From NCBI RefSeq assembly GCF_003609645.1, contig NZ_MCIB01000007.1:1-64000 (forward strand): a stretch of 64,000 nt of DNA. Reading direction: 5' to 3'. The DNA is from Thermohalobacter berrensis. GTDB taxonomy: Bacteria > Bacillota > Clostridia > Tissierellales > Thermohalobacteraceae. The notes under the pieces are model-generated. The model made no database searches. It had not been told where the DNA came from and saw nothing but the letters and a program-made list of their open reading frames with translations. Each line of letters begins with the position of its first letter. Position 1 is the first letter of the stretch. This document shows, piece by piece, positions 1 to 64,000 of this stretch. Position numbers and translations under genes: made by a program.

Positions 1-18
1 ATATACATTTAGAAAAAG

Positions 19-47
19 TTGACAAAAAACCAACAATGGCATATAAT
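19..47 (+). promoter_or_regulatory. Consensus sigma-A promoter of the arc operon
   Basis: TTGACA at 19-24 and TATAAT at 42-47 are separated by exactly 17 bases, a perfect vegetative promoter. The predicted start is near position 54, giving a leader of about 70 bases before arcA. A perfect box pair suggests high basal strength, so control probably acts through a repressor or through the leader palindrome just downstream. Confidence 0.85.
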
Positions 48-62
48 CGGACTTAAAGAGGA

Positions 63-80
63 TAACCACTAAGGTGGTTA
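63..80 (+). promoter_or_regulatory. Palindrome in the arcA leader (operator or 5' hairpin)
   Basis: TAACCAC at 63-69 and GTGGTTA at 74-80 form a perfect 7-base inverted repeat with a 4-base centre. It lies about 10-26 bases after the predicted transcription start, where a repressor would block initiation or escape; as RNA it would be a short 5' hairpin. The cognate regulator is not identifiable and no ArgR gene lies in the window. Confidence 0.45.
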
Positions 81-126
81 ACAAAAATATATCTTATAAA
101 GAGTGTATAATTAAGGGGGGCCTAAA

Positions 127-1362
127 TTGAGTGATAATAAAAAATCACCATTGTATGTTACATCTGAAATAGGTAAATTGAAAACGGTTTTACTACACAG
201 ACCGGGAAAGGAAGTAGAAAATTTAACTCCGGATTTAATGGGGAGATTATTATTTGATGATATTCCTTATTTAAAAGTAGCTCAAGAAGAACATAATTAT
301 TTTGCTAAAACACTGAAGGAAAACGGTGTAGAAGTTTTATATCTTGAAGAACTTGCATCAGAAGCTATTCAAGAAAAAGAAGTAAGAGAAAGATTTATTG
401 AAGATTTTCTTGATGAAGCCAATGTTGATGGTGAGGGTTTAAGACAAGCCCTAAGGAAATATTTGTCTGATTTTAAAAATGAGGAACTTATACAAAAGGC
501 AATGGAAGGGATAAGAAAGAAAGAGCTTTCAAATGTAAAAATGAAGTCTTTAGCTGATTTAGCTGATAATGATTATCCATTTGTTGTAGATCCTATGCCA
601 AACTTATATTTCACAAGAGATCCATTTGCAACTATAGGAACTGGGATAACGTTAAACCATATGAGAACTGAAACAAGAAATAGAGAAACTATCTTTGCTA
701 AATATATATTTGAAAATCACCCAAGATTTAAGGATAAAAACATACCTATTTGGTTTAATAGAGACGAAACATCGTCCCTTGAAGGGGGAGATGAATTAGT
801 ATTAAGTGATAAAGTAATAGCAGTAGGTATATCAGAAAGAACAGATGCTATATCAGTAGAGAAATTAGCTAGAAATATATTTAAAGATGGTCAGACTTTT
901 GAAACAATACTGGCATTTAACATACCTAAAAAGAGAGCATTTATGCATTTAGATACAGTATTTACAATGGTAGATTACGATAAATTTACTATACATCCAG
1001 AAATAGAAGGTCCTTTAACTGTATATTCTATCACTAAAGGAGATAATGGTGAAATTAATATCAAGGAAGAAAACGCTATCCTAGAGGATATTCTAAAGAA
1101 ATATTTAGGACTTAGTAATGTTACTCTAATTAGATGTGCTGGTGGGGATCCAATAGATTCATCCAGGGAACAGTGGAATGACGGATCAAATACATTAGCT
1201 ATTGCACCAGGTGAAGTGGTCGTATATGCAAGGAACTATGTAACAAATAAAATATTACAAGAACATGGAATAAAAACCCATATAATTCCAGGCTCAGAGC
1301 TATCAAGGGGACGTGGAGGTCCTAGATGTATGAGTATGCCCCTTGTAAGGGAAGACATATAA
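127..1362 (+). CDS. arcA: Arginine deiminase
   Basis: Cytosolic hydrolase converting arginine to citrulline and ammonia, first step of the arginine deiminase pathway. The 411 residues match the family length. Visible motifs are the N-terminal VLLHRPGKE, the NLYFTRDP segment, LEGGDEL, the [10 protein letters not shown] catalytic-histidine block, and the C-terminal [11 protein letters not shown] with the nucleophilic cysteine. The start is a TTG preceded by a GGGGGG-type ribosome site. It is first in an operon with ornithine carbamoyltransferase 42 bases downstream, then a YfcC-type carrier and carbamate kinase, which together give one ATP per arginine. Confidence 0.97.
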
Positions 1363-1404
1363 ATAACTTATATATAAAAAGAAAAAATAAAGGAGGAATA
1401 TAAA

Positions 1405-2397
1405 ATGGCATTTAACCTAAAGGGAAGAAGTTTACTTACATTAAAGGATTTTACACCACAGGAAATTGAATACTTAATTGATTTATCTCAGGAGTTAAAA
1501 AGTTTAAAGTATGCAGGTATAAGACCAAAGAACTTAGAGGGTAAAAATATTGCATTAATATTTGAAAAGCCATCAACAAGAACAAGATGTGCCTTTGTAG
1601 TAGCAGCAGTAGATGAAGGAGCCCATCCAGAATATCTAGGAAAGGGAGATATCCAGCTAGGTAAAAAGGAAACAGTAGCAGATACAGCTAGAGTCTTAGG
1701 AAGAATGTTTGATGGAATAGAATTTAGAGGGTTTAAGCATGAGACAGTAGAACAGTTAGCAAAGCATGCAGGAGTACCAGTGTGGAATGGATTAACAGAT
1801 AAATTCCATCCAACACAAGTGTTAGCAGACCTACTAACAATAAAAGAACATAAGGGATATTTAAAAGGGATTAAATTTGCGTATGTAGGAGATGGAAGAA
1901 ACAATATGGCCAATTCATTAATGATAGGTGCAGCAAAGATGGGAATGGATTTTAGAATAGTAGCACCAAAGGAATTATTCCCAGAAGAAGAGTTAGTAAA
2001 AGAAGCAAAAGAAATGGCAAAGGAAAGAGGAGGAAAGATAACAATAACGGATTCAGTAGATGAAGGGATAACAGGAGTAGATGCAATATATACAGATGTA
2101 TGGGCATCAATGGGAGAAGAAGAGGAATTTGAAAGAAGAGTAAAACTATTAAAACCATATCAAGTAAATATGGATATGATAAAGAAGGCAGACGATGAAG
2201 TAATATTTATGCATTGTTTACCAGCCTTCCATAATAGAGATACAGTAATAGGAGAAGAGATATATCAAAAATATGGATTGGCAGAGATGGAGGTAACAGA
2301 TGAGGTATTTGAAAGTAAGCACTCAGTAGTATTTGATGAAGCTGAAAATAGAATGCATACTATAAAAGCTGTTATGGTTGCCACTATTGGAAAGTAG
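1405..2397 (+). CDS. arcB: Ornithine carbamoyltransferase (catabolic, ArcB-type)
   Basis: Catalyses phosphorolysis of citrulline to ornithine and carbamoyl phosphate. The 330-residue protein has the carbamoyl-phosphate motif STRTR (in FEKPSTRTR), the HPTQ motif ([10 protein letters not shown]) and the ornithine-side HCLPAFH loop. An AGGAGG site precedes the ATG. The family also serves anabolic arginine synthesis (ArgF); its position between arginine deiminase and the antiporter/carbamate kinase genes argues for the catabolic direction. A strong hairpin follows the stop codon. Confidence 0.96.
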
Positions 2398-2412
2398 ACT
2401 AATGTAAAGAAT

Positions 2413-2460
2413 ATAGCAGTGTACATGGATAATAATTTCTTTACCCATGTACACTGCTAT
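2413..2460 (+). other. Perfect 16-bp intercistronic hairpin after arcB
   Basis: Bases 2413-2428 and 2445-2460 are perfect reverse complements around a 16-base loop. No T-run follows, so it is not a standard intrinsic terminator. Between arcB and the antiporter gene it may stabilise or process the arcAB part of the transcript. A palindromic protein-binding site is the alternative. Confidence 0.7.
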
Positions 2461-2513
2461 CTAATTAAAAGTATGGATGTAATAACTTGAAAGATAAAAG
2501 GGGAGTTAAAACC

Positions 2514-3998
2514 ATGAGAAAAGGATTTAAAATGCCTACAGCTTATACTATTTTATTTAGCATTATTGTTGTAATAGCTATTTTAACTTGGATTGTTCCT
2601 GCAGGTCAATATGAATATGTTGACCCTAATGCATCTAAATTGGAACCAATTCCAGGAACCTATGAACGAGCAGAACAAAATCCACAAGGATTATGGGAAG
2701 TTTTATATGCTCCAATAAAAGGTTTTTATGATGCTATGGATATTGAATTATTTGTACTTGTTATTGGGGGATTTTTAGCTATTGTAATGAAGACAGGAGC
2801 AATTGATGCTGGAATTGGACATGTTGTTAGGAGACTTGAGGGAAGAGAAAAATGGATGATACCTATATTGATGATATTATTTGGTTTAGGTGGTACAACT
2901 TATGGTATGGCAGAAGAAACAATAGCTTTTTATCCTTTAATTATTCCGGTAATCCTTGCTGCAGGATACGATGCTATAACAGCTGTATCGATTATTGCAT
3001 TAGGAGCAGGACTTGGAGTTCTTGGCTCAACAGTTAATCCATTTGCTACAGGTATAGCATCAGGTTTTGCTGGAATTTCAATTGGTGAAGGTATTATATT
3101 AAGAGTTATTATTTTAGTTTTAGCTGAAGCTATAGGGATCATATATGTTATGAGATATGCCGAAAAGGTTAGAAAAGATCCTTCTAAATCAATTGTAGCT
3201 GATCTAGAAAAAGAACATAAAAAACATTTCTTAGGTGATAAGGAAAAAGAAGAAGTTTTAGAGTTAACAAAAAGGAGAAAGACAGTTTTATGGGTATTTG
3301 GTGCAACTTTCATAGTAATGATTTTAGGGGTTATACCTTGGGCATGGAAATTTAATATTACATTCTTTGAAAGCTTAAATAATGCAATTTTAGGTATTCC
3401 CGTAATTGGAAAATTATTAGGTAATCCATTACCACTTGGTGACTGGTGGTTTGGTGAAATAACACTATTATTCTTAGTTTCAAGCTTTATTATATCAAAA
3501 ATATATGGAATGACTGAAAAAGAATATATTGACAGTTTTGTAAGTGGAGCAAAAGATTTATTAGGTGTTGCTTTAATTATTGGTGTATCACGTGGTATTA
3601 CAGTAGTGATGAATGATGGGGGTATGACTGCAACAGTACTTAACTGGGGAGAAGAGACATTAGCACGATTAGGTTCAGTAGCTTTTGTTAACTTAACATA
3701 TTTATTCTATTTACCAATGTCATTTTTAGTTCCTTCAACTTCAGGGCTTGCAACATTAACAATGCCAATTATGGCACCACTTGGTGATTTTGCAGGTGTT
3801 GGAAGAGATATTGTCATAACTGCATATCAATCGGCTTCTGGAGTTATAAATTTATTTACTCCAACAAGTGGAGTTATTATGGGAGCATTAGCTTTAGCTA
3901 AAGTTCCATATGAAAAGTATTTTAAACATGTTTGGAAATTACTAGTTATTGTATCTTTAATGATTATGATAGTTATGAGTTTAGCGGTAATACTATAA
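2514..3998 (+). CDS. YfcC-family membrane carrier, probable arginine/ornithine antiporter
   Basis: Polytopic membrane protein of the YfcC/C4-dicarboxylate-anaerobic-carrier-like superfamily. The ATG at 2514 is preferred to the upstream in-frame TTG at 2487 because AAAGGGGAG lies 8 bases before it, giving 494 residues. Long hydrophobic segments begin at the N-terminus (AYTILFSIIVVIAILTWIVPAGQ, typical of this family) and continue to the C-terminus, with glycine-rich re-entrant-like stretches near the PSTSGLATLTMPIMAPLGD segment. In an arc operon it most likely exchanges external arginine for ornithine, filling the role of ArcD, although it is not of the usual APC-type ArcD family. Substrate is inferred from context. 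Confidence 0.85.
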   Translation: MRKGFKMPTAYTILFSIIVVIAILTWIVPAGQYEYVDPNASKLEPIPGTYERAEQNPQGLWEVLYAPIKGFYDAMDIELFVLVIGGFLAIVMKTGAIDAGIGHVVRRLEGREKWMIPILMILFGLGGTTYGMAEETIAFYPLIIPVILAAGYDAITAVSIIALGAGLGVLGSTVNPFATGIASGFAGISIGEGIILRVIILVLAEAIGIIYVMRYAEKVRKDPSKSIVADLEKEHKKHFLGDKEKEEVLELTKRRKTVLWVFGATFIVMILGVIPWAWKFNITFFESLNNAILGIPVIGKLLGNPLPLGDWWFGEITLLFLVSSFIISKIYGMTEKEYIDSFVSGAKDLLGVALIIGVSRGITVVMNDGGMTATVLNWGEETLARLGSVAFVNLTYLFYLPMSFLVPSTSGLATLTMPIMAPLGDFAGVGRDIVITAYQSASGVINLFTPTSGVIMGALALAKVPYEKYFKHVWKLLVIVSLMIMIVMSLAVIL

Positions 3999-4023
3999 TT
4001 ATATATAACGGGAGGTAATAAAA

Positions 4024-4956
4024 ATGAGTAGAATCGTTGTGGCTTTAGGAGGAAATGCCTTAGGAAAAACTCCAAAAGAACAGTTAGAATTGGTAAAAAA
4101 TACTGCAAAGCCGATAGTTGATTTAATTCAAGGTGGGAATGAAGTTATTATTGCCCATGGAAATGGACCACAGGTAGGTATGATTAATTTAGCTATGGAA
4201 ACAGCAAGTAATAATGGAGCAGGCACTCCTGAAATGCCATTTCCTGAATGTGGAGCAATGAGTCAAGGGTATATAGGTTATCACTTACAGAATGCAATTA
4301 GGGAAGAACTTTTAAACAGAGAAATGAATACTCCTGTTGCTACAGTTGTGACACAAGTTATAGTTAATGAAGATGATCCAGCTTTTGAAAATCCAACAAA
4401 ACCAATAGGTGCTTTCTATTCAGAAGAAGAAGCTAAAAAATTAGAAGAAGAAAAAGGATATATTATGAAAGAAGATTCAGGAAGAGGATGGAGAAGGGTT
4501 GTCCCATCACCTAAACCTGTAGATGTAGCTGAAAAAGAAACTGTTAAGACTTTAGTAGAAAATGGTCATATTGTAATAACAGTAGGTGGTGGAGGGATAC
4601 CAGTAATAGCTAAAGGAAATAGTTTAGTAGGTGTCCCAGCTGTAATAGATAAAGATTTTGCAAGTGAAAAAATTGCAGAAATTTTAGATGCAGATATTTT
4701 TATAATATTGACTGCGGTTGAGAAGGTTTCTCTAAACTTTGGTAAACCAAATCAAAAAGATTTAGCTAAAATGACAACAGAAGAAGCTAAGAAATATATT
4801 GAAGAGGGACACTTTGCAGCTGGTAGCATGCTTCCAAAGGTTGAGGCTGCTTCTAAATTTGCTGAATCAAAAGAGGGTAGAAAGGCTATAATAGCAGCAT
4901 TATCAAAGGCAAAGGAAGCTATAGAGGGTAAAAGTGGTACCCTTATAACAAAATAG
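4024..4956 (+). CDS. arcC: Carbamate kinase
   Basis: Transfers the phosphate of carbamoyl phosphate to ADP, yielding ATP, ammonia and CO2: the energy step of the pathway. At 310 residues it is full length. Visible are the N-terminal VVALGGNALG loop, GNGPQVG, the GAMSQGYIGY segment and GGGGIPVI. A GGGAGG site lies 8 bases before the ATG and the gene follows the antiporter by 25 bases. It is last in the operon and is followed by a strong terminator. Confidence 0.97.
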   Translation: MSRIVVALGGNALGKTPKEQLELVKNTAKPIVDLIQGGNEVIIAHGNGPQVGMINLAMETASNNGAGTPEMPFPECGAMSQGYIGYHLQNAIREELLNREMNTPVATVVTQVIVNEDDPAFENPTKPIGAFYSEEEAKKLEEEKGYIMKEDSGRGWRRVVPSPKPVDVAEKETVKTLVENGHIVITVGGGGIPVIAKGNSLVGVPAVIDKDFASEKIAEILDADIFIILTAVEKVSLNFGKPNQKDLAKMTTEEAKKYIEEGHFAAGSMLPKVEAASKFAESKEGRKAIIAALSKAKEAIEGKSGTLITK

Positions 4957-4973
4957 ATTTTTAATAAACTTTA

Positions 4974-5010
4974 AGGCTAGAGGTTTTAAATCTCTAGCCT
5001 AATTTTTTTT
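4974..5010 (+). terminator. Rho-independent terminator of the arc operon
   Basis: AGGCTAGAG at 4974-4982 pairs with CTCTAGCCT at 4992-5000 around a 9-base loop and is followed by AATTTTTTTT. Confidence 0.92.
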
Positions 5011-5127
5011 ATAACACATAGGAAATTATAATCAAATAAAAACTGTGGATAAAATATAATTTTTGTTATGTGTTTCAAAAAAGTCAACCTTTAGAATCTT
5101 CTATTTTTAATAGAAGACTTTTTTATA
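5010..5127 (+). repeat. Dispersed ~118-bp intergenic element, copy 1
   Basis: Nearly the same sequence recurs at 13301-13419 (same strand) and 21157-21274 (opposite strand), about 90% identical by eye. Shared parts in order: AACACATAGGAAATTATA, a consensus DnaA box (TGTGGATAA, 5044-5052), AAATATAAT, an imperfect inverted copy of the first block (TTATGTGTT), AAAAAAGTCAAC, and a terminator-like hairpin (TTCTAT/ATAGAA enclosed by AAGTC/GACTT) ending in a T-run. No ORF is present. This copy sits just after the arcC terminator and upstream of thpR. It could be a MITE, a small RNA gene or a DnaA-titrating site. Confidence 0.85.
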
Positions 5128-5258
5128 AAAAGGTCTTAAGAAAAAAATTTAGTTAAAAATTCTTTTACTTGGAATTAAGTATTTGATAATATATACATTG
5201 AAATAGTATATTGAAACAGTTAAAATTAAAATATATACAATGTATATGGGGTGTGAAT

Positions 5259-5813
5259 ATGCGAACATTTATCGCTTTGACTTTTGATAATAATTTGAAG
5301 AAAAGGCTAGGAAAAATACAGAAAAAAATTAGAGAATATTCATTAAAAGGCCGTTGGGTTTATGTTGATAATTTTCATTTAACATTAAAATTTTTAGGGA
5401 ATATTAGTCCACAGGAGATTAATCGAATTAAGTTAGTATTAAATGATTTTTCTAAAAATTATTCTCCTTTAGATTTTTCACTTGATAATTTAGGGTATTT
5501 TCCAGGCAAAAATAAATTTAGAGTTGTGTGGTTAGGTATAAATGGAGATACACAATCTTTATATGATTTAAAATTAGATCTTGAAAATAAAATGAATAGC
5601 ATAGGTTTTGTTAAAGAAAAAAGAAGATATACTCCACATATTACCCTTGGAAGAGATATAGTATTTAATACTGAATTTAGTCAACTTAAAAATATAATAT
5701 CAGAAGATTTAGATTATGATTTTATTTTAGACAAAATAACTTTTATGGAAAGTAAACAAGTTAATAGAAAAAGAATTTATGAACCTATAGCTGAATATAA
5801 ACTTAAGGGTTAA
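5259..5813 (+). CDS. thpR: RNA 2',3'-cyclic phosphodiesterase (2H family)
   Basis: Member of the LigT/ThpR 2H phosphoesterase family, which opens 2',3'-cyclic phosphates on RNA ends; originally described as 2'-5' RNA ligase. The ATG at 5259 is used because GGGGTG precedes it and the protein then begins MRTFIALTF as family members do; an upstream in-frame TTG lacks a ribosome site. In the 184 residues the two catalytic HxT motifs are H40-L-T42 (HLTLKFLG) and H127-I-T129 (HITLGR). It is followed 30 bases later by a DUF896 gene. Confidence 0.93.
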   Translation: MRTFIALTFDNNLKKRLGKIQKKIREYSLKGRWVYVDNFHLTLKFLGNISPQEINRIKLVLNDFSKNYSPLDFSLDNLGYFPGKNKFRVVWLGINGDTQSLYDLKLDLENKMNSIGFVKEKRRYTPHITLGRDIVFNTEFSQLKNIISEDLDYDFILDKITFMESKQVNRKRIYEPIAEYKLKG

Positions 5814-5843
5814 TCTAGTAGATTATTTGAAAGGAGTGGAAAA

Positions 5844-6017
5844 ATGCTACCTAAAGAAAAACTAGACAGAATAAATTATTTAGCAAGAAAGTCAAAAAAG
5901 GAAGGTTTAACAGAAGATGAAAAAAAAGAACAAAAAAAATTAAGGGAAGAATATTTAAAAGCATTTAGAAAATCATTTAGACAGCAATTAGAGTCTATAG
6001 AAATTGTAGAAAATTAA
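5844..6017 (+). CDS. DUF896 family small protein
   Basis: A 57-residue ORF beginning MLPKEKLDRINYLARKSK, with AAGGAGTGG 7 bases before the ATG. The INxLARKxKxxGLTxxEKxEQxxLRxEYLxxFR pattern is that of DUF896 (the YnzC/YneF-like three-helix proteins of Firmicutes), some of which are linked to the SOS response in Bacillus. Charged, cytosolic, no cysteine. Function unknown. Confidence 0.88.
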   Translation: MLPKEKLDRINYLARKSKKEGLTEDEKKEQKKLREEYLKAFRKSFRQQLESIEIVEN

Positions 6018-6084
6018 AGGATAAATAAAAAAATTGTAGAATATAGTATTATGGCTAGTATTTTCTAGATAAGGAGGAAAATTT

Positions 6085-6543
6085 ATGAGTGAAAAACAAT
6101 ATGTTGTTTTTAAATTAGACGAAGAAGAATACGGAATAGATATTATGAATGTAAAAGAAATTGGACCATATCAAAAAAGTGTAAAAGTACCTAATTCTCC
6201 AAGTTTTGTTGAAGGAATTATAAATTATAGAGGGGAAGTTATTCCAGTTATAAACTTAAAAAAGAGATTTAATTTAGAAGATACAGGAATAGATAATAAC
6301 ACAAGAATAATAGTAATAACTCTTAAAGAAAAGCAAGTTGGATTTATAGTAGATGAAGCATCTCAAACTGTTAGAATAGATGATAAAGATATAGATCCTG
6401 CTCCAGAGATCGTTGCAGGTATTGATAGAAGATATATTACAGGGGTAGGAAAATTAGATGAAAGATTAATAATCCTAATTGATTTAGAAAAAGTATTATC
6501 AGATAAAGAAAAAGAAGAGATTGCGAATATGAATCTTGAATAG
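6085..6543 (+). CDS. cheW: CheW-like chemotaxis coupling protein
   Basis: A 152-residue single CheW domain (residues about 5-145), with EYGIDIMNVKEI, the NYRGEVIPVINLKKRF strand-loop and a DLEKVL end. CheW proteins bridge chemoreceptors and the kinase CheA. AAGGAGG precedes the ATG. No cheA, receptor or flagellar gene lies nearby, so it is an orphan copy, as is common in this group. It may serve motility or a separate signalling array. Confidence 0.93.
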   Translation: MSEKQYVVFKLDEEEYGIDIMNVKEIGPYQKSVKVPNSPSFVEGIINYRGEVIPVINLKKRFNLEDTGIDNNTRIIVITLKEKQVGFIVDEASQTVRIDDKDIDPAPEIVAGIDRRYITGVGKLDERLIILIDLEKVLSDKEKEEIANMNLE

Positions 6544-6663
6544 AAAGCTTAATATAATTGTCGAATAGGTTTTAATCTCAAAAAAAGTGAAAGATTATGT
6601 CAAGAAAAAAATATTTGTACTCTCCAATAAATACTAAAATTTTCATAACTGTTTTTCTATACT

Positions 6664-6684
6664 TAATGTTAAAGATTAACATTA
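6664..6684 (+). promoter_or_regulatory. 9-bp palindrome just upstream of a secreted-protein gene
   Basis: TAATGTTAA at 6664-6672 and TTAACATTA at 6676-6684 are perfect inverted repeats around AGA, ending 5 bases before the AGGAGG site of the next gene. It could be an operator or an mRNA hairpin close to the ribosome site. No T-run follows. The 157-base gap from cheW (6544-6700) contains no other recognisable signal. Confidence 0.5.
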
Positions 6685-6700
6685 GGTTAGGAGGATAGTT

Positions 6701-7198
6701 ATGAAGAACGCAAAAAAAACCTCTTGTATCCCTGTAATTATATGTTTATGTTTAACTTTAATAATAATTACCTTAACAAATAATGAAGTAATAGCTTCAA
6801 GTGAAAAAGATAATAGTTTAATTTATTCCAAAGTTATAGAAGACTTGTTAAATAAAAGAGTGTTAATTATCAATAAAGCACTTTATACTAATAACTCTCA
6901 AAATATACTAAACAAATTAAAATCCATTGAAACAAATAATATTTTAACAGAAGACTTAAAATTCTTAGAAAAAAATAAAGATAAGAAAACAGATTATCCT
7001 TATATTCACAAAGTTAAAGTTAATAAATTATTAAATATAAATAAGAGTTCTTCAAAGCTTAAAGTAAAAGCTTTAACTGAATGGAAGATATCCTATCTTT
7101 ATAAAGATACCAAGGAAAAATATTATATGAATATTGAATTAGAAAAAAAAGGAAAAAAATATTTTATAAGTAGTATTGAACATATGATAAATAAATAA
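6701..7198 (+). CDS. Putative secreted or membrane-anchored protein of unknown function
   Basis: 165 residues with an N-terminal signal or anchor (VIICLCLTLIIITLTNNEVIA, about residues 11-32) followed by a lysine- and asparagine-rich domain. The C-terminal part (KLKVKALTEWKISYLYKDTKEKYYMNIELEKKGKKYFISSIEH) reads like alternating beta strands, reminiscent of NTF2-like extracytoplasmic domains, but I do not recognise a family. AGGAGG lies 8 bases before the ATG. It is monocistronic, with a palindrome upstream and a terminator directly after it. Confidence 0.75.
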   Translation: MKNAKKTSCIPVIICLCLTLIIITLTNNEVIASSEKDNSLIYSKVIEDLLNKRVLIINKALYTNNSQNILNKLKSIETNNILTEDLKFLEKNKDKKTDYPYIHKVKVNKLLNINKSSSKLKVKALTEWKISYLYKDTKEKYYMNIELEKKGKKYFISSIEHMINK

Positions 7199-7200
7199 AA

Positions 7201-7236
7201 AAAATACATCCATAATTTATGGATGTATTTTTTTTA
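7201..7236 (+). terminator. Rho-independent terminator
   Basis: ATACATCCATAA and TTATGGATGTAT pair across 7204-7228, flanked by A and T runs, so the hairpin can work on either strand. It closes the 6701-7198 gene. Confidence 0.85.
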
Positions 7237-7335
7237 TTTATATAAATTTGAGAATATTCGACAAAAATTTCAGGTGATTTGCAGGATAATTTGTTGAAAA
7301 ATAGAATATATATTTATTATGGGAGTGTGGTTAAA

Positions 7336-8925
7336 TTGAGGACTAAAATATTATTATTAATGATATTTATAGTTGTTTTTTCAAATTATGCATTTTCTGA
7401 AGATATTTGGTATTACCAACCCTATCCTCAAGGATTAATTGGTGTATCAAAACCTACAATAACTTGGTATTTTGATAAGCTTGGAGAAAATAGTATAACT
7501 TCTGTAGATATATTAATTGATGGTAATAAATATAAAGGAGTATATAATAGAAAATTAAAGAGAATAAGTTATATTCCAGAAGAGGAATTATCCCCTGGAA
7601 AACACAATGTTACAATTATTGTAACATTAGATGATAGCAAAAAAATAAAGCAGTCTTTTGAATTTGAAATAGATGAAGATGCTTTACGTAAAATTGAGAA
7701 AATAAGTGAAATAGAAGAAATTAAGAACACATTGAATAAGTATAGAAAAATCCTTAAATTAGCCCCGGTTAGATTTAATGATAGCTTAAATATGGCAGCA
7801 AAAATGCATAGTAATTATATGTTGGCTAATAAGGATACAGGACATTATCAATATGATAAAGAAAACCCCTTTTATATTGGTGAAGAACCTTTAGACAGGG
7901 TGAAATATTATAACTATTCAAGTCCAGTTATTGATGAAGAAATTAATTTTATAAACTCCCATCAATTAGCAATTATTGATTGGATGAATTCTATATATCA
8001 TAGATTAAGTCTTATAAATCCTGCTTTCACAGAAATTGGCTATGGCTTTAGTAGTAATGAAAATAGTTCTATAGATGTTTTAGTTTTAGGTGCGCCTAAA
8101 TTTAATAGTATAGAAGAAAAAATTATCACTTATCCAACAGATGGTCAAAGGAATGTTCCAATTAAATGGGATGGCAAGGAAACACCTAATCCTTTAAGAG
8201 AATTTGAAGAAACTGAAACTCCAATGGGTTATCCTATTACTTTATTGGTTTCTGGAAAGGATATTGAATCAGTAAAAATAAATAAAGCCCTTTTAAAAAC
8301 TAACGATAAAAAGGTAAAGTCTTATATTTTGGTACCAAAACTCAATAAAGAAAATTTATATAATACTCCATATTTAAAAGAGGATGAAAAATTAAAAAAA
8401 GAAATAATAATAATTCCAGCTAAAATATTAGAAAAAAACCAAAAGTATAGTGTGGAGATTGCAGGGAAAATAATTTATAAAAGTGGAGAAGAAAAAGATT
8501 TTTCGAAAAAATGGGGATTTACAACAGGTAATGGTGAGTTTAGGTTTGATTACCAAGAAAATAAAGAAGAATTGAATATATACTTTAATAATATGGAGGT
8601 TTTTTTAAACAATTCTCCTTTTATAACAGAAGGAGTAACTATGGTGCCATTAAGGGAATATTGTGAGTTTTTAGGTATTAAAGTATCTTGGAATGGAAAA
8701 GAAAAATCTATAACTCTTAAAGGGTTTGATAAAGAGTTATTTTTAAAGATAAACAGTAATAAAGTACTAGTTGATAATATTAGCAAAGAGATGAGAAAAA
8801 GTGTAATATTAAAAGAAGATAAATCTTACGCTCCATTAAGATTTATATCAGAAGCCTTTGGATTAAATGTTAAGTGGGATGGTGAGTATAAGGATATATT
8901 TATAAGATCAAAAAAGAACAATTAG
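7336..8925 (+). CDS. Secreted CAP-domain protein with C-terminal stalk (copper amine oxidase N-like) domain
   Basis: TTG at 7336 is chosen because GGGAGTG precedes it and it places a signal peptide at the N-terminus (RTKILLLMIFIVVFSNYAFS); an earlier in-frame start at 7279 would bury it. The 529 residues show a beta-sandwich-like segment (about 35-115), a CAP/SCP domain (about 130-260, NKYRKILKLAPVRFNDSLNMAAKMHSNYM, then GHY and WMNSIYHR), an Ig-like middle, and a copper amine oxidase N-terminal-type stalk (about 425-525, MVPLREYCEFLG and YAPLRFISEAFG) as found in many clostridial wall proteins. Probably cell-wall associated. It precedes a DegS/DegU-like pair by 18 bases. Confidence 0.88.
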   Translation: MRTKILLLMIFIVVFSNYAFSEDIWYYQPYPQGLIGVSKPTITWYFDKLGENSITSVDILIDGNKYKGVYNRKLKRISYIPEEELSPGKHNVTIIVTLDDSKKIKQSFEFEIDEDALRKIEKISEIEEIKNTLNKYRKILKLAPVRFNDSLNMAAKMHSNYMLANKDTGHYQYDKENPFYIGEEPLDRVKYYNYSSPVIDEEINFINSHQLAIIDWMNSIYHRLSLINPAFTEIGYGFSSNENSSIDVLVLGAPKFNSIEEKIITYPTDGQRNVPIKWDGKETPNPLREFEETETPMGYPITLLVSGKDIESVKINKALLKTNDKKVKSYILVPKLNKENLYNTPYLKEDEKLKKEIIIIPAKILEKNQKYSVEIAGKIIYKSGEEKDFSKKWGFTTGNGEFRFDYQENKEELNIYFNNMEVFLNNSPFITEGVTMVPLREYCEFLGIKVSWNGKEKSITLKGFDKELFLKINSNKVLVDNISKEMRKSVILKEDKSYAPLRFISEAFGLNVKWDGEYKDIFIRSKKNN

Positions 8926-8943
8926 CATAAGAGGTGTTTTATT

Positions 8944-10116
8944 ATGCCAAAATCAAATTTTACAATAGATAAGATTGACCAAATATTAAAAGAAACAATA
9001 GAATCGATTAATAAGGGTAAAGAAGAAATATTTGAAATAGCTGAAAATGCCAGAAAAGAATGCGATATGATTAGAAACGAATTAGAAGATGTAAAGGAAA
9101 AAACAAAAGACATTATTAAGGAAGTAGACAAGCTGGAACTAGAAGAAAGAAAAAGTAGGAAAAGATTGCTAATAGTTAGTAGGGATTTTAAAAAATATTC
9201 GGAAGAGGATATTAAAAAGGCATATGAAGAGGCAAATAATTTACAGATACAGCTAATTTTTAAAAGACATCAAGAGAAGGAAATGGCAAAAAAGAGGAGA
9301 GAATTAGAAATAAGATTAAAAAATGCAAAAGATGTTGTAGAGAGGGCAGAAAGGCTAGTAACACAGGTGGGAGTAGCAATGGATTATTTGAGTGGTAATC
9401 TTGAAGATATTCTAGTAACTATTGAAGATATGCAGAAAAAACAGTTACTAGGTATAAAGATACTACAAGCACAAGAAGAGGAAAGACAAAGAGTAGCAAG
9501 GGATATTCATGATGGTCCTGCACAATCTATGGCAAATGTAGTATTAAAAGCAGAAATTTGTGAAAAGCTTTTAGCTTTAGATGAGGAAAAAGCAAAAATA
9601 GAGCTTAAAAATTTAAAGGACATAGTAAGGAATAGTCTTAGAGATGTAAGAAAGATTATATATGATTTAAGACCAATGTCCCTTGATGACTTAGGACTTA
9701 TACCCACAATTGAGCGTTATGCATATAATTTTACTAAAGAAACAGGAATTAATGTCGATGTTATTCTATATGGCAAATATGAAAAACAAGAGTCTATAGT
9801 TGAGATTGGAATATTTAGGATTATCCAAGAAGCACTTAATAATATAAAAAAGCACTCAAAAGCCAACAGTGCTATAATAAAGATAGAAAAATCAAATGAT
9901 GAAATTATTATAATTGTCAAAGATAATGGAATAGGTTTTAATGTAGATAAAGAATTAGAACAACATAACAATTCAGGTGAAAAATTTGGTATTTTAGGTA
10001 TGAAAGAAAGGGCAGAACTTATGAATGGAGAACTGAAGATAAATTCTTTTCTAGGCAAAGGAACAAAAATAATTATAAAAATACCTCTTTATAGGAAGGA
10101 TGATATTAATGACTGA
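8944..10116 (+). CDS. DegS-like cytoplasmic sensor histidine kinase
   Basis: 390-residue soluble kinase. Residues 1 to about 165 form a charged coiled coil with no membrane segment, as in DegS. The HisKA_3 box is [20 protein letters not shown] with the phospho-accepting His189. The HATPase domain follows, with [15 protein letters not shown] (N box), DNGIGFN and [16 protein letters not shown]. Its last 8 bases overlap the response regulator gene, so the two are translationally coupled. The coiled-coil input suggests it senses an intracellular state or protein partner. The 18-base spacing from the CAP-protein gene hints at cotranscription. Confidence 0.92.
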
Positions 10117-10762
10117 TAAGAAAATAACTGTTTTAATTGCTGATGATCATTCACTAGTAAGGGAGGGCTTAGAACAAATTTTAAGTCTTGAAAAAGATAT
10201 AGAAGTAATAGGACAAGCTTCTAATGGTAATGAAGCAATTGAAAAAACTTTAGAATTAAAGCCAGATTTAGTTCTACTTGATATAAATATGCCTGAATTA
10301 AATGGGATAGAAACACTAAGAAGACTTAAAGATATGGGAATAGATTCGAAAATTGTTATGTTAACAATCCATGATGATAGAGAGTATTTATTTGAAACTG
10401 TTAATATTGGTGCTGATGGATATGTTTTAAAAGATTCAGATTCAGACAGTTTAGTAAAAGCAATTAAGGATGTATATTCAGGAAAATCTTATATCGAACC
10501 AAGTCTAGCTTCTTTGTTAGTAAAGGAATTTAATAGTAGAGATAGGGCAAAGGAATCTACTAGAGATTTATTAACAAAGAGAGAATATGAAGTATTAACT
10601 TTAATTGCTGAAGGATTAAATAACAGAGAAATTGCTCAAAGACTATTTATTAGTGAAAAAACAGTTAAAAATCATGTTTCTAATATTTTCAAAAAGATAA
10701 ATGTTAGTGATAGAATTCAAGCAGCTATATATGCATATAAAAATAATATTAAGAAAATATAA
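10109..10762 (+). CDS. NarL/FixJ-family response regulator, DegU-like
   Basis: 217 residues from the ATG at 10109, which sits 8 bases after AGGAAGGA; an in-frame ATG at 10100 overlaps that site. The receiver domain has the acidic pair D12/D13, phospho-acceptor D58 (LVLLDINMP) and a K in YVLKDSD. A LuxR-type helix-turn-helix follows ([42 protein letters not shown]). Overlap with the kinase gene identifies its partner. Target genes are not evident from the sequence. Confidence 0.93.
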
Positions 10763-10837
10763 AGAAAGAAATGGAATTATTGGGATATAATATATATGTA
10801 AAACATTTTCCTGAAAAATGATTTTAGGAGGGATACT

Positions 10838-12268
10838 ATGACTGAAAAATTAGAAGGGAAAAAATTACAAGAAAAACTGACGCGTAAATGGCATAATATA
10901 TGGGAAAAAGTTGATAAGGATGAAAAAGAAAAGATTTTTCAATTAGCTGAAGAATATAAGGAATTCTTAGATAAGGGAAAAACCGAAAGGGAATCAGCTG
11001 CTGAAATAATAAGAATTGCCAAAGAAAATGGATACATATCAATTGATGAAATAGTTGAAAAGAAAATAGATGTTAAGCCAGGAATGAAAATATATGCTAA
11101 CAATAAAGATAAAGCAGTAGCAATGTTTGTAATTGGAAAGGAAAGTATACAAAAGGGAATGCATATAGTAGGTTCTCATATAGATGCACCAAGAATTGAC
11201 CTTAAGCCATTCCCACTTTATGAAGATAGTGAAATAGCATTATTAAAAACTCATTATTATGGAGGAATAAAAAAATATCAATGGGTTTCTTTACCTCTAG
11301 CTTTACATGGAGTTATAATTAAGAAAAACGGAGAAAAAGTAAATGTTGTAATTGGTGAGGATGAAAAAGACCCAGTATTATTCATAACAGACCTATTACC
11401 ACATCTTGCTAAAGATCAAATGACAAAGAAAATGACTGAAGGAATTACAGGAGAAGGTTTAAATGCAATAATTGGTAGTATTCCATATGATGATGAAGAA
11501 ATAAAAGAAAAAATAAAACTAAATGTTTTAAAACTTCTTAATGATAAATATGGAATAACTGAAGATGACTTAACTACAGCAGAATTTGAATTAGTACCAG
11601 CAGGTAAAGCAAGAGATGTTGGAATGGACAGAAGTTTAATATCAGCCCATGGACATGATGATAGGGTTTGTGCATTTACCTCATTAAAGGCTATGTTAGA
11701 TATAGAAGAAACTCCAAATAAAACAGCAGTAGCCCTATTTGTTGATAAAGAAGAGGTAGGTAGTTATGGAAATACAGGTATGCACTCTAAGTTTTTCGAA
11801 AATATTGTATCAGAACTAATTGAATTAACTGAGGAATCTTACAGTGAAATTAAAACAAAAAGGGCATTATCTAATTCAAAGGTATTATCAGGTGATGTAT
11901 CAGCAGCTTTTGATCCAAATTATCCAAGTGTTTCAGATAAACAAAATTCACCTTTTATAAATAAAGGAATAACACTTGTTAAATATACTGGAGTTAAGGG
12001 AAAAGCAGGAAGTAACGATGCTAATGCAGAGTATATAAGTGAGATAAGAAGAATATTTGATGAAAATGATGTGATTTGGCAAATAGGAGAATTAGGAAAA
12101 GTTGATCAAGGTGGCGGTGGAACAATAGCTTACATACTTGCAAATTATGGTATGGAAGTTGTTGATTGTGGAGTTCCAGTTCTAAGTATGCATGCCCCAT
12201 ATGAATTGGTAAGTAAAGCAGATGTATATATGACATATAAGGGATATAGAGCATTCTATATAGCATAA
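10838..12268 (+). CDS. M18-family metal aminopeptidase
   Basis: 476-residue cytosolic zinc aminopeptidase of peptidase family M18 (aspartyl aminopeptidase type). Visible features are the metal-binding SHIDAPRIDLKP block, the HGHDDRVCAF segment, the DKEEVGS block with the catalytic glutamates, and a C-terminal CGVPVLSMHAPYELVSKADVYMTYKGYRAF carrying the last histidine ligand. AGGAGG precedes the ATG. Monocistronic, with a TATAAT-like box about 45 bases upstream and a terminator directly after. Likely trims peptides during amino-acid fermentation. Confidence 0.93.
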   Translation: MTEKLEGKKLQEKLTRKWHNIWEKVDKDEKEKIFQLAEEYKEFLDKGKTERESAAEIIRIAKENGYISIDEIVEKKIDVKPGMKIYANNKDKAVAMFVIGKESIQKGMHIVGSHIDAPRIDLKPFPLYEDSEIALLKTHYYGGIKKYQWVSLPLALHGVIIKKNGEKVNVVIGEDEKDPVLFITDLLPHLAKDQMTKKMTEGITGEGLNAIIGSIPYDDEEIKEKIKLNVLKLLNDKYGITEDDLTTAEFELVPAGKARDVGMDRSLISAHGHDDRVCAFTSLKAMLDIEETPNKTAVALFVDKEEVGSYGNTGMHSKFFENIVSELIELTEESYSEIKTKRALSNSKVLSGDVSAAFDPNYPSVSDKQNSPFINKGITLVKYTGVKGKAGSNDANAEYISEIRRIFDENDVIWQIGELGKVDQGGGGTIAYILANYGMEVVDCGVPVLSMHAPYELVSKADVYMTYKGYRAFYIA

Positions 12269-12292
12269 AAAAGGGCCAATTTGGCCCTTTTC
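12269..12292 (+). terminator. Rho-independent terminator after the M18 peptidase
   Basis: AAAAGGGCCAA (12269-12279) and TTGGCCCTTTT (12281-12291) pair almost without a loop, so the working stem is a little shorter. The A and T runs make it potentially bidirectional. Confidence 0.85.
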
Positions 12293-12300
12293 TTATTGTA

Positions 12301-12372
12301 AATCAAAGGGGCGGTTCCTGTGATTTATGTATACAAAGAATCAAAATCAAAGGGACGGTTCCTGTGATTTAT
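12301..12372. repeat. Two copies of a GGGACGGTTCCTGTGATTT word
   Basis: Units at 12301-12329 and 12345-12372 share AATCAAAGGG(G/A)CGGTTCCTGTGATTTAT with one mismatch, spaced 44 bases start to start. The second unit runs into the stop codon of the minus-strand LysR gene. From memory, very similar GGGACGGTTC words recur in intergenic DNA of many anaerobic Firmicutes. No ORF lies in this 100-base gap. Confidence 0.8.
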
Positions 12373-13265
12373 ATGTACTCAATAACAAATTCCTTAAAAG
12401 CTTTAGCAAGAGGGGATAGTTGTCTATTCTTATGATAAACAAAATAAAATTTTCTAGATAAATTTAAATTTTTTATTTTAAAAGTTTTTAAGATACCTTG
12501 GTTAACTTCTTTTTTCACAGCTCTTTCAGAAATAAAACTAATACCAAGGTCTAATTCAACAAATTTTTTTATTGTTTCTATATCTTCAATACAAGCCTTT
12601 ATATTAAGAGAGTTAAGGTCAATATTATTTTCCTTAAACACTTTTTCCACTAACAACCTAGTTCCAGACCCTTTTTCTCTCATTATAATATTTTGATTTA
12701 ATAAAAAATCTTTATCTAATTTTTTACCTATTTCCCATGGATAATTGTCATTATTAGGTGTTACAATAACAATATTATCTTCAATTAGGTCAATATACTC
12801 TAATTGCCTAGATTCATATTTTGCACCAATTATTCCAAAATCCGTGTAATTATTTAAAATACTTTCAACAACATCCTTAGAATCTCTACTAGTTAAAGAA
12901 AATGTTACATGTGGATATTTTTTAGTAAATTCTTTTAGAATATATGGAAGAACGTAATGTTTTGGAATTGAACTAGAACTGATTTTTAAGTGTCCTTCTA
13001 TTTTTCCTTTATACATTCCTAAATCAAATTGAGCCATATCACGCATATTAATTATATCTATGGCGTACTTAAAAAGTATTGTGCCTGCTTCTGTTAAAGA
13101 TACTTTTTTACCACATCGATTTAGAAGTAATGTTCCCAATTCCTTTTCTAAATTTTGTATATGATTTGTTACTGTTGGTTGAGTTAAATAGAGTTTTTTT
13201 CCAGCTTCAGAGAAGCTCTTTGCCTTTGCTACCTCTACAAAAGTCTCTAGTTGTCTGAAGTCCAC
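12369..13265 (-). CDS. LysR-family regulator, resembling the selenium-metabolism-associated subgroup
   Basis: 299 residues from a GTG at 13265, giving the canonical start MDFRQLETFVEVAKAKSF with a GTGGTGA-type ribosome site; the reading frame stays open further upstream but without start support. The winged helix (residues 1-60, SEAGKKLYLTQPTVTNHIQNLEKELGT) is followed by an effector domain of the periplasmic-binding fold. The TVTNHIQNLEKELGTLLxNR and YKGKIEGHLKISSSSIP strings resemble, from memory, the LysR subgroup that accompanies selenium genes in anaerobes. No sel genes lie in the window, so that role is inference. Its stop overlaps a GGGACGGTTCC repeat. Confidence 0.88.
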   Translation of the reverse strand: MDFRQLETFVEVAKAKSFSEAGKKLYLTQPTVTNHIQNLEKELGTLLLNRCGKKVSLTEAGTILFKYAIDIINMRDMAQFDLGMYKGKIEGHLKISSSSIPKHYVLPYILKEFTKKYPHVTFSLTSRDSKDVVESILNNYTDFGIIGAKYESRQLEYIDLIEDNIVIVTPNNDNYPWEIGKKLDKDFLLNQNIIMREKGSGTRLLVEKVFKENNIDLNSLNIKACIEDIETIKKFVELDLGISFISERAVKKEVNQGILKTFKIKNLNLSRKFYFVYHKNRQLSPLAKAFKEFVIEYI

Positions 13266-13300
13266 AATATCACCACTTTCAAAACATAAATTTCTTTTTT

Positions 13301-13419
13301 TATAACACATAGGAAATTATAAACAAATAAAAATTGTGGATAAAATATAATTTCTGTTATGTATTTCAAAAAAGTCAACTTTGAGAATCTTTTATTTTTT
13401 AATAGAAGTCTTTTTTATA
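13301..13419 (+). repeat. Dispersed ~118-bp intergenic element, copy 2
   Basis: Same order of blocks as the copy at 5010-5127: AACACATAGGAAATTATA, DnaA box TGTGGATAA (13335-13343), AAATATAAT, AAAAAAGTCAAC, then a hairpin with TTTTATT/AATAGAA arms and a T-run. It lies between the divergent LysR and PAP2 genes and would include the LysR promoter region. The remaining 130 bases to the PAP2 gene hold a small CTTAA/TTAAG inverted repeat and nothing else I can name. Confidence 0.85.
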
Positions 13420-13548
13420 ATATTTTAAACAGGAGATTTTGTCAATTTAAGAAGTATATAAATAGAATTTTTTCGAAAAATATATTTGAAAAATATTTAA
13501 AGATATCTTAAAATTGTTAAGGTATATAGCAAGGAGGATAGACAAAAC

Positions 13549-14202
13549 ATGAAAAAAAATTATTTTGATAAAAGATACTTTTTTGCTTTTTTATGTCTAA
13601 TATTGCTAAATATAATGTATGTATGGATTAATAGGCTAAACCTACAGATACATTCAGTAAAAATTTTTATTGACAATTATATTCCCTTTATTAAATGGAT
13701 GGTTATCCCTTATATTTTATGGTATTTATATATTTGGTTTGTTATATTTTATTTAGCTTTTTACTATAAAAAACTTTTTATATTACATACAAAAGGAGTT
13801 ATATTAAGTAAGTTAATATGTATGGTAATTTATATAACATATCCTACCTATGTTATAAGACCAGAAATATTAGGGACAGATATTTTTTCAAAACTTATTG
13901 AAATGGTGTACTCTAATGATAACCCTGTTAATGTATTTCCAAGTATACATGTTCTTCAGAGTCTACTAACACATAAAGCTATTATTCATATAAAGGGAGT
14001 AAAGAAATGGGTTAAATACAGTTCTTTATTATTTATAGTTATGGTAATCCTATCTACACTAATGATAAAACAACACTATATACTTGATGTTATTGGGGCT
14101 TACAGTTTAGCTTTAATTACTACTAAATTTATATATAATGAGAAACATGAAGGTTATAGTATTAAAACAATAAAATCAAGATTGCTAGAAGATAGATTTT
14201 AG
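13549..14202 (+). CDS. PAP2-superfamily membrane phosphatase
   Basis: 217 residues with about six transmembrane segments. The conserved PAP2 motifs are NVFPSIHV (P-S-x-H, residues about 124-131) and KQHYILDVIGAY (H-Y-x-x-D), carrying the two catalytic histidines and the aspartate; the first (KxxxxxxRP) motif is not clear, though an RPE occurs near residue 105. Such proteins dephosphorylate lipid phosphates such as phosphatidate or undecaprenyl pyrophosphate. AAGGAGG precedes the ATG. It is monocistronic and ends in a bidirectional terminator. Confidence 0.87.
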   Translation: MKKNYFDKRYFFAFLCLILLNIMYVWINRLNLQIHSVKIFIDNYIPFIKWMVIPYILWYLYIWFVIFYLAFYYKKLFILHTKGVILSKLICMVIYITYPTYVIRPEILGTDIFSKLIEMVYSNDNPVNVFPSIHVLQSLLTHKAIIHIKGVKKWVKYSSLLFIVMVILSTLMIKQHYILDVIGAYSLALITTKFIYNEKHEGYSIKTIKSRLLEDRF

Positions 14203-14205
14203 CTA

Positions 14206-14242
14206 AAAAAATATCCAGTGGGTAGTCCACTGGATATTTTTT
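14206..14242. terminator. Bidirectional terminator between convergent genes
   Basis: AAAAAATATCCAGTGG (14206-14221) and CCACTGGATATTTTTT (14227-14242) form a 16-base stem with a 5-base loop. Runs of A and T on both sides serve the PAP2 gene (+) and the DUF948-like gene (-). Confidence 0.93.
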
Positions 14243-14553
14243 TAGGCTTCTTCTTTTTTTGTTTTTCTTTTTAACCTAGGTAGTACTAAATTTAAAACTA
14301 TCTTTACAGCATCTGCTATTTTATCTATATCAGATACCTTATCTTCAAAAGATTTAACAATTGTATCTACGTTCTTTGAAGTATTTGTAAAATGTGTTAC
14401 TATTTTATTAATATCTTCTTCATTTTTATCTAACATATTATGTACTGATTTTAAAATCTTATAGGCCTTTACTAATATAGGAATAATAAACCCTACTAAT
14501 ACTGCAAAAAGAATTAAAAAGCCAAACATAATTACTTGAGAAAAATCTACCAT
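14242..14553 (-). CDS. DUF948-like small membrane protein
   Basis: 103 residues: one N-terminal transmembrane helix (VIMFGFLILFAVLVGFIIPILVKAYKIL), then a helical cytoplasmic region (LDKNEEDINKIVTHFTNTSKNVDTIVKSFEDKVSDIDKIADAVKIVLNLV) and a basic tail. This pattern fits DUF948-type proteins, often called general stress or phage-shock-like membrane proteins in Firmicutes. GGGGGAG lies before the ATG. Function unknown. Confidence 0.75.
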   Translation of the reverse strand: MVDFSQVIMFGFLILFAVLVGFIIPILVKAYKILKSVHNMLDKNEEDINKIVTHFTNTSKNVDTIVKSFEDKVSDIDKIADAVKIVLNLVLPRLKRKTKKEEA

Positions 14554-14730
14554 AATAACTCCCCCTGCTAAAAGGGCTTGTACCTCCCTTCTGTAAAAAA
14601 ATATAATTATTTAATATTAATTTATCCATAAATAAATATCTTTTATATATATTACTATATTTTTACTATTTAAGCAATTTTGTTATTATTAACAAATAAA
14701 ATGCTAAACTTAAGTAATAAAATTTTCTAT

Positions 14731-14758
14731 AAAGCTGTAGATAAATATCTACAGCTTT
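14731..14758 (-). terminator. Hairpin terminator of the LysM gene
   Basis: AAAGCTGTAGATA (14731-14743) and TATCTACAGCTTT (14746-14758) are perfect inverted repeats. Read on the minus strand it lies 17 bases after the LysM stop and is followed by TATAGAAAATTTT, a weak T-run. Confidence 0.7.
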
Positions 14759-14775
14759 ATAGTTATAAAAAATTA

Positions 14776-15660
14776 CTATATTATCCTTATTTCATTGAAA
14801 CCAACTCTAGGCAAAAAGCCTACCTGTCCAGTATTAACAACTTGTACGTAATCATAAACTTGTAAATCTCCCCTTGGGCCTTCTTCATAAGTCGGACTCG
14901 GAATATTCCATTTTAGTACTATAATTTCACTTCCTTCAGATAAAATTATGGATTGAGAATTTAAATTTGGCTGATTATATAATCTATTATCCTCAATTGT
15001 GACATGAATTCTTTTTCCATACTCCTGAGTTAGATTAATTCTTTTAATAGCTAATCTAGCTATATCTGCAACAAAAGAGCTAGGGTCATTTGTAAGCTCA
15101 GTTAGAGCTTCTGTTACACTTTCATTTAAACCTATTCTTCCTAGACTTAAAGCAGTATAAGATCGTACAATATCACAAGGATGATTTAACAGATCTAAGA
15201 GGTATGGTATACCAGTTGTTCCTAAAGCTTCCCAACTAAAGGAGCCTATATAATAAATACCATGAATCTGAAGAGGTGACAATAGATCACATTCAACCCC
15301 ACCTGTGTTTTCCCAAGTTTCTTTTAATTCTTCAGGATTAGCTCTATAATCTCCAATAAGTAATTCAGTTCCAGGATATAGTATATTAGGATTTTGTATA
15401 TTATTGACTTCTGCGATTACGTTTATTGGTATATTATATAGTCTATAAAGACACCAGAGAGAATCTCCTGGTTGTACAATGTAATAAGGAGTAGCACCAG
15501 CCCTATATATTACATCATTCCTTGGGATTATTAATGGTTCTCCTGGAAAAATTAAATTAGGATTACAAATTGTGTTAGCATTTAATATTGAATTTACAGT
15601 AGTATTAAATTGTCTTGCAATCTTACTTAAAGTATCACCAGATTTAACATAATATAACAT
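14776..15660 (-). CDS. LysM-domain protein with HEAT-like repeats and an SH3-like end
   Basis: 294 residues from the ATG at 15660, chosen because AAAAGGTGTG precedes it; the upstream in-frame ATG has no such site. Two LysM domains open the protein (residues about 1-46, YYVKSGDTLSKIARQFN, and about 56-102, YYIVQPGDSLWCLYRLYN), followed by HEAT/PBS-like helices (SYTALSLGRIGLNESVTEALTELTNDPSSFVADIARLAIKRI) and a beta-rich tail. No signal peptide. Leaderless LysM proteins of this type in spore formers are often spore-envelope components; that role is inferred. Confidence 0.85.
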   Translation of the reverse strand: MLYYVKSGDTLSKIARQFNTTVNSILNANTICNPNLIFPGEPLIIPRNDVIYRAGATPYYIVQPGDSLWCLYRLYNIPINVIAEVNNIQNPNILYPGTELLIGDYRANPEELKETWENTGGVECDLLSPLQIHGIYYIGSFSWEALGTTGIPYLLDLLNHPCDIVRSYTALSLGRIGLNESVTEALTELTNDPSSFVADIARLAIKRINLTQEYGKRIHVTIEDNRLYNQPNLNSQSIILSEGSEIIVLKWNIPSPTYEEGPRGDLQVYDYVQVVNTGQVGFLPRVGFNEIRII

Positions 15661-15812
15661 TATAATCACACCTTTTGAATTCATAATTATTACTATAATA
15701 TATGAATAAAGCTATTAAAGTGATTTAGTTTTATTAAAATAAAGTGAACAGATATTAAAAATTTTCATAAAATATCAGTATATATTGATTTATGTTTTGA
15801 GAAGAGGGTATT

Positions 15813-15950
15813 TTGAAGGCAAATAATTACATGGAAGTAGCGTTATTTCAACATAGATTTTGGCTACAAATACTGGGAGAACATGCAAGATTTATTCATA
15901 ACGACCTAGGACTTAAGGAAAGCAGAGAAATTGAAAAAGCCAAAATGTAA
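15813..15950 (+). pseudogene. Truncated DUF2935-like gene remnant
   Basis: A 45-codon frame from TTG 15813 (AGAGGG lies upstream) contains MEVALFQHRFWLQILGEHARFIHNDL and ends in EIEKAKM-stop. That segment resembles the start of DUF2935 proteins (normally over 200 residues with repeated FWLxILxEHARFI motifs). The rest of the gene is absent and does not continue in another frame before the terminator at 15987. A decayed copy is more likely than a working microprotein. Confidence 0.6.
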
Positions 15951-15986
15951 TGCTACACAACCTAGAAATTTAGAAACAAAAAAATT

Positions 15987-16015
15987 AAAGGGATAATTTA
16001 AATAATTATCCCTTT
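15987..16015. terminator. Bidirectional terminator
   Basis: AAAGGGATAATT (15987-15998) and AATTATCCCTTT (16004-16015) pair around a 5-base loop, between the DUF2935 remnant (+) and the DICT-like gene (-). Confidence 0.85.
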
Positions 16016-16027
16016 AAGTAAAGTTAA

Positions 16028-16561
16028 TTACTGTATAATTTCATTAAGTAACTTAACTGCTTTATCAATATGTTTTAAATTAACTGTTTTTGCTCCTATA
16101 AAATTACGGTCTGTATCTAGTGGTTTTGTTCCAAATCCGTCTTTATCATATGCTACCATCATATTCCTCATAAACTTCACATCAATAACTAAAAACCATT
16201 CCCTTACTAAAGGATGGTTTGGTGGTAAATTAATAAATTCAATATTAGGATGAGATTGAGGTTTTTTATCATTCACACCAAATACATAAATTTTATCTAC
16301 ATTAATAGCCATTTTTAAAAACCTATCCCACACTCCTTCAGTTCTAGATAGTTTCTGAAAGCCTGCGTAAACTATACCATTCCTCTTTTTCTTTAAGATC
16401 ATACTTTCCATGATGTAACACATACGTTCTAAATTTCGAACTTTAGTTTCGTATTTTATTGTATTTTTAGAGAGAACACTATCGGAAGCTTTACCTTCTA
16501 TTTTTTGAACATCACCTTCTACTTTATCAAAGATTTCTTTAAATAATGATATTCTTTTCAT
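16028..16561 (-). CDS. DICT-like sensory-domain protein
   Basis: 177 residues, soluble. The central pattern (GIVYAGFQKLSRTEGVWDRFLKMAINVDKIYVFGVNDKKPQSHPNIEFINLPPNHPLVREWFLVIDVKFMRNMMVAYD) resembles the DICT sensory domain found beside diguanylate cyclases, two-component proteins and light-response genes. I make this match from memory. Its ATG overlaps the stop of the RibU-like gene by 4 bases (ATGA), so the two are translationally coupled. The pair is divergent from the cobalamin-binding XRE regulator at 17348. Confidence 0.55.
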   Translation of the reverse strand: MKRISLFKEIFDKVEGDVQKIEGKASDSVLSKNTIKYETKVRNLERMCYIMESMILKKKRNGIVYAGFQKLSRTEGVWDRFLKMAINVDKIYVFGVNDKKPQSHPNIEFINLPPNHPLVREWFLVIDVKFMRNMMVAYDKDGFGTKPLDTDRNFIGAKTVNLKHIDKAVKLLNEIIQ

Positions 16562-17166
16562 TTAAAATCCCCCTTTTTATTTTTAATAAAATATATTTTC
16601 TTTTGAATAAGCGGACAAACAAAAAAACTTGTTAAAGATAAGATACTAAACTTTATAATGTTAAATGGAAAAATTATTATTGCAAAATACCAAATAAAAT
16701 TATGTATAAGTGGGTTACTTGAAGCTGCTAGTTTAAGAATAGATTCAGGTTTAATATTTAAAATATATCTATATAACGGAAACATGATATAATAATTTAC
16801 AGGAATTGAAATAAAACTAGTACCAATTGTTGCGATGATTAATGAGGATAATATTTTTCCAAACTTTTTGTAAGATATATAAAAAATAAGTATATATGTA
16901 GTAATTATTATAAAGTTTATGAGTTCCCCAATTCCAAGGGATTGAGATACAAATAAATGGAGTATATTTTTTATAACACTGATCCAAATAGCATTGTTTA
17001 AACCAATTGTTAACAGACCAATAATTACAGGCAAATCACTAATGTCTAACTTTAAAAAAGGAGGAAAAAATGGAATACTTATATTTAAGAACATTAAAAT
17101 AAATGAAATTGCACCAAGAAGGGCAACTTTAATTTGATTATTTATACTTGAGTTTGTTAATTTCAT
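16558..17166 (-). CDS. ECF-transporter substrate-binding membrane subunit, RibU-like
   Basis: 202 residues with about five or six transmembrane helices. The segment IPFFPPFLKLDISDLPVIIGLLTIGLNNAIWISVIKNILHL matches the riboflavin-type S component (PxFLKLDxSDLPxLIG...K.xxHL). These subunits bind a vitamin and use a shared energising EcfAAT module, not present here. No FMN riboswitch precedes it; instead there is a sigma-A promoter and an operator-like palindrome. Riboflavin as substrate is inferred from the motif. AGGAGG precedes the ATG. Confidence 0.8.
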   Translation of the reverse strand: MKLTNSSINNQIKVALLGAISFILMFLNISIPFFPPFLKLDISDLPVIIGLLTIGLNNAIWISVIKNILHLFVSQSLGIGELINFIIITTYILIFYISYKKFGKILSSLIIATIGTSFISIPVNYYIMFPLYRYILNIKPESILKLAASSNPLIHNFIWYFAIIIFPFNIIKFSILSLTSFFVCPLIQKKIYFIKNKKGDFK

Positions 17167-17218
17167 AATAAATCCTCCTAACTAAAAATAACTGTGAAAT
17201 ATATGGAAATATGTCTAA

Positions 17219-17268
17219 AAATTAGGGCTAATTTATTAATATTATAATACACAAAATGAAATAATTCA
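17219..17268 (-). promoter_or_regulatory. Promoter and operator of the RibU-like/DICT-like pair
   Basis: On the minus strand TTGAAT (plus 17264-17269 region) and TATAAT (plus 17241-17246) are spaced 17 bases. Immediately downstream, at the expected transcription start, AAATTAG-GG-CTAATTT (17219-17234) is a perfect 7-base inverted repeat, a position typical of a repressor site. The divergent XRE regulator is the obvious candidate to bind it. Confidence 0.65.
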
Positions 17269-17309
17269 AGAATTGGCTGGAAAAATAGGGTGAAAAATTT
17301 AAAATATAA

Positions 17310-17320
17310 CACAAATTGTG
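17310..17320 (+). promoter_or_regulatory. Palindrome upstream of the XRE-cobalamin regulator
   Basis: CACAA-A-TTGTG is a perfect 5-base inverted repeat 27 bases before the ATG at 17348, close to TATATA (17329-17334 region). Possible autoregulatory site. The half-site differs from the palindrome at 17219-17234, so one protein need not bind both. Confidence 0.4.
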
Positions 17321-17347
17321 ATAAGATTATATATAGGGGTGAGTCTA

Positions 17348-18250
17348 ATGGCGACTTTTGGAGAGAGATTAAAAGATTTAAGGAAAACTCATAATTTAAG
17401 ACAAAAAGACTTAGCAAAAGAACTTGGATTAGCTCAAACAACAATAGCTAATTATGAGCAAGGTACTAGGTTTCCAAATCAGGATATATTAAATAAATTT
17501 GCTGACTATTTTAAAGTCTCTTTAGACTATCTTCTTGGAAGAGTAGATATTCATGATTTTAGAAAAGATTTAGAAGAGATTAAAGTTTACAAGGGAAAAA
17601 AGGAAGAATATTTAAAAGAAATAGAATTAAAGTATTTTAATATATTATTAAGTGGAAAAAGGGATGAGGCTTACAATTTAGTTAATGGAGCAATTAGAAA
17701 TGGAATAGATATAAAAGATATATATAAATATGTATTTGAAGTTTCTTTAAAAAGGGTAGGTGAACTTTGGGAGAAAAATAAATTATCTATTTCAGATGAA
17801 CATTATTTTTCCCAGTCAACAGAAACTATTATGTCCCAGTTATGCTCTAATATATATTTAATTCCTAAAAAAGATAAATTAGCAGTTACATTATCAGTAA
17901 ATAGTGAATTTCATACTTTAGGCATAAGAATGATTACAGACTTTTTAGAATTAGATGGATGGAATACTATATTTTTAGGCAATAACATTCCTACTAAAAG
18001 TGTTGTAGATCTTATAAAAACAAAAAAACCAGATTTACTTGCTATATCTGTAACAATGAATTTTAATTTTAATTTGGCAAAAGATCTTATTAATACTATT
18101 CGCTCATATGAAGAGACAAAAAATTTAAAAATTATTGTGGGAGGAAGGGCATTTAACTTTCAAAAAAATGCTTGGAAGGAAGTTGGAGCTGATGGATATG
18201 CTAAAGATGGATTTGAAGCTATTAGGGTGGCGAATAATCTAATCAATTAG
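17348..18250 (+). CDS. XRE-type HTH fused to a CarH-like cobalamin-binding module
   Basis: 300 residues from the ATG at 17348 (GGGGTGAG upstream). Residues 5-62 are an XRE/Cro helix-turn-helix (FGERLKDLRKTHNLRQKDLAKELGLAQTTIANYEQG). Residues about 95-170 match the B12-binding helical cap and carry W141-x9-E151-H152, the W-x9-EH signature of adenosylcobalamin in CarH/LitR photoreceptors. Residues about 178-300 form the Rossmann-like B12 domain with E187-F-H189-T-L-G192, a variant of DxHxxG keeping the cobalt-ligand histidine. CarH and LitR use a MerR-type DNA-binding domain; here it is XRE-type. Likely a cobalamin- and possibly light-responsive repressor. Its 3' end overlaps the convergent ytrI-like gene by 12 bases. 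Confidence 0.87.
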   Translation: MATFGERLKDLRKTHNLRQKDLAKELGLAQTTIANYEQGTRFPNQDILNKFADYFKVSLDYLLGRVDIHDFRKDLEEIKVYKGKKEEYLKEIELKYFNILLSGKRDEAYNLVNGAIRNGIDIKDIYKYVFEVSLKRVGELWEKNKLSISDEHYFSQSTETIMSQLCSNIYLIPKKDKLAVTLSVNSEFHTLGIRMITDFLELDGWNTIFLGNNIPTKSVVDLIKTKKPDLLAISVTMNFNFNLAKDLINTIRSYEETKNLKIIVGGRAFNFQKNAWKEVGADGYAKDGFEAIRVANNLIN

Positions 18251-18706
18251 TCTCACTTTAATCCAAATTTTTAATACGTTACTTAATACGAGTTTTGTTA
18301 CTTCAAGTTTATATATTTTGTCATCCAGCTTTATAATCCTTTGGTCAACAATTTCTTTTACCATATCAATGTCTATTTTTTGTACTTCTTTACCTAATAA
18401 ATTTTTATATTTTTCTTTAATATTTTTTTCAAGACTTATTTTGTCTAAATCGTCACCATCATATATAAGGATTATTTCAATACTTTGTAATATAAATCTT
18501 CTATTATTTATTGATTTTTCAAGTTTTTTTAGTTTTGTATCTTTATCTTCAATTACATTTTCTAGATATTTTATTTTTTCATGATATTTATCTATTCTAA
18601 AGCTAACTAAAGTAGTCATGATTGATATTCCTATAATTATTCCAAATATATTACCAACAATTAATGTTAAAAAAAAAGACAAATATTTTTTCTTTATTCT
18701 AGCCAT
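18239..18706 (-). CDS. ytrI: YtrI-like sporulation membrane protein
   Basis: 155 residues: an N-terminal transmembrane helix (SFFLTLIVGNIFGIIIGISIMTTL), a coiled coil (YHEKIKYLENVIEDKDTKLKKLEKSI) and a C-terminal domain. The architecture and position directly after ytrH, overlapping it by 13 bases, match YtrI, a SigE-dependent spore membrane protein in Bacillus. Sequence similarity in this family is weak, so the name rests largely on synteny. The stop region overlaps the convergent regulator gene. Confidence 0.6.
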   Translation of the reverse strand: MARIKKKYLSFFLTLIVGNIFGIIIGISIMTTLVSFRIDKYHEKIKYLENVIEDKDTKLKKLEKSINNRRFILQSIEIILIYDGDDLDKISLEKNIKEKYKNLLGKEVQKIDIDMVKEIVDQRIIKLDDKIYKLEVTKLVLSNVLKIWIKVRLID

Positions 18707-19041
18707 AACTTACTACTCCTCTGAATCATTTTAATTAGACTATATGCTAAATTTGCTCCGGTTAGTGCAATAAGAATGTATATAATTTGCTTAATAACTG
18801 ATCTGAACTCACCCTTTAATAAGCCCTTTTCAATTACCTGAAAAGAAGTAAAAGTTCCCCCTAAAGCCACTGCAACTGCCCAAATTTTAATAGAGCTTGC
18901 TACATTTAACATTGTCTTTAGTGGAGGGTGATCGTTTATAATAGCACCTAAACCAGCAAATATACTTGCACCGAAGGTAACTCCGAAGGCTATTAAAAAA
19001 TCATATAAAAGATTTGATATAAAATCTGTCACATTAATCAC
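18694..19041 (-). CDS. ytrH: YtrH-family sporulation protein
   Basis: 115 residues with three hydrophobic segments. FLIAFGVTFGASIFAGLGAIINDHPPLKTMLNVASSIKIWAVAVALGGTFTSFQVIEKGLL follows the YtrH family pattern. In Bacillus YtrH is made in the mother cell under SigE and is needed for efficient spore maturation. A SigE-like promoter lies just upstream (19064-19092), supporting the call and implying that this organism sporulates. Confidence 0.88.
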   Translation of the reverse strand: MINVTDFISNLLYDFLIAFGVTFGASIFAGLGAIINDHPPLKTMLNVASSIKIWAVAVALGGTFTSFQVIEKGLLKGEFRSVIKQIIYILIALTGANLAYSLIKMIQRSSKLWLE

Positions 19042-19063
19042 CTAAATAATATACTTTTTTAAA

Positions 19064-19092
19064 AAGGTATGATTTAAATTGTTCATATATTA
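19064..19092 (-). promoter_or_regulatory. SigE-like promoter of ytrHI
   Basis: On the minus strand TAATATA (plus 19086-19092) and CATACCTT (plus 19064-19071) are spaced 14 bases, close to the sporulation SigE consensus KMATATT-N14-CATACANT (6 of 7 and 7 of 8 positions). It lies 23 bases upstream of the ytrH start. Confidence 0.6.
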
Positions 19093-19149
19093 CGATTTTG
19101 CGGAACAAAACTTTAATTTTGAAGTCTAAAATATAAGGAGGTGAATATA

Positions 19150-20457
19150 TTGAAAAAAATAATTTTAATAATGATGATATTTATTCTTGTATTCACAGTA
19201 GCTTGTAATAATGAAACTATAGAAAATAATAATACAAATTCAGATAATCAAAATAGTGAATTACAAGAAGAAAAAGAAAATGAAGAAAAGCCAAATGAAG
19301 AAAAGCAATCTGATAAAGAAAGAGAAACTATAGAAATAAGTGAAATAGATTTTACTAAATTAGATAAGCCTTTAAATTACTATAATCAAGATATGAAGGT
19401 TTCACCAGATGGAAATTTTGTTGCATTTAGTTGTTTTAGTGCTTCAGATGACAATGGAAAAATGAAAAATCTATTAGTTAGAGCTTCTTTAGTTACTGGA
19501 AAAGTGACTATACTTACTGAATCAGAAAAATCCATAAGGCTTTTAGATTGGTCTAAAGATGGAAAAAGAATACTATATAGATTAGGTCAAGACCTCTATG
19601 TTTACAATGTTTATATGGAAAAGAATACAATATCAAAAATTGATGATAGGGTGTTCTCAGCTTCATTTTCACCAAAATCTAATAAAATAGCCTACAGTAG
19701 AGATGATGGTATATGGATTTATAATTTTAATGACAACTCTAAACAGCAATTAACTGAGGGAAAATATGATTATTATCCACTTTGGTACCCTGATGAAAGT
19801 CATCTACTCTTTTTTAAAGATTTAGGGGAAAATCTAGGAGATGGAGCCGGTAATGGACAAGGAATATATATATATTCCTTTAAAGATAATAAGGAAATAA
19901 AAATACTTTCATATAAGGATAATAAAGAACTTCCAAAAAAATATAGAAAATCCCAATGGATTTCTCCAGGAAAATTGGTTCACATTGTAAGTGGCTGGGA
20001 TGATGGATGGTACGAGCATATACTCAATTTAGAAACACAAGAAATGATAGATCTTGGAGAAAGGTTTCTTGGTGGTGGAGGACCTTTCATAACAGATATA
20101 AATAAAGAAGATAGAATGATTGTAAAATTGGATAATTCAGAAGCTGAAATTTTTGGTAAAGGAATGGATAGTAAAATAAAATCTTTCGAAAGTAAATATA
20201 ATATTATAGAACTTGAAGCAGTAGGAAACAATTCTTTTATATATTTAGAGGGAGAATTATATCCAGATCAATTTAGTGAAATTGAAGGAGTAAGGTTAAT
20301 ATATGATGAAAATAATGATAAAAAGATGATAGAAGATTTTGGAGATTTTTCTGGATTGGAGTTTATTGAACAAAATAATATATTAATATATTTTGAAAAT
20401 GAAAATAATAATGGTATGACAAAAATATTAAAACTGAAGATTAAAAAATTAGAATAA
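19150..20457 (+). CDS. Lipoprotein with TolB/WD40-like beta-propeller
   Basis: 435 residues from TTG 19150, 7 bases after AGGAGGTG (the GTG at 19141 is part of that site). A lipoprotein signal peptide ends at Cys19 (FTVAC), followed by a low-complexity Asn/Glu/Lys linker (about residues 20-60). The rest shows repeated blades (VSPDGNFVAFSCFS, LLDWSKDGKRILYRL, SFSPKSNKIAYSRDDGIWIYNF, YYPLWYPDESHLLFF) typical of PD40/TolB-like propellers. Probably anchored on the outer face of the membrane. Ligand unknown. Confidence 0.83.
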   Translation: MKKIILIMMIFILVFTVACNNETIENNNTNSDNQNSELQEEKENEEKPNEEKQSDKERETIEISEIDFTKLDKPLNYYNQDMKVSPDGNFVAFSCFSASDDNGKMKNLLVRASLVTGKVTILTESEKSIRLLDWSKDGKRILYRLGQDLYVYNVYMEKNTISKIDDRVFSASFSPKSNKIAYSRDDGIWIYNFNDNSKQQLTEGKYDYYPLWYPDESHLLFFKDLGENLGDGAGNGQGIYIYSFKDNKEIKILSYKDNKELPKKYRKSQWISPGKLVHIVSGWDDGWYEHILNLETQEMIDLGERFLGGGGPFITDINKEDRMIVKLDNSEAEIFGKGMDSKIKSFESKYNIIELEAVGNNSFIYLEGELYPDQFSEIEGVRLIYDENNDKKMIEDFGDFSGLEFIEQNNILIYFENENNNGMTKILKLKIKKLE

Positions 20458-20518
20458 CATTTTACACCAAACACACGTTCTGATATAATAATACCAAAAG
20501 TTTTAAGTGGTGATTTTA

Positions 20519-20764
20519 ATGATTGATTATGTTTTAAAATATTCTTTAATTGAGCATAAACCAATATCAATCATTTATATGAAAAAGTTTGAGATAGTAA
20601 AAAGAAATATCCAGGTACTTAAGATAGAGAATAAAGTTATAAAAGCAATTGATATTGATAAAAAAGAGATTAGGATCTTTAAAAAAGATAGAATTCTATC
20701 CGCTATGGATTCAAGACATGTAATACAACATAATGAAACAAAAAATAAGAATAAGGAATTGTAA
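20519..20764 (+). CDS. Small WYL-like protein
   Basis: 81 residues from the ATG at 20519 (AGTGGTG upstream). The pattern ISIIYMKKFEIVKRNIQVLKIENKVIKAIDIDKKEIRIFKKDRILSA resembles the small beta-barrel of WYL domains, which end in a R.F..DRILSA strand. No HTH is attached. WYL folds bind nucleic acids or nucleotides in defence and transcription regulators, but a stand-alone copy cannot be assigned a role. A degraded phage holin gene follows. Confidence 0.65.
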   Translation: MIDYVLKYSLIEHKPISIIYMKKFEIVKRNIQVLKIENKVIKAIDIDKKEIRIFKKDRILSAMDSRHVIQHNETKNKNKEL

Positions 20765-20780
20765 ATAATGCCCTTATATT

Positions 20781-20900
20781 AAATCTAAGCTAACTAATGA
20801 GCAAGAAAAGAATATTCAATTTTGGGTAAGAATAGCAGTTAATGCTGCTGAATAGTTATTTAGTGAAACTAAACTGGGAGAAAAGAAAAAAGAACTTTAA
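20781..20900 (+). pseudogene. Broken phage holin (LLH-type) remnant
   Basis: In one frame, 20781-20900 reads KSKLTNEQEKNIQFWVRIAVNAAE, an in-frame TAG, then LFSETKLGEKKKEL and TAA. The WVRIAVNAAEQLF..TKLGEKKK arrangement resembles the C-terminal half of LLH-family phage holins. There is no start or N-terminal membrane segment and a stop falls in the core, so it is a relic. A terminator follows at once. Confidence 0.55.
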
Positions 20901-20927
20901 ACTAGGGTATTTGCCCTAGTTTTTTTA
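20900..20927. terminator. Terminator (bidirectional potential)
   Basis: AACTAGGG (20900-20907) and CCCTAGTT (20914-20921) pair around TATTTG, with a T-run after. It separates the holin remnant from the minus-strand microprotein gene at 20929. Confidence 0.85.
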
Positions 20928-20928
20928 C

Positions 20929-21117
20929 TTATATAAAGGAATCTATTATTCCTCCGCCGAAAATCTCAAACAAGACTATAATAATTATAAGTAGTATAAA
21001 ATTGTCGTCATACTGCTTTAAACTTTCAAACCCGCCACCAAAAACTTCAAATAAAACTATTAAGATGATTATTAAAATAAAGTCCTCATCATCAAAGAAA
21101 CTGTCTGTAATAAACAT
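20929..21117 (-). CDS. Duplicated hydrophobic microprotein
   Basis: 62 residues made of two copies of one ~24-residue unit: DEDFILIIILIVLFEVFGGG and DDNFILLIIIIVLFEIFGGG. Each is an acidic start, a hydrophobic helix, then a triple glycine. AAGGGTGAG precedes the ATG on the minus strand. The pattern recalls short hydrophobic spore-associated proteins of Bacillus and Clostridium, but I cannot name the family. Confidence 0.75.
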   Translation of the reverse strand: MFITDSFFDDEDFILIIILIVLFEVFGGGFESLKQYDDNFILLIIIIVLFEIFGGGIIDSFI

Positions 21118-21156
21118 TTTCTCACCCTTTTAAAAATTTAAAATCTTAAGTAAATA

Positions 21157-21274
21157 TATAAAAAAGTCTTCTATTAAAATAGAACATTCTCAAGGTTGAC
21201 TTTTTTGAAACATATAACGGAAATTATATTTTATCCACAATTTTGATTTGTTTATAATTTCCTATGTGTTATAG
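21157..21274 (-). repeat. Dispersed ~118-bp intergenic element, copy 3 (inverted)
   Basis: Reverse complement of the elements at 5010-5127 and 13301-13419, with the DnaA box TTATCCACA at 21231-21239 and the terminator-like hairpin at 21160-21190. It lies directly downstream of the Tyr-rich protein gene, on that gene's coding strand, and could serve as its 3' end. Confidence 0.85.
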
Positions 21275-21312
21275 AATTAAGATGGGAAGAAATTTCTTCC
21301 CATCTATTAAGG

Positions 21313-21630
21313 TTATCTATAAGGGCAATATGAGCCATATCCTGGTGTTCTATATCTATATCTGTGTCCAGGGCTAGGATTGTAGGGATTAGGGTTATAT
21401 TGGTCGCCACCATACATATATGGGTTAATTGGATTGAAATAATTTGGAAACATAAAATAAGGATTATATTGTTGATATGGGTTATACGGCATATAAGGAT
21501 TCATGTAGTAATATGGATTCATATAATAATCTGGTTGATTACGATAATATCTATCATCTCTATAATATTCAGGTTGGTTTTGATAGTTATAATCTGAATA
21601 ATATTCTTCTGGATAATATTCACTATCCAT
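21313..21630 (-). CDS. Tyrosine-rich, probable spore coat or surface protein
   Basis: 105 residues, of which 30 are tyrosine by my count, with many Asn and Pro (NPYMPYNPYQQYNPY). No signal peptide or membrane segment. The low-complexity Y/N/P composition is typical of spore coat proteins that can be crosslinked through tyrosine. A GGGGGA ribosome site lies 8 bases before the ATG, so it is probably expressed. The antisense frame is a shadow of the repetitive composition. Confidence 0.75.
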   Translation of the reverse strand: MDSEYYPEEYYSDYNYQNQPEYYRDDRYYRNQPDYYMNPYYYMNPYMPYNPYQQYNPYFMFPNYFNPINPYMYGGDQYNPNPYNPSPGHRYRYRTPGYGSYCPYR

Positions 21631-21732
21631 AAAAATTCCCCCTTTTCAAAGTACTAATATATTTTATGCTTTTTTAATATTAATGTGATAGTCTATTAAT
21701 GAAGAAAGGGAATAAATATGGAAATAAAAAAT

Positions 21733-21763
21733 AAAACCCCTAGGTTAAAAACCTAGGGGTTTT
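21733..21763 (-). terminator. Terminator after tRNA-Leu(CAA)
   Basis: AAAACCCCTAGGT (21733-21745) and ACCTAGGGGTTTT (21751-21763) form a 13-base stem with a 5-base loop. On the minus strand it follows the tRNA CCA by two bases and is trailed by a T-rich run. Confidence 0.92.
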
Positions 21764-21765
21764 AC

Positions 21766-21855
21766 TGGTGCCGAAGGTGGGATTCGAACCCACACGGGGT
21801 GTAAGCCCCACCGGATTTTGAGTCCGGCGCGTCTGCCAATTCCACCACTTCGGCA
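21766..21855 (-). tRNA. tRNA-Leu, anticodon CAA
   Basis: On the minus strand the sequence starts TGCCGAAGTGG and ends CCACTTCGGCA-type pairing plus an encoded CCA. The anticodon loop is CTCAAAA between CCGGA and TCCGG, giving anticodon CAA (reads UUG). A long variable arm (class II) supports leucine. The T arm has GGTTCGAATCC. Confidence 0.97.
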
Positions 21856-21881
21856 TATTCACATTATTGAGTCCGAATTAT

Positions 21882-21910
21882 ATAATATCATATAGCCCTA
21901 TAAAAATCAA
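21882..21910 (-). promoter_or_regulatory. Promoter of tRNA-Leu(CAA)
   Basis: Minus-strand TTGATT (plus 21905-21910) and TATTAT (plus 21882-21887) with a 17-base spacer, 27 bases upstream of the tRNA. Confidence 0.7.
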
Positions 21911-22047
21911 ACACTTTTAGTTACTAAAAATATCGAAAAATAACCTTTAGTTAACATTTATACTAAAATATCCTAGGATAATCTTGCTTTACTTTATGTT
22001 ATAATTAAAATCGAGGTATTTTAACAATTTGAATCGGTGGTGGTATA

Positions 22048-23007
22048 ATGGACCCAGTAACTCATGGAATTATTGGGCTGGGAATTTCTGCATTAAGTGG
22101 ACAAGATATAAGTTTCTCAAATCCTATTGTTTTAGGTTCAGTTATTGGTGCAATGTCACCTGATATAGATATTATTGTAAAATATTGGGGAGATTATGCA
22201 TACCTAAAACATCATAGAGGAATTTCTCATTCAATAGTAGGTTTAGGAGTTATTTCAGCAGTTATTTCATTGGGATTGAGTATGATGTTTAAAGATTATA
22301 CCTTTTTTTCAATATTTATTTGGACATTTTTAGGAAGCTTATCACATACGGTTTTCGATATGCTAAATTCTTATGGAGCCCGGTTCTTATTACCATTTAG
22401 TAAGAAAAAAATTGCTTTTAGTCTACTTATGCTAGTAGACCCCTTTATACCTATTTTAAGTTTAAGTCTTGTTTTTATTAATGTAGACAGGTATATAAAA
22501 GGAGTAGTGGCATTAACAGTGTTTTCTCTTTACATTGTAAAAAGGTATTATTTAAGGTCAAGAGCAGAAAAAATATTAAAAGAAAATTATCAAGATAAAT
22601 ATATAATTAATAGAATAAATATATTGCCTTCACTTTTTAATCCATTTAAATGGGACTTTATTATAGAAACTGAAAATCATAATATTGTTGGAGAAGTTAA
22701 TTCCATAAGCAAAAAAGTAAATATCAGAAAAGAACTTAAAAAAGAAAAACATAGCTTTATAGAAAAATTTTATCAAACAGAGTTAGGAAGATATTTTTCT
22801 GAATTCAGTCCCATAAGACATATAAATGTTATAGAACAAGGAGAAAGAATTATTTTGAAGGCAATTGACTTAAGATATTATATTAAAAATAATTTTATGC
22901 ACCATGCAACAGTGATATTCTGTTATGAAAAGAAAAAGCTCCAAACATTTTTTCACCCTTATAGTTTAAAAAATAATATTTTAGTTGAAGAAAAAGAAAT
23001 AGCATAA
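22048..23007 (+). CDS. YdjM-family membrane-bound metal-dependent hydrolase
   Basis: 319 residues. The N-terminal MDPVTHGIIGLGISAL, then SPDIDIIVKYWGDYAYLKHHRGISHS with its Asp/His metal-binding residues and GSLSHTVFDMLNSYGARFL, define the YdjM/LexA-regulated membrane hydrolase family. Four to five transmembrane helices lie in the first 175 residues, followed by a soluble domain. A TGGTGG-type ribosome site precedes the ATG. Substrate is unknown for the family. It is monocistronic between the tRNA and a terminator. Confidence 0.9.
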   Translation: MDPVTHGIIGLGISALSGQDISFSNPIVLGSVIGAMSPDIDIIVKYWGDYAYLKHHRGISHSIVGLGVISAVISLGLSMMFKDYTFFSIFIWTFLGSLSHTVFDMLNSYGARFLLPFSKKKIAFSLLMLVDPFIPILSLSLVFINVDRYIKGVVALTVFSLYIVKRYYLRSRAEKILKENYQDKYIINRINILPSLFNPFKWDFIIETENHNIVGEVNSISKKVNIRKELKKEKHSFIEKFYQTELGRYFSEFSPIRHINVIEQGERIILKAIDLRYYIKNNFMHHATVIFCYEKKKLQTFFHPYSLKNNILVEEKEIA

Positions 23008-23037
23008 AGCTGCCATTTGGTAGCTTTTATTTTTTTA
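23006..23037 (+). terminator. Rho-independent terminator
   Basis: AAAGCTGCCA and TGGTAGCTTT (one G-U pair) at 23006-23027, followed by ATTTTTTT. Its first bases touch the stop codon of the YdjM-like gene. Confidence 0.88.
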
Positions 23038-23138
23038 TCCTATTTTAGTTACTTTTTTATTTTTTAAGAATAAATTACTTCTCCTCAAAATATGAATTAA
23101 AAGTAAGGTTTAGACTTAAATTTGGGGAGGACTGTATT

Positions 23139-24593
23139 ATGCCTTTAAAAAAGCTAATGGTTGTAATTATTCTAGCTTTAATTATTAATAGTTCGGTTGT
23201 TTTTGGTAGTGACTTAACAATAGCTAAAAAAATAGAAATTAATATACCTGAAAGAAAATTAACCCTTTACAGTAACAATAAAATAGTTAAAAATTACCCA
23301 GTTGCTGTTGGGAAATCAAACAGTCAGACACCTGTTGGGAACTTTAGTGTTATTAACAAAGTGGTAAATCCATACTATAAAAAGGCAAATATACCAGGGG
23401 GTAGTGAAAGGAATCCATTAGGTAATAGGTGGATAGGTTTTAAACCACATTATGGGATACATGGAAATAGCAATCCTTCCTCAATAGGAACTTTTGCTTC
23501 AGCAGGATGCGTTCGTATGTATGAAAGGGATGTAAAAGAAATATACAATTTAGTAAGTTTAAATACTCCTGTTACCGTAAAATATGAACTATTTCATATT
23601 TTAAATGATATTGAGGGGAAAGATCCAATCTTAGTTGTATATCCAGATTATTATAACAAAGTGAAGAATATGAATAAAAAGATTGATGAAATGTTAGATA
23701 AAATAGAATTAAACAATAAGCTAACTAAAGAAAAGATAAATAAATTAAAAAAATTAGTTAATGAGAAAGTTACAGTTTTTTCGGATAAATGGACGTTCTT
23801 TATAAATGGAAAATACATAACTAAAGACATAATAGTTAGGGACAATAAGTTTTATATAAATAAAGATAAAATAAGCAAATTTTTTAATATAAAAATTCCT
23901 AGCTTAGAAAGTGGAGTAGAAGGCTTTTTTATGGGTAATTCAATATTACAAGTAGAAAATGAAGGTAAAAAATATATATTAATAGATGATTTAAAAAAAT
24001 TCTTAGGTGGAAAAATTAATATTGATTATGAAATAAATAAGATCAATTATTCTACTGAATATATTTTACTTAATAATAGGCTTTTAAAAGGAAAAATTAG
24101 AGATTTAAGGACTGATCCTAAAATTTCGTTATCTGCAATCTGCAAGTTTTTAGATATTAATATTAGAATTGAAAATAATAAATTGAAACTTGTAAAAAAT
24201 AATGGAAAGGAGATAAAATATATAATATATAATAATGAACCTTATATAAGTATTAAACTTTTAGAAAAGGAATTTGGTATAAAATCAGACATATTTACAC
24301 TTAATAAACACGTAAAACTATATAAAGATCCTGAAATTATATTTAAAAACACAATATATAAGGGAAAACTAATAGATAATGAAATATATATCCCATATAG
24401 AATTTTCTTTAAGGATAAAATTACGAAGAAGACAATATTAAAACCAGTAATAATATTTGATTTTAAAAGAATAGCTATGAAAGATATTGATGGTGAACTA
24501 TATGTTAAATTAAGTGATATAAAAAAATACCTACGAATTGAAAAGGACCCTTATAATTTAAAACTATACATTGAAAAAAGGGAATTTAAATAA
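23139..24593 (+). CDS. Secreted L,D-transpeptidase (YkuD) with stalk-like C-terminus
   Basis: 484 residues. Signal peptide 1-24 (LMVVIILALIINSSVVFGS). The YkuD domain covers about 30-150, with catalytic H108 (HYGIHGN) and C124 (SAGCVRM). After a basic helical linker (about 165-205) the protein contains at least two stalk segments similar to copper amine oxidase N-terminal repeats. Such enzymes make 3-3 peptidoglycan crosslinks; C. difficile-like anaerobes rely on them heavily. GGGGAGG precedes the ATG. Monocistronic. Confidence 0.92.
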   Translation: MPLKKLMVVIILALIINSSVVFGSDLTIAKKIEINIPERKLTLYSNNKIVKNYPVAVGKSNSQTPVGNFSVINKVVNPYYKKANIPGGSERNPLGNRWIGFKPHYGIHGNSNPSSIGTFASAGCVRMYERDVKEIYNLVSLNTPVTVKYELFHILNDIEGKDPILVVYPDYYNKVKNMNKKIDEMLDKIELNNKLTKEKINKLKKLVNEKVTVFSDKWTFFINGKYITKDIIVRDNKFYINKDKISKFFNIKIPSLESGVEGFFMGNSILQVENEGKKYILIDDLKKFLGGKINIDYEINKINYSTEYILLNNRLLKGKIRDLRTDPKISLSAICKFLDINIRIENNKLKLVKNNGKEIKYIIYNNEPYISIKLLEKEFGIKSDIFTLNKHVKLYKDPEIIFKNTIYKGKLIDNEIYIPYRIFFKDKITKKTILKPVIIFDFKRIAMKDIDGELYVKLSDIKKYLRIEKDPYNLKLYIEKREFK

Positions 24594-24610
24594 AAAATTG
24601 AATATAAATT

Positions 24611-24646
24611 AAAAAAGCTTCCAGCTTTTTTTGGAAGCTTTTTTAT
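24611..24646 (+). terminator. Rho-independent terminator
   Basis: AAAAAAGCTTCCA and TGGAAGCTTTTTT pair around a pyrimidine-rich loop and end in a T-run; it closes the L,D-transpeptidase gene. Confidence 0.9.
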
Positions 24647-24649
24647 TTA

Positions 24650-24676
24650 TGAAACCTTTTACTAATTTTTTCGTCT
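24650..24676 (+). promoter_or_regulatory. ECF-type (SigW-like) autoregulatory promoter
   Basis: TGAAAC at 24650-24655 and CGTCT at 24672-24676 are separated by 16 bases, matching the SigW-class pattern TGAAAC-N16-CGT. It lies 38 bases before the ECF sigma gene, so the factor probably drives its own operon. Confidence 0.75.
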
Positions 24677-24713
24677 AATTTTTAGTAGGGGTTTGTAAAG
24701 GGGTGAAAATATT

Positions 24714-25295
24714 ATGGATAATGAAGATAGATTAATTGCAGAAAGTATAAAGGGAAATATTGATGCCTTTGAAAAGCTAATTGAAAAATACGAGAAAACA
24801 GCATACAATATTGCATTAAAAATGTTAAAAAACCATGAAGATGCAATGGACATATCCCAAGAGGCATTAATAAAAGTATATAAGTCTATTAGTAAATTTA
24901 ATAGGAAATCTGCTTTTTCAACATGGTTATATAGAATAGTAGTAAATACGTGTATTGACTTTTTAAATAAAAAGAAGAAGAAGGTTTTTTCTATAGATAA
25001 TCCAATAACAACAGAAACTGGAGAGATTAAAAGGGAAATAGAAGATAATACATATACTCCAGAAGTTATTATAGATAGAAAAGAGACTAAAGAGATAATC
25101 TACGATTCAATAGATAAACTAGATACAATTTATAAAACTGTTATCATTTTAAGAGATATACAGGGATTTAGCTACAAGGAAATTGCACAAATATTAGATT
25201 GTTCAATTGGTACTGTAAAATCAAGAATAAGTAGGGGAAGAAAAATACTTAAAAAGATAATTGTTAAAGAAATGCAACAAAATTATGATTATTAA
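24714..25295 (+). CDS. ECF sigma factor (SigW-like)
   Basis: 193 residues with region 2 (ENYEKTAYNIALKML.., DAMDISQEALIKVYKSISKFNRKSAFSTWLYRIVVNTCIDFL) and region 4 (YKTVIILRDIQGFSYKEIAQILDCSIGTVKSRISRGRKIL). It heads an operon with an anti-sigma factor and a SIMPL protein, behind a TGAAAC-N16-CGT promoter. By analogy with SigW it should respond to envelope stress. Regulon members outside the operon are not evident here. Confidence 0.95.
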   Translation: MDNEDRLIAESIKGNIDAFEKLIEKYEKTAYNIALKMLKNHEDAMDISQEALIKVYKSISKFNRKSAFSTWLYRIVVNTCIDFLNKKKKKVFSIDNPITTETGEIKREIEDNTYTPEVIIDRKETKEIIYDSIDKLDTIYKTVIILRDIQGFSYKEIAQILDCSIGTVKSRISRGRKILKKIIVKEMQQNYDY

Positions 25296-25323
25296 GTCTA
25301 AATATATAGAAAGGAGGGCTTAT

Positions 25324-25977
25324 ATGGATTGCAAAGAATTTAATGAGAATTTATCTCTTTATATAGATAATGAGCTAACAATGGAAAAAAAAGAGGACTT
25401 TGAAGCTCATCTACAGCATTGTCAGCAGTGTAAAAAAGAATATGAAAGCATGAAATTAATTGTAGAAAGCTTAGGAAGTTTTAAACAGGTTGAACTACCT
25501 AAAAATTATAAGAGTGAACTTAGGAGAAAACTTAAAAATCAAAGGTCTAGAAGGACTGATAATAAAAAGAAAATTAATTGGAGATTATATTCAGCCTTAG
25601 CTGCATGTATTTTAATTTTCATTGTTTCATTTGGAATTATATCTGATAATTTTATAATTCAAAACCAACAAAATGAAATGGTTCAAGAGTCACTACCAAG
25701 GGAGAATATTAAAATACAATCTGATAATACACAAATAGCACAGGAAGCTGAAACAAATGACATGAAGATTACAGCTTTAGAAGAGCCTACAAAAACTAAA
25801 AAGAGCCCTAAAGTACAAGAGGAGGTGAAAGAAAAACAAAAGGCACAAAGTGATTCAATTGATAAATTAGAAAAACAAAAACTAATTAATGATACTTATA
25901 TAGTAATAGGATTTGTATTAGGACTACCAATATTATACGTGATATATCGGGGATTAAAAAAATATTTGAAGGGGTGA
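25324..25977 (+). CDS. Anti-sigma factor with zinc-finger (zf-HC2) domain
   Basis: 217 residues from ATG 25324, 8 bases after AAGGAGGG. The N-terminal zinc-binding anti-sigma domain has H29-x3-C33-x2-C36. One transmembrane helix (about 88-108, LYSALAACILIFIVSFGII) and a second near the C-terminus (TYIVIGFVLGLPILYVIYRG) flank a charged linker of about 70 residues. Two membrane passes, rather than one, would put both ends on the same side. It follows the sigma gene by 28 bases, consistent with a membrane anti-sigma released by proteolysis or signal. Confidence 0.9.
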   Translation: MDCKEFNENLSLYIDNELTMEKKEDFEAHLQHCQQCKKEYESMKLIVESLGSFKQVELPKNYKSELRRKLKNQRSRRTDNKKKINWRLYSALAACILIFIVSFGIISDNFIIQNQQNEMVQESLPRENIKIQSDNTQIAQEAETNDMKITALEEPTKTKKSPKVQEEVKEKQKAQSDSIDKLEKQKLINDTYIVIGFVLGLPILYVIYRGLKKYLKG

Positions 25978-25981
25978 TTTA

Positions 25982-26731
25982 ATGTTTAAAGGTAAAAAAG
26001 TAGTTTTTATTTCTTTAGTTTTAACTTTAGTTTTAGGGTTAGGATACCTCTTAGGAGAATTAGATAAAACAACAGTCGTTAATGCAAAAGAAGAGGAAGA
26101 AAATATTAATACAATAAACGTAAATGGAGAAGGAATAGTGAAAATTAAACCTGATATTGCTTATATTAATATGGGTGTTGAAACTCAAAATAAAGATAGT
26201 AAAAAAGCCCAGGAAGATAATAGAGCAAAAATGGATAAGGTAATAGATGAGTTGAAAGATAATGGTATAAAGGAAGACAATATAAAAACTATAGAATATA
26301 GTATAATTACTTTGCGAGAATATGATCAAATAAATAAAAAAACAATTGTAACAGGCTATAAAGTAAGAAATATAGTTCAGGTAATGATAGAAGATTTAGA
26401 TAAAGTAGGGGAGGTAATAGATTCTGTTTCATCCTTAGGGGCTAATTATATTAGAAATATAAACTTTGATACTAAATATAGAGAAAAATACTATTTACAA
26501 GCATTAGAACTAGCAATGGAAAGTGCCAAGAATAAGGCTAAAACTATAGGAAAGACCTTTGGTGTTGAAGTTGATAAACCATATAAGGTTACAGAAAACT
26601 CAAGAATAGAATATTCTGTAAACAATCGTGTTTATATGGACGTAATAAAAAGTGAAGCAGCACTTGAAACACCTATATCTAGCGGAGAATTAACAATCAG
26701 AGCTTCAGTAAATGTTATATATAAATATTAA
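25982..26731 (+). CDS. SIMPL-domain (DUF541) exported protein
   Basis: 249 residues: N-terminal membrane/signal segment (VVFISLVLTLVLGLGYLLGEL), then a SIMPL domain (about 38-245: INVNGEGIVKIKPDIAYINMGVETQNKDSKKAQEDNRAKMDKVIDELK, and the YKVRNIVQV segment). SIMPL (BP26-like) proteins form extracytoplasmic oligomers of unclear function. It is 4 bases after the anti-sigma gene and last in the operon, so it is probably an output or sensor of the envelope-stress circuit. Confidence 0.92.
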   Translation: MFKGKKVVFISLVLTLVLGLGYLLGELDKTTVVNAKEEEENINTINVNGEGIVKIKPDIAYINMGVETQNKDSKKAQEDNRAKMDKVIDELKDNGIKEDNIKTIEYSIITLREYDQINKKTIVTGYKVRNIVQVMIEDLDKVGEVIDSVSSLGANYIRNINFDTKYREKYYLQALELAMESAKNKAKTIGKTFGVEVDKPYKVTENSRIEYSVNNRVYMDVIKSEAALETPISSGELTIRASVNVIYKY

Positions 26732-26804
26732 AACTTTAAACTCAATGAAGACATTAGAAGTTTTGGATGAACCTACTACAAGCAATACTTATAAAATTTA
26801 GGTG

Positions 26805-26849
26805 AGGGTTCTATTGTTATATAAAACTAAACAATAGAACCCTTTTTAA
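26805..26849 (+). terminator. Terminator of the ECF sigma operon
   Basis: AGGGTTCTATTGTT (26805-26818) and AACAATAGAACCCT (about 26831-26844) form a 14-base stem, followed by TTTTT. The rest of the 304-base gap up to polA (26732-27035) shows no further gene or clear promoter. Confidence 0.93.
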
Positions 26850-27035
26850 GTTTAAAAAATAGTTTACAACTTAAGAGTAAAATAGTCTAAAATATTTACT
26901 AAAGAATTCTTTAACATAGGATAAATATCTAGACCAAAGATTTTGTACCTATTTACTAATTATTTTATTTACTATATACTTAAAAATAAGGATTTTTCAA
27001 ATAATAATGACATAAGGTTTAAGGAGTTGATTTGT

Positions 27036-29720
27036 TTGTCTAAAGAAAGATTAATGTTGATTGATGGAAATAGTTTATTACATAGAGCTTTCCATGCGCT
27101 TCCACCATTAAAAACATCTGATGGTATATATACAAATGGCGTTTATGGCTTTTTAACAATGCTTTACAAGGTACTACATGAATATAAACCAGATTATATA
27201 GGTGTTGCTTTTGACAAAAAAGCACCAACCTTTAGACATAAAGAATTTGAGCAATATAAAGCAGGAAGGGCCAAAACCCCTGATGAATTAAAATCTCAAT
27301 TTCCTATACTTAAAGAAGTTTTAGATAAGCTTAATATATATAGATTAGAAATGGAAGGATTTGAAGCAGACGATATAGTTGGTACACTGGCGAAAATGGG
27401 AGAAGAAAAAGGATTAGAGGTAATCGTAGTGACTGGGGATAAAGACTACTTACAACTTGTAACTGAAAATACTAGAGTACTAATAACTAAAAAAGGTATA
27501 TCAAATTTAGAAATATATAACAGGGAAAACTTTATTGACAAATACGACATTACACCTGAGCAGTTCATTGATTTGAAGGGACTTATGGGAGATAAATCAG
27601 ATAACATACCAGGTGTTCCAGGTGTTGGAGAAAAGACTGGTATTAAACTTTTAAAACAATTTGATTCAATTGAAAATATTTATGAAAATATAGATAAGAT
27701 ATCTGGAAAGAAGCTTAAAGAGAGATTACAAGAAAATAAACAACAGGCTTTAATGAGCAAAAAATTAGTTACTATAGTTAATAATATACCAATTGAAGTT
27801 GATTTTGAAATATTAAGAAAAGAAGAACCAAACAGTAAAGAGTTATTAGAGCTTTATAGAAAACTTGAGTTCAAGAGTTTAATAAAAAAGGCAGGTTTTG
27901 ATACTTCTGAAATAGAAGATAAGGAACTAAAAAAAGATATTCGGGATAATTTTAAAATTATTGATGATGTTAGTAAAGTAAAGAATCTAACTTCAGATTT
28001 TAAGAATTTTAAAAGCTTTTGTTTCAAATTTTGTATTAATGGTAGTAATCCTTTAAAAGATGATATAATTGGTCTAACTATTAAAGGGGATAATGGGCCT
28101 TCTTATTATATTGATTTTAGGGATAAAGCCGAAAGCATTATTAAAGAGTTTAAAGATTTATTTGAAGATGAAAATATAGAAAAATTAGGTCATAATCTTA
28201 AGGAAGATATATTAGTCCTAATGAGAAATGGTATTCAGTTAAAAAATATACACTTTGATACTATTATTGGTCAATATCTTGTAAATCCATCACAGAAAAA
28301 TTATAGTATTAAAAGTTTAGCAGATGAATACCTTAAAATAAGTTTAAAGGATGAAGAAGATATACTTGGGAAGGGGAAAAAGAAAAGAAAATTTAGTGAC
28401 CTTTCAGTCGAAGAAAGGGCCAAATTTTTCTGTAGCCAAACAAATGTTATATTCAAATTAGAAAAGGAAATAGCAGGCCTAATAGAAAGTCAAGGGATGG
28501 CAGAACTTTTCTATGACGTAGAATTACCTTTAATTGAAGTTTTAGCAGATATGGAATTTAAAGGATTTAAAGTTGATAAAGATAAGTTAAAGGAATTAGA
28601 AAATGAATTTCAGGATAAAATTGATTCTTTAACGAAAACTATACATGAATTAGCAGGAGAAGAATTTAATATTAATTCAACGAAGCAATTAAGTAACATT
28701 CTATTTGATAAGCTAAATCTCCCGCCTATTAAAAAAACTAAGACTGGTTATTCAACAAGTGCAGAAGTTTTAGAAAAGTTAAAGGGAAAACATCCTATTA
28801 TAGAAAATATATTAGAATATAGGCAAATAGTTAAGTTGAAAACAACCTATGTGGATGGTCTAATGAAATTAATAGATAAAAGCACTAATAGGATACATTC
28901 AAGTTTCAACCAAACAATTACTACAACAGGGAGAATTAGTAGTACTGAACCTAATCTACAGAATATACCAGTAAAAACTGAGGAAGGTAGAAAAATAAGA
29001 AAGGTTTTTGTTGCAGAAGATAGTGAATATGTATTAGTTGATGCTGATTATTCACAGATAGAATTAAGGGTACTTGCCCATTTGTCTGATGATGAAAAGC
29101 TTAAAGGAGCTTTTACTGCAAATGAAGATATTCATAAAAAAACTGCATCAGAGGTATTTGATGTACCATTAGATGAAGTTACTCCAAGCATGAGGGGAAG
29201 GGCAAAGGCAGTAAACTTTGGAATTATATATGGAATAAGTGACTTTGGTCTTTCAAGAAACTTAAATATTTCCAGGAAAGAAGCCAAAAAATATATAGAT
29301 AGTTACTTTGAGAAATATGGAAAAGTTAAAGAGTTTATGGATAATCTAATAAAAGAAGGTAAAGAGAATGGTTATGTAAAGACACTTTTAAACAGAAGAA
29401 GATATTTACCAGAACTTAAATCAAGAAACTATAATGTTAGATCCTTTGGAGAAAGAATGGCAATGAATACCCCTATACAAGGGAGTGCAGCAGATATAAT
29501 AAAGGTTGCTATGGTAAATGTGTATAGAGAATTAAAAAAGAGGAAAATGAAATCTCGACTTATACTTCAAGTTCATGACGAACTCATAATAGAAGCCCAT
29601 AAGGATGAAGTAGATGAAGTTAAAAAGCTTTTAAAAGATTTAATGGAGAATGCTATTAAATTGAATGTACCATTAAAAGTAGATATGAAAACAGGTGATA
29701 GCTGGTATGAAACAAAATAA
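27036..29720 (+). CDS. polA: DNA polymerase I
   Basis: 894 residues from TTG 27036, 9 bases after AAGGAG; the frame is open further upstream without a ribosome site. Domains: 5'-3' exonuclease (1-295: LMLIDGNSLLHRAFHALPP, GEKTG...), a degenerate 3'-5' exonuclease (about 315-480) in which the DxE metal motif expected near the start of the domain is absent (CFKFCINGSNPL), and a full family A polymerase (about 500-894: DADYSQIELR, RRRYLPEL, QVHDELI). Lack of proofreading residues is common among Firmicutes enzymes. It acts in Okazaki fragment processing and repair. coaE follows with overlap. Confidence 0.97.
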   Translation: MSKERLMLIDGNSLLHRAFHALPPLKTSDGIYTNGVYGFLTMLYKVLHEYKPDYIGVAFDKKAPTFRHKEFEQYKAGRAKTPDELKSQFPILKEVLDKLNIYRLEMEGFEADDIVGTLAKMGEEKGLEVIVVTGDKDYLQLVTENTRVLITKKGISNLEIYNRENFIDKYDITPEQFIDLKGLMGDKSDNIPGVPGVGEKTGIKLLKQFDSIENIYENIDKISGKKLKERLQENKQQALMSKKLVTIVNNIPIEVDFEILRKEEPNSKELLELYRKLEFKSLIKKAGFDTSEIEDKELKKDIRDNFKIIDDVSKVKNLTSDFKNFKSFCFKFCINGSNPLKDDIIGLTIKGDNGPSYYIDFRDKAESIIKEFKDLFEDENIEKLGHNLKEDILVLMRNGIQLKNIHFDTIIGQYLVNPSQKNYSIKSLADEYLKISLKDEEDILGKGKKKRKFSDLSVEERAKFFCSQTNVIFKLEKEIAGLIESQGMAELFYDVELPLIEVLADMEFKGFKVDKDKLKELENEFQDKIDSLTKTIHELAGEEFNINSTKQLSNILFDKLNLPPIKKTKTGYSTSAEVLEKLKGKHPIIENILEYRQIVKLKTTYVDGLMKLIDKSTNRIHSSFNQTITTTGRISSTEPNLQNIPVKTEEGRKIRKVFVAEDSEYVLVDADYSQIELRVLAHLSDDEKLKGAFTANEDIHKKTASEVFDVPLDEVTPSMRGRAKAVNFGIIYGISDFGLSRNLNISRKEAKKYIDSYFEKYGKVKEFMDNLIKEGKENGYVKTLLNRRRYLPELKSRNYNVRSFGERMAMNTPIQGSAADIIKVAMVNVYRELKKRKMKSRLILQVHDELIIEAHKDEVDEVKKLLKDLMENAIKLNVPLKVDMKTGDSWYETK

Positions 29721-30330
29721 CATAAAAGCTAAAATAATTGGGATCACGGGAGGGATAGCCAGTGGCAAAAGCACTGTCACAGGCATTTTAAAGGATAAAG
29801 GTTATCCTGTAATAGATGCTGACATAATTTCAAGAGAGGTAGTTAATGTAGGTAAGCCTGCGTATTCTGATATAGTTAATGAGTTTGGAGAAGATATATT
29901 AAATAGGGATCTAACGATAAATAGAAAAAAGTTGGGTGATATAATCTTTAAAAATGAAGAATTTAGAAAAAAGCTAAACAAGATTGTTCACCCACGAGTA
30001 GTTCAAGAGATTAAAGATAAAATTGTAGAGTATTCTAAAAGGAGTAATGTTATATTTTTAGATATACCACTTTTAATAGAAGAAAGGGAAAAACTAAATG
30101 ATTATGGATTAATCTTTGATGAAATATGGTTGGTTTATGTAGACGAAAAACTTCAGCTAAAGAGATTAATGAACAGAGATAATACTAGTAAGGAAGAGGC
30201 ATATCAAAGAATGAAAGCCCAAATGCCGTTAAATAAGAAGAAAAAGTATGCAGATGTTATAATTGATAACTCAGGAAATATAGACCAACTTAAACACAAA
30301 ATAAATAGTTTATTAAATGAATTAACATAA
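29707..30330 (+). CDS. coaE: Dephospho-CoA kinase
   Basis: 207 residues from ATG 29707, overlapping the polA stop by 14 bases, with AGGTGA upstream inside polA. P-loop GGIASGKST, DADIISREV, and the LID segment (RLMNRDNT.., RMKAQMPLNKKKKYADVIIDN) identify the kinase making coenzyme A from dephospho-CoA. polA-coaE adjacency is common in Firmicutes. The pantothenate operon 3 kb away supplies the same pathway. Confidence 0.95.
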   Translation: MKQNNIKAKIIGITGGIASGKSTVTGILKDKGYPVIDADIISREVVNVGKPAYSDIVNEFGEDILNRDLTINRKKLGDIIFKNEEFRKKLNKIVHPRVVQEIKDKIVEYSKRSNVIFLDIPLLIEEREKLNDYGLIFDEIWLVYVDEKLQLKRLMNRDNTSKEEAYQRMKAQMPLNKKKKYADVIIDNSGNIDQLKHKINSLLNELT

Positions 30331-30348
30331 TTTTTTGGAGGGGTATAT

Positions 30349-30939
30349 TTGACAATTATTTCCTTTAGATATAAAAGAGTACTTTTGTTTTTGTTAATAG
30401 CGTTAATAATATTATTAGCTATATATAATATAAAATGGATTTTTAAATTTTTATATCCCTTAAATTATGAGGAATATATAGGTAAATATTCTAAAGAATA
30501 TGGAATAGACCCTTTTTTAGTCGCAGCAATAATAAGGGTTGAAAGTAAATACTATAAAGAAGCAAAATCCTATAAAGGTGCTAAAGGACTTATGCAGATA
30601 TCACCAATTACTGGAAAGTGGGCTGCTAAAGAGTTAGGAATAAAAAACTATAATGAAGATATATTATATAATCCAGAGATAAATATAAAAATAGGTTGTT
30701 GGTATTTAAGTAAATTGATGGATCAATTTGATAATAATATTAGTGTAGTTGTTGCAGCTTATAATGGAGGTAGCGGTAATGTCACAAAGTGGCTATCAAA
30801 TAAGAAATATAGTAGTGATGGAATAAATTTAGATTATATACCATTTAAAGAAACAGAACAATATGTAGATAAGGTCCTTAATAGCTATAAAATATACAAA
30901 AAACTTTATGATTACAAACATTTTTATCCTGAAGAATAA
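30349..30939 (+). CDS. Membrane-anchored lytic transglycosylase (SLT)
   Basis: 196 residues: an N-terminal membrane anchor (VLLFLLIALIILLAIYNIKWIFKFLYP) and an SLT domain with catalytic E65 in RVESKYYKEAKS, KGLMQI and AAYNGG motifs. Cleaves glycan strands in the wall. TTG start with GGAGGGG upstream, 18 bases after coaE, so likely part of the polA-coaE transcript. Confidence 0.93.
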   Translation: MTIISFRYKRVLLFLLIALIILLAIYNIKWIFKFLYPLNYEEYIGKYSKEYGIDPFLVAAIIRVESKYYKEAKSYKGAKGLMQISPITGKWAAKELGIKNYNEDILYNPEINIKIGCWYLSKLMDQFDNNISVVVAAYNGGSGNVTKWLSNKKYSSDGINLDYIPFKETEQYVDKVLNSYKIYKKLYDYKHFYPEE

Positions 30940-30997
30940 ACTTTAACACTGCAGATAAGTAGTTAATAAAGTAGCAGTAAGATAAGGAGGAATTAAA

Positions 30998-32758
30998 GTG
31001 GTTTTTAGGAGAATAGCGGTTATTATTTTGATAATATCTTTAATATTTTCTTTTGTAGGTTGTGAGGTTAAGAATGACGGAAAAGATGAAAATGGTAATG
31101 AGACTGAAGACAATATAGATACTGAAGTAAAGCCAGTATATGGTGGAGAATTAATTTTACCAATATCAAATGTTGAAACTTTAAACCCTTTACTTAATAG
31201 GAAAAAAAGTATTTATTACTTTAACAAACTAATTTATGAAGGATTATTTGATATTGATGAAAAATTTAATGTAAAGAAGGTTTTAGCAGATAACTATAAG
31301 ATTACTGACAATGGATTAGTAATCAATATTAAGCTTAAGGATAATGTTACATGGCATGATGGTGAAAAGTTTACCGCAGAAGATGTTAAATTTACTATAG
31401 ACCTATTAAAGTATGGGGCTATAGACTCTGCATACAGAAAAATGTTATTAAATGTATATAATTCTTTAGAAATAGTTGATATAGAACATATATTATTTAC
31501 TAAAATTATAGATGATTATAATATTGAAATTCACTTTGACAGAAGCTATTCAAATGCATTAGAAACTTTAACATTTCCTATTTTACCTAGACATCAATTT
31601 TTACAAGATGGAAAGATAAATAAAAACTCATATAAAAATGCCTTACAAAAAGAAAACTTTACTCCAATAGGAACAGGACCTTACAAATTTGTAGAATACA
31701 ATAAGTTAAAATGGATAAAGTTAGAATCTAATGAAAATTGGTGGAAAGGTAAACCATATGTTTCCAATATTACTGGTAAGATATTTAAGGATGATAATGC
31801 AACTATTGCTGCTTTTAAATCTGGCCTAGTTGATTTATCATTAGCTAAAGGAATAGATTGGGAAAAATATGTTCAAGATAGAAAGGGAAAAATATATGAG
31901 TTTACATCAACAAATTATGAATTTTTAGGATTTAACTTTGATAAGGAAATATTTAAAGGAGAACAGGGTAAAGATATAAGAAAGGCAATAGCTTATGGTA
32001 TAGATAAAAAGAGAATTATAAAAAAGGTATACTTAGGACATGGAAAGACTACAGATGTTCCTATTTTAGCTGACTCTTGGTTAGCTTCTAAAGTAGATAC
32101 TTATAAATATAATAAAGATAAAGCAAAAGAAATATTAGAGAATGCAGGCTGGAAAGATACAGATAATGATGGAGTTCGTGAGAATGAAAATGGTCAAAAA
32201 CTAGAATTTAAGCTCCTTACCAATTCATACAATATTCTAAGAAAGGAAACAGCAGATATTATTATAGAAAATCTATCAGATATAGGAATAAAAGTAATAC
32301 CTGATTATGAAATTAAGAAACCTGAAAGTATAACAAATGATCAAGCTGACAAACAGTGGGAAGAAATAAAAGGAAAAATAATAGCAGGGGATTTTGATAT
32401 AGTATTACTAGGATGGGAGTTATCCCAGATACCTGACTTAACATTTGCTTTTCATTCTTCACAGATTGAAAAGGGAACAAATTTTATAAGATATTCAAAT
32501 GATGAAATGGATAGATTACTAGAAAAGGCATTTAGGGCAGCATCTAGAAAGGAAAAGAAAGAAGCATATAATAAATTACAGAAGCTTATTATAGATGAAC
32601 TTCCTTATGTAAGTTTACTTTTTAGAAATAAAGCTATTTTAGTAGCTGATAAAGTAGAAGGAATAGATAATCCTACAAGTTACAATATTTATAACAATAT
32701 AGAAAAATGGTTTATTCCAGAAAAATACCAAAATGCAAATCAGGAAAAAGAAGAATAA
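30998..32758 (+). CDS. Oligopeptide-type ABC transporter substrate-binding lipoprotein
   Basis: 586 residues; signal peptide with lipobox FVGC (Cys22). SBP family 5 features: YGGELILPISNVETLNPLL, VTWHDGEKFTAEDVKFT, GTGPYKFVEY, NLSDIGIKV. GTG start 7 bases after AAGGAGG. No permease or ATPase genes follow, so it must pair with a transporter encoded elsewhere or act alone as a peptide sensor. The C-terminus ends in a short charged tail. Confidence 0.92.
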   Translation: MVFRRIAVIILIISLIFSFVGCEVKNDGKDENGNETEDNIDTEVKPVYGGELILPISNVETLNPLLNRKKSIYYFNKLIYEGLFDIDEKFNVKKVLADNYKITDNGLVINIKLKDNVTWHDGEKFTAEDVKFTIDLLKYGAIDSAYRKMLLNVYNSLEIVDIEHILFTKIIDDYNIEIHFDRSYSNALETLTFPILPRHQFLQDGKINKNSYKNALQKENFTPIGTGPYKFVEYNKLKWIKLESNENWWKGKPYVSNITGKIFKDDNATIAAFKSGLVDLSLAKGIDWEKYVQDRKGKIYEFTSTNYEFLGFNFDKEIFKGEQGKDIRKAIAYGIDKKRIIKKVYLGHGKTTDVPILADSWLASKVDTYKYNKDKAKEILENAGWKDTDNDGVRENENGQKLEFKLLTNSYNILRKETADIIIENLSDIGIKVIPDYEIKKPESITNDQADKQWEEIKGKIIAGDFDIVLLGWELSQIPDLTFAFHSSQIEKGTNFIRYSNDEMDRLLEKAFRAASRKEKKEAYNKLQKLIIDELPYVSLLFRNKAILVADKVEGIDNPTSYNIYNNIEKWFIPEKYQNANQEKEE

Positions 32759-32764
32759 AACTAC

Positions 32765-32793
32765 TTGACATTTAAAAAAAAAGCCGTTATACT
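32765..32793 (+). promoter_or_regulatory. Consensus promoter of tRNA-Leu(GAG)
   Basis: TTGACA at 32765-32770 and TATACT at 32788-32793 with a 17-base spacer, 18 bases before the tRNA. Confidence 0.87.
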
Positions 32794-32811
32794 ATTATGG
32801 CGAAACTAAAT

Positions 32812-32898
32812 GCCGTGGTGGTGGAACTGGCAGACACGTAGTCTTGAGGGGGCTATGCTCAAATGAGCGTGCGGGTTCGAGTCCCGCCCACGGCACCA
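32812..32898 (+). tRNA. tRNA-Leu, anticodon GAG
   Basis: Acceptor GCCGTGG pairs with CCACGGC and CCA is encoded at 32896-32898. The loop TTGAGGG between TAGTC and GGCTA gives anticodon GAG (CUC/CUU). A GCTC-loop-GAGC variable arm marks class II. It has its own promoter and terminator. Confidence 0.95.
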
Positions 32899-32904
32899 TA
32901 TTTG

Positions 32905-32934
32905 AACTACCAGATTAGTTCTGGTAGTTTTTTA
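32905..32934 (+). terminator. Terminator after tRNA-Leu(GAG)
   Basis: AACTACCAG (32905-32913) and CTGGTAGTT (32921-32929), 7-base loop, then TTTTT. Confidence 0.93.
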
Positions 32935-32969
32935 TTATTAAAAAAATGAATCATTGTCAAAAAATATGA

Positions 32970-33004
32970 AAGAGGATAGTTTCTAATTTTGGAACTATCC
33001 TCTT
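32970..33004 (-). terminator. Terminator of the pantothenate operon
   Basis: AGAGGATAGTT (32971-32981) and AACTATCCTCT (32993-33003) pair; on the minus strand a T-rich stretch follows. It lies 16 bases after the panD stop. Confidence 0.8.
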
Positions 33005-33019
33005 CTAAAATATAATAAG

Positions 33020-33403
33020 CTATTTTTGTTGTCCATGTATTTCTACATCTGCTTTATCTACTATCTTATTATTATCATCTAGAAATAACACTTTAGGTTT
33101 AAGTTTCTTTGCTTCTTCTTCAGTAACATAACAGTAAGCAATTATTATTACCTTATCACCTGGTTGAACTAGTCTTGCAGCTGCTCCATTAAGACATATA
33201 ACTCCACTGTCAGCTGGTCCCTCTATAACATATGTTTCAAGTCGTGCTCCATTATTGTTATTTACTACTTGGACTTTTTCTCCTGGTAGGATACCTGCAG
33301 CATCCATAAGTGTTTTATCTATAGTAATACTGCCTACATAGTTTAAATTGGCCTCAGTTACTGTAGCTCTATGAAGTTTTGATTTAAACATATTTAATAG
33401 CAT
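33020..33403 (-). CDS. panD: Aspartate 1-decarboxylase
   Basis: 127 residues. Makes beta-alanine from aspartate using a pyruvoyl group formed by self-cleavage at G24-S25 (NYVGSITID). The [16 protein letters not shown] start and [18 protein letters not shown] end are typical. GGAGGT lies 7 bases before the ATG and the gene is 2 bases from panC. Supplies one half of pantothenate. Confidence 0.97.
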
Positions 33404-33405
33404 AA

Positions 33406-34254
33406 TTATACCTCCATTTGAATATTGTCTATTAACCTTGCTTGTCCGATTTTAACAGCTAAAGCAATTAATACTTTGCCTTTAATTTTGTCTATATTAT
33501 CTAAAGTATCAGCATTTACTATTTCAACATAGTCAATTTCAGTAAGTTTTTCTGTTTTTATATTTTCTATTATAAAATTTCTAACTTTTTCTGGATTGTT
33601 TTCTCCATTTTCTATCATTTCTTTAGCTTTAAAAAGTGATTTTGAAAGGATTAAAGCAGCTTTTCTTTCTTCTGTATTTAGGTAAGTATTTCGTGAACTC
33701 ATTGCAAGTCCATTTTTTTCTCTTACTATAGAACATGGAACTATTTCTATATCATAATTTAATTCTTTTACCATCTTTTTTATTATTGCAAGTTGTTGGG
33801 CATCTTTTTGTCCAAAGTAAGCCCTATCAGGAGTTACTATATTAAACAATTTACTAACAACAGTAGTAACACCTTTAAAATGCCCTTCTCTAGACTGACC
33901 ACAAAGCTTTTTAGAGATATTACCATAAACTTTAACATATGTGCTAAATCCATCAGGATACATTTCTTTAACTGAAGGTGCAAATATTATGTCAGCTCCT
34001 GCCTTTTCAGCTAAATTAGCATCTCTATTTAGGTCACGGGGATAGCTTTCATAATCTTCACTAGGTCCAAATTGAGTGGGATTAACAAAAATGCTAACTA
34101 CAACAAAATCATTCTCTTTATGTGCCCTTTTTATTAAGGAAATGTGACCATCATGCAAAAACCCCATAGTTGGTACATAACCTATACTTTTACCACTTGA
34201 TTTTGCTCTTTTTATTTCATTTCTAATTTCTTTTATAGTTTTTACAATCTGCAT
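33406..34254 (-). CDS. panC: Pantothenate synthetase
   Basis: 282 residues from the ATG at 34254, the one preceded by AAGGAGG. It condenses pantoate with beta-alanine using ATP. Motifs: [15 protein letters not shown] (HxGH nucleotide loop), [37 protein letters not shown] and MSSRNTYL (KMSKS equivalent). It lies between panB and panD. Confidence 0.97.
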
Positions 34255-34291
34255 TATTAAAGCCTCCTTACAGTATAACAATAAAACTACT

Positions 34292-35128
34292 TTAATATAG
34301 CTTTTCGATTATACTTTCATCAATGCTAAATACATGTTCATCAGAAGGGAAAACACCTTTTTTTATTTCACTAATATATTCCTTGGTAGCGTTTTCTATA
34401 TGTTTGTTTAAATTAGCATATTTTTTTACAAACTTTGGTGTAAAGCCTGTAAACATTCCTAACATATCTTGTGTAACAAGGACTTGGCCATCACAATATT
34501 TACCTGCACCTATTCCAATAGTGGGTATATCAAGTTTTTCAGTAATAATCTTAGCAAGCTTTTCTGGAACACATTCTAGAACTATAGCAAATACTCCAGC
34601 TTCTTGTAATAGTAAAGCATCTTCAATAATCCTTTTAGCACTTTCTAAAGTTTTGCCTTGTACCTTAAATCCTCCAAAAACATTAACAGACTGTGGTGTA
34701 AGACCAAGGTGACCTATAACAGGAATTTGAGCTTTGACAATAGCTTTTACTTTATCTAAAATCTCTTTTCCACCCTCAAGTTTTACAGCTTGGGCCCTTC
34801 CCTCTTGGATAATTCGGCCAGCATTTCTAACGGTTTCTTCAACATTTATATGGTATGATAAAAAAGGCATATCTCCAATAACCATAGCCCTTTTAGCACC
34901 TCTAGAAACTGCCTTACAATGGTGGATGATATCATCGACTGTTACCTCTAGAGTATCTTCATATCCAAGAACAACCATCCCTAAAGAATCACCTACAAGT
35001 AGACTGTCTACTCCAGCATTATCAAGAAGTTTGGCTGTTGAATAATCATAGGCTGTTAACATAGATATTTTTTCGTTATTTTTTTTATTTTCAAGAAAAG
35101 AATTTACAGTAAATTTTTTATTATTCAT
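34292..35128 (-). CDS. panB: 3-methyl-2-oxobutanoate hydroxymethyltransferase
   Basis: 278 residues. First committed step of pantoate synthesis, using methylene-tetrahydrofolate. [51 protein letters not shown] and GHLGLTPQ are diagnostic. The pantoate reductase (panE) is not adjacent; the upstream Rossmann protein is a different family but could be considered. Confidence 0.97.
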
Positions 35129-35141
35129 TTACAACACCTCT

Positions 35142-35999
35142 TTAAAAAATTTCTTTAAGCTCTTTAATCTTATTTTTGTCCTTAAGCTTATTTTTTTCTG
35201 CAAGCTCAAGTGTCTTTTTTCCAAGGATTTTATAAAAATCTACCTTATCAGGAGCATATAAACTTAAAGATTCAATATGTTTTTTTATAGTATCGACATC
35301 ACCCCTAGCTATTGGTCCAGTAAGGGCTTTTTCCGGGCCTAAATTATAAATATTTTTAATAGTTCCTTCTATAAGGGGATAAAGGGCTCTAAATCCTTTA
35401 TCTTTTTCCATTCCAATAGTATCGAATAATGTTAAGCCATAGTCTATAAGGGTTACTAAGTAATTTGATACAACACAGGCTGTAGCATGATAAATACTTT
35501 TCTGCTCTGAGCTTAAAACAAAGTATTCATTACCTAATTTTTTTAGAATATTTTCAATAACATCAATTCTTTCTTTATCACCTTCAACTGTAAAAAAAGT
35601 ATTCTCTAAATCAGTTACAGCCTTATCTATATCAGCAAAAGATTGTAGAGGATGCAAAGAATATATAAAACAGCCTTTAGTTTTTGCCTTATTTAGAGTT
35701 TTTGATGATGAAGCCCCACTCATATGAATTATAATCTGGCCTTTTGTTAATATATTTTCTTGCACTAACCTTTCACATACTTTTTCAATTTCATCATCAT
35801 TAGTAGTAATAAAGATAATGTCACAATTACAGCATAAATTACTAAGTTTTTTATAAGGAGTACTTTTAGTTAGTTTAGAAGCCTTTATAGCAGATTCAAA
35901 AGTTTTACTGTAATAACCCGTTACTTTAAAACATTTTTTTGAAAGATATATACCAAAGGCAGTACCCACCTTTCCAGCTCCAATAAACCCTATATGCAC
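35142..35999 (-). CDS. Rossmann-like and DUF2520 domain protein of the pan operon
   Basis: 286 residues from GTG 35999, 9 bases after GAGGGG. The frame is open for 39 codons upstream, but those codons cover the leader terminator, so they are not coding. N-terminal Rossmann fold (HIGFIGAGKVGTAFGIYLSKK) and a DUF2520 helical domain (YHATACVVSNYLVTLIDYGLTLF, GPIARGD). This family often opens clostridial pan operons. It resembles an NADP-dependent dehydrogenase and is a candidate for the missing ketopantoate reductase step, which remains unproven. Confidence 0.88.
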   Translation of the reverse strand: MHIGFIGAGKVGTAFGIYLSKKCFKVTGYYSKTFESAIKASKLTKSTPYKKLSNLCCNCDIIFITTNDDEIEKVCERLVQENILTKGQIIIHMSGASSSKTLNKAKTKGCFIYSLHPLQSFADIDKAVTDLENTFFTVEGDKERIDVIENILKKLGNEYFVLSSEQKSIYHATACVVSNYLVTLIDYGLTLFDTIGMEKDKGFRALYPLIEGTIKNIYNLGPEKALTGPIARGDVDTIKKHIESLSLYAPDKVDFYKILGKKTLELAEKNKLKDKNKIKELKEIF

Positions 36000-36017
36000 A
36001 TAGATCAACCCCTCAAT

Positions 36018-36063
36018 AAAAAAGTCCTTTCTAAGCCCATATGCAAATGGACATAGAAAGGAC
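36018..36063 (-). terminator. Attenuator terminator in the pan leader
   Basis: On the minus strand GTCCTTTCTA (plus 36054-36063) and TAGAAAGGAC (plus 36024-36033) pair around a 20-base loop and are followed by TTTTTT, ending about 18 bases before the first pan operon gene. A terminator before the first gene means transcription attenuation. AGATAAGGA upstream can pair with TCCTTTCT as an alternative. Confidence 0.87.
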
Positions 36064-36095
36064 GCGGTTATCAAATTAGAATTTCTCCTTATCTT

Positions 36096-36131
36096 TTCTG
36101 TCTCCGTCCATAGCAAAGGCTCAGAGCAGAA
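36096..36131 (-). ncRNA. Candidate pan-motif RNA in the pantothenate operon leader
   Basis: The minus-strand RNA folds as TTCTG/CAGAA, TCTG/CGGA and CC/GG stacked segments with small bulges (C, AG, GA, A) around an 8-base loop. A stem-loop with conserved purine bulges before panB-type operons is what the published pan motif looks like, as I recall it. It lies 33 bases before the attenuator terminator, so ligand or protein binding could choose between terminator and antiterminator. Family assignment rests on context and shape, not on a covariance search. The whole 36000-36379 interval between divergent genes holds only this leader and the promoter below. Confidence 0.6.
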
Positions 36132-36201
36132 CCATTAATTAATATTTAATTTTAAGTAAATGATTAAATTGTGGTATAGTTCACACAAAGTGATACTATC
36201 C

Positions 36202-36229
36202 ATCATAAATTATTTTAACACATTGTCAA
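36202..36229 (-). promoter_or_regulatory. Promoter of the pan operon
   Basis: Minus-strand TTGACA (plus 36224-36229) and TATGAT (plus 36202-36207), 16-base spacer. The start is near 36195-36199, giving a leader of about 200 bases. The first RNA bases can form an ATAGT/ACTAT hairpin. Confidence 0.75.
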
Positions 36230-36379
36230 TTACTATACAAATAAATATTATAAGGGATAAATCAAAGAAAAGGTCATTCTAGATTAAATAAGAATTTTAA
36301 AAAGGAAATTATTAACTGATATAGAATATAATAAATAGTTAAATACTGGGGAATTTTTCTAGGAGGAATAATTGTATAA

Positions 36380-37402
36380 ATGCAAAGTTTAAAATTCTTA
36401 GTTAGTTTAATAAAAAGAAATATGATAATATTAATACTTACTATTTTAATTATTATTAATCTTATATTTTTATATTACAACAATAATCAGCAAAAGATTT
36501 CCTCTAAATTAAAACCTAGGTATCACTTCTATGTAGTTGCTCCAAATTCAGTTGATCCATTTTGGCGGGAAGTTAGATTAGGTGTAGAAGATGCAGCTAA
36601 GGACTATAATGTAGTAGTTGAATTTAATGCACCTAAATTTAATAATCCACAGGAAGAATTGAAATACCTTGACATGGCAGTCATTTCTAATGTTGATGGT
36701 ATTATAACCCATGTTTCAAATGGTTTAGATTTCACTTCTCTCATAAATGAAGCCTATAACAGAGGTATTCCAGTAGTAACTATTGAGAATGATGATAAAA
36801 AAAGTAATAGAAATGCATTTGTTGGGACTACTAGTTTTTTACTTGGAAAAGAAGCTGCTAAACTTATGATAAAAGCAACTAAAGGAAAAGCAAATATAGC
36901 GATTATTGTAAGTAATGATTATGAATTAGATACTGTAAGCCAAAATCTTAAAATAAATGGATTTTTAAGTGCTATAAAAAATTATGCTGAAATGAAAGTA
37001 GTAAAAATATATACTTCTAAAATGGGAATTTTGAGTGCTGAGGAAATTACTGAAACTATTTTAAATGATGAACAAAATATTAATGCTATATATACAACTA
37101 GTTCAGTTGATACGTTGGGAACAGCTCAACAGATTGTTAATCAGAATGAGGTTGGAAACATAACACTTGTAGGATATGGAGATTCAGAAAGTATTCTAAG
37201 ATACATAAGAAAAGGTATAATTTATGGAACAGTCATGAGTGATCCATATAAAATGGGATATGAAAGTTTGAAAGCATTAATTGATATCGAAGAAAATAAC
37301 AATGTATCTACTTTTATCGATACAGGAGTTAAGGTATTAACTACATACACCCTTTATGAGGAATCTCTACAAAATAGAAAAGAAATTAATAAAGATGAAT
37401 AG
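36380..37402 (+). CDS. Membrane-anchored sugar-binding protein (RbsB-like), probable sensor
   Basis: 340 residues. An N-terminal uncleaved membrane helix (NMIILILTILIIINLIFLYY) with no lipobox cysteine precedes a Peripla_BP_4 domain (YHFYVVAPNSVDPFWREVRLGVEDAAKDYNVVVEF, GIPVVTIENDDKKSNRNAFVG, GYGDSESILRYIRKG). It is 11 bases from a YesM-like kinase. A tethered binding protein beside a kinase, and not with the permease genes, suggests a ligand-sensing partner. It differs from the xylose-type proteins further down, so the ligand may differ. AGGAGG is upstream. Confidence 0.87.
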   Translation: MQSLKFLVSLIKRNMIILILTILIIINLIFLYYNNNQQKISSKLKPRYHFYVVAPNSVDPFWREVRLGVEDAAKDYNVVVEFNAPKFNNPQEELKYLDMAVISNVDGIITHVSNGLDFTSLINEAYNRGIPVVTIENDDKKSNRNAFVGTTSFLLGKEAAKLMIKATKGKANIAIIVSNDYELDTVSQNLKINGFLSAIKNYAEMKVVKIYTSKMGILSAEEITETILNDEQNINAIYTTSSVDTLGTAQQIVNQNEVGNITLVGYGDSESILRYIRKGIIYGTVMSDPYKMGYESLKALIDIEENNNVSTFIDTGVKVLTTYTLYEESLQNRKEINKDE

Positions 37403-37413
37403 TTGGTGAAATA

Positions 37414-38940
37414 ATGGGAAAAGAAATTTTTAAGTTTACTGGAATCAGAAAAAAATTATTAATATACTATTTAGTTATTGCTGTATTGTTTGTATCAGTA
37501 AGCGGTTTTTCCTATTATAATGCAAAGCAAATTTTAACAAAACTAGAATCTATAATTACAGATTACATTTACCTTAATAATTTAAACAATGATGTAAATT
37601 CAATAATGTTAGAAGTAGAAAGATTTCTTTCTACAAAATCATCAGATTCTTTATTAAATTATTATACTATTTACAATAGACTTCAAGAAAAAACAAAGAA
37701 TATATCTAGAGAAACGGTTTATGATATCGATAAATTAATGTTAAAAGATATCAGCTTTATGATAGATGAACTTCTAAGAGAAACTGACAATGCTGTAAAT
37801 GCAAAAAGAGGTAGAATAAGTAATGAATATATAGCACATTTTAAAAGGGCTAATGAGATAAGTAAATATATAAAATTATACATTACTAATTTGCTTAACA
37901 ATAAACTTAAAAAGGGTTCAGAAAAATATATGACCATCACTAAAAATTTAAACTATGTAAGCTATTTTAATCTGCTCTTTATTATAATTGCAGTAATAGT
38001 AAGCGTTTTCTTAGCAATATTTCTCACATATCGTTTAACAAAGCCCATAATAGAACTTTCACATTCAGCTGAAAAAATTTCAAAGGGAGATTATGAAATA
38101 GAATTAGTAAAAATTAAGACTAATGATGAAATAGATATACTAACTAAGGCATTTAATAAAATGGTAGTTAATGTTAAAAGTCATATTGATGAAATAAAAG
38201 GCCAAGCTGAGATTGAGAAAAAACTAAAAGAACAAGAAATGCAGTATCTCAAAATGAAAAGTCTTTTAAAGGATGCTGAGCTTAAATCACTCCAGTCACA
38301 AATTAATCCTCACTTCTTATTTAATACTTTAAATGCAGCTTCACAACTTTCTATGATGGAAGGAGCAGATAAATCTTCCGAATTTATACATAATGTAGCG
38401 GAACTCTTTAGATATAATTTGAGAAAGTTAGACGAGCCAGTAAGCTTAAGAGATGAAATTTATTACGTTAAAAAATACATGTATATATTAAAGACAAGAT
38501 TTGGAGACAAAATTAACTTCTATACAGAAATAGATGAGGAAGTACTTGAAATGAAAATTCCTTGTATTGTCATACAACCAATTGTTGAAAATGCCTTCAT
38601 ACATGGATTAGAGGGACTAGAGAGGGATGGAGAAATACATTTAAATGTTAAAAATCAAGGAGAAAGCGTATTAATAGAGGTTATTGACAATGGAATAGGC
38701 ATGAAAAAAGAGAAGATTAATTCAATAATATATTCTGAAAAAGATAAATACTCTTCAAGAAGACACGTAACAGGTATAGGGATTCGAAATGTAATAAATA
38801 GATTAAGGATATTTTATGATATTCCAGAAAATGAAGAAATTATTGAAATTGAAAGTAAGGTTGGATTTGGAACAAAAGTAAAATTGAAACTACCTTATTA
38901 TAAGGATGTGATTTCTAGTGCTGAAGCTACTAATAGCTGA
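37414..38940 (+). CDS. YesM/LytS-type sensor histidine kinase
   Basis: 508 residues: N-terminal transmembrane helix, extracellular helical sensor (about 35-180), second transmembrane helix (FNLLFIIIAVIVSVFLAIFL), HAMP (RLTKPIIELSHSAEKISKGDYEI), His_kinase domain with H300 (LQSQINPHFLFNTLN) and HATPase (VENAFIHGLEGL, DNGIGM, GIGIRNVINRL). Its 3' end overlaps the response regulator by 23 bases. The arrangement matches XylFII-LytS-YesN, described in Clostridium beijerinckii for xylose sensing. Confidence 0.92.
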   Translation: MGKEIFKFTGIRKKLLIYYLVIAVLFVSVSGFSYYNAKQILTKLESIITDYIYLNNLNNDVNSIMLEVERFLSTKSSDSLLNYYTIYNRLQEKTKNISRETVYDIDKLMLKDISFMIDELLRETDNAVNAKRGRISNEYIAHFKRANEISKYIKLYITNLLNNKLKKGSEKYMTITKNLNYVSYFNLLFIIIAVIVSVFLAIFLTYRLTKPIIELSHSAEKISKGDYEIELVKIKTNDEIDILTKAFNKMVVNVKSHIDEIKGQAEIEKKLKEQEMQYLKMKSLLKDAELKSLQSQINPHFLFNTLNAASQLSMMEGADKSSEFIHNVAELFRYNLRKLDEPVSLRDEIYYVKKYMYILKTRFGDKINFYTEIDEEVLEMKIPCIVIQPIVENAFIHGLEGLERDGEIHLNVKNQGESVLIEVIDNGIGMKKEKINSIIYSEKDKYSSRRHVTGIGIRNVINRLRIFYDIPENEEIIEIESKVGFGTKVKLKLPYYKDVISSAEATNS

Positions 38941-40510
38941 TGATGAATATATAGTTAATGAGTCAATAAAGTTTATCATTGACAAATATGTAGACTTTGT
39001 AGAAGTTGTAGGATGTGCAAAGTCGGGTAGAGAGGCTATAGAAATGGCTTTAGATTTAAAACCTGATGTTATATTTATGGACATAAGAATGCCAGGAATT
39101 AATGGTATTGATGCTATTCGTCAAATAAGGGATGTTGATAAGGATACTAAATTTGTAATAATTACTGCTTATGAGTATTTTGAATATGCTAAAGAGGCCG
39201 TTAATTTAGATGTTTTTGAATACCTTTTAAAACCTTTAAATAAGCAAAAAGTAATTAAAGTACTTAATGATTTAAATAGAGTTATATCTATGAAAAAGAA
39301 AGCAATTCAAAGAGAATTAATATTAAAAGAAAAAATTAATAAGATATTGCCTATTTTGGAAGGACAATTTATTAATTCTCAGCTTTTTAATAGTGGAATA
39401 ATAAATGATTTACAATTTTATGAAGAGATCTTTAATACAAAGCTAAAAAATGGCTATGTAATAATGGGTCTTATAGAGGATTTTAGCAGTTCATTAAAAG
39501 AAGAAAATTTAAAAAACAGTCTTAAAAAGCAAAAATTTTTCAATGTATTTAGTTTAGAACTTAAAAGTATAACTAATTGTCTTGTAGGGCAGCCATTATT
39601 AGACAGGATAGTTGCTTATATACCATGTGATACAGATAAAAATTCATATAAGATTAGGAATGATTCGATAGAAATTGCTACAAAGATAATAGATAAAATT
39701 AGAAAGAATGTTGATGTAAACTGCAAAATAGGTTTAGGTAGAAACTACTCTATAGAAAATTTTTTAAAATCTTATAATGAAGCCTATATGGCTACATCAG
39801 TTCCTAGTAAAGATACAATAATACATTTTGAAGATATAGTATTATCAATTAATAAACAGGAATCATATCCTTTAAAAAATGAAAAAAGATTAATCCAAAA
39901 TATTATGGTAGGGGATATAAATGGTGCTATTGAAGTTTTTGAGGAAATATTTTTGTGGATTACAATTAATTATAAAGAAGATATAGATAAGATTAAATCA
40001 AGCCTTTTAGAACTGTTGATAGTTTTACAAAGGTCTATTCCCTTTGAAATTAGAAAAAAAGACTTTTCTGACAAAACTTTGGTAATTAATATATTAAAAA
40101 ATAACGATATTAGAAATATAAAAATTAATTATATTAACCATCTAAAAAATATTATTCAAAGCGTTAAACAGTCAAGAAAGCAAGAATTGGATGGACTTAT
40201 ATCAAAAGCCATAAAGTATATAGAAAACAATTATGATAAGAATATTAGTTTAGATGATGTAGCTAAAGAAATAAATATGAGTTATCACTATTTTAGTAAG
40301 TTCTTTAAAGATTCAATAGGTAAAAATTTTGTTGATTATTTAACTGAACTGAGAATAGAAAAATCTAAAGAAATGCTAAGAAGTTCTAGTATGAGCATTA
40401 AAGAAATATCATATAAGGTAGGATATAGTGACCCAAATTATTTTAGTAAAATATTCAAAAAGGCTACAGGAATGAGACCTACAGATTATCGTATTAACTT
40501 CGTATCGTAA
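38918..40510 (+). CDS. YesN-type response regulator with AraC DNA-binding domain
   Basis: 530 residues from a GTG that follows AAGGATG by 7 bases inside the kinase gene. Receiver domain with D55 (VIFMDIRMPG), a middle region of about 280 residues, and a C-terminal AraC double helix-turn-helix (NISLDDVAKEINMSYHYFSKFFKDSIGKNFVDYLTELRIEKSKEML and IKEISYKVGYSDPNYFSKIFKKATGMRPTDYR). Likely target: the xylF promoter, where a GAATATTAC direct repeat abuts the -35 position. Confidence 0.93.
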   Translation: MLKLLIADDEYIVNESIKFIIDKYVDFVEVVGCAKSGREAIEMALDLKPDVIFMDIRMPGINGIDAIRQIRDVDKDTKFVIITAYEYFEYAKEAVNLDVFEYLLKPLNKQKVIKVLNDLNRVISMKKKAIQRELILKEKINKILPILEGQFINSQLFNSGIINDLQFYEEIFNTKLKNGYVIMGLIEDFSSSLKEENLKNSLKKQKFFNVFSLELKSITNCLVGQPLLDRIVAYIPCDTDKNSYKIRNDSIEIATKIIDKIRKNVDVNCKIGLGRNYSIENFLKSYNEAYMATSVPSKDTIIHFEDIVLSINKQESYPLKNEKRLIQNIMVGDINGAIEVFEEIFLWITINYKEDIDKIKSSLLELLIVLQRSIPFEIRKKDFSDKTLVINILKNNDIRNIKINYINHLKNIIQSVKQSRKQELDGLISKAIKYIENNYDKNISLDDVAKEINMSYHYFSKFFKDSIGKNFVDYLTELRIEKSKEMLRSSSMSIKEISYKVGYSDPNYFSKIFKKATGMRPTDYRINFVS

Positions 40511-40521
40511 GAGGTGATGTG

Positions 40522-41604
40522 ATGGGCAATTTCAAAAAAGACTATAGACAAGGGATAATTATTTTACTGATTACTATCTTTGTTATACTTGTTGTAATTA
40601 ACATTAAAAGTCTTTTTCAAAATGACCATATAGCCCAGTCTAACCATACATCAGAGGATAAGGAAGATAATAAAATCAAGATAGGTTTTTCCTTAGGTAC
40701 CCTTAAAGAAGAAAGATGGTTAAAGGATAGGGATATTTTAATGGCAAAAGTTAGAGAATTAGGAGCTGAAATTTTAGTTCAAAATGCCAATAATAATGAT
40801 AATGACCAGATTAAACAGGTGAAATATTTACTAGAACAAAATATTGATGTGCTAATAATAGTTCCAAATGATTTAATAAAAGCATCATACGCAGTAGAGC
40901 TTGCAAAAAGAAAAGGTGTGAAAGTAATCTCATATGATAGACTTGTACTTAACTCTGACATTGATATGTATATATCCTTTGACAATATTAAAGTAGGAAA
41001 ACTAATGGCTCAGTATGTATTAAATAAAGCTCCAAAGGGTAATTACGTTATAGTAAATGGCCCTGAAAGTGATAATAACACTAATATGATAAAGGAAGGA
41101 TATGATGAAATATTACGACCTAAAATACAACAGGGAGATATTAAAATAATATGTGAAGAAAGGGCTCCAAATTGGATGAAAGAATATGCATTTAAAGTGG
41201 TAGATAAGCTCTTACAAAAAGGAAAAAAAATAGATGCAATAATAGCAGGAAATGATGGATTAGCTGACGGTATAATTGAAGCTTTATCAGAGCATAGATT
41301 AGCAGGAAAAATACCAGTTGTAGGCCAAGATGCAGATTTAGCAGCTTGTCAAAGAGTCGTAGAAGGAACACAACTTATGACTGTCTATAAACCGATCGAA
41401 AAGTTAGCACATGCAACAGCTAAAGTAGCAATAAGTCTTGCACGAGGAGAAAGTATAGATATAGAAAAAACTATTTATAACGGTAAATATCATATACCTT
41501 ATTATGTTATTAACCCAATTGCTGTTGACAAATATAATATTGATGATACTGTTATAAAAGATGGATTTCATATGAAGGATGATGTATATAGAAACTTACC
41601 TTAA
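40522..41604 (+). CDS. Membrane-anchored xylose-type binding protein (XylFII-like)
   Basis: 360 residues from ATG 40522 after GAGGTGAT. N-terminal membrane helix (GIIILLITIFVILVVINI), no lipobox, then a XylF-type binding domain (IGFSLGTLKEERWLKDRDILMAKVRELGAEILVQ, SYDRLVLNSDIDMYISFDNIKVG, GQDADLAACQRVVEGTQLMTVYKPI). It is clearly related to the transport protein at 41919 but tethered and sited with the two-component genes, as XylFII is. It should bind D-xylose and signal to the kinase. A terminator follows. Confidence 0.88.
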   Translation: MGNFKKDYRQGIIILLITIFVILVVINIKSLFQNDHIAQSNHTSEDKEDNKIKIGFSLGTLKEERWLKDRDILMAKVRELGAEILVQNANNNDNDQIKQVKYLLEQNIDVLIIVPNDLIKASYAVELAKRKGVKVISYDRLVLNSDIDMYISFDNIKVGKLMAQYVLNKAPKGNYVIVNGPESDNNTNMIKEGYDEILRPKIQQGDIKIICEERAPNWMKEYAFKVVDKLLQKGKKIDAIIAGNDGLADGIIEALSEHRLAGKIPVVGQDADLAACQRVVEGTQLMTVYKPIEKLAHATAKVAISLARGESIDIEKTIYNGKYHIPYYVINPIAVDKYNIDDTVIKDGFHMKDDVYRNLP

Positions 41605-41676
41605 TAAGTTTTTTTGGTATTGATATCCTAGATATTACAAAATATATTTAACTTGTTAAAGTTGTAGGTTAAAATT

Positions 41677-41710
41677 AGCTATTAGTTCTAACTAATAGCT
41701 GTTTTTTTTT
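41677..41710 (+). terminator. Terminator between sensor and transporter operons
   Basis: AGCTATTAGTT (41677-41687) and AACTAATAGCT (41690-41700), followed by GTTTTTTTTT. This separates regulatory and transport transcripts. Confidence 0.9.
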
Positions 41711-41740
41711 GCCTTAAAAAAATACTACTTTTATTTATCT

Positions 41741-41781
41741 GAATATTACAAAAAGTAAAAAAATAAAGAATATTACCAAAA
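41741..41781 (+). promoter_or_regulatory. Direct repeat upstream of xylF, probable YesN-type activator site
   Basis: GAATATTACAAAAA (41741-41754) and GAATATTACCAAAA (41768-41781) differ at one position and are spaced 27 bases. The second ends 8 bases before the expected -35 region of the promoter whose TATAAT is at 41812-41817. That promoter has no recognisable -35 box, as expected for AraC-type activation. Confidence 0.6.
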
Positions 41782-41848
41782 CTATTTAGGGCCAAAATGA
41801 AAGATAAATTATATAATGAAAACAACAGAAATGATTACATAAGACAAG

Positions 41849-41864
41849 TGGCAAACGTTTGCCA
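41849..41864 (+). promoter_or_regulatory. LacI-family operator downstream of the xylF promoter
   Basis: TGGCAAACGTTTGCCA is a perfect 16-base palindrome with the central ACGT typical of LacI/PurR-family operators. It lies about 25-40 bases after the predicted start and 55 bases before the xylF ATG. The cre consensus (TGNNANCGNT...) is not met in register. The 314-base gap 41605-41918 holds this site, the direct repeat, the promoter box and the terminator. Confidence 0.75.
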
Positions 41865-41918
41865 AGCGGATGTATCAGAGTCTTAAGAAACACTAATTTT
41901 TATGAAGGGGGATTTTTT

Positions 41919-42941
41919 ATGAAAATGAAGAAGGTATTAACAGTACTAATGGTTTTTATGTTGGTTATTTCGTTGTTTACAGGATGTAGTCAACAAACAT
42001 CAGGGGGAAGCAAAAAAATAAAGGTTGGTCTATCTTTACCAACTCAAAGAGAAGAAAGATGGGTAAGAGATAAAGAAACAATGGAAAAAGTAGCAGCTGA
42101 GAAGGGCATCGAATTAGTAGTTAAAGTTGCAGATGCAGATATGGAAGAACAAATTACACAAGTTGAGTCTTTATTAGCTCAAGGAATTGATGTTTTGATA
42201 CTTGCTCCACATGACGCAGCTGCAGCTGCAACACTAGTTGAAAAGGCTAAGAAAGAAGGAATTCCTGTAATATCATATGACCGTTTAATAACAAATACTG
42301 ATAAACTGGATGTTTACTTATCATTTGACAATGTAAGGGTTGGAGAATTGCAAGGAAAATTCATAACAGAAAAGGTGCCAGAAGGTAACTATATAATCTT
42401 ATCAGGGGCTCCTACAGACAATAATGCTAAATTATTTAAAAAGGGTGCTATGAAGTATATACAACCACTTATAGATGAAGGAAAGATAAATGTTATTGCA
42501 GAACAGGCAGTAGAGAACTGGGTACCTGAAAATGCACTAAAAATAGTTGAAGCAGCTTTATCGGCAAATAATAATGAAGTTGATGCTATCTTAGCTCCAA
42601 ATGATGGTACTGCAGGGGCTGCTATTCAAGCATTAGCTGCTCAAGGCTTAGCTGGAAAGGTACCTATTACAGGACAAGATGCTGAAAAAGCTGCTGCAAA
42701 GAGAATCCTAGAAGGTACTCAATCAATGACTATATTTAAAGATACTAGAGATCTTGGTAAGGAAGCTATAGATATAGCTATTAAGCTTGCTAAAGGAGAA
42801 AAAATCGAAACAAATGGAAAGGTTGACAATGGCAAAATAGATGTACCTTCTGTGCTGTTAGAACCGAAAATAGTTACAAAGGACAATCTAAAAGAAGTAT
42901 TAGTTAATAGTGGATATATTTCCGAAGAAGATTTAAAGTAA
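41919..42941 (+). CDS. xylF: D-xylose-type ABC transporter substrate-binding lipoprotein
   Basis: 340 residues from ATG 41919 after AAGGGGGA. Lipoprotein signal ending FTGC (Cys23). The domain closely follows E. coli XylF (VGLSLPTQREERWVRDKETMEKVA, SYDRLITNTDKLDVYLSFDNVRVGELQGKFI, GAPTDNNAKLFKKGAMKYI, NDGTAGAAIQALAAQGLAGKVPITGQDAEKAA). Binds xylose or a related pentose and delivers it to XylGH. A hairpin after the gene may let it be expressed above the ATPase and permease. Confidence 0.9.
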   Translation: MKMKKVLTVLMVFMLVISLFTGCSQQTSGGSKKIKVGLSLPTQREERWVRDKETMEKVAAEKGIELVVKVADADMEEQITQVESLLAQGIDVLILAPHDAAAAATLVEKAKKEGIPVISYDRLITNTDKLDVYLSFDNVRVGELQGKFITEKVPEGNYIILSGAPTDNNAKLFKKGAMKYIQPLIDEGKINVIAEQAVENWVPENALKIVEAALSANNNEVDAILAPNDGTAGAAIQALAAQGLAGKVPITGQDAEKAAAKRILEGTQSMTIFKDTRDLGKEAIDIAIKLAKGEKIETNGKVDNGKIDVPSVLLEPKIVTKDNLKEVLVNSGYISEEDLK

Positions 42942-42951
42942 AGAAAGGTGT

Positions 42952-42993
42952 AAAGAGAGAGGAATAGCTTTAAAGTTATTCCTCTCTCTTTTA
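42952..42993 (+). terminator. Intercistronic hairpin between xylF and xylG
   Basis: AAAGAGAGAGGAATA and TATTCCTCTCTCTTT (42952-42966 and 42977-42991) pair, with only a short T-run after. Probably a leaky terminator or 3' stabiliser that raises binding-protein level relative to XylGH. Confidence 0.8.
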
Positions 42994-43012
42994 GAAAGGT
43001 GGGTAGCTAAGT

Positions 43013-44554
43013 ATGAGTGAATATATACTAGAAATGCAAAACATAGTAAAAGAATTCCCGGGAGTAAGAGCATTAGATAATGTTAATTTTAAAGTAAGAA
43101 AAGGTGAGATACATGCTTTAGTAGGGGAAAACGGTGCAGGAAAATCTACATTAATGAAAATTTTAAGTGGAGTTTATCCATATGGAACCTATGAAGGCAA
43201 AATACTTATAAATGGGAAAGAACAAAGATTTAGTAATACAAAGGATAGTGAAAATGCCGGTGTAGGTATAGTTTATCAAGAACTTACTTTAGTAAAGCAA
43301 ATGAATATATGTGAAAATATATATCTAGGAAATGAATTTCAAAAGTTTGGGGTAATAAATTGGAATAAGGCTATGTCAGAGACAAAAAAGCTGTTAAAAG
43401 AGGTTGGTTTAACAGAAAGCCCAGCTACAAAAATTATTAACCTAGGAATTGGTAAACAGCAATTAGTAGAGATAGCAAAGGCTTTATCTAAAAATATAAA
43501 AATATTAATATTAGATGAACCAACAGCAGCTTTAAATGAAGATGATACAGAAAATCTATTAAAAATAATAAGAAAGTTAAAAGAAGACGGAATAAGCTGT
43601 ATTTACATTTCCCATAAGCTTAAAGAAGTTAAAGCCATTGCTGATACAATAACTATCTTAAGGGATGGAAAAACAATAGCAACCTATACTAATGATGAAA
43701 AAGTCACACAAGATAAAATAATAACAGGAATGGTAGGAAGACAAATTAATCAATTGTTTCCAAAGGAGGAACATACACCAGGGGATGTAATGTTGGAAGT
43801 GAAGGATTGGACAGTGTATAATCCTGAACTACCAGATAGAAAAATTATAGATAATGTTAGTTTTAAAGCTAGAAAAGGCGAAATCTTAGGTGTGGCAGGG
43901 TTAATGGGTTCCGGAAGAACTGAACTTATGATGAGTCTTTTTGGAGCATTTGGTATCAAGAAATCAGGCAAGGTTTATATAGATGGTGAGGAAGTTAAAA
44001 TAAAGGAACCTAGAGAAGCTATAGAAAAAGGTCTATGTTATCTCTCAGAAGACCGTAAAAAATCTGGATTAGTGTTGATGATGGATGTAAAAGAAAATAT
44101 AACACTTGCTAGCCTAAAAAAGATTTCTGGATTAATGGGAATAAATGAGAATGAAGAGATAAAAATTTCTAATCATTATGTAGATGCATTAAAAATCAAG
44201 ACACCATCTATAGAGCAAAAGACTAGAAATTTAAGTGGAGGAAACCAACAAAAAGTAGTAATAGCTAAATGGCTTATGGCAGAGCCAAAGGTTTTAATAC
44301 TAGATGAACCAACTAGAGGTATTGATGTAGGTGCTAAATATGAGATTTATAATATTATGAATGAACTAGCAGATAGGGGAGTTTGTATAATAATGATTTC
44401 TTCAGAGCTACCTGAAGTATTAGGGATGAGCGATAGAATTCTAGTAATGCATGAAGGGAAAATAACGGCAGAATTAGATTATAAAGAAGCTACTCAAGAA
44501 AAAGTAATGTATTTTGCCACTGGAAGTGGTGATTTAGAATTAGCGTCAAAGTAA
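43013..44554 (+). CDS. xylG: Sugar ABC transporter ATPase (XylG-type, two ATP-binding domains)
   Basis: 513 residues with two ABC cassettes. The first has GENGAGKST (Walker A), NLGIGKQQLVEIAKAL in place of the LSGGQ signature, and ILILDEPTAAL. The second (about 255-513) has GLMGSGRTEL as a variant Walker A, a canonical NLSGGNQQKVVIAKWL signature and VLILDEPTRGIDVG. This asymmetry is normal for RbsA/XylG proteins. Energises uptake through XylH. Confidence 0.93.
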   Translation: MSEYILEMQNIVKEFPGVRALDNVNFKVRKGEIHALVGENGAGKSTLMKILSGVYPYGTYEGKILINGKEQRFSNTKDSENAGVGIVYQELTLVKQMNICENIYLGNEFQKFGVINWNKAMSETKKLLKEVGLTESPATKIINLGIGKQQLVEIAKALSKNIKILILDEPTAALNEDDTENLLKIIRKLKEDGISCIYISHKLKEVKAIADTITILRDGKTIATYTNDEKVTQDKIITGMVGRQINQLFPKEEHTPGDVMLEVKDWTVYNPELPDRKIIDNVSFKARKGEILGVAGLMGSGRTELMMSLFGAFGIKKSGKVYIDGEEVKIKEPREAIEKGLCYLSEDRKKSGLVLMMDVKENITLASLKKISGLMGINENEEIKISNHYVDALKIKTPSIEQKTRNLSGGNQQKVVIAKWLMAEPKVLILDEPTRGIDVGAKYEIYNIMNELADRGVCIIMISSELPEVLGMSDRILVMHEGKITAELDYKEATQEKVMYFATGSGDLELASK

Positions 44555-44567
44555 AGGAGGATGTTCA

Positions 44568-45773
44568 ATGATATCCAAAGCTAAAGGTAATAATAAAGCA
44601 ATAGATATAATAAAATTTTCACTTAGAAACAATATTAGACAATATACAATGTTTATTGCTTTAATTGGTATTATGTTGATTTTTTCAGTTTTAAGCGACG
44701 TTTTTCTTACTCCAAGAAACTTGTCAATATTATTTTTACAGACAGCACATATTGCTATATTAGCATGTGGGGTAGTATTAGTTATTGTTGCTGGTCATAT
44801 TGACCTATCTATTGGAGCAGTAGTTGGACTAACAGGAGCTATAGTTGCAATATTACAAGCTAAATTTGGGCTAGGAGTTGTGCCAGCAATTATTATTACT
44901 TTAGGTGTGGGAGCCTTAATAGGAATATGGCAAGGATATTGGGTTGCATACAGAGATGTCCCAGCTTTCATTGTTACTTTAGCTGGTATGATGATATTTA
45001 ATGGTCTTTTACTTGGTATTACAAATGGAGAGACAATACCTACAAATAATACTTTTAACAAAATTGGACAAGATTATATACCTACATTATTTCTTAAAAA
45101 TTCCCCGAGAGATATGATTCCTCATGATACAACAGTTATAATCTTAATAATTGTAATAATAGGCTATCTGTGGATGGAGTTTAGAAAAAGAAAAGAAAGA
45201 ATTAGATATGGATTTGATATACTACCTAAGTCATTATTTATTGTAAAAATTAGTTTAGTAATATTACTGATAACTACTGTATTTTTAATTATGGCATTTT
45301 ACTTAGGAATACCTTATTCAATACTATTACTAATGTTAATTGGAAGTCTTTACACTTTTTTAACTACAAAAACTACTTTTGGAAGACAAGTTTATGCTAT
45401 AGGAGGAAATAGGGAAGCTGCAAAACTATCCGGTATAAATATTAGAAAAAGAACTTTATGGATATTTATATCATCTGGAATTTTAGGAGCCATCGGAGGT
45501 ATAATATATACAGCAAGAGTTGGGTCTGCAGCAGCCTCAGCAGGACAGGGAATGGAATTAGATGTTATCGCAGCTGCAATTATAGGTGGTACTAGTACTT
45601 TAGGAGGAGAAGGTACTATAGTCGGTGCTATAATTGGTGCACTAGTTATGGCTACTCTTAACAATGGTATGTTGCTTTTAGATGTAGGAACTACACAAAG
45701 ATTGATTGTAAGAGGCTTAGTTTTATTATTAGCTGTATGGGTTGATATTTCATCAAGAAAGAATAAATCTTAG
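44568..45773 (+). CDS. xylH: Sugar ABC transporter permease (XylH-type)
   Basis: 401 residues, about ten transmembrane helices. AGHIDLSIGAVVGLTGAI, the VPAFIVTLAGMMIFNGLLLG segment and the EAA-like GGNREAAKLSGINIRK loop match the RbsC/XylH family, and DVIAAAIIGGTSTLGGEGTIVGAIIGAL is the family's C-terminal signature. It is 13 bases after xylG with AAGGAGG upstream, and closes the operon. Confidence 0.93.
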   Translation: MISKAKGNNKAIDIIKFSLRNNIRQYTMFIALIGIMLIFSVLSDVFLTPRNLSILFLQTAHIAILACGVVLVIVAGHIDLSIGAVVGLTGAIVAILQAKFGLGVVPAIIITLGVGALIGIWQGYWVAYRDVPAFIVTLAGMMIFNGLLLGITNGETIPTNNTFNKIGQDYIPTLFLKNSPRDMIPHDTTVIILIIVIIGYLWMEFRKRKERIRYGFDILPKSLFIVKISLVILLITTVFLIMAFYLGIPYSILLLMLIGSLYTFLTTKTTFGRQVYAIGGNREAAKLSGINIRKRTLWIFISSGILGAIGGIIYTARVGSAAASAGQGMELDVIAAAIIGGTSTLGGEGTIVGAIIGALVMATLNNGMLLLDVGTTQRLIVRGLVLLLAVWVDISSRKNKS

Positions 45774-45795
45774 GAATTCAAAACTTTATCTTGAA

Positions 45796-45839
45796 AAATA
45801 CTCCTTGGTTAAATAAATGTATCCAAGGAGTATTTTTTT
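45796..45839 (+). terminator. Terminator of xylFGH
   Basis: AATACTCCTTGG and CCAAGGAGTATT form the stem, followed by TTTTTT. Confidence 0.93.
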
Positions 45840-45964
45840 GGTATTATTCAATAAAACTATGTTAATTTTAGTAAATCTTAGTACCAAATCTATTTACTTT
45901 ACCTAGAAAATGTAATATTTTAAAAGTAGAGTAAATAGAATAATTTATTAAAGGGAGTGATATT

Positions 45965-46138
45965 TTGAGTAAAGAAATAAAGATAATCCTAGATGAACTT
46001 AACTATACAATAGGTAAGCTAAACGAAAAAGAAAGGAAAGGGAAACAATTAAAAGAAAGTCAATATTGGTATAGAGAAGGATTAAAGACAGCTAGGGATA
46101 TAGTTTTAAAAGTAGAAAACTTAACCCAAAAAAATTAG
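45965..46138 (+). CDS. Small charged helical protein, unknown
   Basis: 57 residues from TTG 45965, 8 bases after AAGGGAGTG. Sequence MSKEIKIILDELNYTIGKLNEKERKGKQLKESQYWYREGLKTARDIV is helical and highly charged, with no membrane segment. I do not recognise a family. It lies alone between the xyl operon and the SPOR gene. The ribosome site makes it likely real. Confidence 0.6.
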   Translation: MSKEIKIILDELNYTIGKLNEKERKGKQLKESQYWYREGLKTARDIVLKVENLTQKN

Positions 46139-46219
46139 ACATTTAAATAAACAAAAAATATGTTAAAATTTTAATAGGAGTTCTATTTAATGGGGGACAG
46201 TATCTAAGGGGGGAACATA

Positions 46220-47116
46220 GTGAGACGTACTAGGAATAAAAGAAAGCTAGAGGAAAAGAAATATAAGCTTATGAATTTTTTAGCTTTTTTTGTATTTGCT
46301 CCAGCTGTTTCTATACTTTTAGGTATAGGTGTTGTAAAATATTTCATTTTACCTTATTTAGCTGATGGTGATATAATTAGTGTTGTGAAAAATAAGGAGA
46401 TTGTTAATGAGGAAAATATACAGTCAAAGGATACAAAAAGGCAAGAAAACATAGAGGAAGAAGCTAATAATGAAAATATGGACAAGTTTATGACTTTAGA
46501 GCTGAATAGACTAAATATCTATAATGTACAAGTAGGTAGTTTTAGTACTATAGATAATGCTAAAAACTTTGTTGATAATTTAAATAGAAAAGGATATGGT
46601 GCATATATTGTTAAAGATATAACTAGAAATAATGGATTTAAAGTATTTGCGGCTTCATTTTTTAATAGAGATAAAGCAGAAAAGATTTTAACTAAGATAA
46701 AAAAGGATTATTCTGATGCATATATTAAGACAATGGAATTAGGAGAAAAAAAGATAAAATATATGGAAAACGACATGGAAAATATAAAGAAAATAAAAGA
46801 ATTACTGTCAGTTGTACAAAGCGTTCATGATGATGAAACAAGTTTATGGTATGATTGTATAAATACTGGAGAAATTGGTAAAATTAAAGAACTTATCGAG
46901 AGTAATACAGTTAAAATAGACAATATTTTAAATGAAATAGAAGATAAGATTTACAGTAATGATTTACAAATTTTTATTAAGAGGATTGAGGAACAAGTAG
47001 AAAAGAGAAATAGTATAATAGATAAATTAGATGAAGGTGAAAAAGGAACTATACTAGAAAGTTATGAAGAATTTAACAAAATATTTTTTGATTATTTATA
47101 TTTTAGGGAAGAGTAG
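46220..47116 (+). CDS. SPOR-domain membrane protein
   Basis: 298 residues. One N-terminal transmembrane helix (NFLAFFVFAPAVSILLGIGVVKYFIL), an acidic linker, a SPOR domain (about 95-175: YNVQVGSFSTIDNAKNFVDNLNRKGYGAYIVKD, GFKVFAASFFNRDKAEKIL) and a helical C-terminal domain of about 110 residues. SPOR domains bind denuded septal peptidoglycan. GTG start after AAGGGGGG. It is followed after 10 bases by the DRTGG gene, so it may be cotranscribed with the signalling cluster. Confidence 0.87.
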   Translation: MRRTRNKRKLEEKKYKLMNFLAFFVFAPAVSILLGIGVVKYFILPYLADGDIISVVKNKEIVNEENIQSKDTKRQENIEEEANNENMDKFMTLELNRLNIYNVQVGSFSTIDNAKNFVDNLNRKGYGAYIVKDITRNNGFKVFAASFFNRDKAEKILTKIKKDYSDAYIKTMELGEKKIKYMENDMENIKKIKELLSVVQSVHDDETSLWYDCINTGEIGKIKELIESNTVKIDNILNEIEDKIYSNDLQIFIKRIEEQVEKRNSIIDKLDEGEKGTILESYEEFNKIFFDYLYFREE

Positions 47117-47126
47117 AGGTGATTTG

Positions 47127-47492
47127 ATGACTTTGAATGATATCAAGGGTATACTAAATGCTCAAGTATTAACTGGTGAACAATTTCTAGATAGAAAAGT
47201 TAGCTCAGCTTTTGGTTCAGATTTAATGAGTGATGTTTTAGCTTTTGTTGATAACAGCTCAGTTTTGCTTACAGGCCTTACAAATCCTCAAGTAATTAGG
47301 ACGGCTGAAATGATAGATTTATTTGCAATAATTTTTGTAAGAGGAAAAAGGCCAAGTGATGAAATTATCAAAATGGGTCAAAGAAATAATATTACTATTT
47401 TAATGACTGACTATACCCTTTATACTTCTTGTGGTAAACTTTATGAAAATGGATTAAAGGGTATAGAATTTGAAAAGGGAGTAATGACTTAG
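47127..47492 (+). CDS. DRTGG-domain protein
   Basis: 121 residues from ATG 47127 after GAGGTGAT. A stand-alone DRTGG domain (LNAQVLTGEQFLDRKVSSAFGSDLMSDVLAFVDNSSVLLTGLTNPQVIRTAEMIDLFAIIFVRGKRP), which often accompanies CBS or kinase domains and is thought to regulate them. It directly abuts the HATPase gene and is the first of two DRTGG genes around the hydrogenase-like protein. Confidence 0.9.
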   Translation: MTLNDIKGILNAQVLTGEQFLDRKVSSAFGSDLMSDVLAFVDNSSVLLTGLTNPQVIRTAEMIDLFAIIFVRGKRPSDEIIKMGQRNNITILMTDYTLYTSCGKLYENGLKGIEFEKGVMT

Positions 47493-47939
47493 ATGAATAA
47501 AAAAGATGATACAATTAAATTAGAGTATGATATTATACAGAATGACTTTGTTAGAGCAGGAGAAGCTTCAAGTAATGTGAAAAAGATACTAAAGCAATTA
47601 GGAATCGATTCGAAAATAATAAGAAGAGTTGCTATAGTAACATATGAAGCAGAAATGAATATAGTTATACATTCTTATGGTGGAAAACTTTTAGTTGAGA
47701 TATCATCTAAGAAGATTGAAATTACTGCTAAAGATAATGGCCCTGGTATAGAGGATATAGAAAAGGCAATGCAAGAAGGTTTTTCAACAGCTTCTAATGA
47801 AATAAGGGAACTTGGATTTGGTGCAGGAATGGGACTTCCAAATATGAAAAAGTGCTCAGATGTGCTAAAAATAGATTCAGAAAAAGGTAAGGGAACTACT
47901 GTTTATATGGAGATTTTTATGAAATCTAACCAAAATTAA
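47493..47939 (+). CDS. Anti-sigma-factor-type ATP-binding protein (RsbW-like HATPase)
   Basis: 148 residues, a single HATPase_c_2 domain: IIRRVAIVTYEAEMNIVIHSYGG (N box), ITAKDNGPGIEDIEKAMQEGFSTA (G1) and GFGAGMGLPNMKKCSDVL (G2). Such domains act as protein serine kinases or anti-sigma factors. Start abuts the DRTGG stop. With the next gene it may form an on/off switch. Confidence 0.88.
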   Translation: MNKKDDTIKLEYDIIQNDFVRAGEASSNVKKILKQLGIDSKIIRRVAIVTYEAEMNIVIHSYGGKLLVEISSKKIEITAKDNGPGIEDIEKAMQEGFSTASNEIRELGFGAGMGLPNMKKCSDVLKIDSEKGKGTTVYMEIFMKSNQN

Positions 47940-47959
47940 GAGATTAGTAGGTGATAACT

Positions 47960-49225
47960 ATGAAAGAATATTTTCATTCTGTTATCCTTGATGAGACTAA
48001 ATGTAATGGATGCACTAACTGTATGAGGAGATGTCCTACTGAGGCAATTAGAATAAAAGATAAAAAAGCACATATCATCAAGGAAAGATGTATTGATTGT
48101 GGAGAATGTATAAGAGTCTGTCCTTATTATGCTCAAAATTCTGCAACAGATGATTTAAATAAGCTTAAAGAATATAAATTTAATATTGCTATTGTACCAT
48201 TTTCTATGTACGGACAGTTTTCTTCTGATTTAGATATGGATAAAATCTTTCAAGGAATAAAATCTTTAGGATTTGATTACGTTTATGATGAAGCTCATGC
48301 AGCAGATATAGCTACAATATCAATCAAACAGGAAATTAAGAAAACAGATTTACCAAAGCCAATTATTTCTTCATTATGTCCTGCTGTATTAAGACTAATT
48401 CAGATTAATTTTCCTTCATTAATTGATAATATAATTAGGATTGAGTCTCCTATGGAAATTGCCGGAAGACTAGCAAAGAAAAAAGTTATGGATGAATATA
48501 ATCTTGACTCAGATGAAGTAGGTGTTTTTTATTTAACACACTGCCCAGCAAAAGTTACAAGTATAAAAAATCCTATAGGAATAAAAAATTCTTATATTGA
48601 TGGAGCAATTGCTATAAAAAGAATTTATGGAGATATTTTAAGAAATGCAACTACAGTTAAAAAAGTAGAAAGCTTTTCTAAAGGTTCTTCCCTTGGAATA
48701 GGTTGGGCAAAAGTAGGTGGTCAAAGTGAAGCCTTAGGTATAGAAAATTATATTGCTGTTGATGGTATTGAAAACGTTATTAAAGTTTTGGAGGAAGCAG
48801 AACTTGGAAAATTAGATAATATAGATTATATAGAAGCAATGGCGTGTGTTGGAGGTTGTGTTGGTGGGCCTTTAACTGTCGAAAACCCTTTCATAGCTAA
48901 AAGTAGAATTAGAAGAACTATAGAAGAAAAAAGTAAAATAATGAGGGTTAATGAAGAAGAGATTTTAAATCTATATAAAGAAGGTATTTTTAGCTTAACA
49001 GAAGAGATTGAAGCAAAGGGAATTATGAAATTAGATGAGGATATTAAAATGGCTATCAGAAAAATAGAAAAGATTAAACAGATTACAGATTCATTACCAG
49101 GGCTTGATTGTGGTTCCTGTGGAGCGCCTACTTGTAGAGCACTTGCAGAAGATATTGTTTTAGGGTATGCTACTATTGACAATTGTGTTTTTAGAATGAA
49201 TAAAAGTACGAATATATCAAAATAA
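47960..49225 (+). CDS. [FeFe]-hydrogenase-like sensory protein
   Basis: 421 residues from ATG 47960 after AGGTGAT. Two N-terminal 4Fe-4S motifs (C15xxC18xxC21xxxC25 and C44xxC47xxC50xxxC54), an H-cluster domain with C140 (ISSLCPAV), C195 (THCPAK) and C296/C300 (AMACVGGCVGG), and a C-terminal Fe-S domain (C384, C387, C392, C409). All four H-cluster ligands are kept. The adjacent position used for proton transfer in catalytic enzymes is Leu139, not cysteine. With HATPase and DRTGG neighbours it fits the putative sensory hydrogenase groups. Confidence 0.9.
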   Translation: MKEYFHSVILDETKCNGCTNCMRRCPTEAIRIKDKKAHIIKERCIDCGECIRVCPYYAQNSATDDLNKLKEYKFNIAIVPFSMYGQFSSDLDMDKIFQGIKSLGFDYVYDEAHAADIATISIKQEIKKTDLPKPIISSLCPAVLRLIQINFPSLIDNIIRIESPMEIAGRLAKKKVMDEYNLDSDEVGVFYLTHCPAKVTSIKNPIGIKNSYIDGAIAIKRIYGDILRNATTVKKVESFSKGSSLGIGWAKVGGQSEALGIENYIAVDGIENVIKVLEEAELGKLDNIDYIEAMACVGGCVGGPLTVENPFIAKSRIRRTIEEKSKIMRVNEEEILNLYKEGIFSLTEEIEAKGIMKLDEDIKMAIRKIEKIKQITDSLPGLDCGSCGAPTCRALAEDIVLGYATIDNCVFRMNKSTNISK

Positions 49226-49242
49226 TTTGGGGGTATTGTATT

Positions 49243-49572
49243 ATGAAATTAACAAAGATTATTGATGAACTAAATGCAACAGTAGTTGTTGAACCTAAAG
49301 ATGAAACTGAAGTTGAAGGTGTATATATAGGTGATTTATTAAGTCTTGTTATGGCAAAGGCTCAGGAAAATGATATATGGATAACAATACAGACACACAT
49401 AAATATAGTAGCAGTAGCTACACTAGTTAATCTTTCTGCAATAGTTATTGCTGAGGGAATGGATGTAGATGAAGATACTATAAAAAAGGCAAAGGAAGAA
49501 AACATTCCAATATTAAAATCAGAATTAAGTGCTTATGAAATTGCTTGTAAATTATGTAGATTAGGTGTATAG
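49243..49572 (+). CDS. DRTGG-domain protein (second copy)
   Basis: 109 residues, a single DRTGG-like domain (DELNATVVVEPKDETEVEGVYIGDLLSLVMAKAQENDIWITIQTHINIVAVATLVNLSAIVIAEGMDVDED). It is only distantly similar to the DRTGG protein at 47127, so not a recent duplicate. GGGGGTA lies upstream and the PHP gene starts 1 base after it. Confidence 0.85.
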   Translation: MKLTKIIDELNATVVVEPKDETEVEGVYIGDLLSLVMAKAQENDIWITIQTHINIVAVATLVNLSAIVIAEGMDVDEDTIKKAKEENIPILKSELSAYEIACKLCRLGV

Positions 49573-49573
49573 A

Positions 49574-50299
49574 ATGAAATTGAGTATAGATTTGCATATC
49601 CATTCAGCATTATCACCATGTGGAGATAATGAAATGACTCCTAATAATATTGTAAATATGGCCTATTTAAAAGGACTAGATGTAATAGCAGTAACTGATC
49701 ACAATACAATGTTGAATGCAAAACCTGTAATGGAATTAGGGAAAGAGAAAAATATTCTTGTTATTCCAGGAATAGAAGTTACAACCAAAGAAGAAGTTCA
49801 TGTGTTATGTTATTTCAAAGAATTAAAATCAGGGATGAAATTTCAAGATATTATTTATGACAATCTTCCTAATGTGAAAAATAATACTGAAGTATTTGGA
49901 AAACAGTTAATTTTCAATAAAAAGGATAAAGTAATAGGAGAGGTTAATAAACTTTTAATAAATAGTACTAACTTTTCATTATCTGAGATAAGAGATTTAG
50001 CTATAAAATATGGTGGAGTAGTTGTACCTGCACATATAGATAAAAAAGCCTATAGTATAATATCAGTATTAGGTTTTATGCCAGATAATTTAAAGTTTAA
50101 TACAGTTGAAATTTCAGTTAACCAAGATTATAGCTTATTGGACAAGTTTATAGATATAGGTAACTATAATGTTATAGTAAATTCAGATGCCCATTATTTA
50201 GGTGATATTAATGAGAGGATATCATTTATTGATGTTAAGGATAAAACTATTGGGTCAGTAATTAGCTATTTAGTCAAAAAACGGAGGAATAAAGTATGA
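49574..50299 (+). CDS. PHP-domain phosphoesterase
   Basis: 241 residues from ATG 49574. The N-terminal IDLHIHSALSPCGDNEMTP, VTDHNTMLN, PGIEVTTKEEVHVLC and PAHIDKKAYS motifs supply the metal ligands of the PHP fold, with a NSDAHYLGD end. PHP enzymes remove phosphates from nucleotides or other small molecules. Next to an HATPase kinase-like gene it could be the phosphatase arm of the pathway; this is a guess from position. Confidence 0.9.
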   Translation: MKLSIDLHIHSALSPCGDNEMTPNNIVNMAYLKGLDVIAVTDHNTMLNAKPVMELGKEKNILVIPGIEVTTKEEVHVLCYFKELKSGMKFQDIIYDNLPNVKNNTEVFGKQLIFNKKDKVIGEVNKLLINSTNFSLSEIRDLAIKYGGVVVPAHIDKKAYSIISVLGFMPDNLKFNTVEISVNQDYSLLDKFIDIGNYNVIVNSDAHYLGDINERISFIDVKDKTIGSVISYLVKKRRNKV

Positions 50300-50841
50300 A
50301 GGAATTATCATTGCATATACTTGACCTTGCACAAAATTCTTTAAAAGCTGATGCAAATAAAGTTATTATTACTATTGTAGAAGATTTAGAAAAAAATAAA
50401 TTTATAATTGAAATAGAAGATGATGGTAAGGGAATGGATAAAGAATTATTAAAAATTGCAGATGATCCTTTTTTTACAACTAGAAAAACAAGAAAGGTAG
50501 GCTTAGGTCTATCTCTTATGAAAGCTACTGCTGAAAGATGTGACGGAAACTTTAAAATAGAATCAAAGAAAAATAAAGGTACTAAGGTATTATGTAGTTT
50601 AAAGCATGATCATATTGATAGGCCACCATTAGGGAATATTGGAGAAACAATAATGATACTGTTAAATAATGAACAAAGTGTAGAGATTTTTTATAGACAC
50701 TATTATAATAAAAAGAGTTTTACTTTTAATACTTTAGAAGTAAAAGAAATGTTGAAAGATGTCGATATTAGAACTAATGAAGTGTTATTATGGATAAAAG
50801 ATTATATAAATGAAAACATAAAAAATCTTTATACTGTGTAA
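50296..50841 (+). CDS. HATPase-domain ATP-binding protein
   Basis: 181 residues overlapping the PHP gene by 4 bases (ATGA). One HATPase_c domain (LHILDLAQNSLKADANKVIITIVED, IEIEDDGKGMDKELLKIADDPFFTTRKTRKVGLGLSLMKATAERCDG), followed by about 70 residues without a named domain. No phospho-acceptor histidine box is seen, so it would need a partner. Last gene of the cluster. Confidence 0.87.
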   Translation: MKELSLHILDLAQNSLKADANKVIITIVEDLEKNKFIIEIEDDGKGMDKELLKIADDPFFTTRKTRKVGLGLSLMKATAERCDGNFKIESKKNKGTKVLCSLKHDHIDRPPLGNIGETIMILLNNEQSVEIFYRHYYNKKSFTFNTLEVKEMLKDVDIRTNEVLLWIKDYINENIKNLYTV

Positions 50842-50867
50842 AATTCTTTGATAAAAAAATAATAATC

Positions 50868-50940
50868 TGTACAATTCAACACAAAAATGTTATAATTGGA
50901 TTCAGAAAAAATAAAATAGGAACCCTTATGTCGGGTTCCT
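50868..50940 (+). promoter_or_regulatory. Promoter and hairpin upstream of rnf
   Basis: TGTACA (50868-50873) and TATAAT (50891-50896) are spaced 17 bases. About 16 bases after the start, AGGAACCC (50918-50925) and GGGTTCCT (50933-50940) form an 8-base hairpin; no T-run follows. The rest of the 322-base gap (50842-51163) is A/T rich, with a TTGTATACAA palindrome at 51106-51115. A long leader of about 260 bases would precede rnfC. Confidence 0.6.
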
Positions 50941-51163
50941 AAAATTTTGTCTAATATTGTCGGTGGAAAAACGTTTTACCAATGTCGAATTTTTATTTAA
51001 GGGAAAATATTGGACAAGTTTTGTAGATTTAGTCATATCTTAAAGTCTACTTTAATATTTATTTTATAGAATTTATAGTTTGGCTATTTATTTTTTTCTA
51101 GCATCTTGTATACAAAATTATTATTAATTAACTTTAAATCTTATAAATAAGAGGTGAAGTGAA

Positions 51164-52495
51164 ATGAAATTAGAGAAACTCACATTTAAAGGTGGAGTTC
51201 ATCCCCCACATTATAAAGAGTTTACTGAAAAGGTTCCAATTGAAAGAGCAAAGGAACCTAAAACTGTCTATATTCCATTACAACAACATATTGGAGCACC
51301 TTGTGAGCCTTTAGTTAAGGTTGGTGACAAGGTTAAAGTAGGACAAAAAATAGGACAATCTGATGCTTTTGTATCAGCACCTATTCATTCTAGTATTTCA
51401 GGAACTGTAAAGAAAATTACTCCTATGGTAACTCCAACAGGTTCTAAAACTTTAACTGTAGTTATAGAATCAGATGGGAGCAATGAAGTGGATGAAAGCA
51501 TTAAATCAAAAGGAGATTTAGATTCGCTGACAAAAGAAGAGATAGTTAAAATAGTAAAAGAAGCGGGTATTACTGGATTAGGTGGTGCTAGTTTCCCAAC
51601 ACATGTTAAACTATCACCTCCACCTGAAAAGAAAATTGATACTGTAATTTTAAATGGTGCAGAATGTGAGCCATATTTAACAGCAGACCACAGATTAATG
51701 CTTGAAGAACCACAAAAAGTAGTATTTGGCCTTAAAGCTATTATGAAAGTATTTGGTGTAAAAAAAGGCTTTATAGGTATTGAAACTAATAAGCCAGATG
51801 CTATTGAGAAAATGAGAGAAGCGGTTGCTAATGAACCTAATATAGAAGTTGCTACTTTAGTAACAAAATATCCTCAAGGATGTGAAAAAAGACTAATAAA
51901 TGCCGTAACAGGTAGAGAAGTTCCATCAGGAGGACTACCTATGGATGTAGGTGTTGCTGTAAACAATGTAGGAACAGCTGCGAAAGTTGCTGAAGCTATA
52001 CAAACAGGAATGCCTCTAATTGAAAGGATAGTAACTATAACAGGTAGTGCTGTAAAAGAACCAAAGAATCTAGTAGTAAAAATTGGTACACCATTTAAAG
52101 AGATTATTGAACAATGTGGTGGTTATAAAGGAAACCCAGGAAAAATAGTAATGGGTGGACCAATGATGGGAATTGCTCAGCATACAGATGAAGTTCCTGT
52201 AATAAAGGGAACATCAGGAATTTTAGTGTTGAGTGAAGAGGAGGCTAAATTACCTGAACCTCAACCATGTATAAGATGTGGTAAGTGTGTAGACATTTGT
52301 CCAGTCCATTTACAACCATTATTTATAAGCCAATTCTCACTTAAGGGAATGTATGATGAAGCTGAACAATATAATGCTCTAGATTGTATAGAATGTGGCT
52401 CTTGTTCATTTATTTGTCCTTCAAAGAGACCACTTGTTCATTCAATTAGAGTAGCTAAAAGAGAAATAATTGCAAAAAGAAAAAAAGCTAAATAA
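51164..52495 (+). CDS. rnfC: Rnf complex subunit C (NADH-binding)
   Basis: 443 residues. Peripheral subunit oxidising or reducing NAD. GGGVHPP..KE.T start (here FKGGVHPPHYKEFTE), GLGGASFPTHVKL nucleotide segment, and two 4Fe-4S sites (CIRCGKCVDICPVHLQP, CIECGSCSFICPSKRPLV). First gene of the rnfCDGEAB operon, the usual Clostridia order. Confidence 0.97.
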   Translation: MKLEKLTFKGGVHPPHYKEFTEKVPIERAKEPKTVYIPLQQHIGAPCEPLVKVGDKVKVGQKIGQSDAFVSAPIHSSISGTVKKITPMVTPTGSKTLTVVIESDGSNEVDESIKSKGDLDSLTKEEIVKIVKEAGITGLGGASFPTHVKLSPPPEKKIDTVILNGAECEPYLTADHRLMLEEPQKVVFGLKAIMKVFGVKKGFIGIETNKPDAIEKMREAVANEPNIEVATLVTKYPQGCEKRLINAVTGREVPSGGLPMDVGVAVNNVGTAAKVAEAIQTGMPLIERIVTITGSAVKEPKNLVVKIGTPFKEIIEQCGGYKGNPGKIVMGGPMMGIAQHTDEVPVIKGTSGILVLSEEEAKLPEPQPCIRCGKCVDICPVHLQPLFISQFSLKGMYDEAEQYNALDCIECGSCSFICPSKRPLVHSIRVAKREIIAKRKKAK

Positions 52496-52509
52496 TAGGA
52501 GGGAGAACA

Positions 52510-53454
52510 GTGGAAGGAAAATTAATAGCTACATCTTCTCCACATATTAGGTCAAATGAGACTGTAACTAGAGTAATGTTAGATGTAGTAATTGCTCTTT
52601 TACCGGCGACTTTAGCAGGAATTTACTATTTTAAATTTAATGCTTTAAAGTTAATTGTTCTTGCTATAGTTTCTGCTGTGGTATCAGAAGCCCTTATGCA
52701 GAAACTATTTAACAAACCGATTACAATTAATGATTTGAGTGCAGTAGTAACAGGACTTTTACTTGCATTTAATATACCTCCAACTGCCCCATGGTGGATA
52801 CCAGTTATTGGTTCAGCCTTTGCTATAATAATAGTAAAGCAATTATTCGGAGGGTTAGGACATAACTTTATGAATCCAGCTTTAGCAGCAAGGGCTATGC
52901 TTTTAGCTTCATGGCCAGTAATTATGACAAATTGGGTTACTCCAGGAGCTGATGCTGTAAGTACGGCAACACCTTTAGGAATTTTAGGTGGTGAAGCAGC
53001 AGGAGCATCAATGCCCTCACTTACTAATCTTTTAATTGGTAATATTGGAGGTTGTATTGGTGAGACTTCAGCACTTGCATTATTAATAGGAGCTGCTTAC
53101 CTGTTCTATAGAGGTGTAATTAACTGGAGAATACCAATTCCTTATATTGCTACAGTTGGTATAATGACAATGATATTTGGTGGCGGATTTACTAATATGC
53201 TTTATCATATTTTTGCAGGAGGTTTAATACTAGGAGCATTTTACATGGCAACAGACTATGCATCATCACCAGTTACTTCAAGGGGACAAATAATCTTTGG
53301 AATTGGTTGTGGTTTAATAACTTCTATTATTAGACTTTATGGAGGTTACCCTGAAGGGGTTTCATATTCAATACTTCTAATGAATTTAGCAGCGCCATTA
53401 CTTGACAAATATACACGTCCAAGAGTTTTTGGTGAGGTGAAGCAAAATGCGTGA
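52510..53454 (+). CDS. rnfD: Rnf complex subunit D
   Basis: 314 residues, GTG start after AGGAGGG. Membrane subunit with about nine helices; SPHIRSNETVTRVMLDVVIALLPA start and the FMN-attachment segment STATPLG (Thr154). The end overlaps rnfG by 8 bases. Confidence 0.96.
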   Translation: MEGKLIATSSPHIRSNETVTRVMLDVVIALLPATLAGIYYFKFNALKLIVLAIVSAVVSEALMQKLFNKPITINDLSAVVTGLLLAFNIPPTAPWWIPVIGSAFAIIIVKQLFGGLGHNFMNPALAARAMLLASWPVIMTNWVTPGADAVSTATPLGILGGEAAGASMPSLTNLLIGNIGGCIGETSALALLIGAAYLFYRGVINWRIPIPYIATVGIMTMIFGGGFTNMLYHIFAGGLILGAFYMATDYASSPVTSRGQIIFGIGCGLITSIIRLYGGYPEGVSYSILLMNLAAPLLDKYTRPRVFGEVKQNA

Positions 53455-54025
53455 GATAGTTAAATTAGGATTAATATTACTATTAATTACTTCAGCGGCG
53501 GCTGTAGTATTAGGTTTATCTAATGCTGCTACTATTGGGACTATTGAAGCTGTTGAGGCAAAAGCAAGTGAAGTTGCAAGGAAAGAAGTTTTACCTGAAG
53601 CAGAAAACTTCAAAACTTTAGAGGAAGAAAAACTTAATGAAATATTAAATGGAAATGAGAAGGTTTTAGAAGTTTATGCTGGGTATAAAGGTGAAAATAT
53701 AGTTGGATATGCAATAAAAACAGCTACTCCAGGTTATGGAGGTAATGTAGAAGTTATTACAGGTATTTCAACAGAAGGAAAGATAACAGGAATTAAGGTA
53801 GTTAAGCATCAAGAAACTCCAGGATTAGGTGCAAATGCAACAAGTGCTGAATTCCAAAATCAATATAAAGATATGAATACATCAAAAGAAATCACAGTAG
53901 TTAAAACTCAACCAAGTAATGAAAATGAAATACAGGCTCTAACAGGAGCTACAATAACTTCAGATGCTGTTACTAATGGAGTAAATATAGCGAGAGAATT
54001 GTTTAATAATAAGCTTTCAAAATAG
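53447..54025 (+). CDS. rnfG: Rnf complex subunit G
   Basis: 192 residues: one N-terminal membrane helix and an FMN-binding domain exposed outside. Covalent FMN site TGATIT (Thr171). GYGGNVEVITGISTEGKITGIKVVKHQETPGLGAN is characteristic. Confidence 0.96.
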   Translation: MREIVKLGLILLLITSAAAVVLGLSNAATIGTIEAVEAKASEVARKEVLPEAENFKTLEEEKLNEILNGNEKVLEVYAGYKGENIVGYAIKTATPGYGGNVEVITGISTEGKITGIKVVKHQETPGLGANATSAEFQNQYKDMNTSKEITVVKTQPSNENEIQALTGATITSDAVTNGVNIARELFNNKLSK

Positions 54026-54052
54026 ACTCTGCAATAAGTCGGAGGTGAAAAA

Positions 54053-54655
54053 ATGAGTATTATAAAGACTTTTAAAAATGGATTATTAAAGGAAAACCCA
54101 ATATTTATACAGCTTTTAGGAATGTGTCCTACGCTAGCTGTTACTACGACAGCTACTGATGGTCTTGCGATGGGACTTGCAACAACAACAGTATTAGTTA
54201 GTGCCAATCTTGTAGTATCCTTATTAAGAAAGTTAATTCCAAGCAAAATTCGTATACCATCTTATATAGTAATAATTGCTACTTTTGTTACACTTATTGA
54301 CATGTTTATGCATGCATATGCTATTGATTTATATAGATCTTTAGGATTATTTATACCATTAATCGTTGTTAACTGTTTAATACTAGGTAGAGCAGAATCA
54401 TTTGCTTCAAAAAATACTCCAGTAAGAGCAATTTCCGATGGATTAGGTATGGGTATTGGATTTGCTTGGGCCCTTACTCTACTTGGTAGTGTTAGAGAAT
54501 TATTAGGTGCAGGAAGCATTTTTGGAATTAGTGTATTTGGTGAAGCTTTTAAACCTGCAATAATTATGATACTACCTCCTGGTGCATTCTTAGCACTTGG
54601 TATATTAGTTGGAATATATAATTGGTTAAGTAAGAAAAGGGCAGCTAATGCATAA
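54053..54655 (+). CDS. rnfE: Rnf complex subunit E
   Basis: 200 residues, six membrane helices. KENPIFIQLLGMCPTLAVT matches RnfE/NqrD. Paralogous to and adjacent to RnfA; each contributes cysteines to a membrane-embedded iron centre (here in MCPT and VVNCLILGRAE). Confidence 0.96.
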   Translation: MSIIKTFKNGLLKENPIFIQLLGMCPTLAVTTTATDGLAMGLATTTVLVSANLVVSLLRKLIPSKIRIPSYIVIIATFVTLIDMFMHAYAIDLYRSLGLFIPLIVVNCLILGRAESFASKNTPVRAISDGLGMGIGFAWALTLLGSVRELLGAGSIFGISVFGEAFKPAIIMILPPGAFLALGILVGIYNWLSKKRAANA

Positions 54656-54669
54656 AAGGAGGGTTATAG

Positions 54670-55251
54670 ATGGATTTTGGAAATCTTTTCGTTATTTTAA
54701 TAAGTGCAATATTAGTTAATAACTTTGTATTATCAAGGTTCTTAGGTATTTGTCCGTTCCTTGGGGTTTCTAAACAAGTAGAAACAGCCTTTGGAATGGG
54801 TATGGCAGTTACATTTGTTATGACATTATCATCTATAATTACGTATATAATTCATCATACAATATTAGATAAATTAGGTTTAGAGTATCTGCAAACTATT
54901 GCGTTTATACTAGTAATTGCTTCACTTGTACAGTTAGTTGAAATGTTTATCCAAAAGGCCAGCCCAACACTATATCAAGCATTAGGGGTTTACCTACCAT
55001 TAATTACAACTAACTGTGCTGTACTTGGATTAGCTATTATTAATATCCAAGAAGAATACAACCTATTACAAACTATTGTTCATTCAATTGGAGCGGCAAT
55101 TGGTTTTTCATTAGCAATAGTACTATTTGCAGGTATAAGAGAAAGATTAGCCCTTGCTGATGTTCCTGAATCATTACAAGGGTTTCCAATAGCACTTATA
55201 ACAGCAGGATTAATGTCAATAGCATTTCTAGGCTTTGCAGGTCTTGTATAG
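54670..55251 (+). CDS. rnfA: Rnf complex subunit A
   Basis: 193 residues, six membrane helices. [22 protein letters not shown] and [13 protein letters not shown] are the RnfA/NqrE signature with the two membrane cysteines. AGGAGG upstream. Confidence 0.97.
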
Positions 55252-55264
55252 GAGGTGAAATTAA

Positions 55265-56242
55265 ATGGTAGATAGTATATTATACCCAATATTGAGTCTT
55301 GGAGGATTAGGCCTATTATTTGGTGCAGGCCTTGCAATAGCTTCAAAGGTGTTTGCAGTTGAAGTTGACCCAAAGGTTGAAAAAATTAGAGCTGCTCTTC
55401 CAGGGGCAAACTGTGGTGCTTGTGGTTATCCTGGATGTGATGGATTTGCTAATGCAGTAGCAGAAGGAAAAGCACCAGTAAATGGTTGTCCGGTAGGAGG
55501 AGCAGATACTACAGAAAAAATCGGAGAAATTATGGGTGTAAGTGCTGGTGCAGGAGAGAAGAAAGTTGCGAGAGTTATCTGTGGAGGAACATGTGAAAAT
55601 GCTAAAGAAAAGTATGAATACATGGGAATAAAAGATTGTAAAGCTGCTTCTTTAGTATCAAACGGAAGTAAATCATGTGAATATGGCTGTCTTGGTTTAG
55701 GAACATGTGTAGATGTTTGTCCTTTTGATGCTATAGAAATAGTTGATGGTATAGCAAAAATTGATCCTGACAAATGTACAGCCTGCGAAAAATGTATTAA
55801 AGCGTGCCCAAAATCTGTTATTGAGTTAATACCATATAGTCAAAATGTTGTAGTAGAATGTAATAGTAATGAATTTGGAAAAGATGTTAAAGTTAAATGT
55901 ACTACTGGTTGTATAGGATGTCAGTTATGTGTAAAAGCGTGTCCATTTGATGCTATGGAGTTTGAAAATAAATTAGCAAAGATAAATTATGATAAATGTA
56001 CAAATTGTATGATCTGTGCAGAAAAATGCCCTACAAATGCAATATATGCTGATTTTTCAGCTAGAAAAAAGGCTGAAATAGATCCTGATAACTGCGTAGG
56101 ATGTACAATTTGTAAAAAGAATTGCCCAGTTGAAGCTATAGAGGGAGAGCTAAAAGAAAATCACAAAGTTATAGAAGATAAATGTATTGGTTGTGGAGTT
56201 TGTGCAGAAAAATGTCCAAAAGATGCAATAACATTAAAATAA
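55265..56242 (+). CDS. rnfB: Rnf complex subunit B (ferredoxin-docking Fe-S protein)
   Basis: 325 residues: N-terminal membrane anchor, the Fe-S domain GANCGACGYPGCDGFANAV, then a long array of CxxCxxCxxxCP clusters (about six 4Fe-4S-type motifs, for example CTACEKCIKACP, CIGCQLCVKACP, CTNCMICAEKCP, CVGCTICKKNCP, CIGCGVCAEKCP). This is longer than the proteobacterial RnfB and typical of Clostridia. It accepts electrons from ferredoxin. Terminator follows. Confidence 0.96.
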   Translation: MVDSILYPILSLGGLGLLFGAGLAIASKVFAVEVDPKVEKIRAALPGANCGACGYPGCDGFANAVAEGKAPVNGCPVGGADTTEKIGEIMGVSAGAGEKKVARVICGGTCENAKEKYEYMGIKDCKAASLVSNGSKSCEYGCLGLGTCVDVCPFDAIEIVDGIAKIDPDKCTACEKCIKACPKSVIELIPYSQNVVVECNSNEFGKDVKVKCTTGCIGCQLCVKACPFDAMEFENKLAKINYDKCTNCMICAEKCPTNAIYADFSARKKAEIDPDNCVGCTICKKNCPVEAIEGELKENHKVIEDKCIGCGVCAEKCPKDAITLK

Positions 56243-56244
56243 GT

Positions 56245-56276
56245 AAAAAGCCCTGCTGACTAAGCAGGGCTTTTTT
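56245..56276 (+). terminator. Terminator of the rnf operon
   Basis: AAAAAGCCCTGCT (56245-56257) and AGCAGGGCTTTTT (56263-56275), 5-base loop, T-run. Confidence 0.95.
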
Positions 56277-56305
56277 ACTAAAATAGTGTATATTAAATAA
56301 TAACT

Positions 56306-56356
56306 AATTTGAGAAAACACTCAAATTTTGATTTATTATTTTCGAATATATATGAT
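56306..56356 (+). promoter_or_regulatory. Palindrome plus sigma-A promoter
   Basis: AATTTGAG (56306-56313) and CTCAAATT (56320-56327) form a perfect inverted repeat ending immediately before the -35 box TTGATT (56328-56333). TATGAT at 56351-56356 follows after 17 bases. It drives the microORF and probably the whole NusG-II to mre set. Confidence 0.65.
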
Positions 56357-56377
56357 ATAGAAAAGAAGGTGCTTTAT

Positions 56378-56431
56378 ATGCGGAAATTGATGAAAAAATT
56401 GTTACTTGTATTTGACATTTATAAGTGGTAA
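56378..56431 (+). CDS. Possible 17-residue leader peptide
   Basis: ATG 56378 lies 6 bases after AGAAGGTG and encodes MRKLMKKLLLVFDIYKW, a basic amphipathic peptide, then TAA. It is 22 bases after the -10 box of a good promoter and 54 bases before the NusG-II gene. The ribosome site is strong; a leader peptide is possible but chance cannot be excluded. Confidence 0.3.
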   Translation: MRKLMKKLLLVFDIYKW

Positions 56432-56485
56432 ACTTTAATTGTAATAATTTGTATGTTAGATTTAATTTTTGTGAGAGGTGACTAT

Positions 56486-56869
56486 ATGACAAAATGGGAC
56501 AAACTATTAATTGTATTTGTTCTAGTTGCAAGTTTATTAGGATTATATTATGTTAAAGGAATTGCATCGAACAATTCTACAAAGTATATTTTAATAGAGG
56601 TTGATGGAGAACAATATAAAAAAATTTCTTTCGGTAATAATATGATAGGTGAAACGATAGAAGTAAAAACAGAGTATGGATATAACAAGTTAGAAATAGG
56701 AGATGGAAGAGTAAGGATAATTGAAGCAGATTGTCCCGATAAATTAGATGTTAAACAAGGCTGGATTTCAAATCCAGGTCAAGTAATTGTATGTTTGCCA
56801 AATAGGCTAGTTGTTGAAATAATTACAGAAAATAATGAAGATAAAGAATTAGACTATATGAGTTATTAA
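56486..56869 (+). CDS. NusG domain II-containing membrane protein
   Basis: 127 residues from ATG 56486 after GAGAGGTGA. One N-terminal membrane helix (LLIVFVLVASLLGLYYVKGI) and an extracytoplasmic NusG-II-like domain (YILIEVDGEQYKKISFGNN..IEVKTEYGYNKLEIGDGRVRIIEADCPDKLDVKQGWISNPGQVIVCLPNRLVVEI). This small family commonly precedes a Gx transporter in Firmicutes, as here. Function unknown. Confidence 0.88.
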   Translation: MTKWDKLLIVFVLVASLLGLYYVKGIASNNSTKYILIEVDGEQYKKISFGNNMIGETIEVKTEYGYNKLEIGDGRVRIIEADCPDKLDVKQGWISNPGQVIVCLPNRLVVEIITENNEDKELDYMSY

Positions 56870-56884
56870 GAGAGAGTGATAATA

Positions 56885-57400
56885 TTGAGTAGGATAAAAA
56901 AGATAATTTTCTTAGCTTTATTGGTAGCTTTGGGACTTGCCTTAAGTATAATTGAATCAACAATACCAGTACCTTTTATTGCCCCTGGGGCAAAACTAGG
57001 ACTTGCTAATATAGTATCATTGATAACCTTAGTTATTTTCGGGTTTAAAAGTGCAATAACAGTGGCAATATTAAGAAGTATAACATTTACTTTAGCCACA
57101 GGTAATTTTTCAAGTTTATTTTACAGCTTATCAGGTAGTGTTTTAAGTGTTATTGTAATGTTTTGTATCTATAAATATTTCTCAAGTTATTTTAGCCTTA
57201 TAGGTGTAAGTATTTTTGGGGCAATTGCACATAATGTTGCCCAAATAAGTGTTGCAAGTATCATAATGGAAAATATAAAGATTTTTTCTTATTTGCCTAT
57301 TATGAGCTTAACAAGCTTATTTACAGGTTATTTTGTTGGTTTGAGTTCTATATTTATTACTGATAAATTTAAAAAAGTATTGAATAAGGCATTATATTAA
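56885..57400 (+). CDS. Gx transporter family / heptaprenyl diphosphate synthase component I-like protein
   Basis: 171 residues from TTG 56885 (GAGAGTGAT upstream), five to six membrane helices. The FLALLVALGLALSIIESTIPVPFIAPGAKLGLANIVSLITLVIFG segment identifies the family. Resembles S components of ECF-type transporters; the substrate is unknown, although synthase component I naming persists. It follows the NusG-II gene by 15 bases. Confidence 0.87.
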   Translation: MSRIKKIIFLALLVALGLALSIIESTIPVPFIAPGAKLGLANIVSLITLVIFGFKSAITVAILRSITFTLATGNFSSLFYSLSGSVLSVIVMFCIYKYFSSYFSLIGVSIFGAIAHNVAQISVASIIMENIKIFSYLPIMSLTSLFTGYFVGLSSIFITDKFKKVLNKALY

Positions 57401-57422
57401 CATAAACTTAAGGAGGTTAATA

Positions 57423-57674
57423 ATGAGAACAAGAAATAGAAGTTCTTTAGTATTGATTATTTTGTTAATTGTTGGTATAGTAATTGGCGGAGTAATAGGC
57501 GATCTATTAAGCGACAAACTTCCGATTTTATCCAAAAGTTATCCTGTTGGATTAAAAGAACCAGTTCATCTTGATCTAAAGGTTGTAGATTTAACCTTTG
57601 GGTTATTGGTAAATATAAACGTAGCGAGTATTATTGGTTTAATATTGTCAATATTAATATTTAGAAAATTGTAA
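57423..57674 (+). CDS. DUF4321 small membrane protein
   Basis: 83 residues, two membrane helices (LVLIILLIVGIVIGGVIGDLL and LLVNINVASIIGLILSILIF) around an extracellular loop. Often next to maf-radC-mre in Clostridia, as here. AGGAGG lies upstream. Function unknown. Confidence 0.87.
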   Translation: MRTRNRSSLVLIILLIVGIVIGGVIGDLLSDKLPILSKSYPVGLKEPVHLDLKVVDLTFGLLVNINVASIIGLILSILIFRKL

Positions 57675-57683
57675 GGTGATGTT

Positions 57684-58265
57684 ATGAAGAAATTAATATT
57701 AGCCTCATCATCCCCGAGAAGAAAAGATATACTATCAAAATATAATATTGATATCAAAATAGTTGAGAGTAATATTAATGAAAAAATATCACAAAATGAG
57801 AGACCTAAGGATATTGCAATGTCATTAGCTTTTCAAAAAGCTTATGGTGTTGCCTTAAAAGTAGATAAAGGGGAAGTAGTCTTAGCCGCTGATACTATTG
57901 TAGTTTATAAAGGAAAAATTTTAGGTAAACCTCAAGATAGAGGTGAAGCTATAGATATGCTTTTAAACTTAAATGGCAAGGAACATTATGTAATAACAGG
58001 ATTAGCTATTATAAAAGCAGGTACTAAGACTAAAGTTGTCGATTATGAAAAAACAAAGGTTAAGTTTAGAAATCTAGATAGAAACAAGATTATTTCATAT
58101 GTTAATACAGGTGAATATTCAGATAAGGCAGGAGCTTATGGTATACAAGGGTATGGTTCAATACTAGTTGACAAAATAGATGGTTCATATTCTAACGTAG
58201 TGGGATTGCCAATCTCAAAAGTGGATTATCTTTTAGAAAAATTTTTTAATATAAAATTACTTTAA
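57684..58265 (+). CDS. maf: Maf nucleotide pyrophosphatase
   Basis: 193 residues; LILASSSPRRKDIL, the AADTIVVYKGKILGKPQDRGEAIDML block and GAYGIQGYGSILVDKIDGSYSNVVGLP. Hydrolyses non-canonical nucleoside triphosphates or dTTP/UTP; linked to septum control in Bacillus. Typical position before radC-mreBCD. Confidence 0.95.
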   Translation: MKKLILASSSPRRKDILSKYNIDIKIVESNINEKISQNERPKDIAMSLAFQKAYGVALKVDKGEVVLAADTIVVYKGKILGKPQDRGEAIDMLLNLNGKEHYVITGLAIIKAGTKTKVVDYEKTKVKFRNLDRNKIISYVNTGEYSDKAGAYGIQGYGSILVDKIDGSYSNVVGLPISKVDYLLEKFFNIKLL

Positions 58266-58282
58266 TTTTTTATGGGGGAGCT

Positions 58283-58978
58283 ATGAAAAAAGATATTAAT
58301 TATACTATTAAAGATTTACCTGAAGAAGAAAGGCCTAGAGAAAAGCTTTGTAAATATGGTCCTAAGGTATTGTCCAATGCAGAGTTACTAGCTATAATTA
58401 TAAGAACGGGTAATAAAAACGATACAGCTATAGAGCTTTCACAAAAATTACTATCTATTGATAAAAGAGGATTAGAATTATTTGTTGACTCTTCTTTGGA
58501 AGAATTGACATCAGTAAAGGGAATAGGAAAATGTAAAGCGGCTCAGATACTTGCTGCTGTTGAGCTAGGCAAGCGAATATCCTGTTCTAGTAACAAAAAT
58601 AGAATTAAGATTACTTCACCATTGGATGTTGCTAATTTACTAATGGAAGAAATGAAATATTTAAAAAAAGAATTTTTTAAAATTATTATGTTAGATGTTA
58701 AGAATTATATTATAACTATAGAGGATATTTCTATAGGTAGTCTTAGTTCATCTATCGTACATCCAAGGGAAGTATTTAAAAATGCTATTAAAAGGAGTAG
58801 CTCGTCGATAATCTTAATTCATAACCATCCAAGTGGAGACCCTTCACCCAGTAAGGAAGACATATCTATAACAAAACGTTTGGTTGAAGGGGGTAAAATT
58901 TTGGGAATAAATGTCTTAGATCATATTATTATAGGAAATGGCAAATATATTAGCTTAAAAGAAAAAGATATAATATAA
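58283..58978 (+). CDS. radC: RadC-type JAB-domain protein
   Basis: 231 residues: helix-hairpin-helix region (SVKGIGKCKAAQILAAVELGKR) and JAB/MPN metal site HNHPSGDPSPSKED. Named for DNA repair, but its role is uncertain. Its place before mreB is conserved in Firmicutes. Confidence 0.95.
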   Translation: MKKDINYTIKDLPEEERPREKLCKYGPKVLSNAELLAIIIRTGNKNDTAIELSQKLLSIDKRGLELFVDSSLEELTSVKGIGKCKAAQILAAVELGKRISCSSNKNRIKITSPLDVANLLMEEMKYLKKEFFKIIMLDVKNYIITIEDISIGSLSSSIVHPREVFKNAIKRSSSSIILIHNHPSGDPSPSKEDISITKRLVEGGKILGINVLDHIIIGNGKYISLKEKDII

Positions 58979-59008
58979 TTAGCTATAATTAGGAAGGAGA
59001 AAGCAAAA

Positions 59009-60043
59009 ATGATGGGAATTATGAAATTTTTCACAAGAGATATGGGAATAGACCTAGGTACTGCAAACACTCTTGTATACGTAAAAGGTAAGGGAATAGT
59101 TATAAGAGAACCCTCAGTTGTAGCAATAAAATCAGATACTAAAGAAGTTTTAGCTGTAGGTGAAGAAGCTAAAAGAATGATAGGTAGAACTCCTGGAAAT
59201 ATAATTGCAATTAGACCAATGAAAGACGGTGTGATTGCTGATTTTGATATTACTCAGAGTATGTTACAGCATTTTATTAAGAAAATATATCCTAGACGTA
59301 CACTAATTCAGCCTAGAGTAGTAGTTTGTGTGCCATCTGGAGTAACAGAGGTAGAAAAAAGGGCTGTGGAAGAAGCTGCAAAGCAAGCTGGAGCTAGAGA
59401 GGCATATTTAATTGAAGAACCGATGGCAGCAGCTATAGGTGCTGGATTACCAGTAGACCAACCAACTGGAAGTATGGTTGTTGATATTGGTGGAGGTACT
59501 ACTGAAGTAGCAATAATATCACTAGGTGGTATAGTAACTAGTAAGTCTATAAGAATTGGTGGAGATGAACTTGATGAAGCAATAGTTCAATATGTTAAAA
59601 AGGCATATAATTTAATGATTGGAGAAAGAACTGCTGAAGATGTAAAAATACAGATAGGTTCAGCAGATCCAAAAACTAAAGAACAAAAAATGAAAATACG
59701 AGGAAGAGACTTAGTTTCAGGTTTACCAAAAACTATAGAAATTACGTCTACTGAAATAGTTGAGGCATTAAAGGAACCAGTAACAAGTATAATTGATGCT
59801 ATCAAGTATACTCTTGAAAAAACTCCACCTGAATTAGCGGCAGATATAATGGAGCAAGGTATTATGCTAACTGGTGGGGGAGGACTTCTTGAAGGTTTAG
59901 ACAGACTAGTAAAGAAAGAAACTGGAATGCCAGTTCATGTAGCAGAAAATCCTCTTGATTGTGTAGCAATGGGAACAGGGAAGACTATTGAAGAAATAGA
60001 GGTATTAAAGAAGGTTTTAATTTCTACTAATAAGTTAGGTTAA
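59009..60043 (+). CDS. mreB: Rod shape-determining actin homologue MreB
   Basis: 344 residues with the actin-fold phosphate loops ([45 protein letters not shown]) and [15 protein letters not shown]. Organises lateral wall synthesis under the membrane. AAGGAG upstream; an in-frame ATG one codon later is also possible. Confidence 0.97.
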
Positions 60044-60056
60044 GTGGTGATTACAA

Positions 60057-60902
60057 ATGTCTAAATTTAATAAATATAAGGGTAGAATGATAGTAACATT
60101 CGTTACTATCATTCTCATTATTATTATAGGTTTAACTGCTAGTGGCAAAGTGAAGATAAAGTTTGGACAAGACATTATAGGTAGGATTACTATGCCTGTA
60201 CAAAAGGTATTTTACAATATTGGTGAATTTTTTTCTAATGGATTTCACAATGCTACTAATTTTTTTAACCTTAAAGAAGAAAATGAAAAACTTAAGGCAA
60301 AGATAGCTAAATTAGAAAGGGAAAATAGGATATTAGAAGATGTTATAAGTAGAGAAGAATATTTAGAGAAAGAAGCTAAATTAAAAGAAAAAACAGATTT
60401 TAACTTAACTGAAGCACAAATTATTGGAAAATCACCAGAAAACTGGTTTGATAGATTCTTAATTGATAAAGGAGAAAAGGATGGCATCAAAAAAGGGGAT
60501 ATTATAATACATGCTGTAGAGTTTGATGATGAAATAATTGAAGCAGGATTAGTAGGAAGAGTTATTGAAGTAGGAGATAATTGGTCAAAGGGATTGGCAA
60601 TTATAGATGAAGGAAGTAAAGTCGCCTTTAAAGTTATAAGGACTCAAGATGGTGGTATAATTAGAGGAAGTATTCAAGGTGAAATTACTGGATATTTATT
60701 TGATATGGAATCTGATGTGGTAAAAGGTGATAAATTAATGACTTCTGGATTAGGTGATATATTTATTGGCGACTTATATATTGGTAAGGTGAGTGAAGTA
60801 ATTAAAGAAAAGGAAGAATTGATAGAAAATATAGTTGTAGAGCCTGCTGTTAATTTTAAAAAGCTAAATGAGGTTTTTGTTATTACTGGAAATAAAGAGT
60901 AA
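60057..60902 (+). CDS. mreC: Rod shape-determining protein MreC
   Basis: 281 residues: N-terminal membrane helix (MIVTFVTIILIIIIGLTASG), coiled coil (EENEKLKAKIAKLERENRILEDVI), beta-rich extracellular domain (GKSPENWFDRFLIDKGEKDGIKKGD). Bridges MreB and PBP2. 13 bases after mreB. Confidence 0.95.
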   Translation: MSKFNKYKGRMIVTFVTIILIIIIGLTASGKVKIKFGQDIIGRITMPVQKVFYNIGEFFSNGFHNATNFFNLKEENEKLKAKIAKLERENRILEDVISREEYLEKEAKLKEKTDFNLTEAQIIGKSPENWFDRFLIDKGEKDGIKKGDIIIHAVEFDDEIIEAGLVGRVIEVGDNWSKGLAIIDEGSKVAFKVIRTQDGGIIRGSIQGEITGYLFDMESDVVKGDKLMTSGLGDIFIGDLYIGKVSEVIKEKEELIENIVVEPAVNFKKLNEVFVITGNKE

Positions 60903-60916
60903 AAGGGGTTAGCATT

Positions 60917-61432
60917 TTGAAAAAAAGGACAATTTTTGTCATATTAGTAATAAACTTGATTTTGCAATCTACTTTATTTCAATTTATAAAAATATTTAAT
61001 ATAATTCCTAACACTTCACTAATTTTAATTGTATCATTTGCTTTATTAAAAGGAGAAAAATTTGGCGCCTATATTGGACTATTCACCGGTTTATTGCAGG
61101 ATATTCTATATAGTGATGCTATAGGAGTTTTTGCATTTGTTTATTTTATTATTGGTTATAGTGTTGGGTGGATGAATCAAAAAGTATTTAAAGACAATCT
61201 GTTTATACCTTTTATATTCACAATATTAGCAACTGTTTCATATCATTTGTTTTATGGGTTTATTATGTATTTTCTAGCAGTTGATATTCATGGTTTTGCA
61301 ATTATTAAAAGCATACTAATTCCTGAATTAATAATAAATTCCCTTTTATCAATGTTTATATATAGTAAAATTAGAAATTTAAACACAAAGCCTTCAACTA
61401 ATTATAAAATGCTAATGAGAATGAGAAGGTGA
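60917..61432 (+). CDS. mreD: Rod shape-determining protein MreD
   Basis: 171 residues, about five membrane helices (LVINLILQSTLFQFIKIFNIIPNTSLILIVSFALLKGEKFGAYIGLFTGLLQDILYSDAIGVFAFVYFIIGYSVGW). TTG start after AAAAGGGG. The next gene starts 5 bases after its stop. Confidence 0.93.
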   Translation: MKKRTIFVILVINLILQSTLFQFIKIFNIIPNTSLILIVSFALLKGEKFGAYIGLFTGLLQDILYSDAIGVFAFVYFIIGYSVGWMNQKVFKDNLFIPFIFTILATVSYHLFYGFIMYFLAVDIHGFAIIKSILIPELIINSLLSMFIYSKIRNLNTKPSTNYKMLMRMRR

Positions 61433-61437
61433 TATTA

Positions 61438-64000
61438 TTGACTTTTTTTGATAAATTTAAAGATAGATATAATATTTTAGTTTTTTCTCTTCTGATAATT
61501 TTTATTGTTATTGTTTTTAGACTAGCAACCTTAACTGTAGTAAAAGGAGAGATGTACAGGGAATTATCAGATACGAAACGAGTAAAACAAATACCTATAA
61601 CAGCACCTAGAGGAGAAATTAGGGATCGATACGGACGTGTATTAGCTACAAACAAGCCAAGTTTTACTGTACAGATAATAAAAGACGAAATAAAAGGGGA
61701 AAACTTTACAAAAACTGCCCTAAAACTTATGAAGATATTAGAAGAAGAAGGGGAAGACTATATTGATGAATTTCCAATTAAATTAAATGTTATTGACTAT
61801 AGTAATGAAGAAGCTTATTTTAAATATGGTATGAACCCGGAAGATAAAATGATTGATATTATTATTAAAAATGAGCTTATAGAAGATTTTTTAAAGTTAT
61901 ATTATTTAGATAAGAGTAGTGATAATAATGAATTTAAGGTATTAATTGGGAAAAAAGTTATTACTGCATTAGAAAACGAAGGTATTAGGATACCTATAAA
62001 TATAGAGTTAAAAGATAATAATGTAATATACACCTATAAAGAGGATGTTGACATTTTAAGTTGGAAAAAGGAAAATAATCTTTCTAATAAAATGAATCCT
62101 GTTTTAGATTTAGCTCAATTATCAAAAAATAATATTAAAGTAGTTAAAAGGGCATTAAGAAATCCTATATCAAGGGAGCTTACTGTTAAGTTATTATCCC
62201 AAAAAGGTTATGGACAGACATTTCAACTAGTAAAATATTCATTTAAATTTGATGAAGAATACAAGGCACTAAAAAGATCTTTAATAAAAGAATTTGTTAA
62301 TAATGCAGAATATAGACATATTAGAAGGTATTTAATTCAAGAAGGTAAGCTTAATGACATTTCAATGTATACTTCAGCCAAGGAGGATTTTGCTAATATA
62401 TTACTTCAACTAGAATCGGCAATTGAAGAACTAATAAATATAGTAAAAATTGAAGAAAAAGAAGGAAAAAAGATAGTTATAGCACCAGGTAAATTATTAT
62501 TAGATAAACTGAAGGAAAACAACAAAAACATTCCAATTATAGCTAAAATTAATGAAGATTCTAAAACTATAGAATATAAATATAAAGACCAAAAAAGTAA
62601 AATAGAGTTTTTAAAAAATGAAAAAATTAATAATAGTTTATCAGCTAAAGATGTATTAATTGAAATAAGCAAAAAAGAAGGAATCATATATGAAGTCATT
62701 ACTGATGAAAATATTAAATATTTATCTCAAAAAATAATACTAGATAATGGGATTAATCCTAAAATTTCTGTTAGCAATTGGGAATATGTAGCTTTAAAGT
62801 CTAAAAATACATGGCTAGAAAAGTATAATTTACCAGAAGATAGTTCTGCTAAAGAAGCTTTTATAAAACTAAGGGAAAAATTTAAAATACCTGAAAAACT
62901 AAGTGATTATGAAGCTAGATATATATTGTTAATAGATGATTGTTTAAGAAAACAGGGATATCGAGGTTATCAGCCAATAAACTTTGCATATGGAGTAAGT
63001 AATTCCACCTTAGCCCGAATAGAAGAGAATAATATGGAGTTACCAGGTGTAAGAATATCTGTAGAACCTGTTAGATTTTATCCAATGGGTAAAACAGCAG
63101 CACATATATTAGGCTATTTAGGAAAAATATCTCAACCCTTTGAAATAGAAAAGTATATTAAAGAATTAGGGTATGCCCCAGACGATATTATAGGAAAAAC
63201 AGGGATAGAAGAAAAATTTGAGGAATATCTTAGGGGAGAGGATGGCTCAAAATTTGTTGAGGTTGATGTATTAGGGAATACAATAAAAGTTCTAGATAAA
63301 AAAGAGTCTAAGCCAGGTAATAATGTATATCTAACAATAGATGCTAAATTACAAAAAACTGCTGAAAATGCATTAAAACATGCTATAGAGGAAATACAAA
63401 AAGCTGGCAGTTTTAAAAGTAAATGGGGAGATTATGATTATGGCTATAAAGACAGAAGGAAAAGAATTCCTTTTAAAAATGCTACTTCAGGCTCTGTTGT
63501 AGCAATTGATGTAAAAACTGGAGAAGTACTTGCAATGGCAAATTATCCATCATATGACCCTAATCTATTTGCAACTGGTATTTCAAAAGAGGACTGGGAT
63601 AGTTTACAACCTGAGAATAAAGATGACCCTCTAGCCCCTAGACCTCTTTATAATATTGCAATAAGAACTGCTATACAACCAGGATCTACATTTAAAATGC
63701 TTACAGCCCTAGCTGCATTAGAAAAGGGAATTGACCCAAATAAAGAAATAAATTCTTTAGGATATGTTGAACTAGGGAATAGAAAGTTTGGTTGTTGGAT
63801 ATGGAATGATTATCATGGAATGCATGGTCCAACTAACTTGTATGAAGCTTTAAGGGATTCCTGTAACTATTATTTCTATACTGTTACTTTAGGTGAAAAT
63901 ATAAGGACAGGAAAAGATATTGGTGTTAAAGTGAATTTGGATGACATATTAAGACTAGCAGAAGAGTTTGGATTAGATGATGAAACTGGAATAGAAATAG
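61438..64000 (+). CDS. mrdA: Penicillin-binding protein 2, partial (runs off the window)
   Basis: TTG 61438 after AGAAGGTGA opens a frame that stays open to the last base (854 codons), so the 3' end is missing. N-terminal membrane helix (residues 11-33), PBP dimerisation motif APRGEIRDRYGRVLATN (56-72), the PGVRISVEPVRFYPMG segment (about 535-550), catalytic serine S750 in STFK and SCN at 808-810. The KTG motif lies beyond the window. The stretch between 80 and 510 is much longer than in a standard PBP2, as in other Clostridia. Elongation-specific transpeptidase working with MreBCD. Confidence 0.93.
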   Translation, partial: MTFFDKFKDRYNILVFSLLIIFIVIVFRLATLTVVKGEMYRELSDTKRVKQIPITAPRGEIRDRYGRVLATNKPSFTVQIIKDEIKGENFTKTALKLMKILEEEGEDYIDEFPIKLNVIDYSNEEAYFKYGMNPEDKMIDIIIKNELIEDFLKLYYLDKSSDNNEFKVLIGKKVITALENEGIRIPINIELKDNNVIYTYKEDVDILSWKKENNLSNKMNPVLDLAQLSKNNIKVVKRALRNPISRELTVKLLSQKGYGQTFQLVKYSFKFDEEYKALKRSLIKEFVNNAEYRHIRRYLIQEGKLNDISMYTSAKEDFANILLQLESAIEELINIVKIEEKEGKKIVIAPGKLLLDKLKENNKNIPIIAKINEDSKTIEYKYKDQKSKIEFLKNEKINNSLSAKDVLIEISKKEGIIYEVITDENIKYLSQKIILDNGINPKISVSNWEYVALKSKNTWLEKYNLPEDSSAKEAFIKLREKFKIPEKLSDYEARYILLIDDCLRKQGYRGYQPINFAYGVSNSTLARIEENNMELPGVRISVEPVRFYPMGKTAAHILGYLGKISQPFEIEKYIKELGYAPDDIIGKTGIEEKFEEYLRGEDGSKFVEVDVLGNTIKVLDKKESKPGNNVYLTIDAKLQKTAENALKHAIEEIQKAGSFKSKWGDYDYGYKDRRKRIPFKNATSGSVVAIDVKTGEVLAMANYPSYDPNLFATGISKEDWDSLQPENKDDPLAPRPLYNIAIRTAIQPGSTFKMLTALAALEKGIDPNKEINSLGYVELGNRKFGCWIWNDYHGMHGPTNLYEALRDSCNYYFYTVTLGENIRTGKDIGVKVNLDDILRLAEEFGLDDETGIEI

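Follow-up and report, generated by a model that had tools for sequence, protein, structure and literature searches.

What does the regulator encoded at 17348-18250 sense, and which genes does it control? The window analyzed here is the whole 64,000-nucleotide stretch of Thermohalobacter berrensis DNA introduced above (genome G000). A preliminary description had proposed that a CarH-like cobalamin sensor on an XRE-type DNA-binding domain switches flavin uptake in response to light or B12. Our best reading of the sequence is a B12/light switch divergent from RibU-like and DICT genes, which are laid out as follows.

17348-18250, plus strand: XRE-B12 regulator, 300 aa (ORF and Pfam)
Regulator residues 8-62: HTH; residues 96-165: B12-binding_2 cap; residues 179-292: B12-binding Rossmann domain (all Pfam)
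17768-17770, W141 codon; 17798-17800, E151 codon; 17801-17803, H152 codon; 17912-17914, H189 codon (all counted from the start at 17348)
16558-17166, minus strand: RibU-like substrate-binding component of an ECF transporter, the leading gene of the divergent pair (PF12822, 1.3e-22)
16028-16561, minus strand: standalone DICT-domain protein, 177 aa (PF10069, 2.6e-13)

The regulator matches HTH_3 (4.6e-14), B12-binding_2 (8.1e-11), and B12-binding (1.2e-20), all above cut-off. Its HTH_3 score of 52.6 bits, against a cut-off of 23, identifies the DNA-binding domain as XRE/Cro-type, and the protein also matches HTH_19; its helix-turn-helix is of Cro/C1 type. An alternative in-frame GTG start at 17318 would yield a protein of 310 aa. 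The Pfam scan of the regulator returned no MerR family match, and the NCBIfam CarH equivalog NF052513 scored 32.9 bits against a cut-off of 400; together, these two results place the protein outside CarH/LitR.

The cobalamin pocket was compared with those of solved light receptors. The W141-x9-E151-H152 motif is present as GELWEKNKLSISDEH, and H189 sits in SEFHTLG, an ExHxxG variant. The nearest solved sequences found by phmmer are CtMerR (8jbs, 4.5e-17) and 8j2y (8.2e-17), which bears the PDB title photocobilin. In the alignment to 8jbs, GELW, EH, and the cobalt-binding His of the regulator fall over their counterparts, with W141, E151, H152, and H189 all aligned. Both motifs named in the preliminary description are thus where it had put them and line up with a light receptor pocket, and its view of an XRE-type DNA-binding domain joined to a CarH-type cobalamin domain is borne out by Pfam and this alignment. 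The structure model P0001 is of low confidence (pLDDT 54.6); its six best Foldseek rows are all light-receptor cobalamin proteins, with TM scores of 0.27-0.29 over the query, and these matches therefore carry little weight.

To place the pocket in context, we assembled an XRE-B12 set of 15 named proteins from 14 genomes, the window's (G000) included. Full XRE plus cobalamin proteins occurred in 10/249 genomes of the order sample (E <= 1e-30; the G035 match is cut by a contig end); the class sample (391 genomes, E <= 1e-45) added a protein in G596, and the phylum sample (398 genomes, E <= 1e-45) added proteins in G709 (two copies), G951, and G625. The samples overlap partly, and weaker XRE-B12 relatives would be missed.

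The regulator resembles CarH/LitR in its two-part cobalamin domain, its Trp/Glu/His cap, and its cobalt-binding His, and also in adjoining its presumed targets, with a CrtI-family neighbor in two relatives. It differs in carrying an XRE domain in place of the MerR DNA-binding domain and in its operator and targets. A further difference concerns the light state. In TtCarH, H132, the residue after W131, becomes the second cobalt ligand in light (PMC11796333); the window regulator has E142 in place of this second His, so the bis-His state has no counterpart here. CtMerR has Arg at the H132 position and is nonetheless light-responsive (PMC11796333), so a Glu after the Trp does not exclude light sensing, although by sequence it argues against an end state of the TtCarH type. 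Of the 15 XRE-B12 proteins, 12 have E after the Trp, and A, N, and G occur there once each. CtMerR (8JBS/8JBT) and the photocobilins (8J2W-Y), which are described as light-responsive (PMC11796333), are among the best PDB sequence matches of the window regulator. CtMerR shares with it the lack of the second His; both CtMerR and the photocobilins differ from it in their partner domains and in having GxxH where the regulator has SxxH. Altogether, the regulator probably works like CarH without being a member of CarH/LitR.

The published SignatureFinder motif for light-responsive cobalamin domains consists of GxxW, EH, GxxH, and GxxxP (PMC11796333). The window regulator has three of the four (GELW, EH, and GNNIP) and reads SEFH, with S186 for the Gly, at GxxH, so a strict form of the signature as given in that paper would miss it. 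GxxWx9EH is kept in 13/15 XRE-B12 proteins and the cobalt-binding His in all 15, while the GxxH glycine is kept in eight and all four elements in seven. EH is lost in two proteins, G709b and G625 (L082 and L068), which have also lost the G of GxxxP and keep the cobalt-binding His and the Trp, making them natural pocket variants. Light-responsive cobalamin domains have already been reported on HTH, DGC, BBD, GAF, and MEDS partners, and DICT is listed too in the Fig. 9 legend (PMC11796333); the XRE fusion is therefore a variant of a reported type. The main text of that paper never uses the term XRE, and its sections consulted here do not treat operators and target genes of these domains; our literature search found no publication joining a cobalamin-binding domain, the XRE family, and light. 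The earlier suggestion of a possibly undescribed system holds for the XRE subtype and its target but not for the HTH fusion. Outside the XRE-B12 set, a group of cobalamin proteins (L007, L009, L012, and others of ~350-390 aa), most with the W and EH and with a different N-terminus, in some cases adjoin GGDEF genes and are possibly other light-responsive cobalamin sensors.

The gene neighborhoods of the 15 regulators bear on what is sensed. Neighbor genes outside the profile scan were named from sequence. A CrtI-family desaturase gene is divergent from the regulator in G052 and G033 and absent in their congener G044; G020, the fourth genome of this genus, yielded no full-length XRE-B12 match. 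A UvsE endonuclease gene lies directly 3' of the G596 regulator, and CofG, CofH, DICT, and DUF1848 genes are divergent from one of the G709 regulators. Thus, 5/15 regulators adjoin CrtI (two), UvsE, FO synthase plus DICT, or RibU-like plus DICT genes, all of which have a known or predicted role in light or UV responses. This count leaves out the fasciclin gene found just upstream of the regulator on the same strand in G059, G035, G229, and G228 (the G229 copy was Pfam-scanned). Telling neighbors are absent at three of the 15 (G044, G709b, and G625).

Several other neighbors were recorded. At the fasciclin-linked loci (L089, L090, L091, and L088), the regulator gene comes second after that for the fasciclin protein. 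The G121 regulator has a LigB-family gene nearby (named from sequence). In G951 (L096), the regulator (9383-10279, plus strand) is divergent from a chemotaxis-like operon (5566-9227, minus strand) with CheY-, CheA-, and CheW-like genes, all read from sequence; on this evidence, control of movement by light is possible for that regulator.

The same domain could instead report AdoCbl supply, that is, B12 status, with photolysis irrelevant in a possibly dark-living anaerobe. The regulator of G013, the closest relative of the window regulator, is consistent with this: it adjoins no light gene but a zf-like Cys-rich gene (named from sequence), whose family we take to be linked to B12. The light- or UV-themed CrtI, UvsE, FO synthase, and DICT genes near 5/15 regulators point the other way, as do the lack of a cobalamin riboswitch in the window and the finding that, among eight neighboring proteins scanned, only the regulator has a B12 family. 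We regard sensing of B12 status as unlikely. A redox or oxygen switch, in which the cobalamin domain reports oxidation, would draw on partly the same neighbors: carotenoid genes and UvsE would suit oxidative damage as well, and together with the MsrA-like gene (named from sequence) that lies second upstream of the G013 regulator, they could make up an oxidative-stress response. In light receptors, the adenosyl group is contacted by the Trp/Glu cap (PMC11796333); that this cap is kept here speaks against a redox switch, which we consider distinctly improbable.

The HTH domain also shows similarity to RstR, a phage repressor (69.9 bits, under the cut-off of 80), and viral contigs contain many HTH-only relatives; the 80 viral-contig matches to XRE-B12 that were kept cover no more than residues 1-127, the HTH end. 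These matches would fit a repressor of phage type that picked up its corrinoid domain and acts on its own gene alone. On the other hand, the full-length proteins lie among chromosomal-looking genes at the loci read, and operator-like sites occur in the divergent promoters too; we regard a self-controlling phage-type repressor as very improbable. The plasmid search with XRE-B12 returned 11 records, in each of which only the cobalamin part was matched.

On the minus strand, the RibU-like and DICT ORFs overlap by 4 nt (16558-16561). The RibU-like protein is an ECF S component related to RibU, with the riboflavin uptake protein 3p5n as its best solved match (5e-18), and the DICT protein scores 50.5 bits for PF10069 against a cut-off of 23.8. 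These family matches and the ORF layout confirm the divergent RibU-like and DICT genes that had been read from the sequence earlier. The structure model of the DICT protein is of low confidence (pLDDT 42). The pairing is not widely shared: a RibU-like/DICT pair stands beside XRE-B12 in only one of the 14 XRE-B12 genomes, that of the window (G000). What recurs is XRE-B12 facing DICT, in two genomes (G000 and G709). The regulator tree places G000 and G013 in one half and G709a in the other, with weak support, and a sister grouping of the two DICT-facing regulators (G000 and G709a) was not recovered.

Standalone DICT genes are rare (1/248 genomes of the order and 6/398 in the phylum sample, E <= 1e-10), and all six of these loci adjoin genes for flavin-type supply: RibU-like in G000, G671, and G841, and CofG plus CofH in G709, G793, and G910. 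Identity to the window's DICT protein is 51-55% for the other five, and in G671, G841, and G910, DICT is followed by a DICT-HD gene (HD-GYP type, read from sequence). The CofG and CofH proteins of G709, G793, and G910 all pass the NCBIfam equivalog cut-offs. CofG scored above cut-off in 3/80 genomes, all DICT carriers, and in 0/3 RibU-type carriers and 0/74 others (Fisher 2.4e-4), in a set that was partly chosen and in which none of the 74 others is known to carry DICT, with G596 untested for DICT. Searches of plasmids and viral contigs found no DICT. A DUF1848 (PF08902) gene lies near DICT in two genomes (L094:5079-6068, minus strand; L102:15986-16903, minus strand). DICT has been predicted to act in light response (PMC8612252), and DICT-HD-GYP proteins are reported in Microcystis (PMC7063779). 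Among the literature matches listed, which covered titles and abstract openings in part, none linked DICT to deazaflavin or flavin supply; the window protein differs from this published picture in being a standalone DICT domain (PF10069) tied to such supply.

CofG and CofH make FO. The exchange of RibU-like and CofG/CofH genes beside DICT argues for one shared ligand, and the simplest reading of these gene arrangements is that they represent two routes to the same molecule. In G709, no RibU-like gene was found. YvcK was the only match there in the CofD family (CofC and CofE lay outside this search), and F420 synthesis was rejected for this genome on that ground. The PF00875 photolyase is absent in G709 and in the window genome and present in G671; a photolyase of this family was thus rejected as the FO user in G709 or the window genome. 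PF00875 occurs in 6/18 genomes, a sample outside which G793, G841, and G910 fall, with no simple link of this one family to DICT or XRE-B12. With YvcK as its only CofD-family protein and no PF00875 photolyase, G709 looks like a genome in which FO is an end product, and no other use of it is evident there. FO has been described as a photolyase antenna and an F420 precursor, and it is said to pass through membranes with ease (PMC8498797); a transporter for FO would then be less necessary.

The RibU-like protein of the window shares its family and best solved matches with RibU. It is a diverged paralogue of a copy under an FMN riboswitch in the same genome (G000:C12:137962-138483, L125) and differs from RibU in three respects: it has no FMN riboswitch, it falls in a weakly supported DICT-linked group, and it alternates with FO synthase. 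The FMN riboswitch is absent at all three DICT-linked RibU-like copies (window; L102/L118; L138) and present at 6/8 RibU copies with no DICT link (L124 and L126 are those without); no riboswitch that could control the RibU-like/DICT pair was found in the window at the gathering threshold. In the tree, the three DICT-linked copies group at 80/86 support, with G000 on a long branch.

The cargo could also be riboflavin itself, with DICT using riboflavin or FMN and FO limited to the CofG/CofH lineages. The nearest solved relatives of the RibU-like protein are riboflavin transporters, and flavins are common light chromophores. Set against this, G000 already has a RibU under an FMN riboswitch (L125), and CofG/CofH and RibU-like genes alternate beside DICT proteins that are half identical or more to that of the window. 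Riboflavin as cargo thus appears somewhat doubtful. Of the flavin uptake target proposed in the preliminary description, the RibU-like family and the 3p5n match stand, and the cargo is more likely to be the deazaflavin FO. That DICT is an FO-binding light-sensor domain, and the DICT-linked RibU-like protein an FO transporter, is a tentative proposal to which we give slightly less than even weight.

The following elements lie between the divergent genes.

17219-17234: palindrome AAATTAGGGCTAATTT, exact, near the expected minus-strand transcript start
17241-17269, minus strand: putative ribU-like/DICT promoter, TTGAAT - 17 nt - TATAAT
17250-17258, minus strand: predicted operator CATTTTGTG, in the -35/-10 spacer of the putative ribU-like/DICT promoter
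17299-17327, plus strand: putative regulator promoter, TTAAAA - 17 nt - TAAGAT (consensus match only)
17310-17320: predicted operator CACAAATTGTG, a palindrome, in the -35/-10 spacer of the putative regulator promoter, beside the -10

The AAATTAG/CTAATTT palindrome had been singled out earlier. It is indeed exact and close to the expected transcript start, but it does not stand out from chance. In 500 Markov simulations of the AT-rich gap, inverted repeats with arms >=7 and a gap <=4 appeared in 53, and arms >=7 at any gap tested appeared in 158. Nor is it among the inverted repeats listed upstream of eight other regulators. On these two grounds (53/500; the eight other regulators), the palindrome is probably not the operator and was set aside; CA-N3-TGTG is the better candidate by sequence.

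A CA-N3-TGTG-N-TA pattern was found by eye in nine upstream regions (the window and eight others) before counting. TGTGNTA sites have CA five bases upstream in 13/15 cases within 200 bp before 10 regulators and in 5/93 cases elsewhere in the same loci; the corresponding counts for bare TGTG are 18/26 and 52/792. The p-values (4e-11 and 6e-15) are inflated, as the pattern was drawn from nine of the ten loci counted. The window palindrome CACAAATTGTG was counted on both strands, so the 13 matches represent 12 places, and the 10-regulator count left out the fasciclin-linked G059, G035, G229, and G228. Among loci that had no part in finding the pattern, G121 has two sites, and the 200 bp upstream of the regulators in G059, G035, G229, and G228 contain none. 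The full match is also absent upstream of the G709b and G625 regulators. Looser CGTG/AGTG variants precede the fasciclin genes in three of four cases (G229, G035, and G059), two of the four with CA. The element of the window's ribU-like/DICT promoter, CATTTTGTG, fits CA-N3-TGTG and not the longer form, and that of the G709 cofG promoter, TTACAATACGTGATA, is a CGTG variant.

Both putative window promoters contain the element in their spacer, and most, though not all, of the relatives' promoters have it too. CA-N3-[TCA]GTG falls within a promoter-like spacer in 9/12 upstream regions (not G052, G228, or G059), compared with 0 to 1.8% of random 250-bp stretches from the same loci, with [TCA] chosen after the variants had been seen. 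Promoter-like sites themselves are no commoner in this region of the window than in shuffles (20 vs. a mean of 21). Read with a loose promoter pattern that had no control of its own, the register of the ribU-like/DICT promoter is that of the G709 (L094) cofG promoter and the G951 (L096) divergent promoter. TGTG ahead of a -10 box resembles an extended -10; the CA of the element does not follow from an extended -10 and is not explained by one. Four DICT operons lack an adjoining XRE-B12 gene, and none of them has CA-N3-TGTG in its upstream 200 bp. Its predicted position, between -35 and -10, points to repression by the regulator. One more match to the motif, at 57798, was dropped, since it lies inside a maf-like coding gene (named from sequence).

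Taken together, we consider it reasonably probable that the regulator is an AdoCbl-dependent, light-released repressor of a module for chromophore supply and DICT, the chromophore probably being FO; our confidence in the cobalamin domain alone is higher than in this whole reading. In the dark, adenosylcobalamin would be held by H189 and capped by W141/E151/H152, and the AdoCbl-loaded regulator would sit on its CA-N3-TGTG sites and keep both its own promoter and the RibU-like/DICT promoter off. Light would break the Co-C bond, the regulator would change or fall apart, and both transcripts would start. The induced pair would then comprise a chromophore supply and a protein that uses the chromophore: the RibU-like component may import it, probably as the 5-deazaflavin FO (8-HDF), which other lineages would make themselves with CofG and CofH, encoded next to a DICT gene of the same kind, and DICT may use FO in light sensing or light protection. 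What the sequence shows is the domains and pocket residues, the order of the genes, the recurrent element in the promoters, the replacement of RibU-like by CofG/CofH, and the missing FMN riboswitch; from these we infer the role of CA-N3-TGTG as operator, cobalamin binding, release by light, the ligand, and the role of DICT.

New in this analysis are the CA-N3-TGTG element, the light-themed neighbors of 5/15 regulators, and the tie of DICT to RibU-like or CofG plus CofH. With a predicted operator and target, they make cobalamin light sensing testable in an anaerobe from a spore-forming lineage. They also lead us to propose FO as cargo for a RibU paralogue and a ligand for DICT, a domain whose role in light is only predicted in the literature consulted. 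If the DICT/FO reading is true, this would be a two-tier light system, in which a B12 switch turns on the uptake and the receptor of a second chromophore, and the DICT-HD genes of three relatives would pass a light signal into cyclic-di-GMP. FO would then be a sensory pigment in bacteria apparently without F420 (in G709 also without a PF00875 photolyase), giving a deazaflavin a new role as a chromophore for sensing.

Two further features of the window were noted. YtrI-like (below cut-off) and YtrH sporulation genes occupy 18239-19041 on the minus strand, with 12 nt shared, on opposite strands, between the YtrI-like gene and the 3' end of the regulator. A pan motif (RF01749) scores above its gathering score at 36094-36202 on the minus strand.
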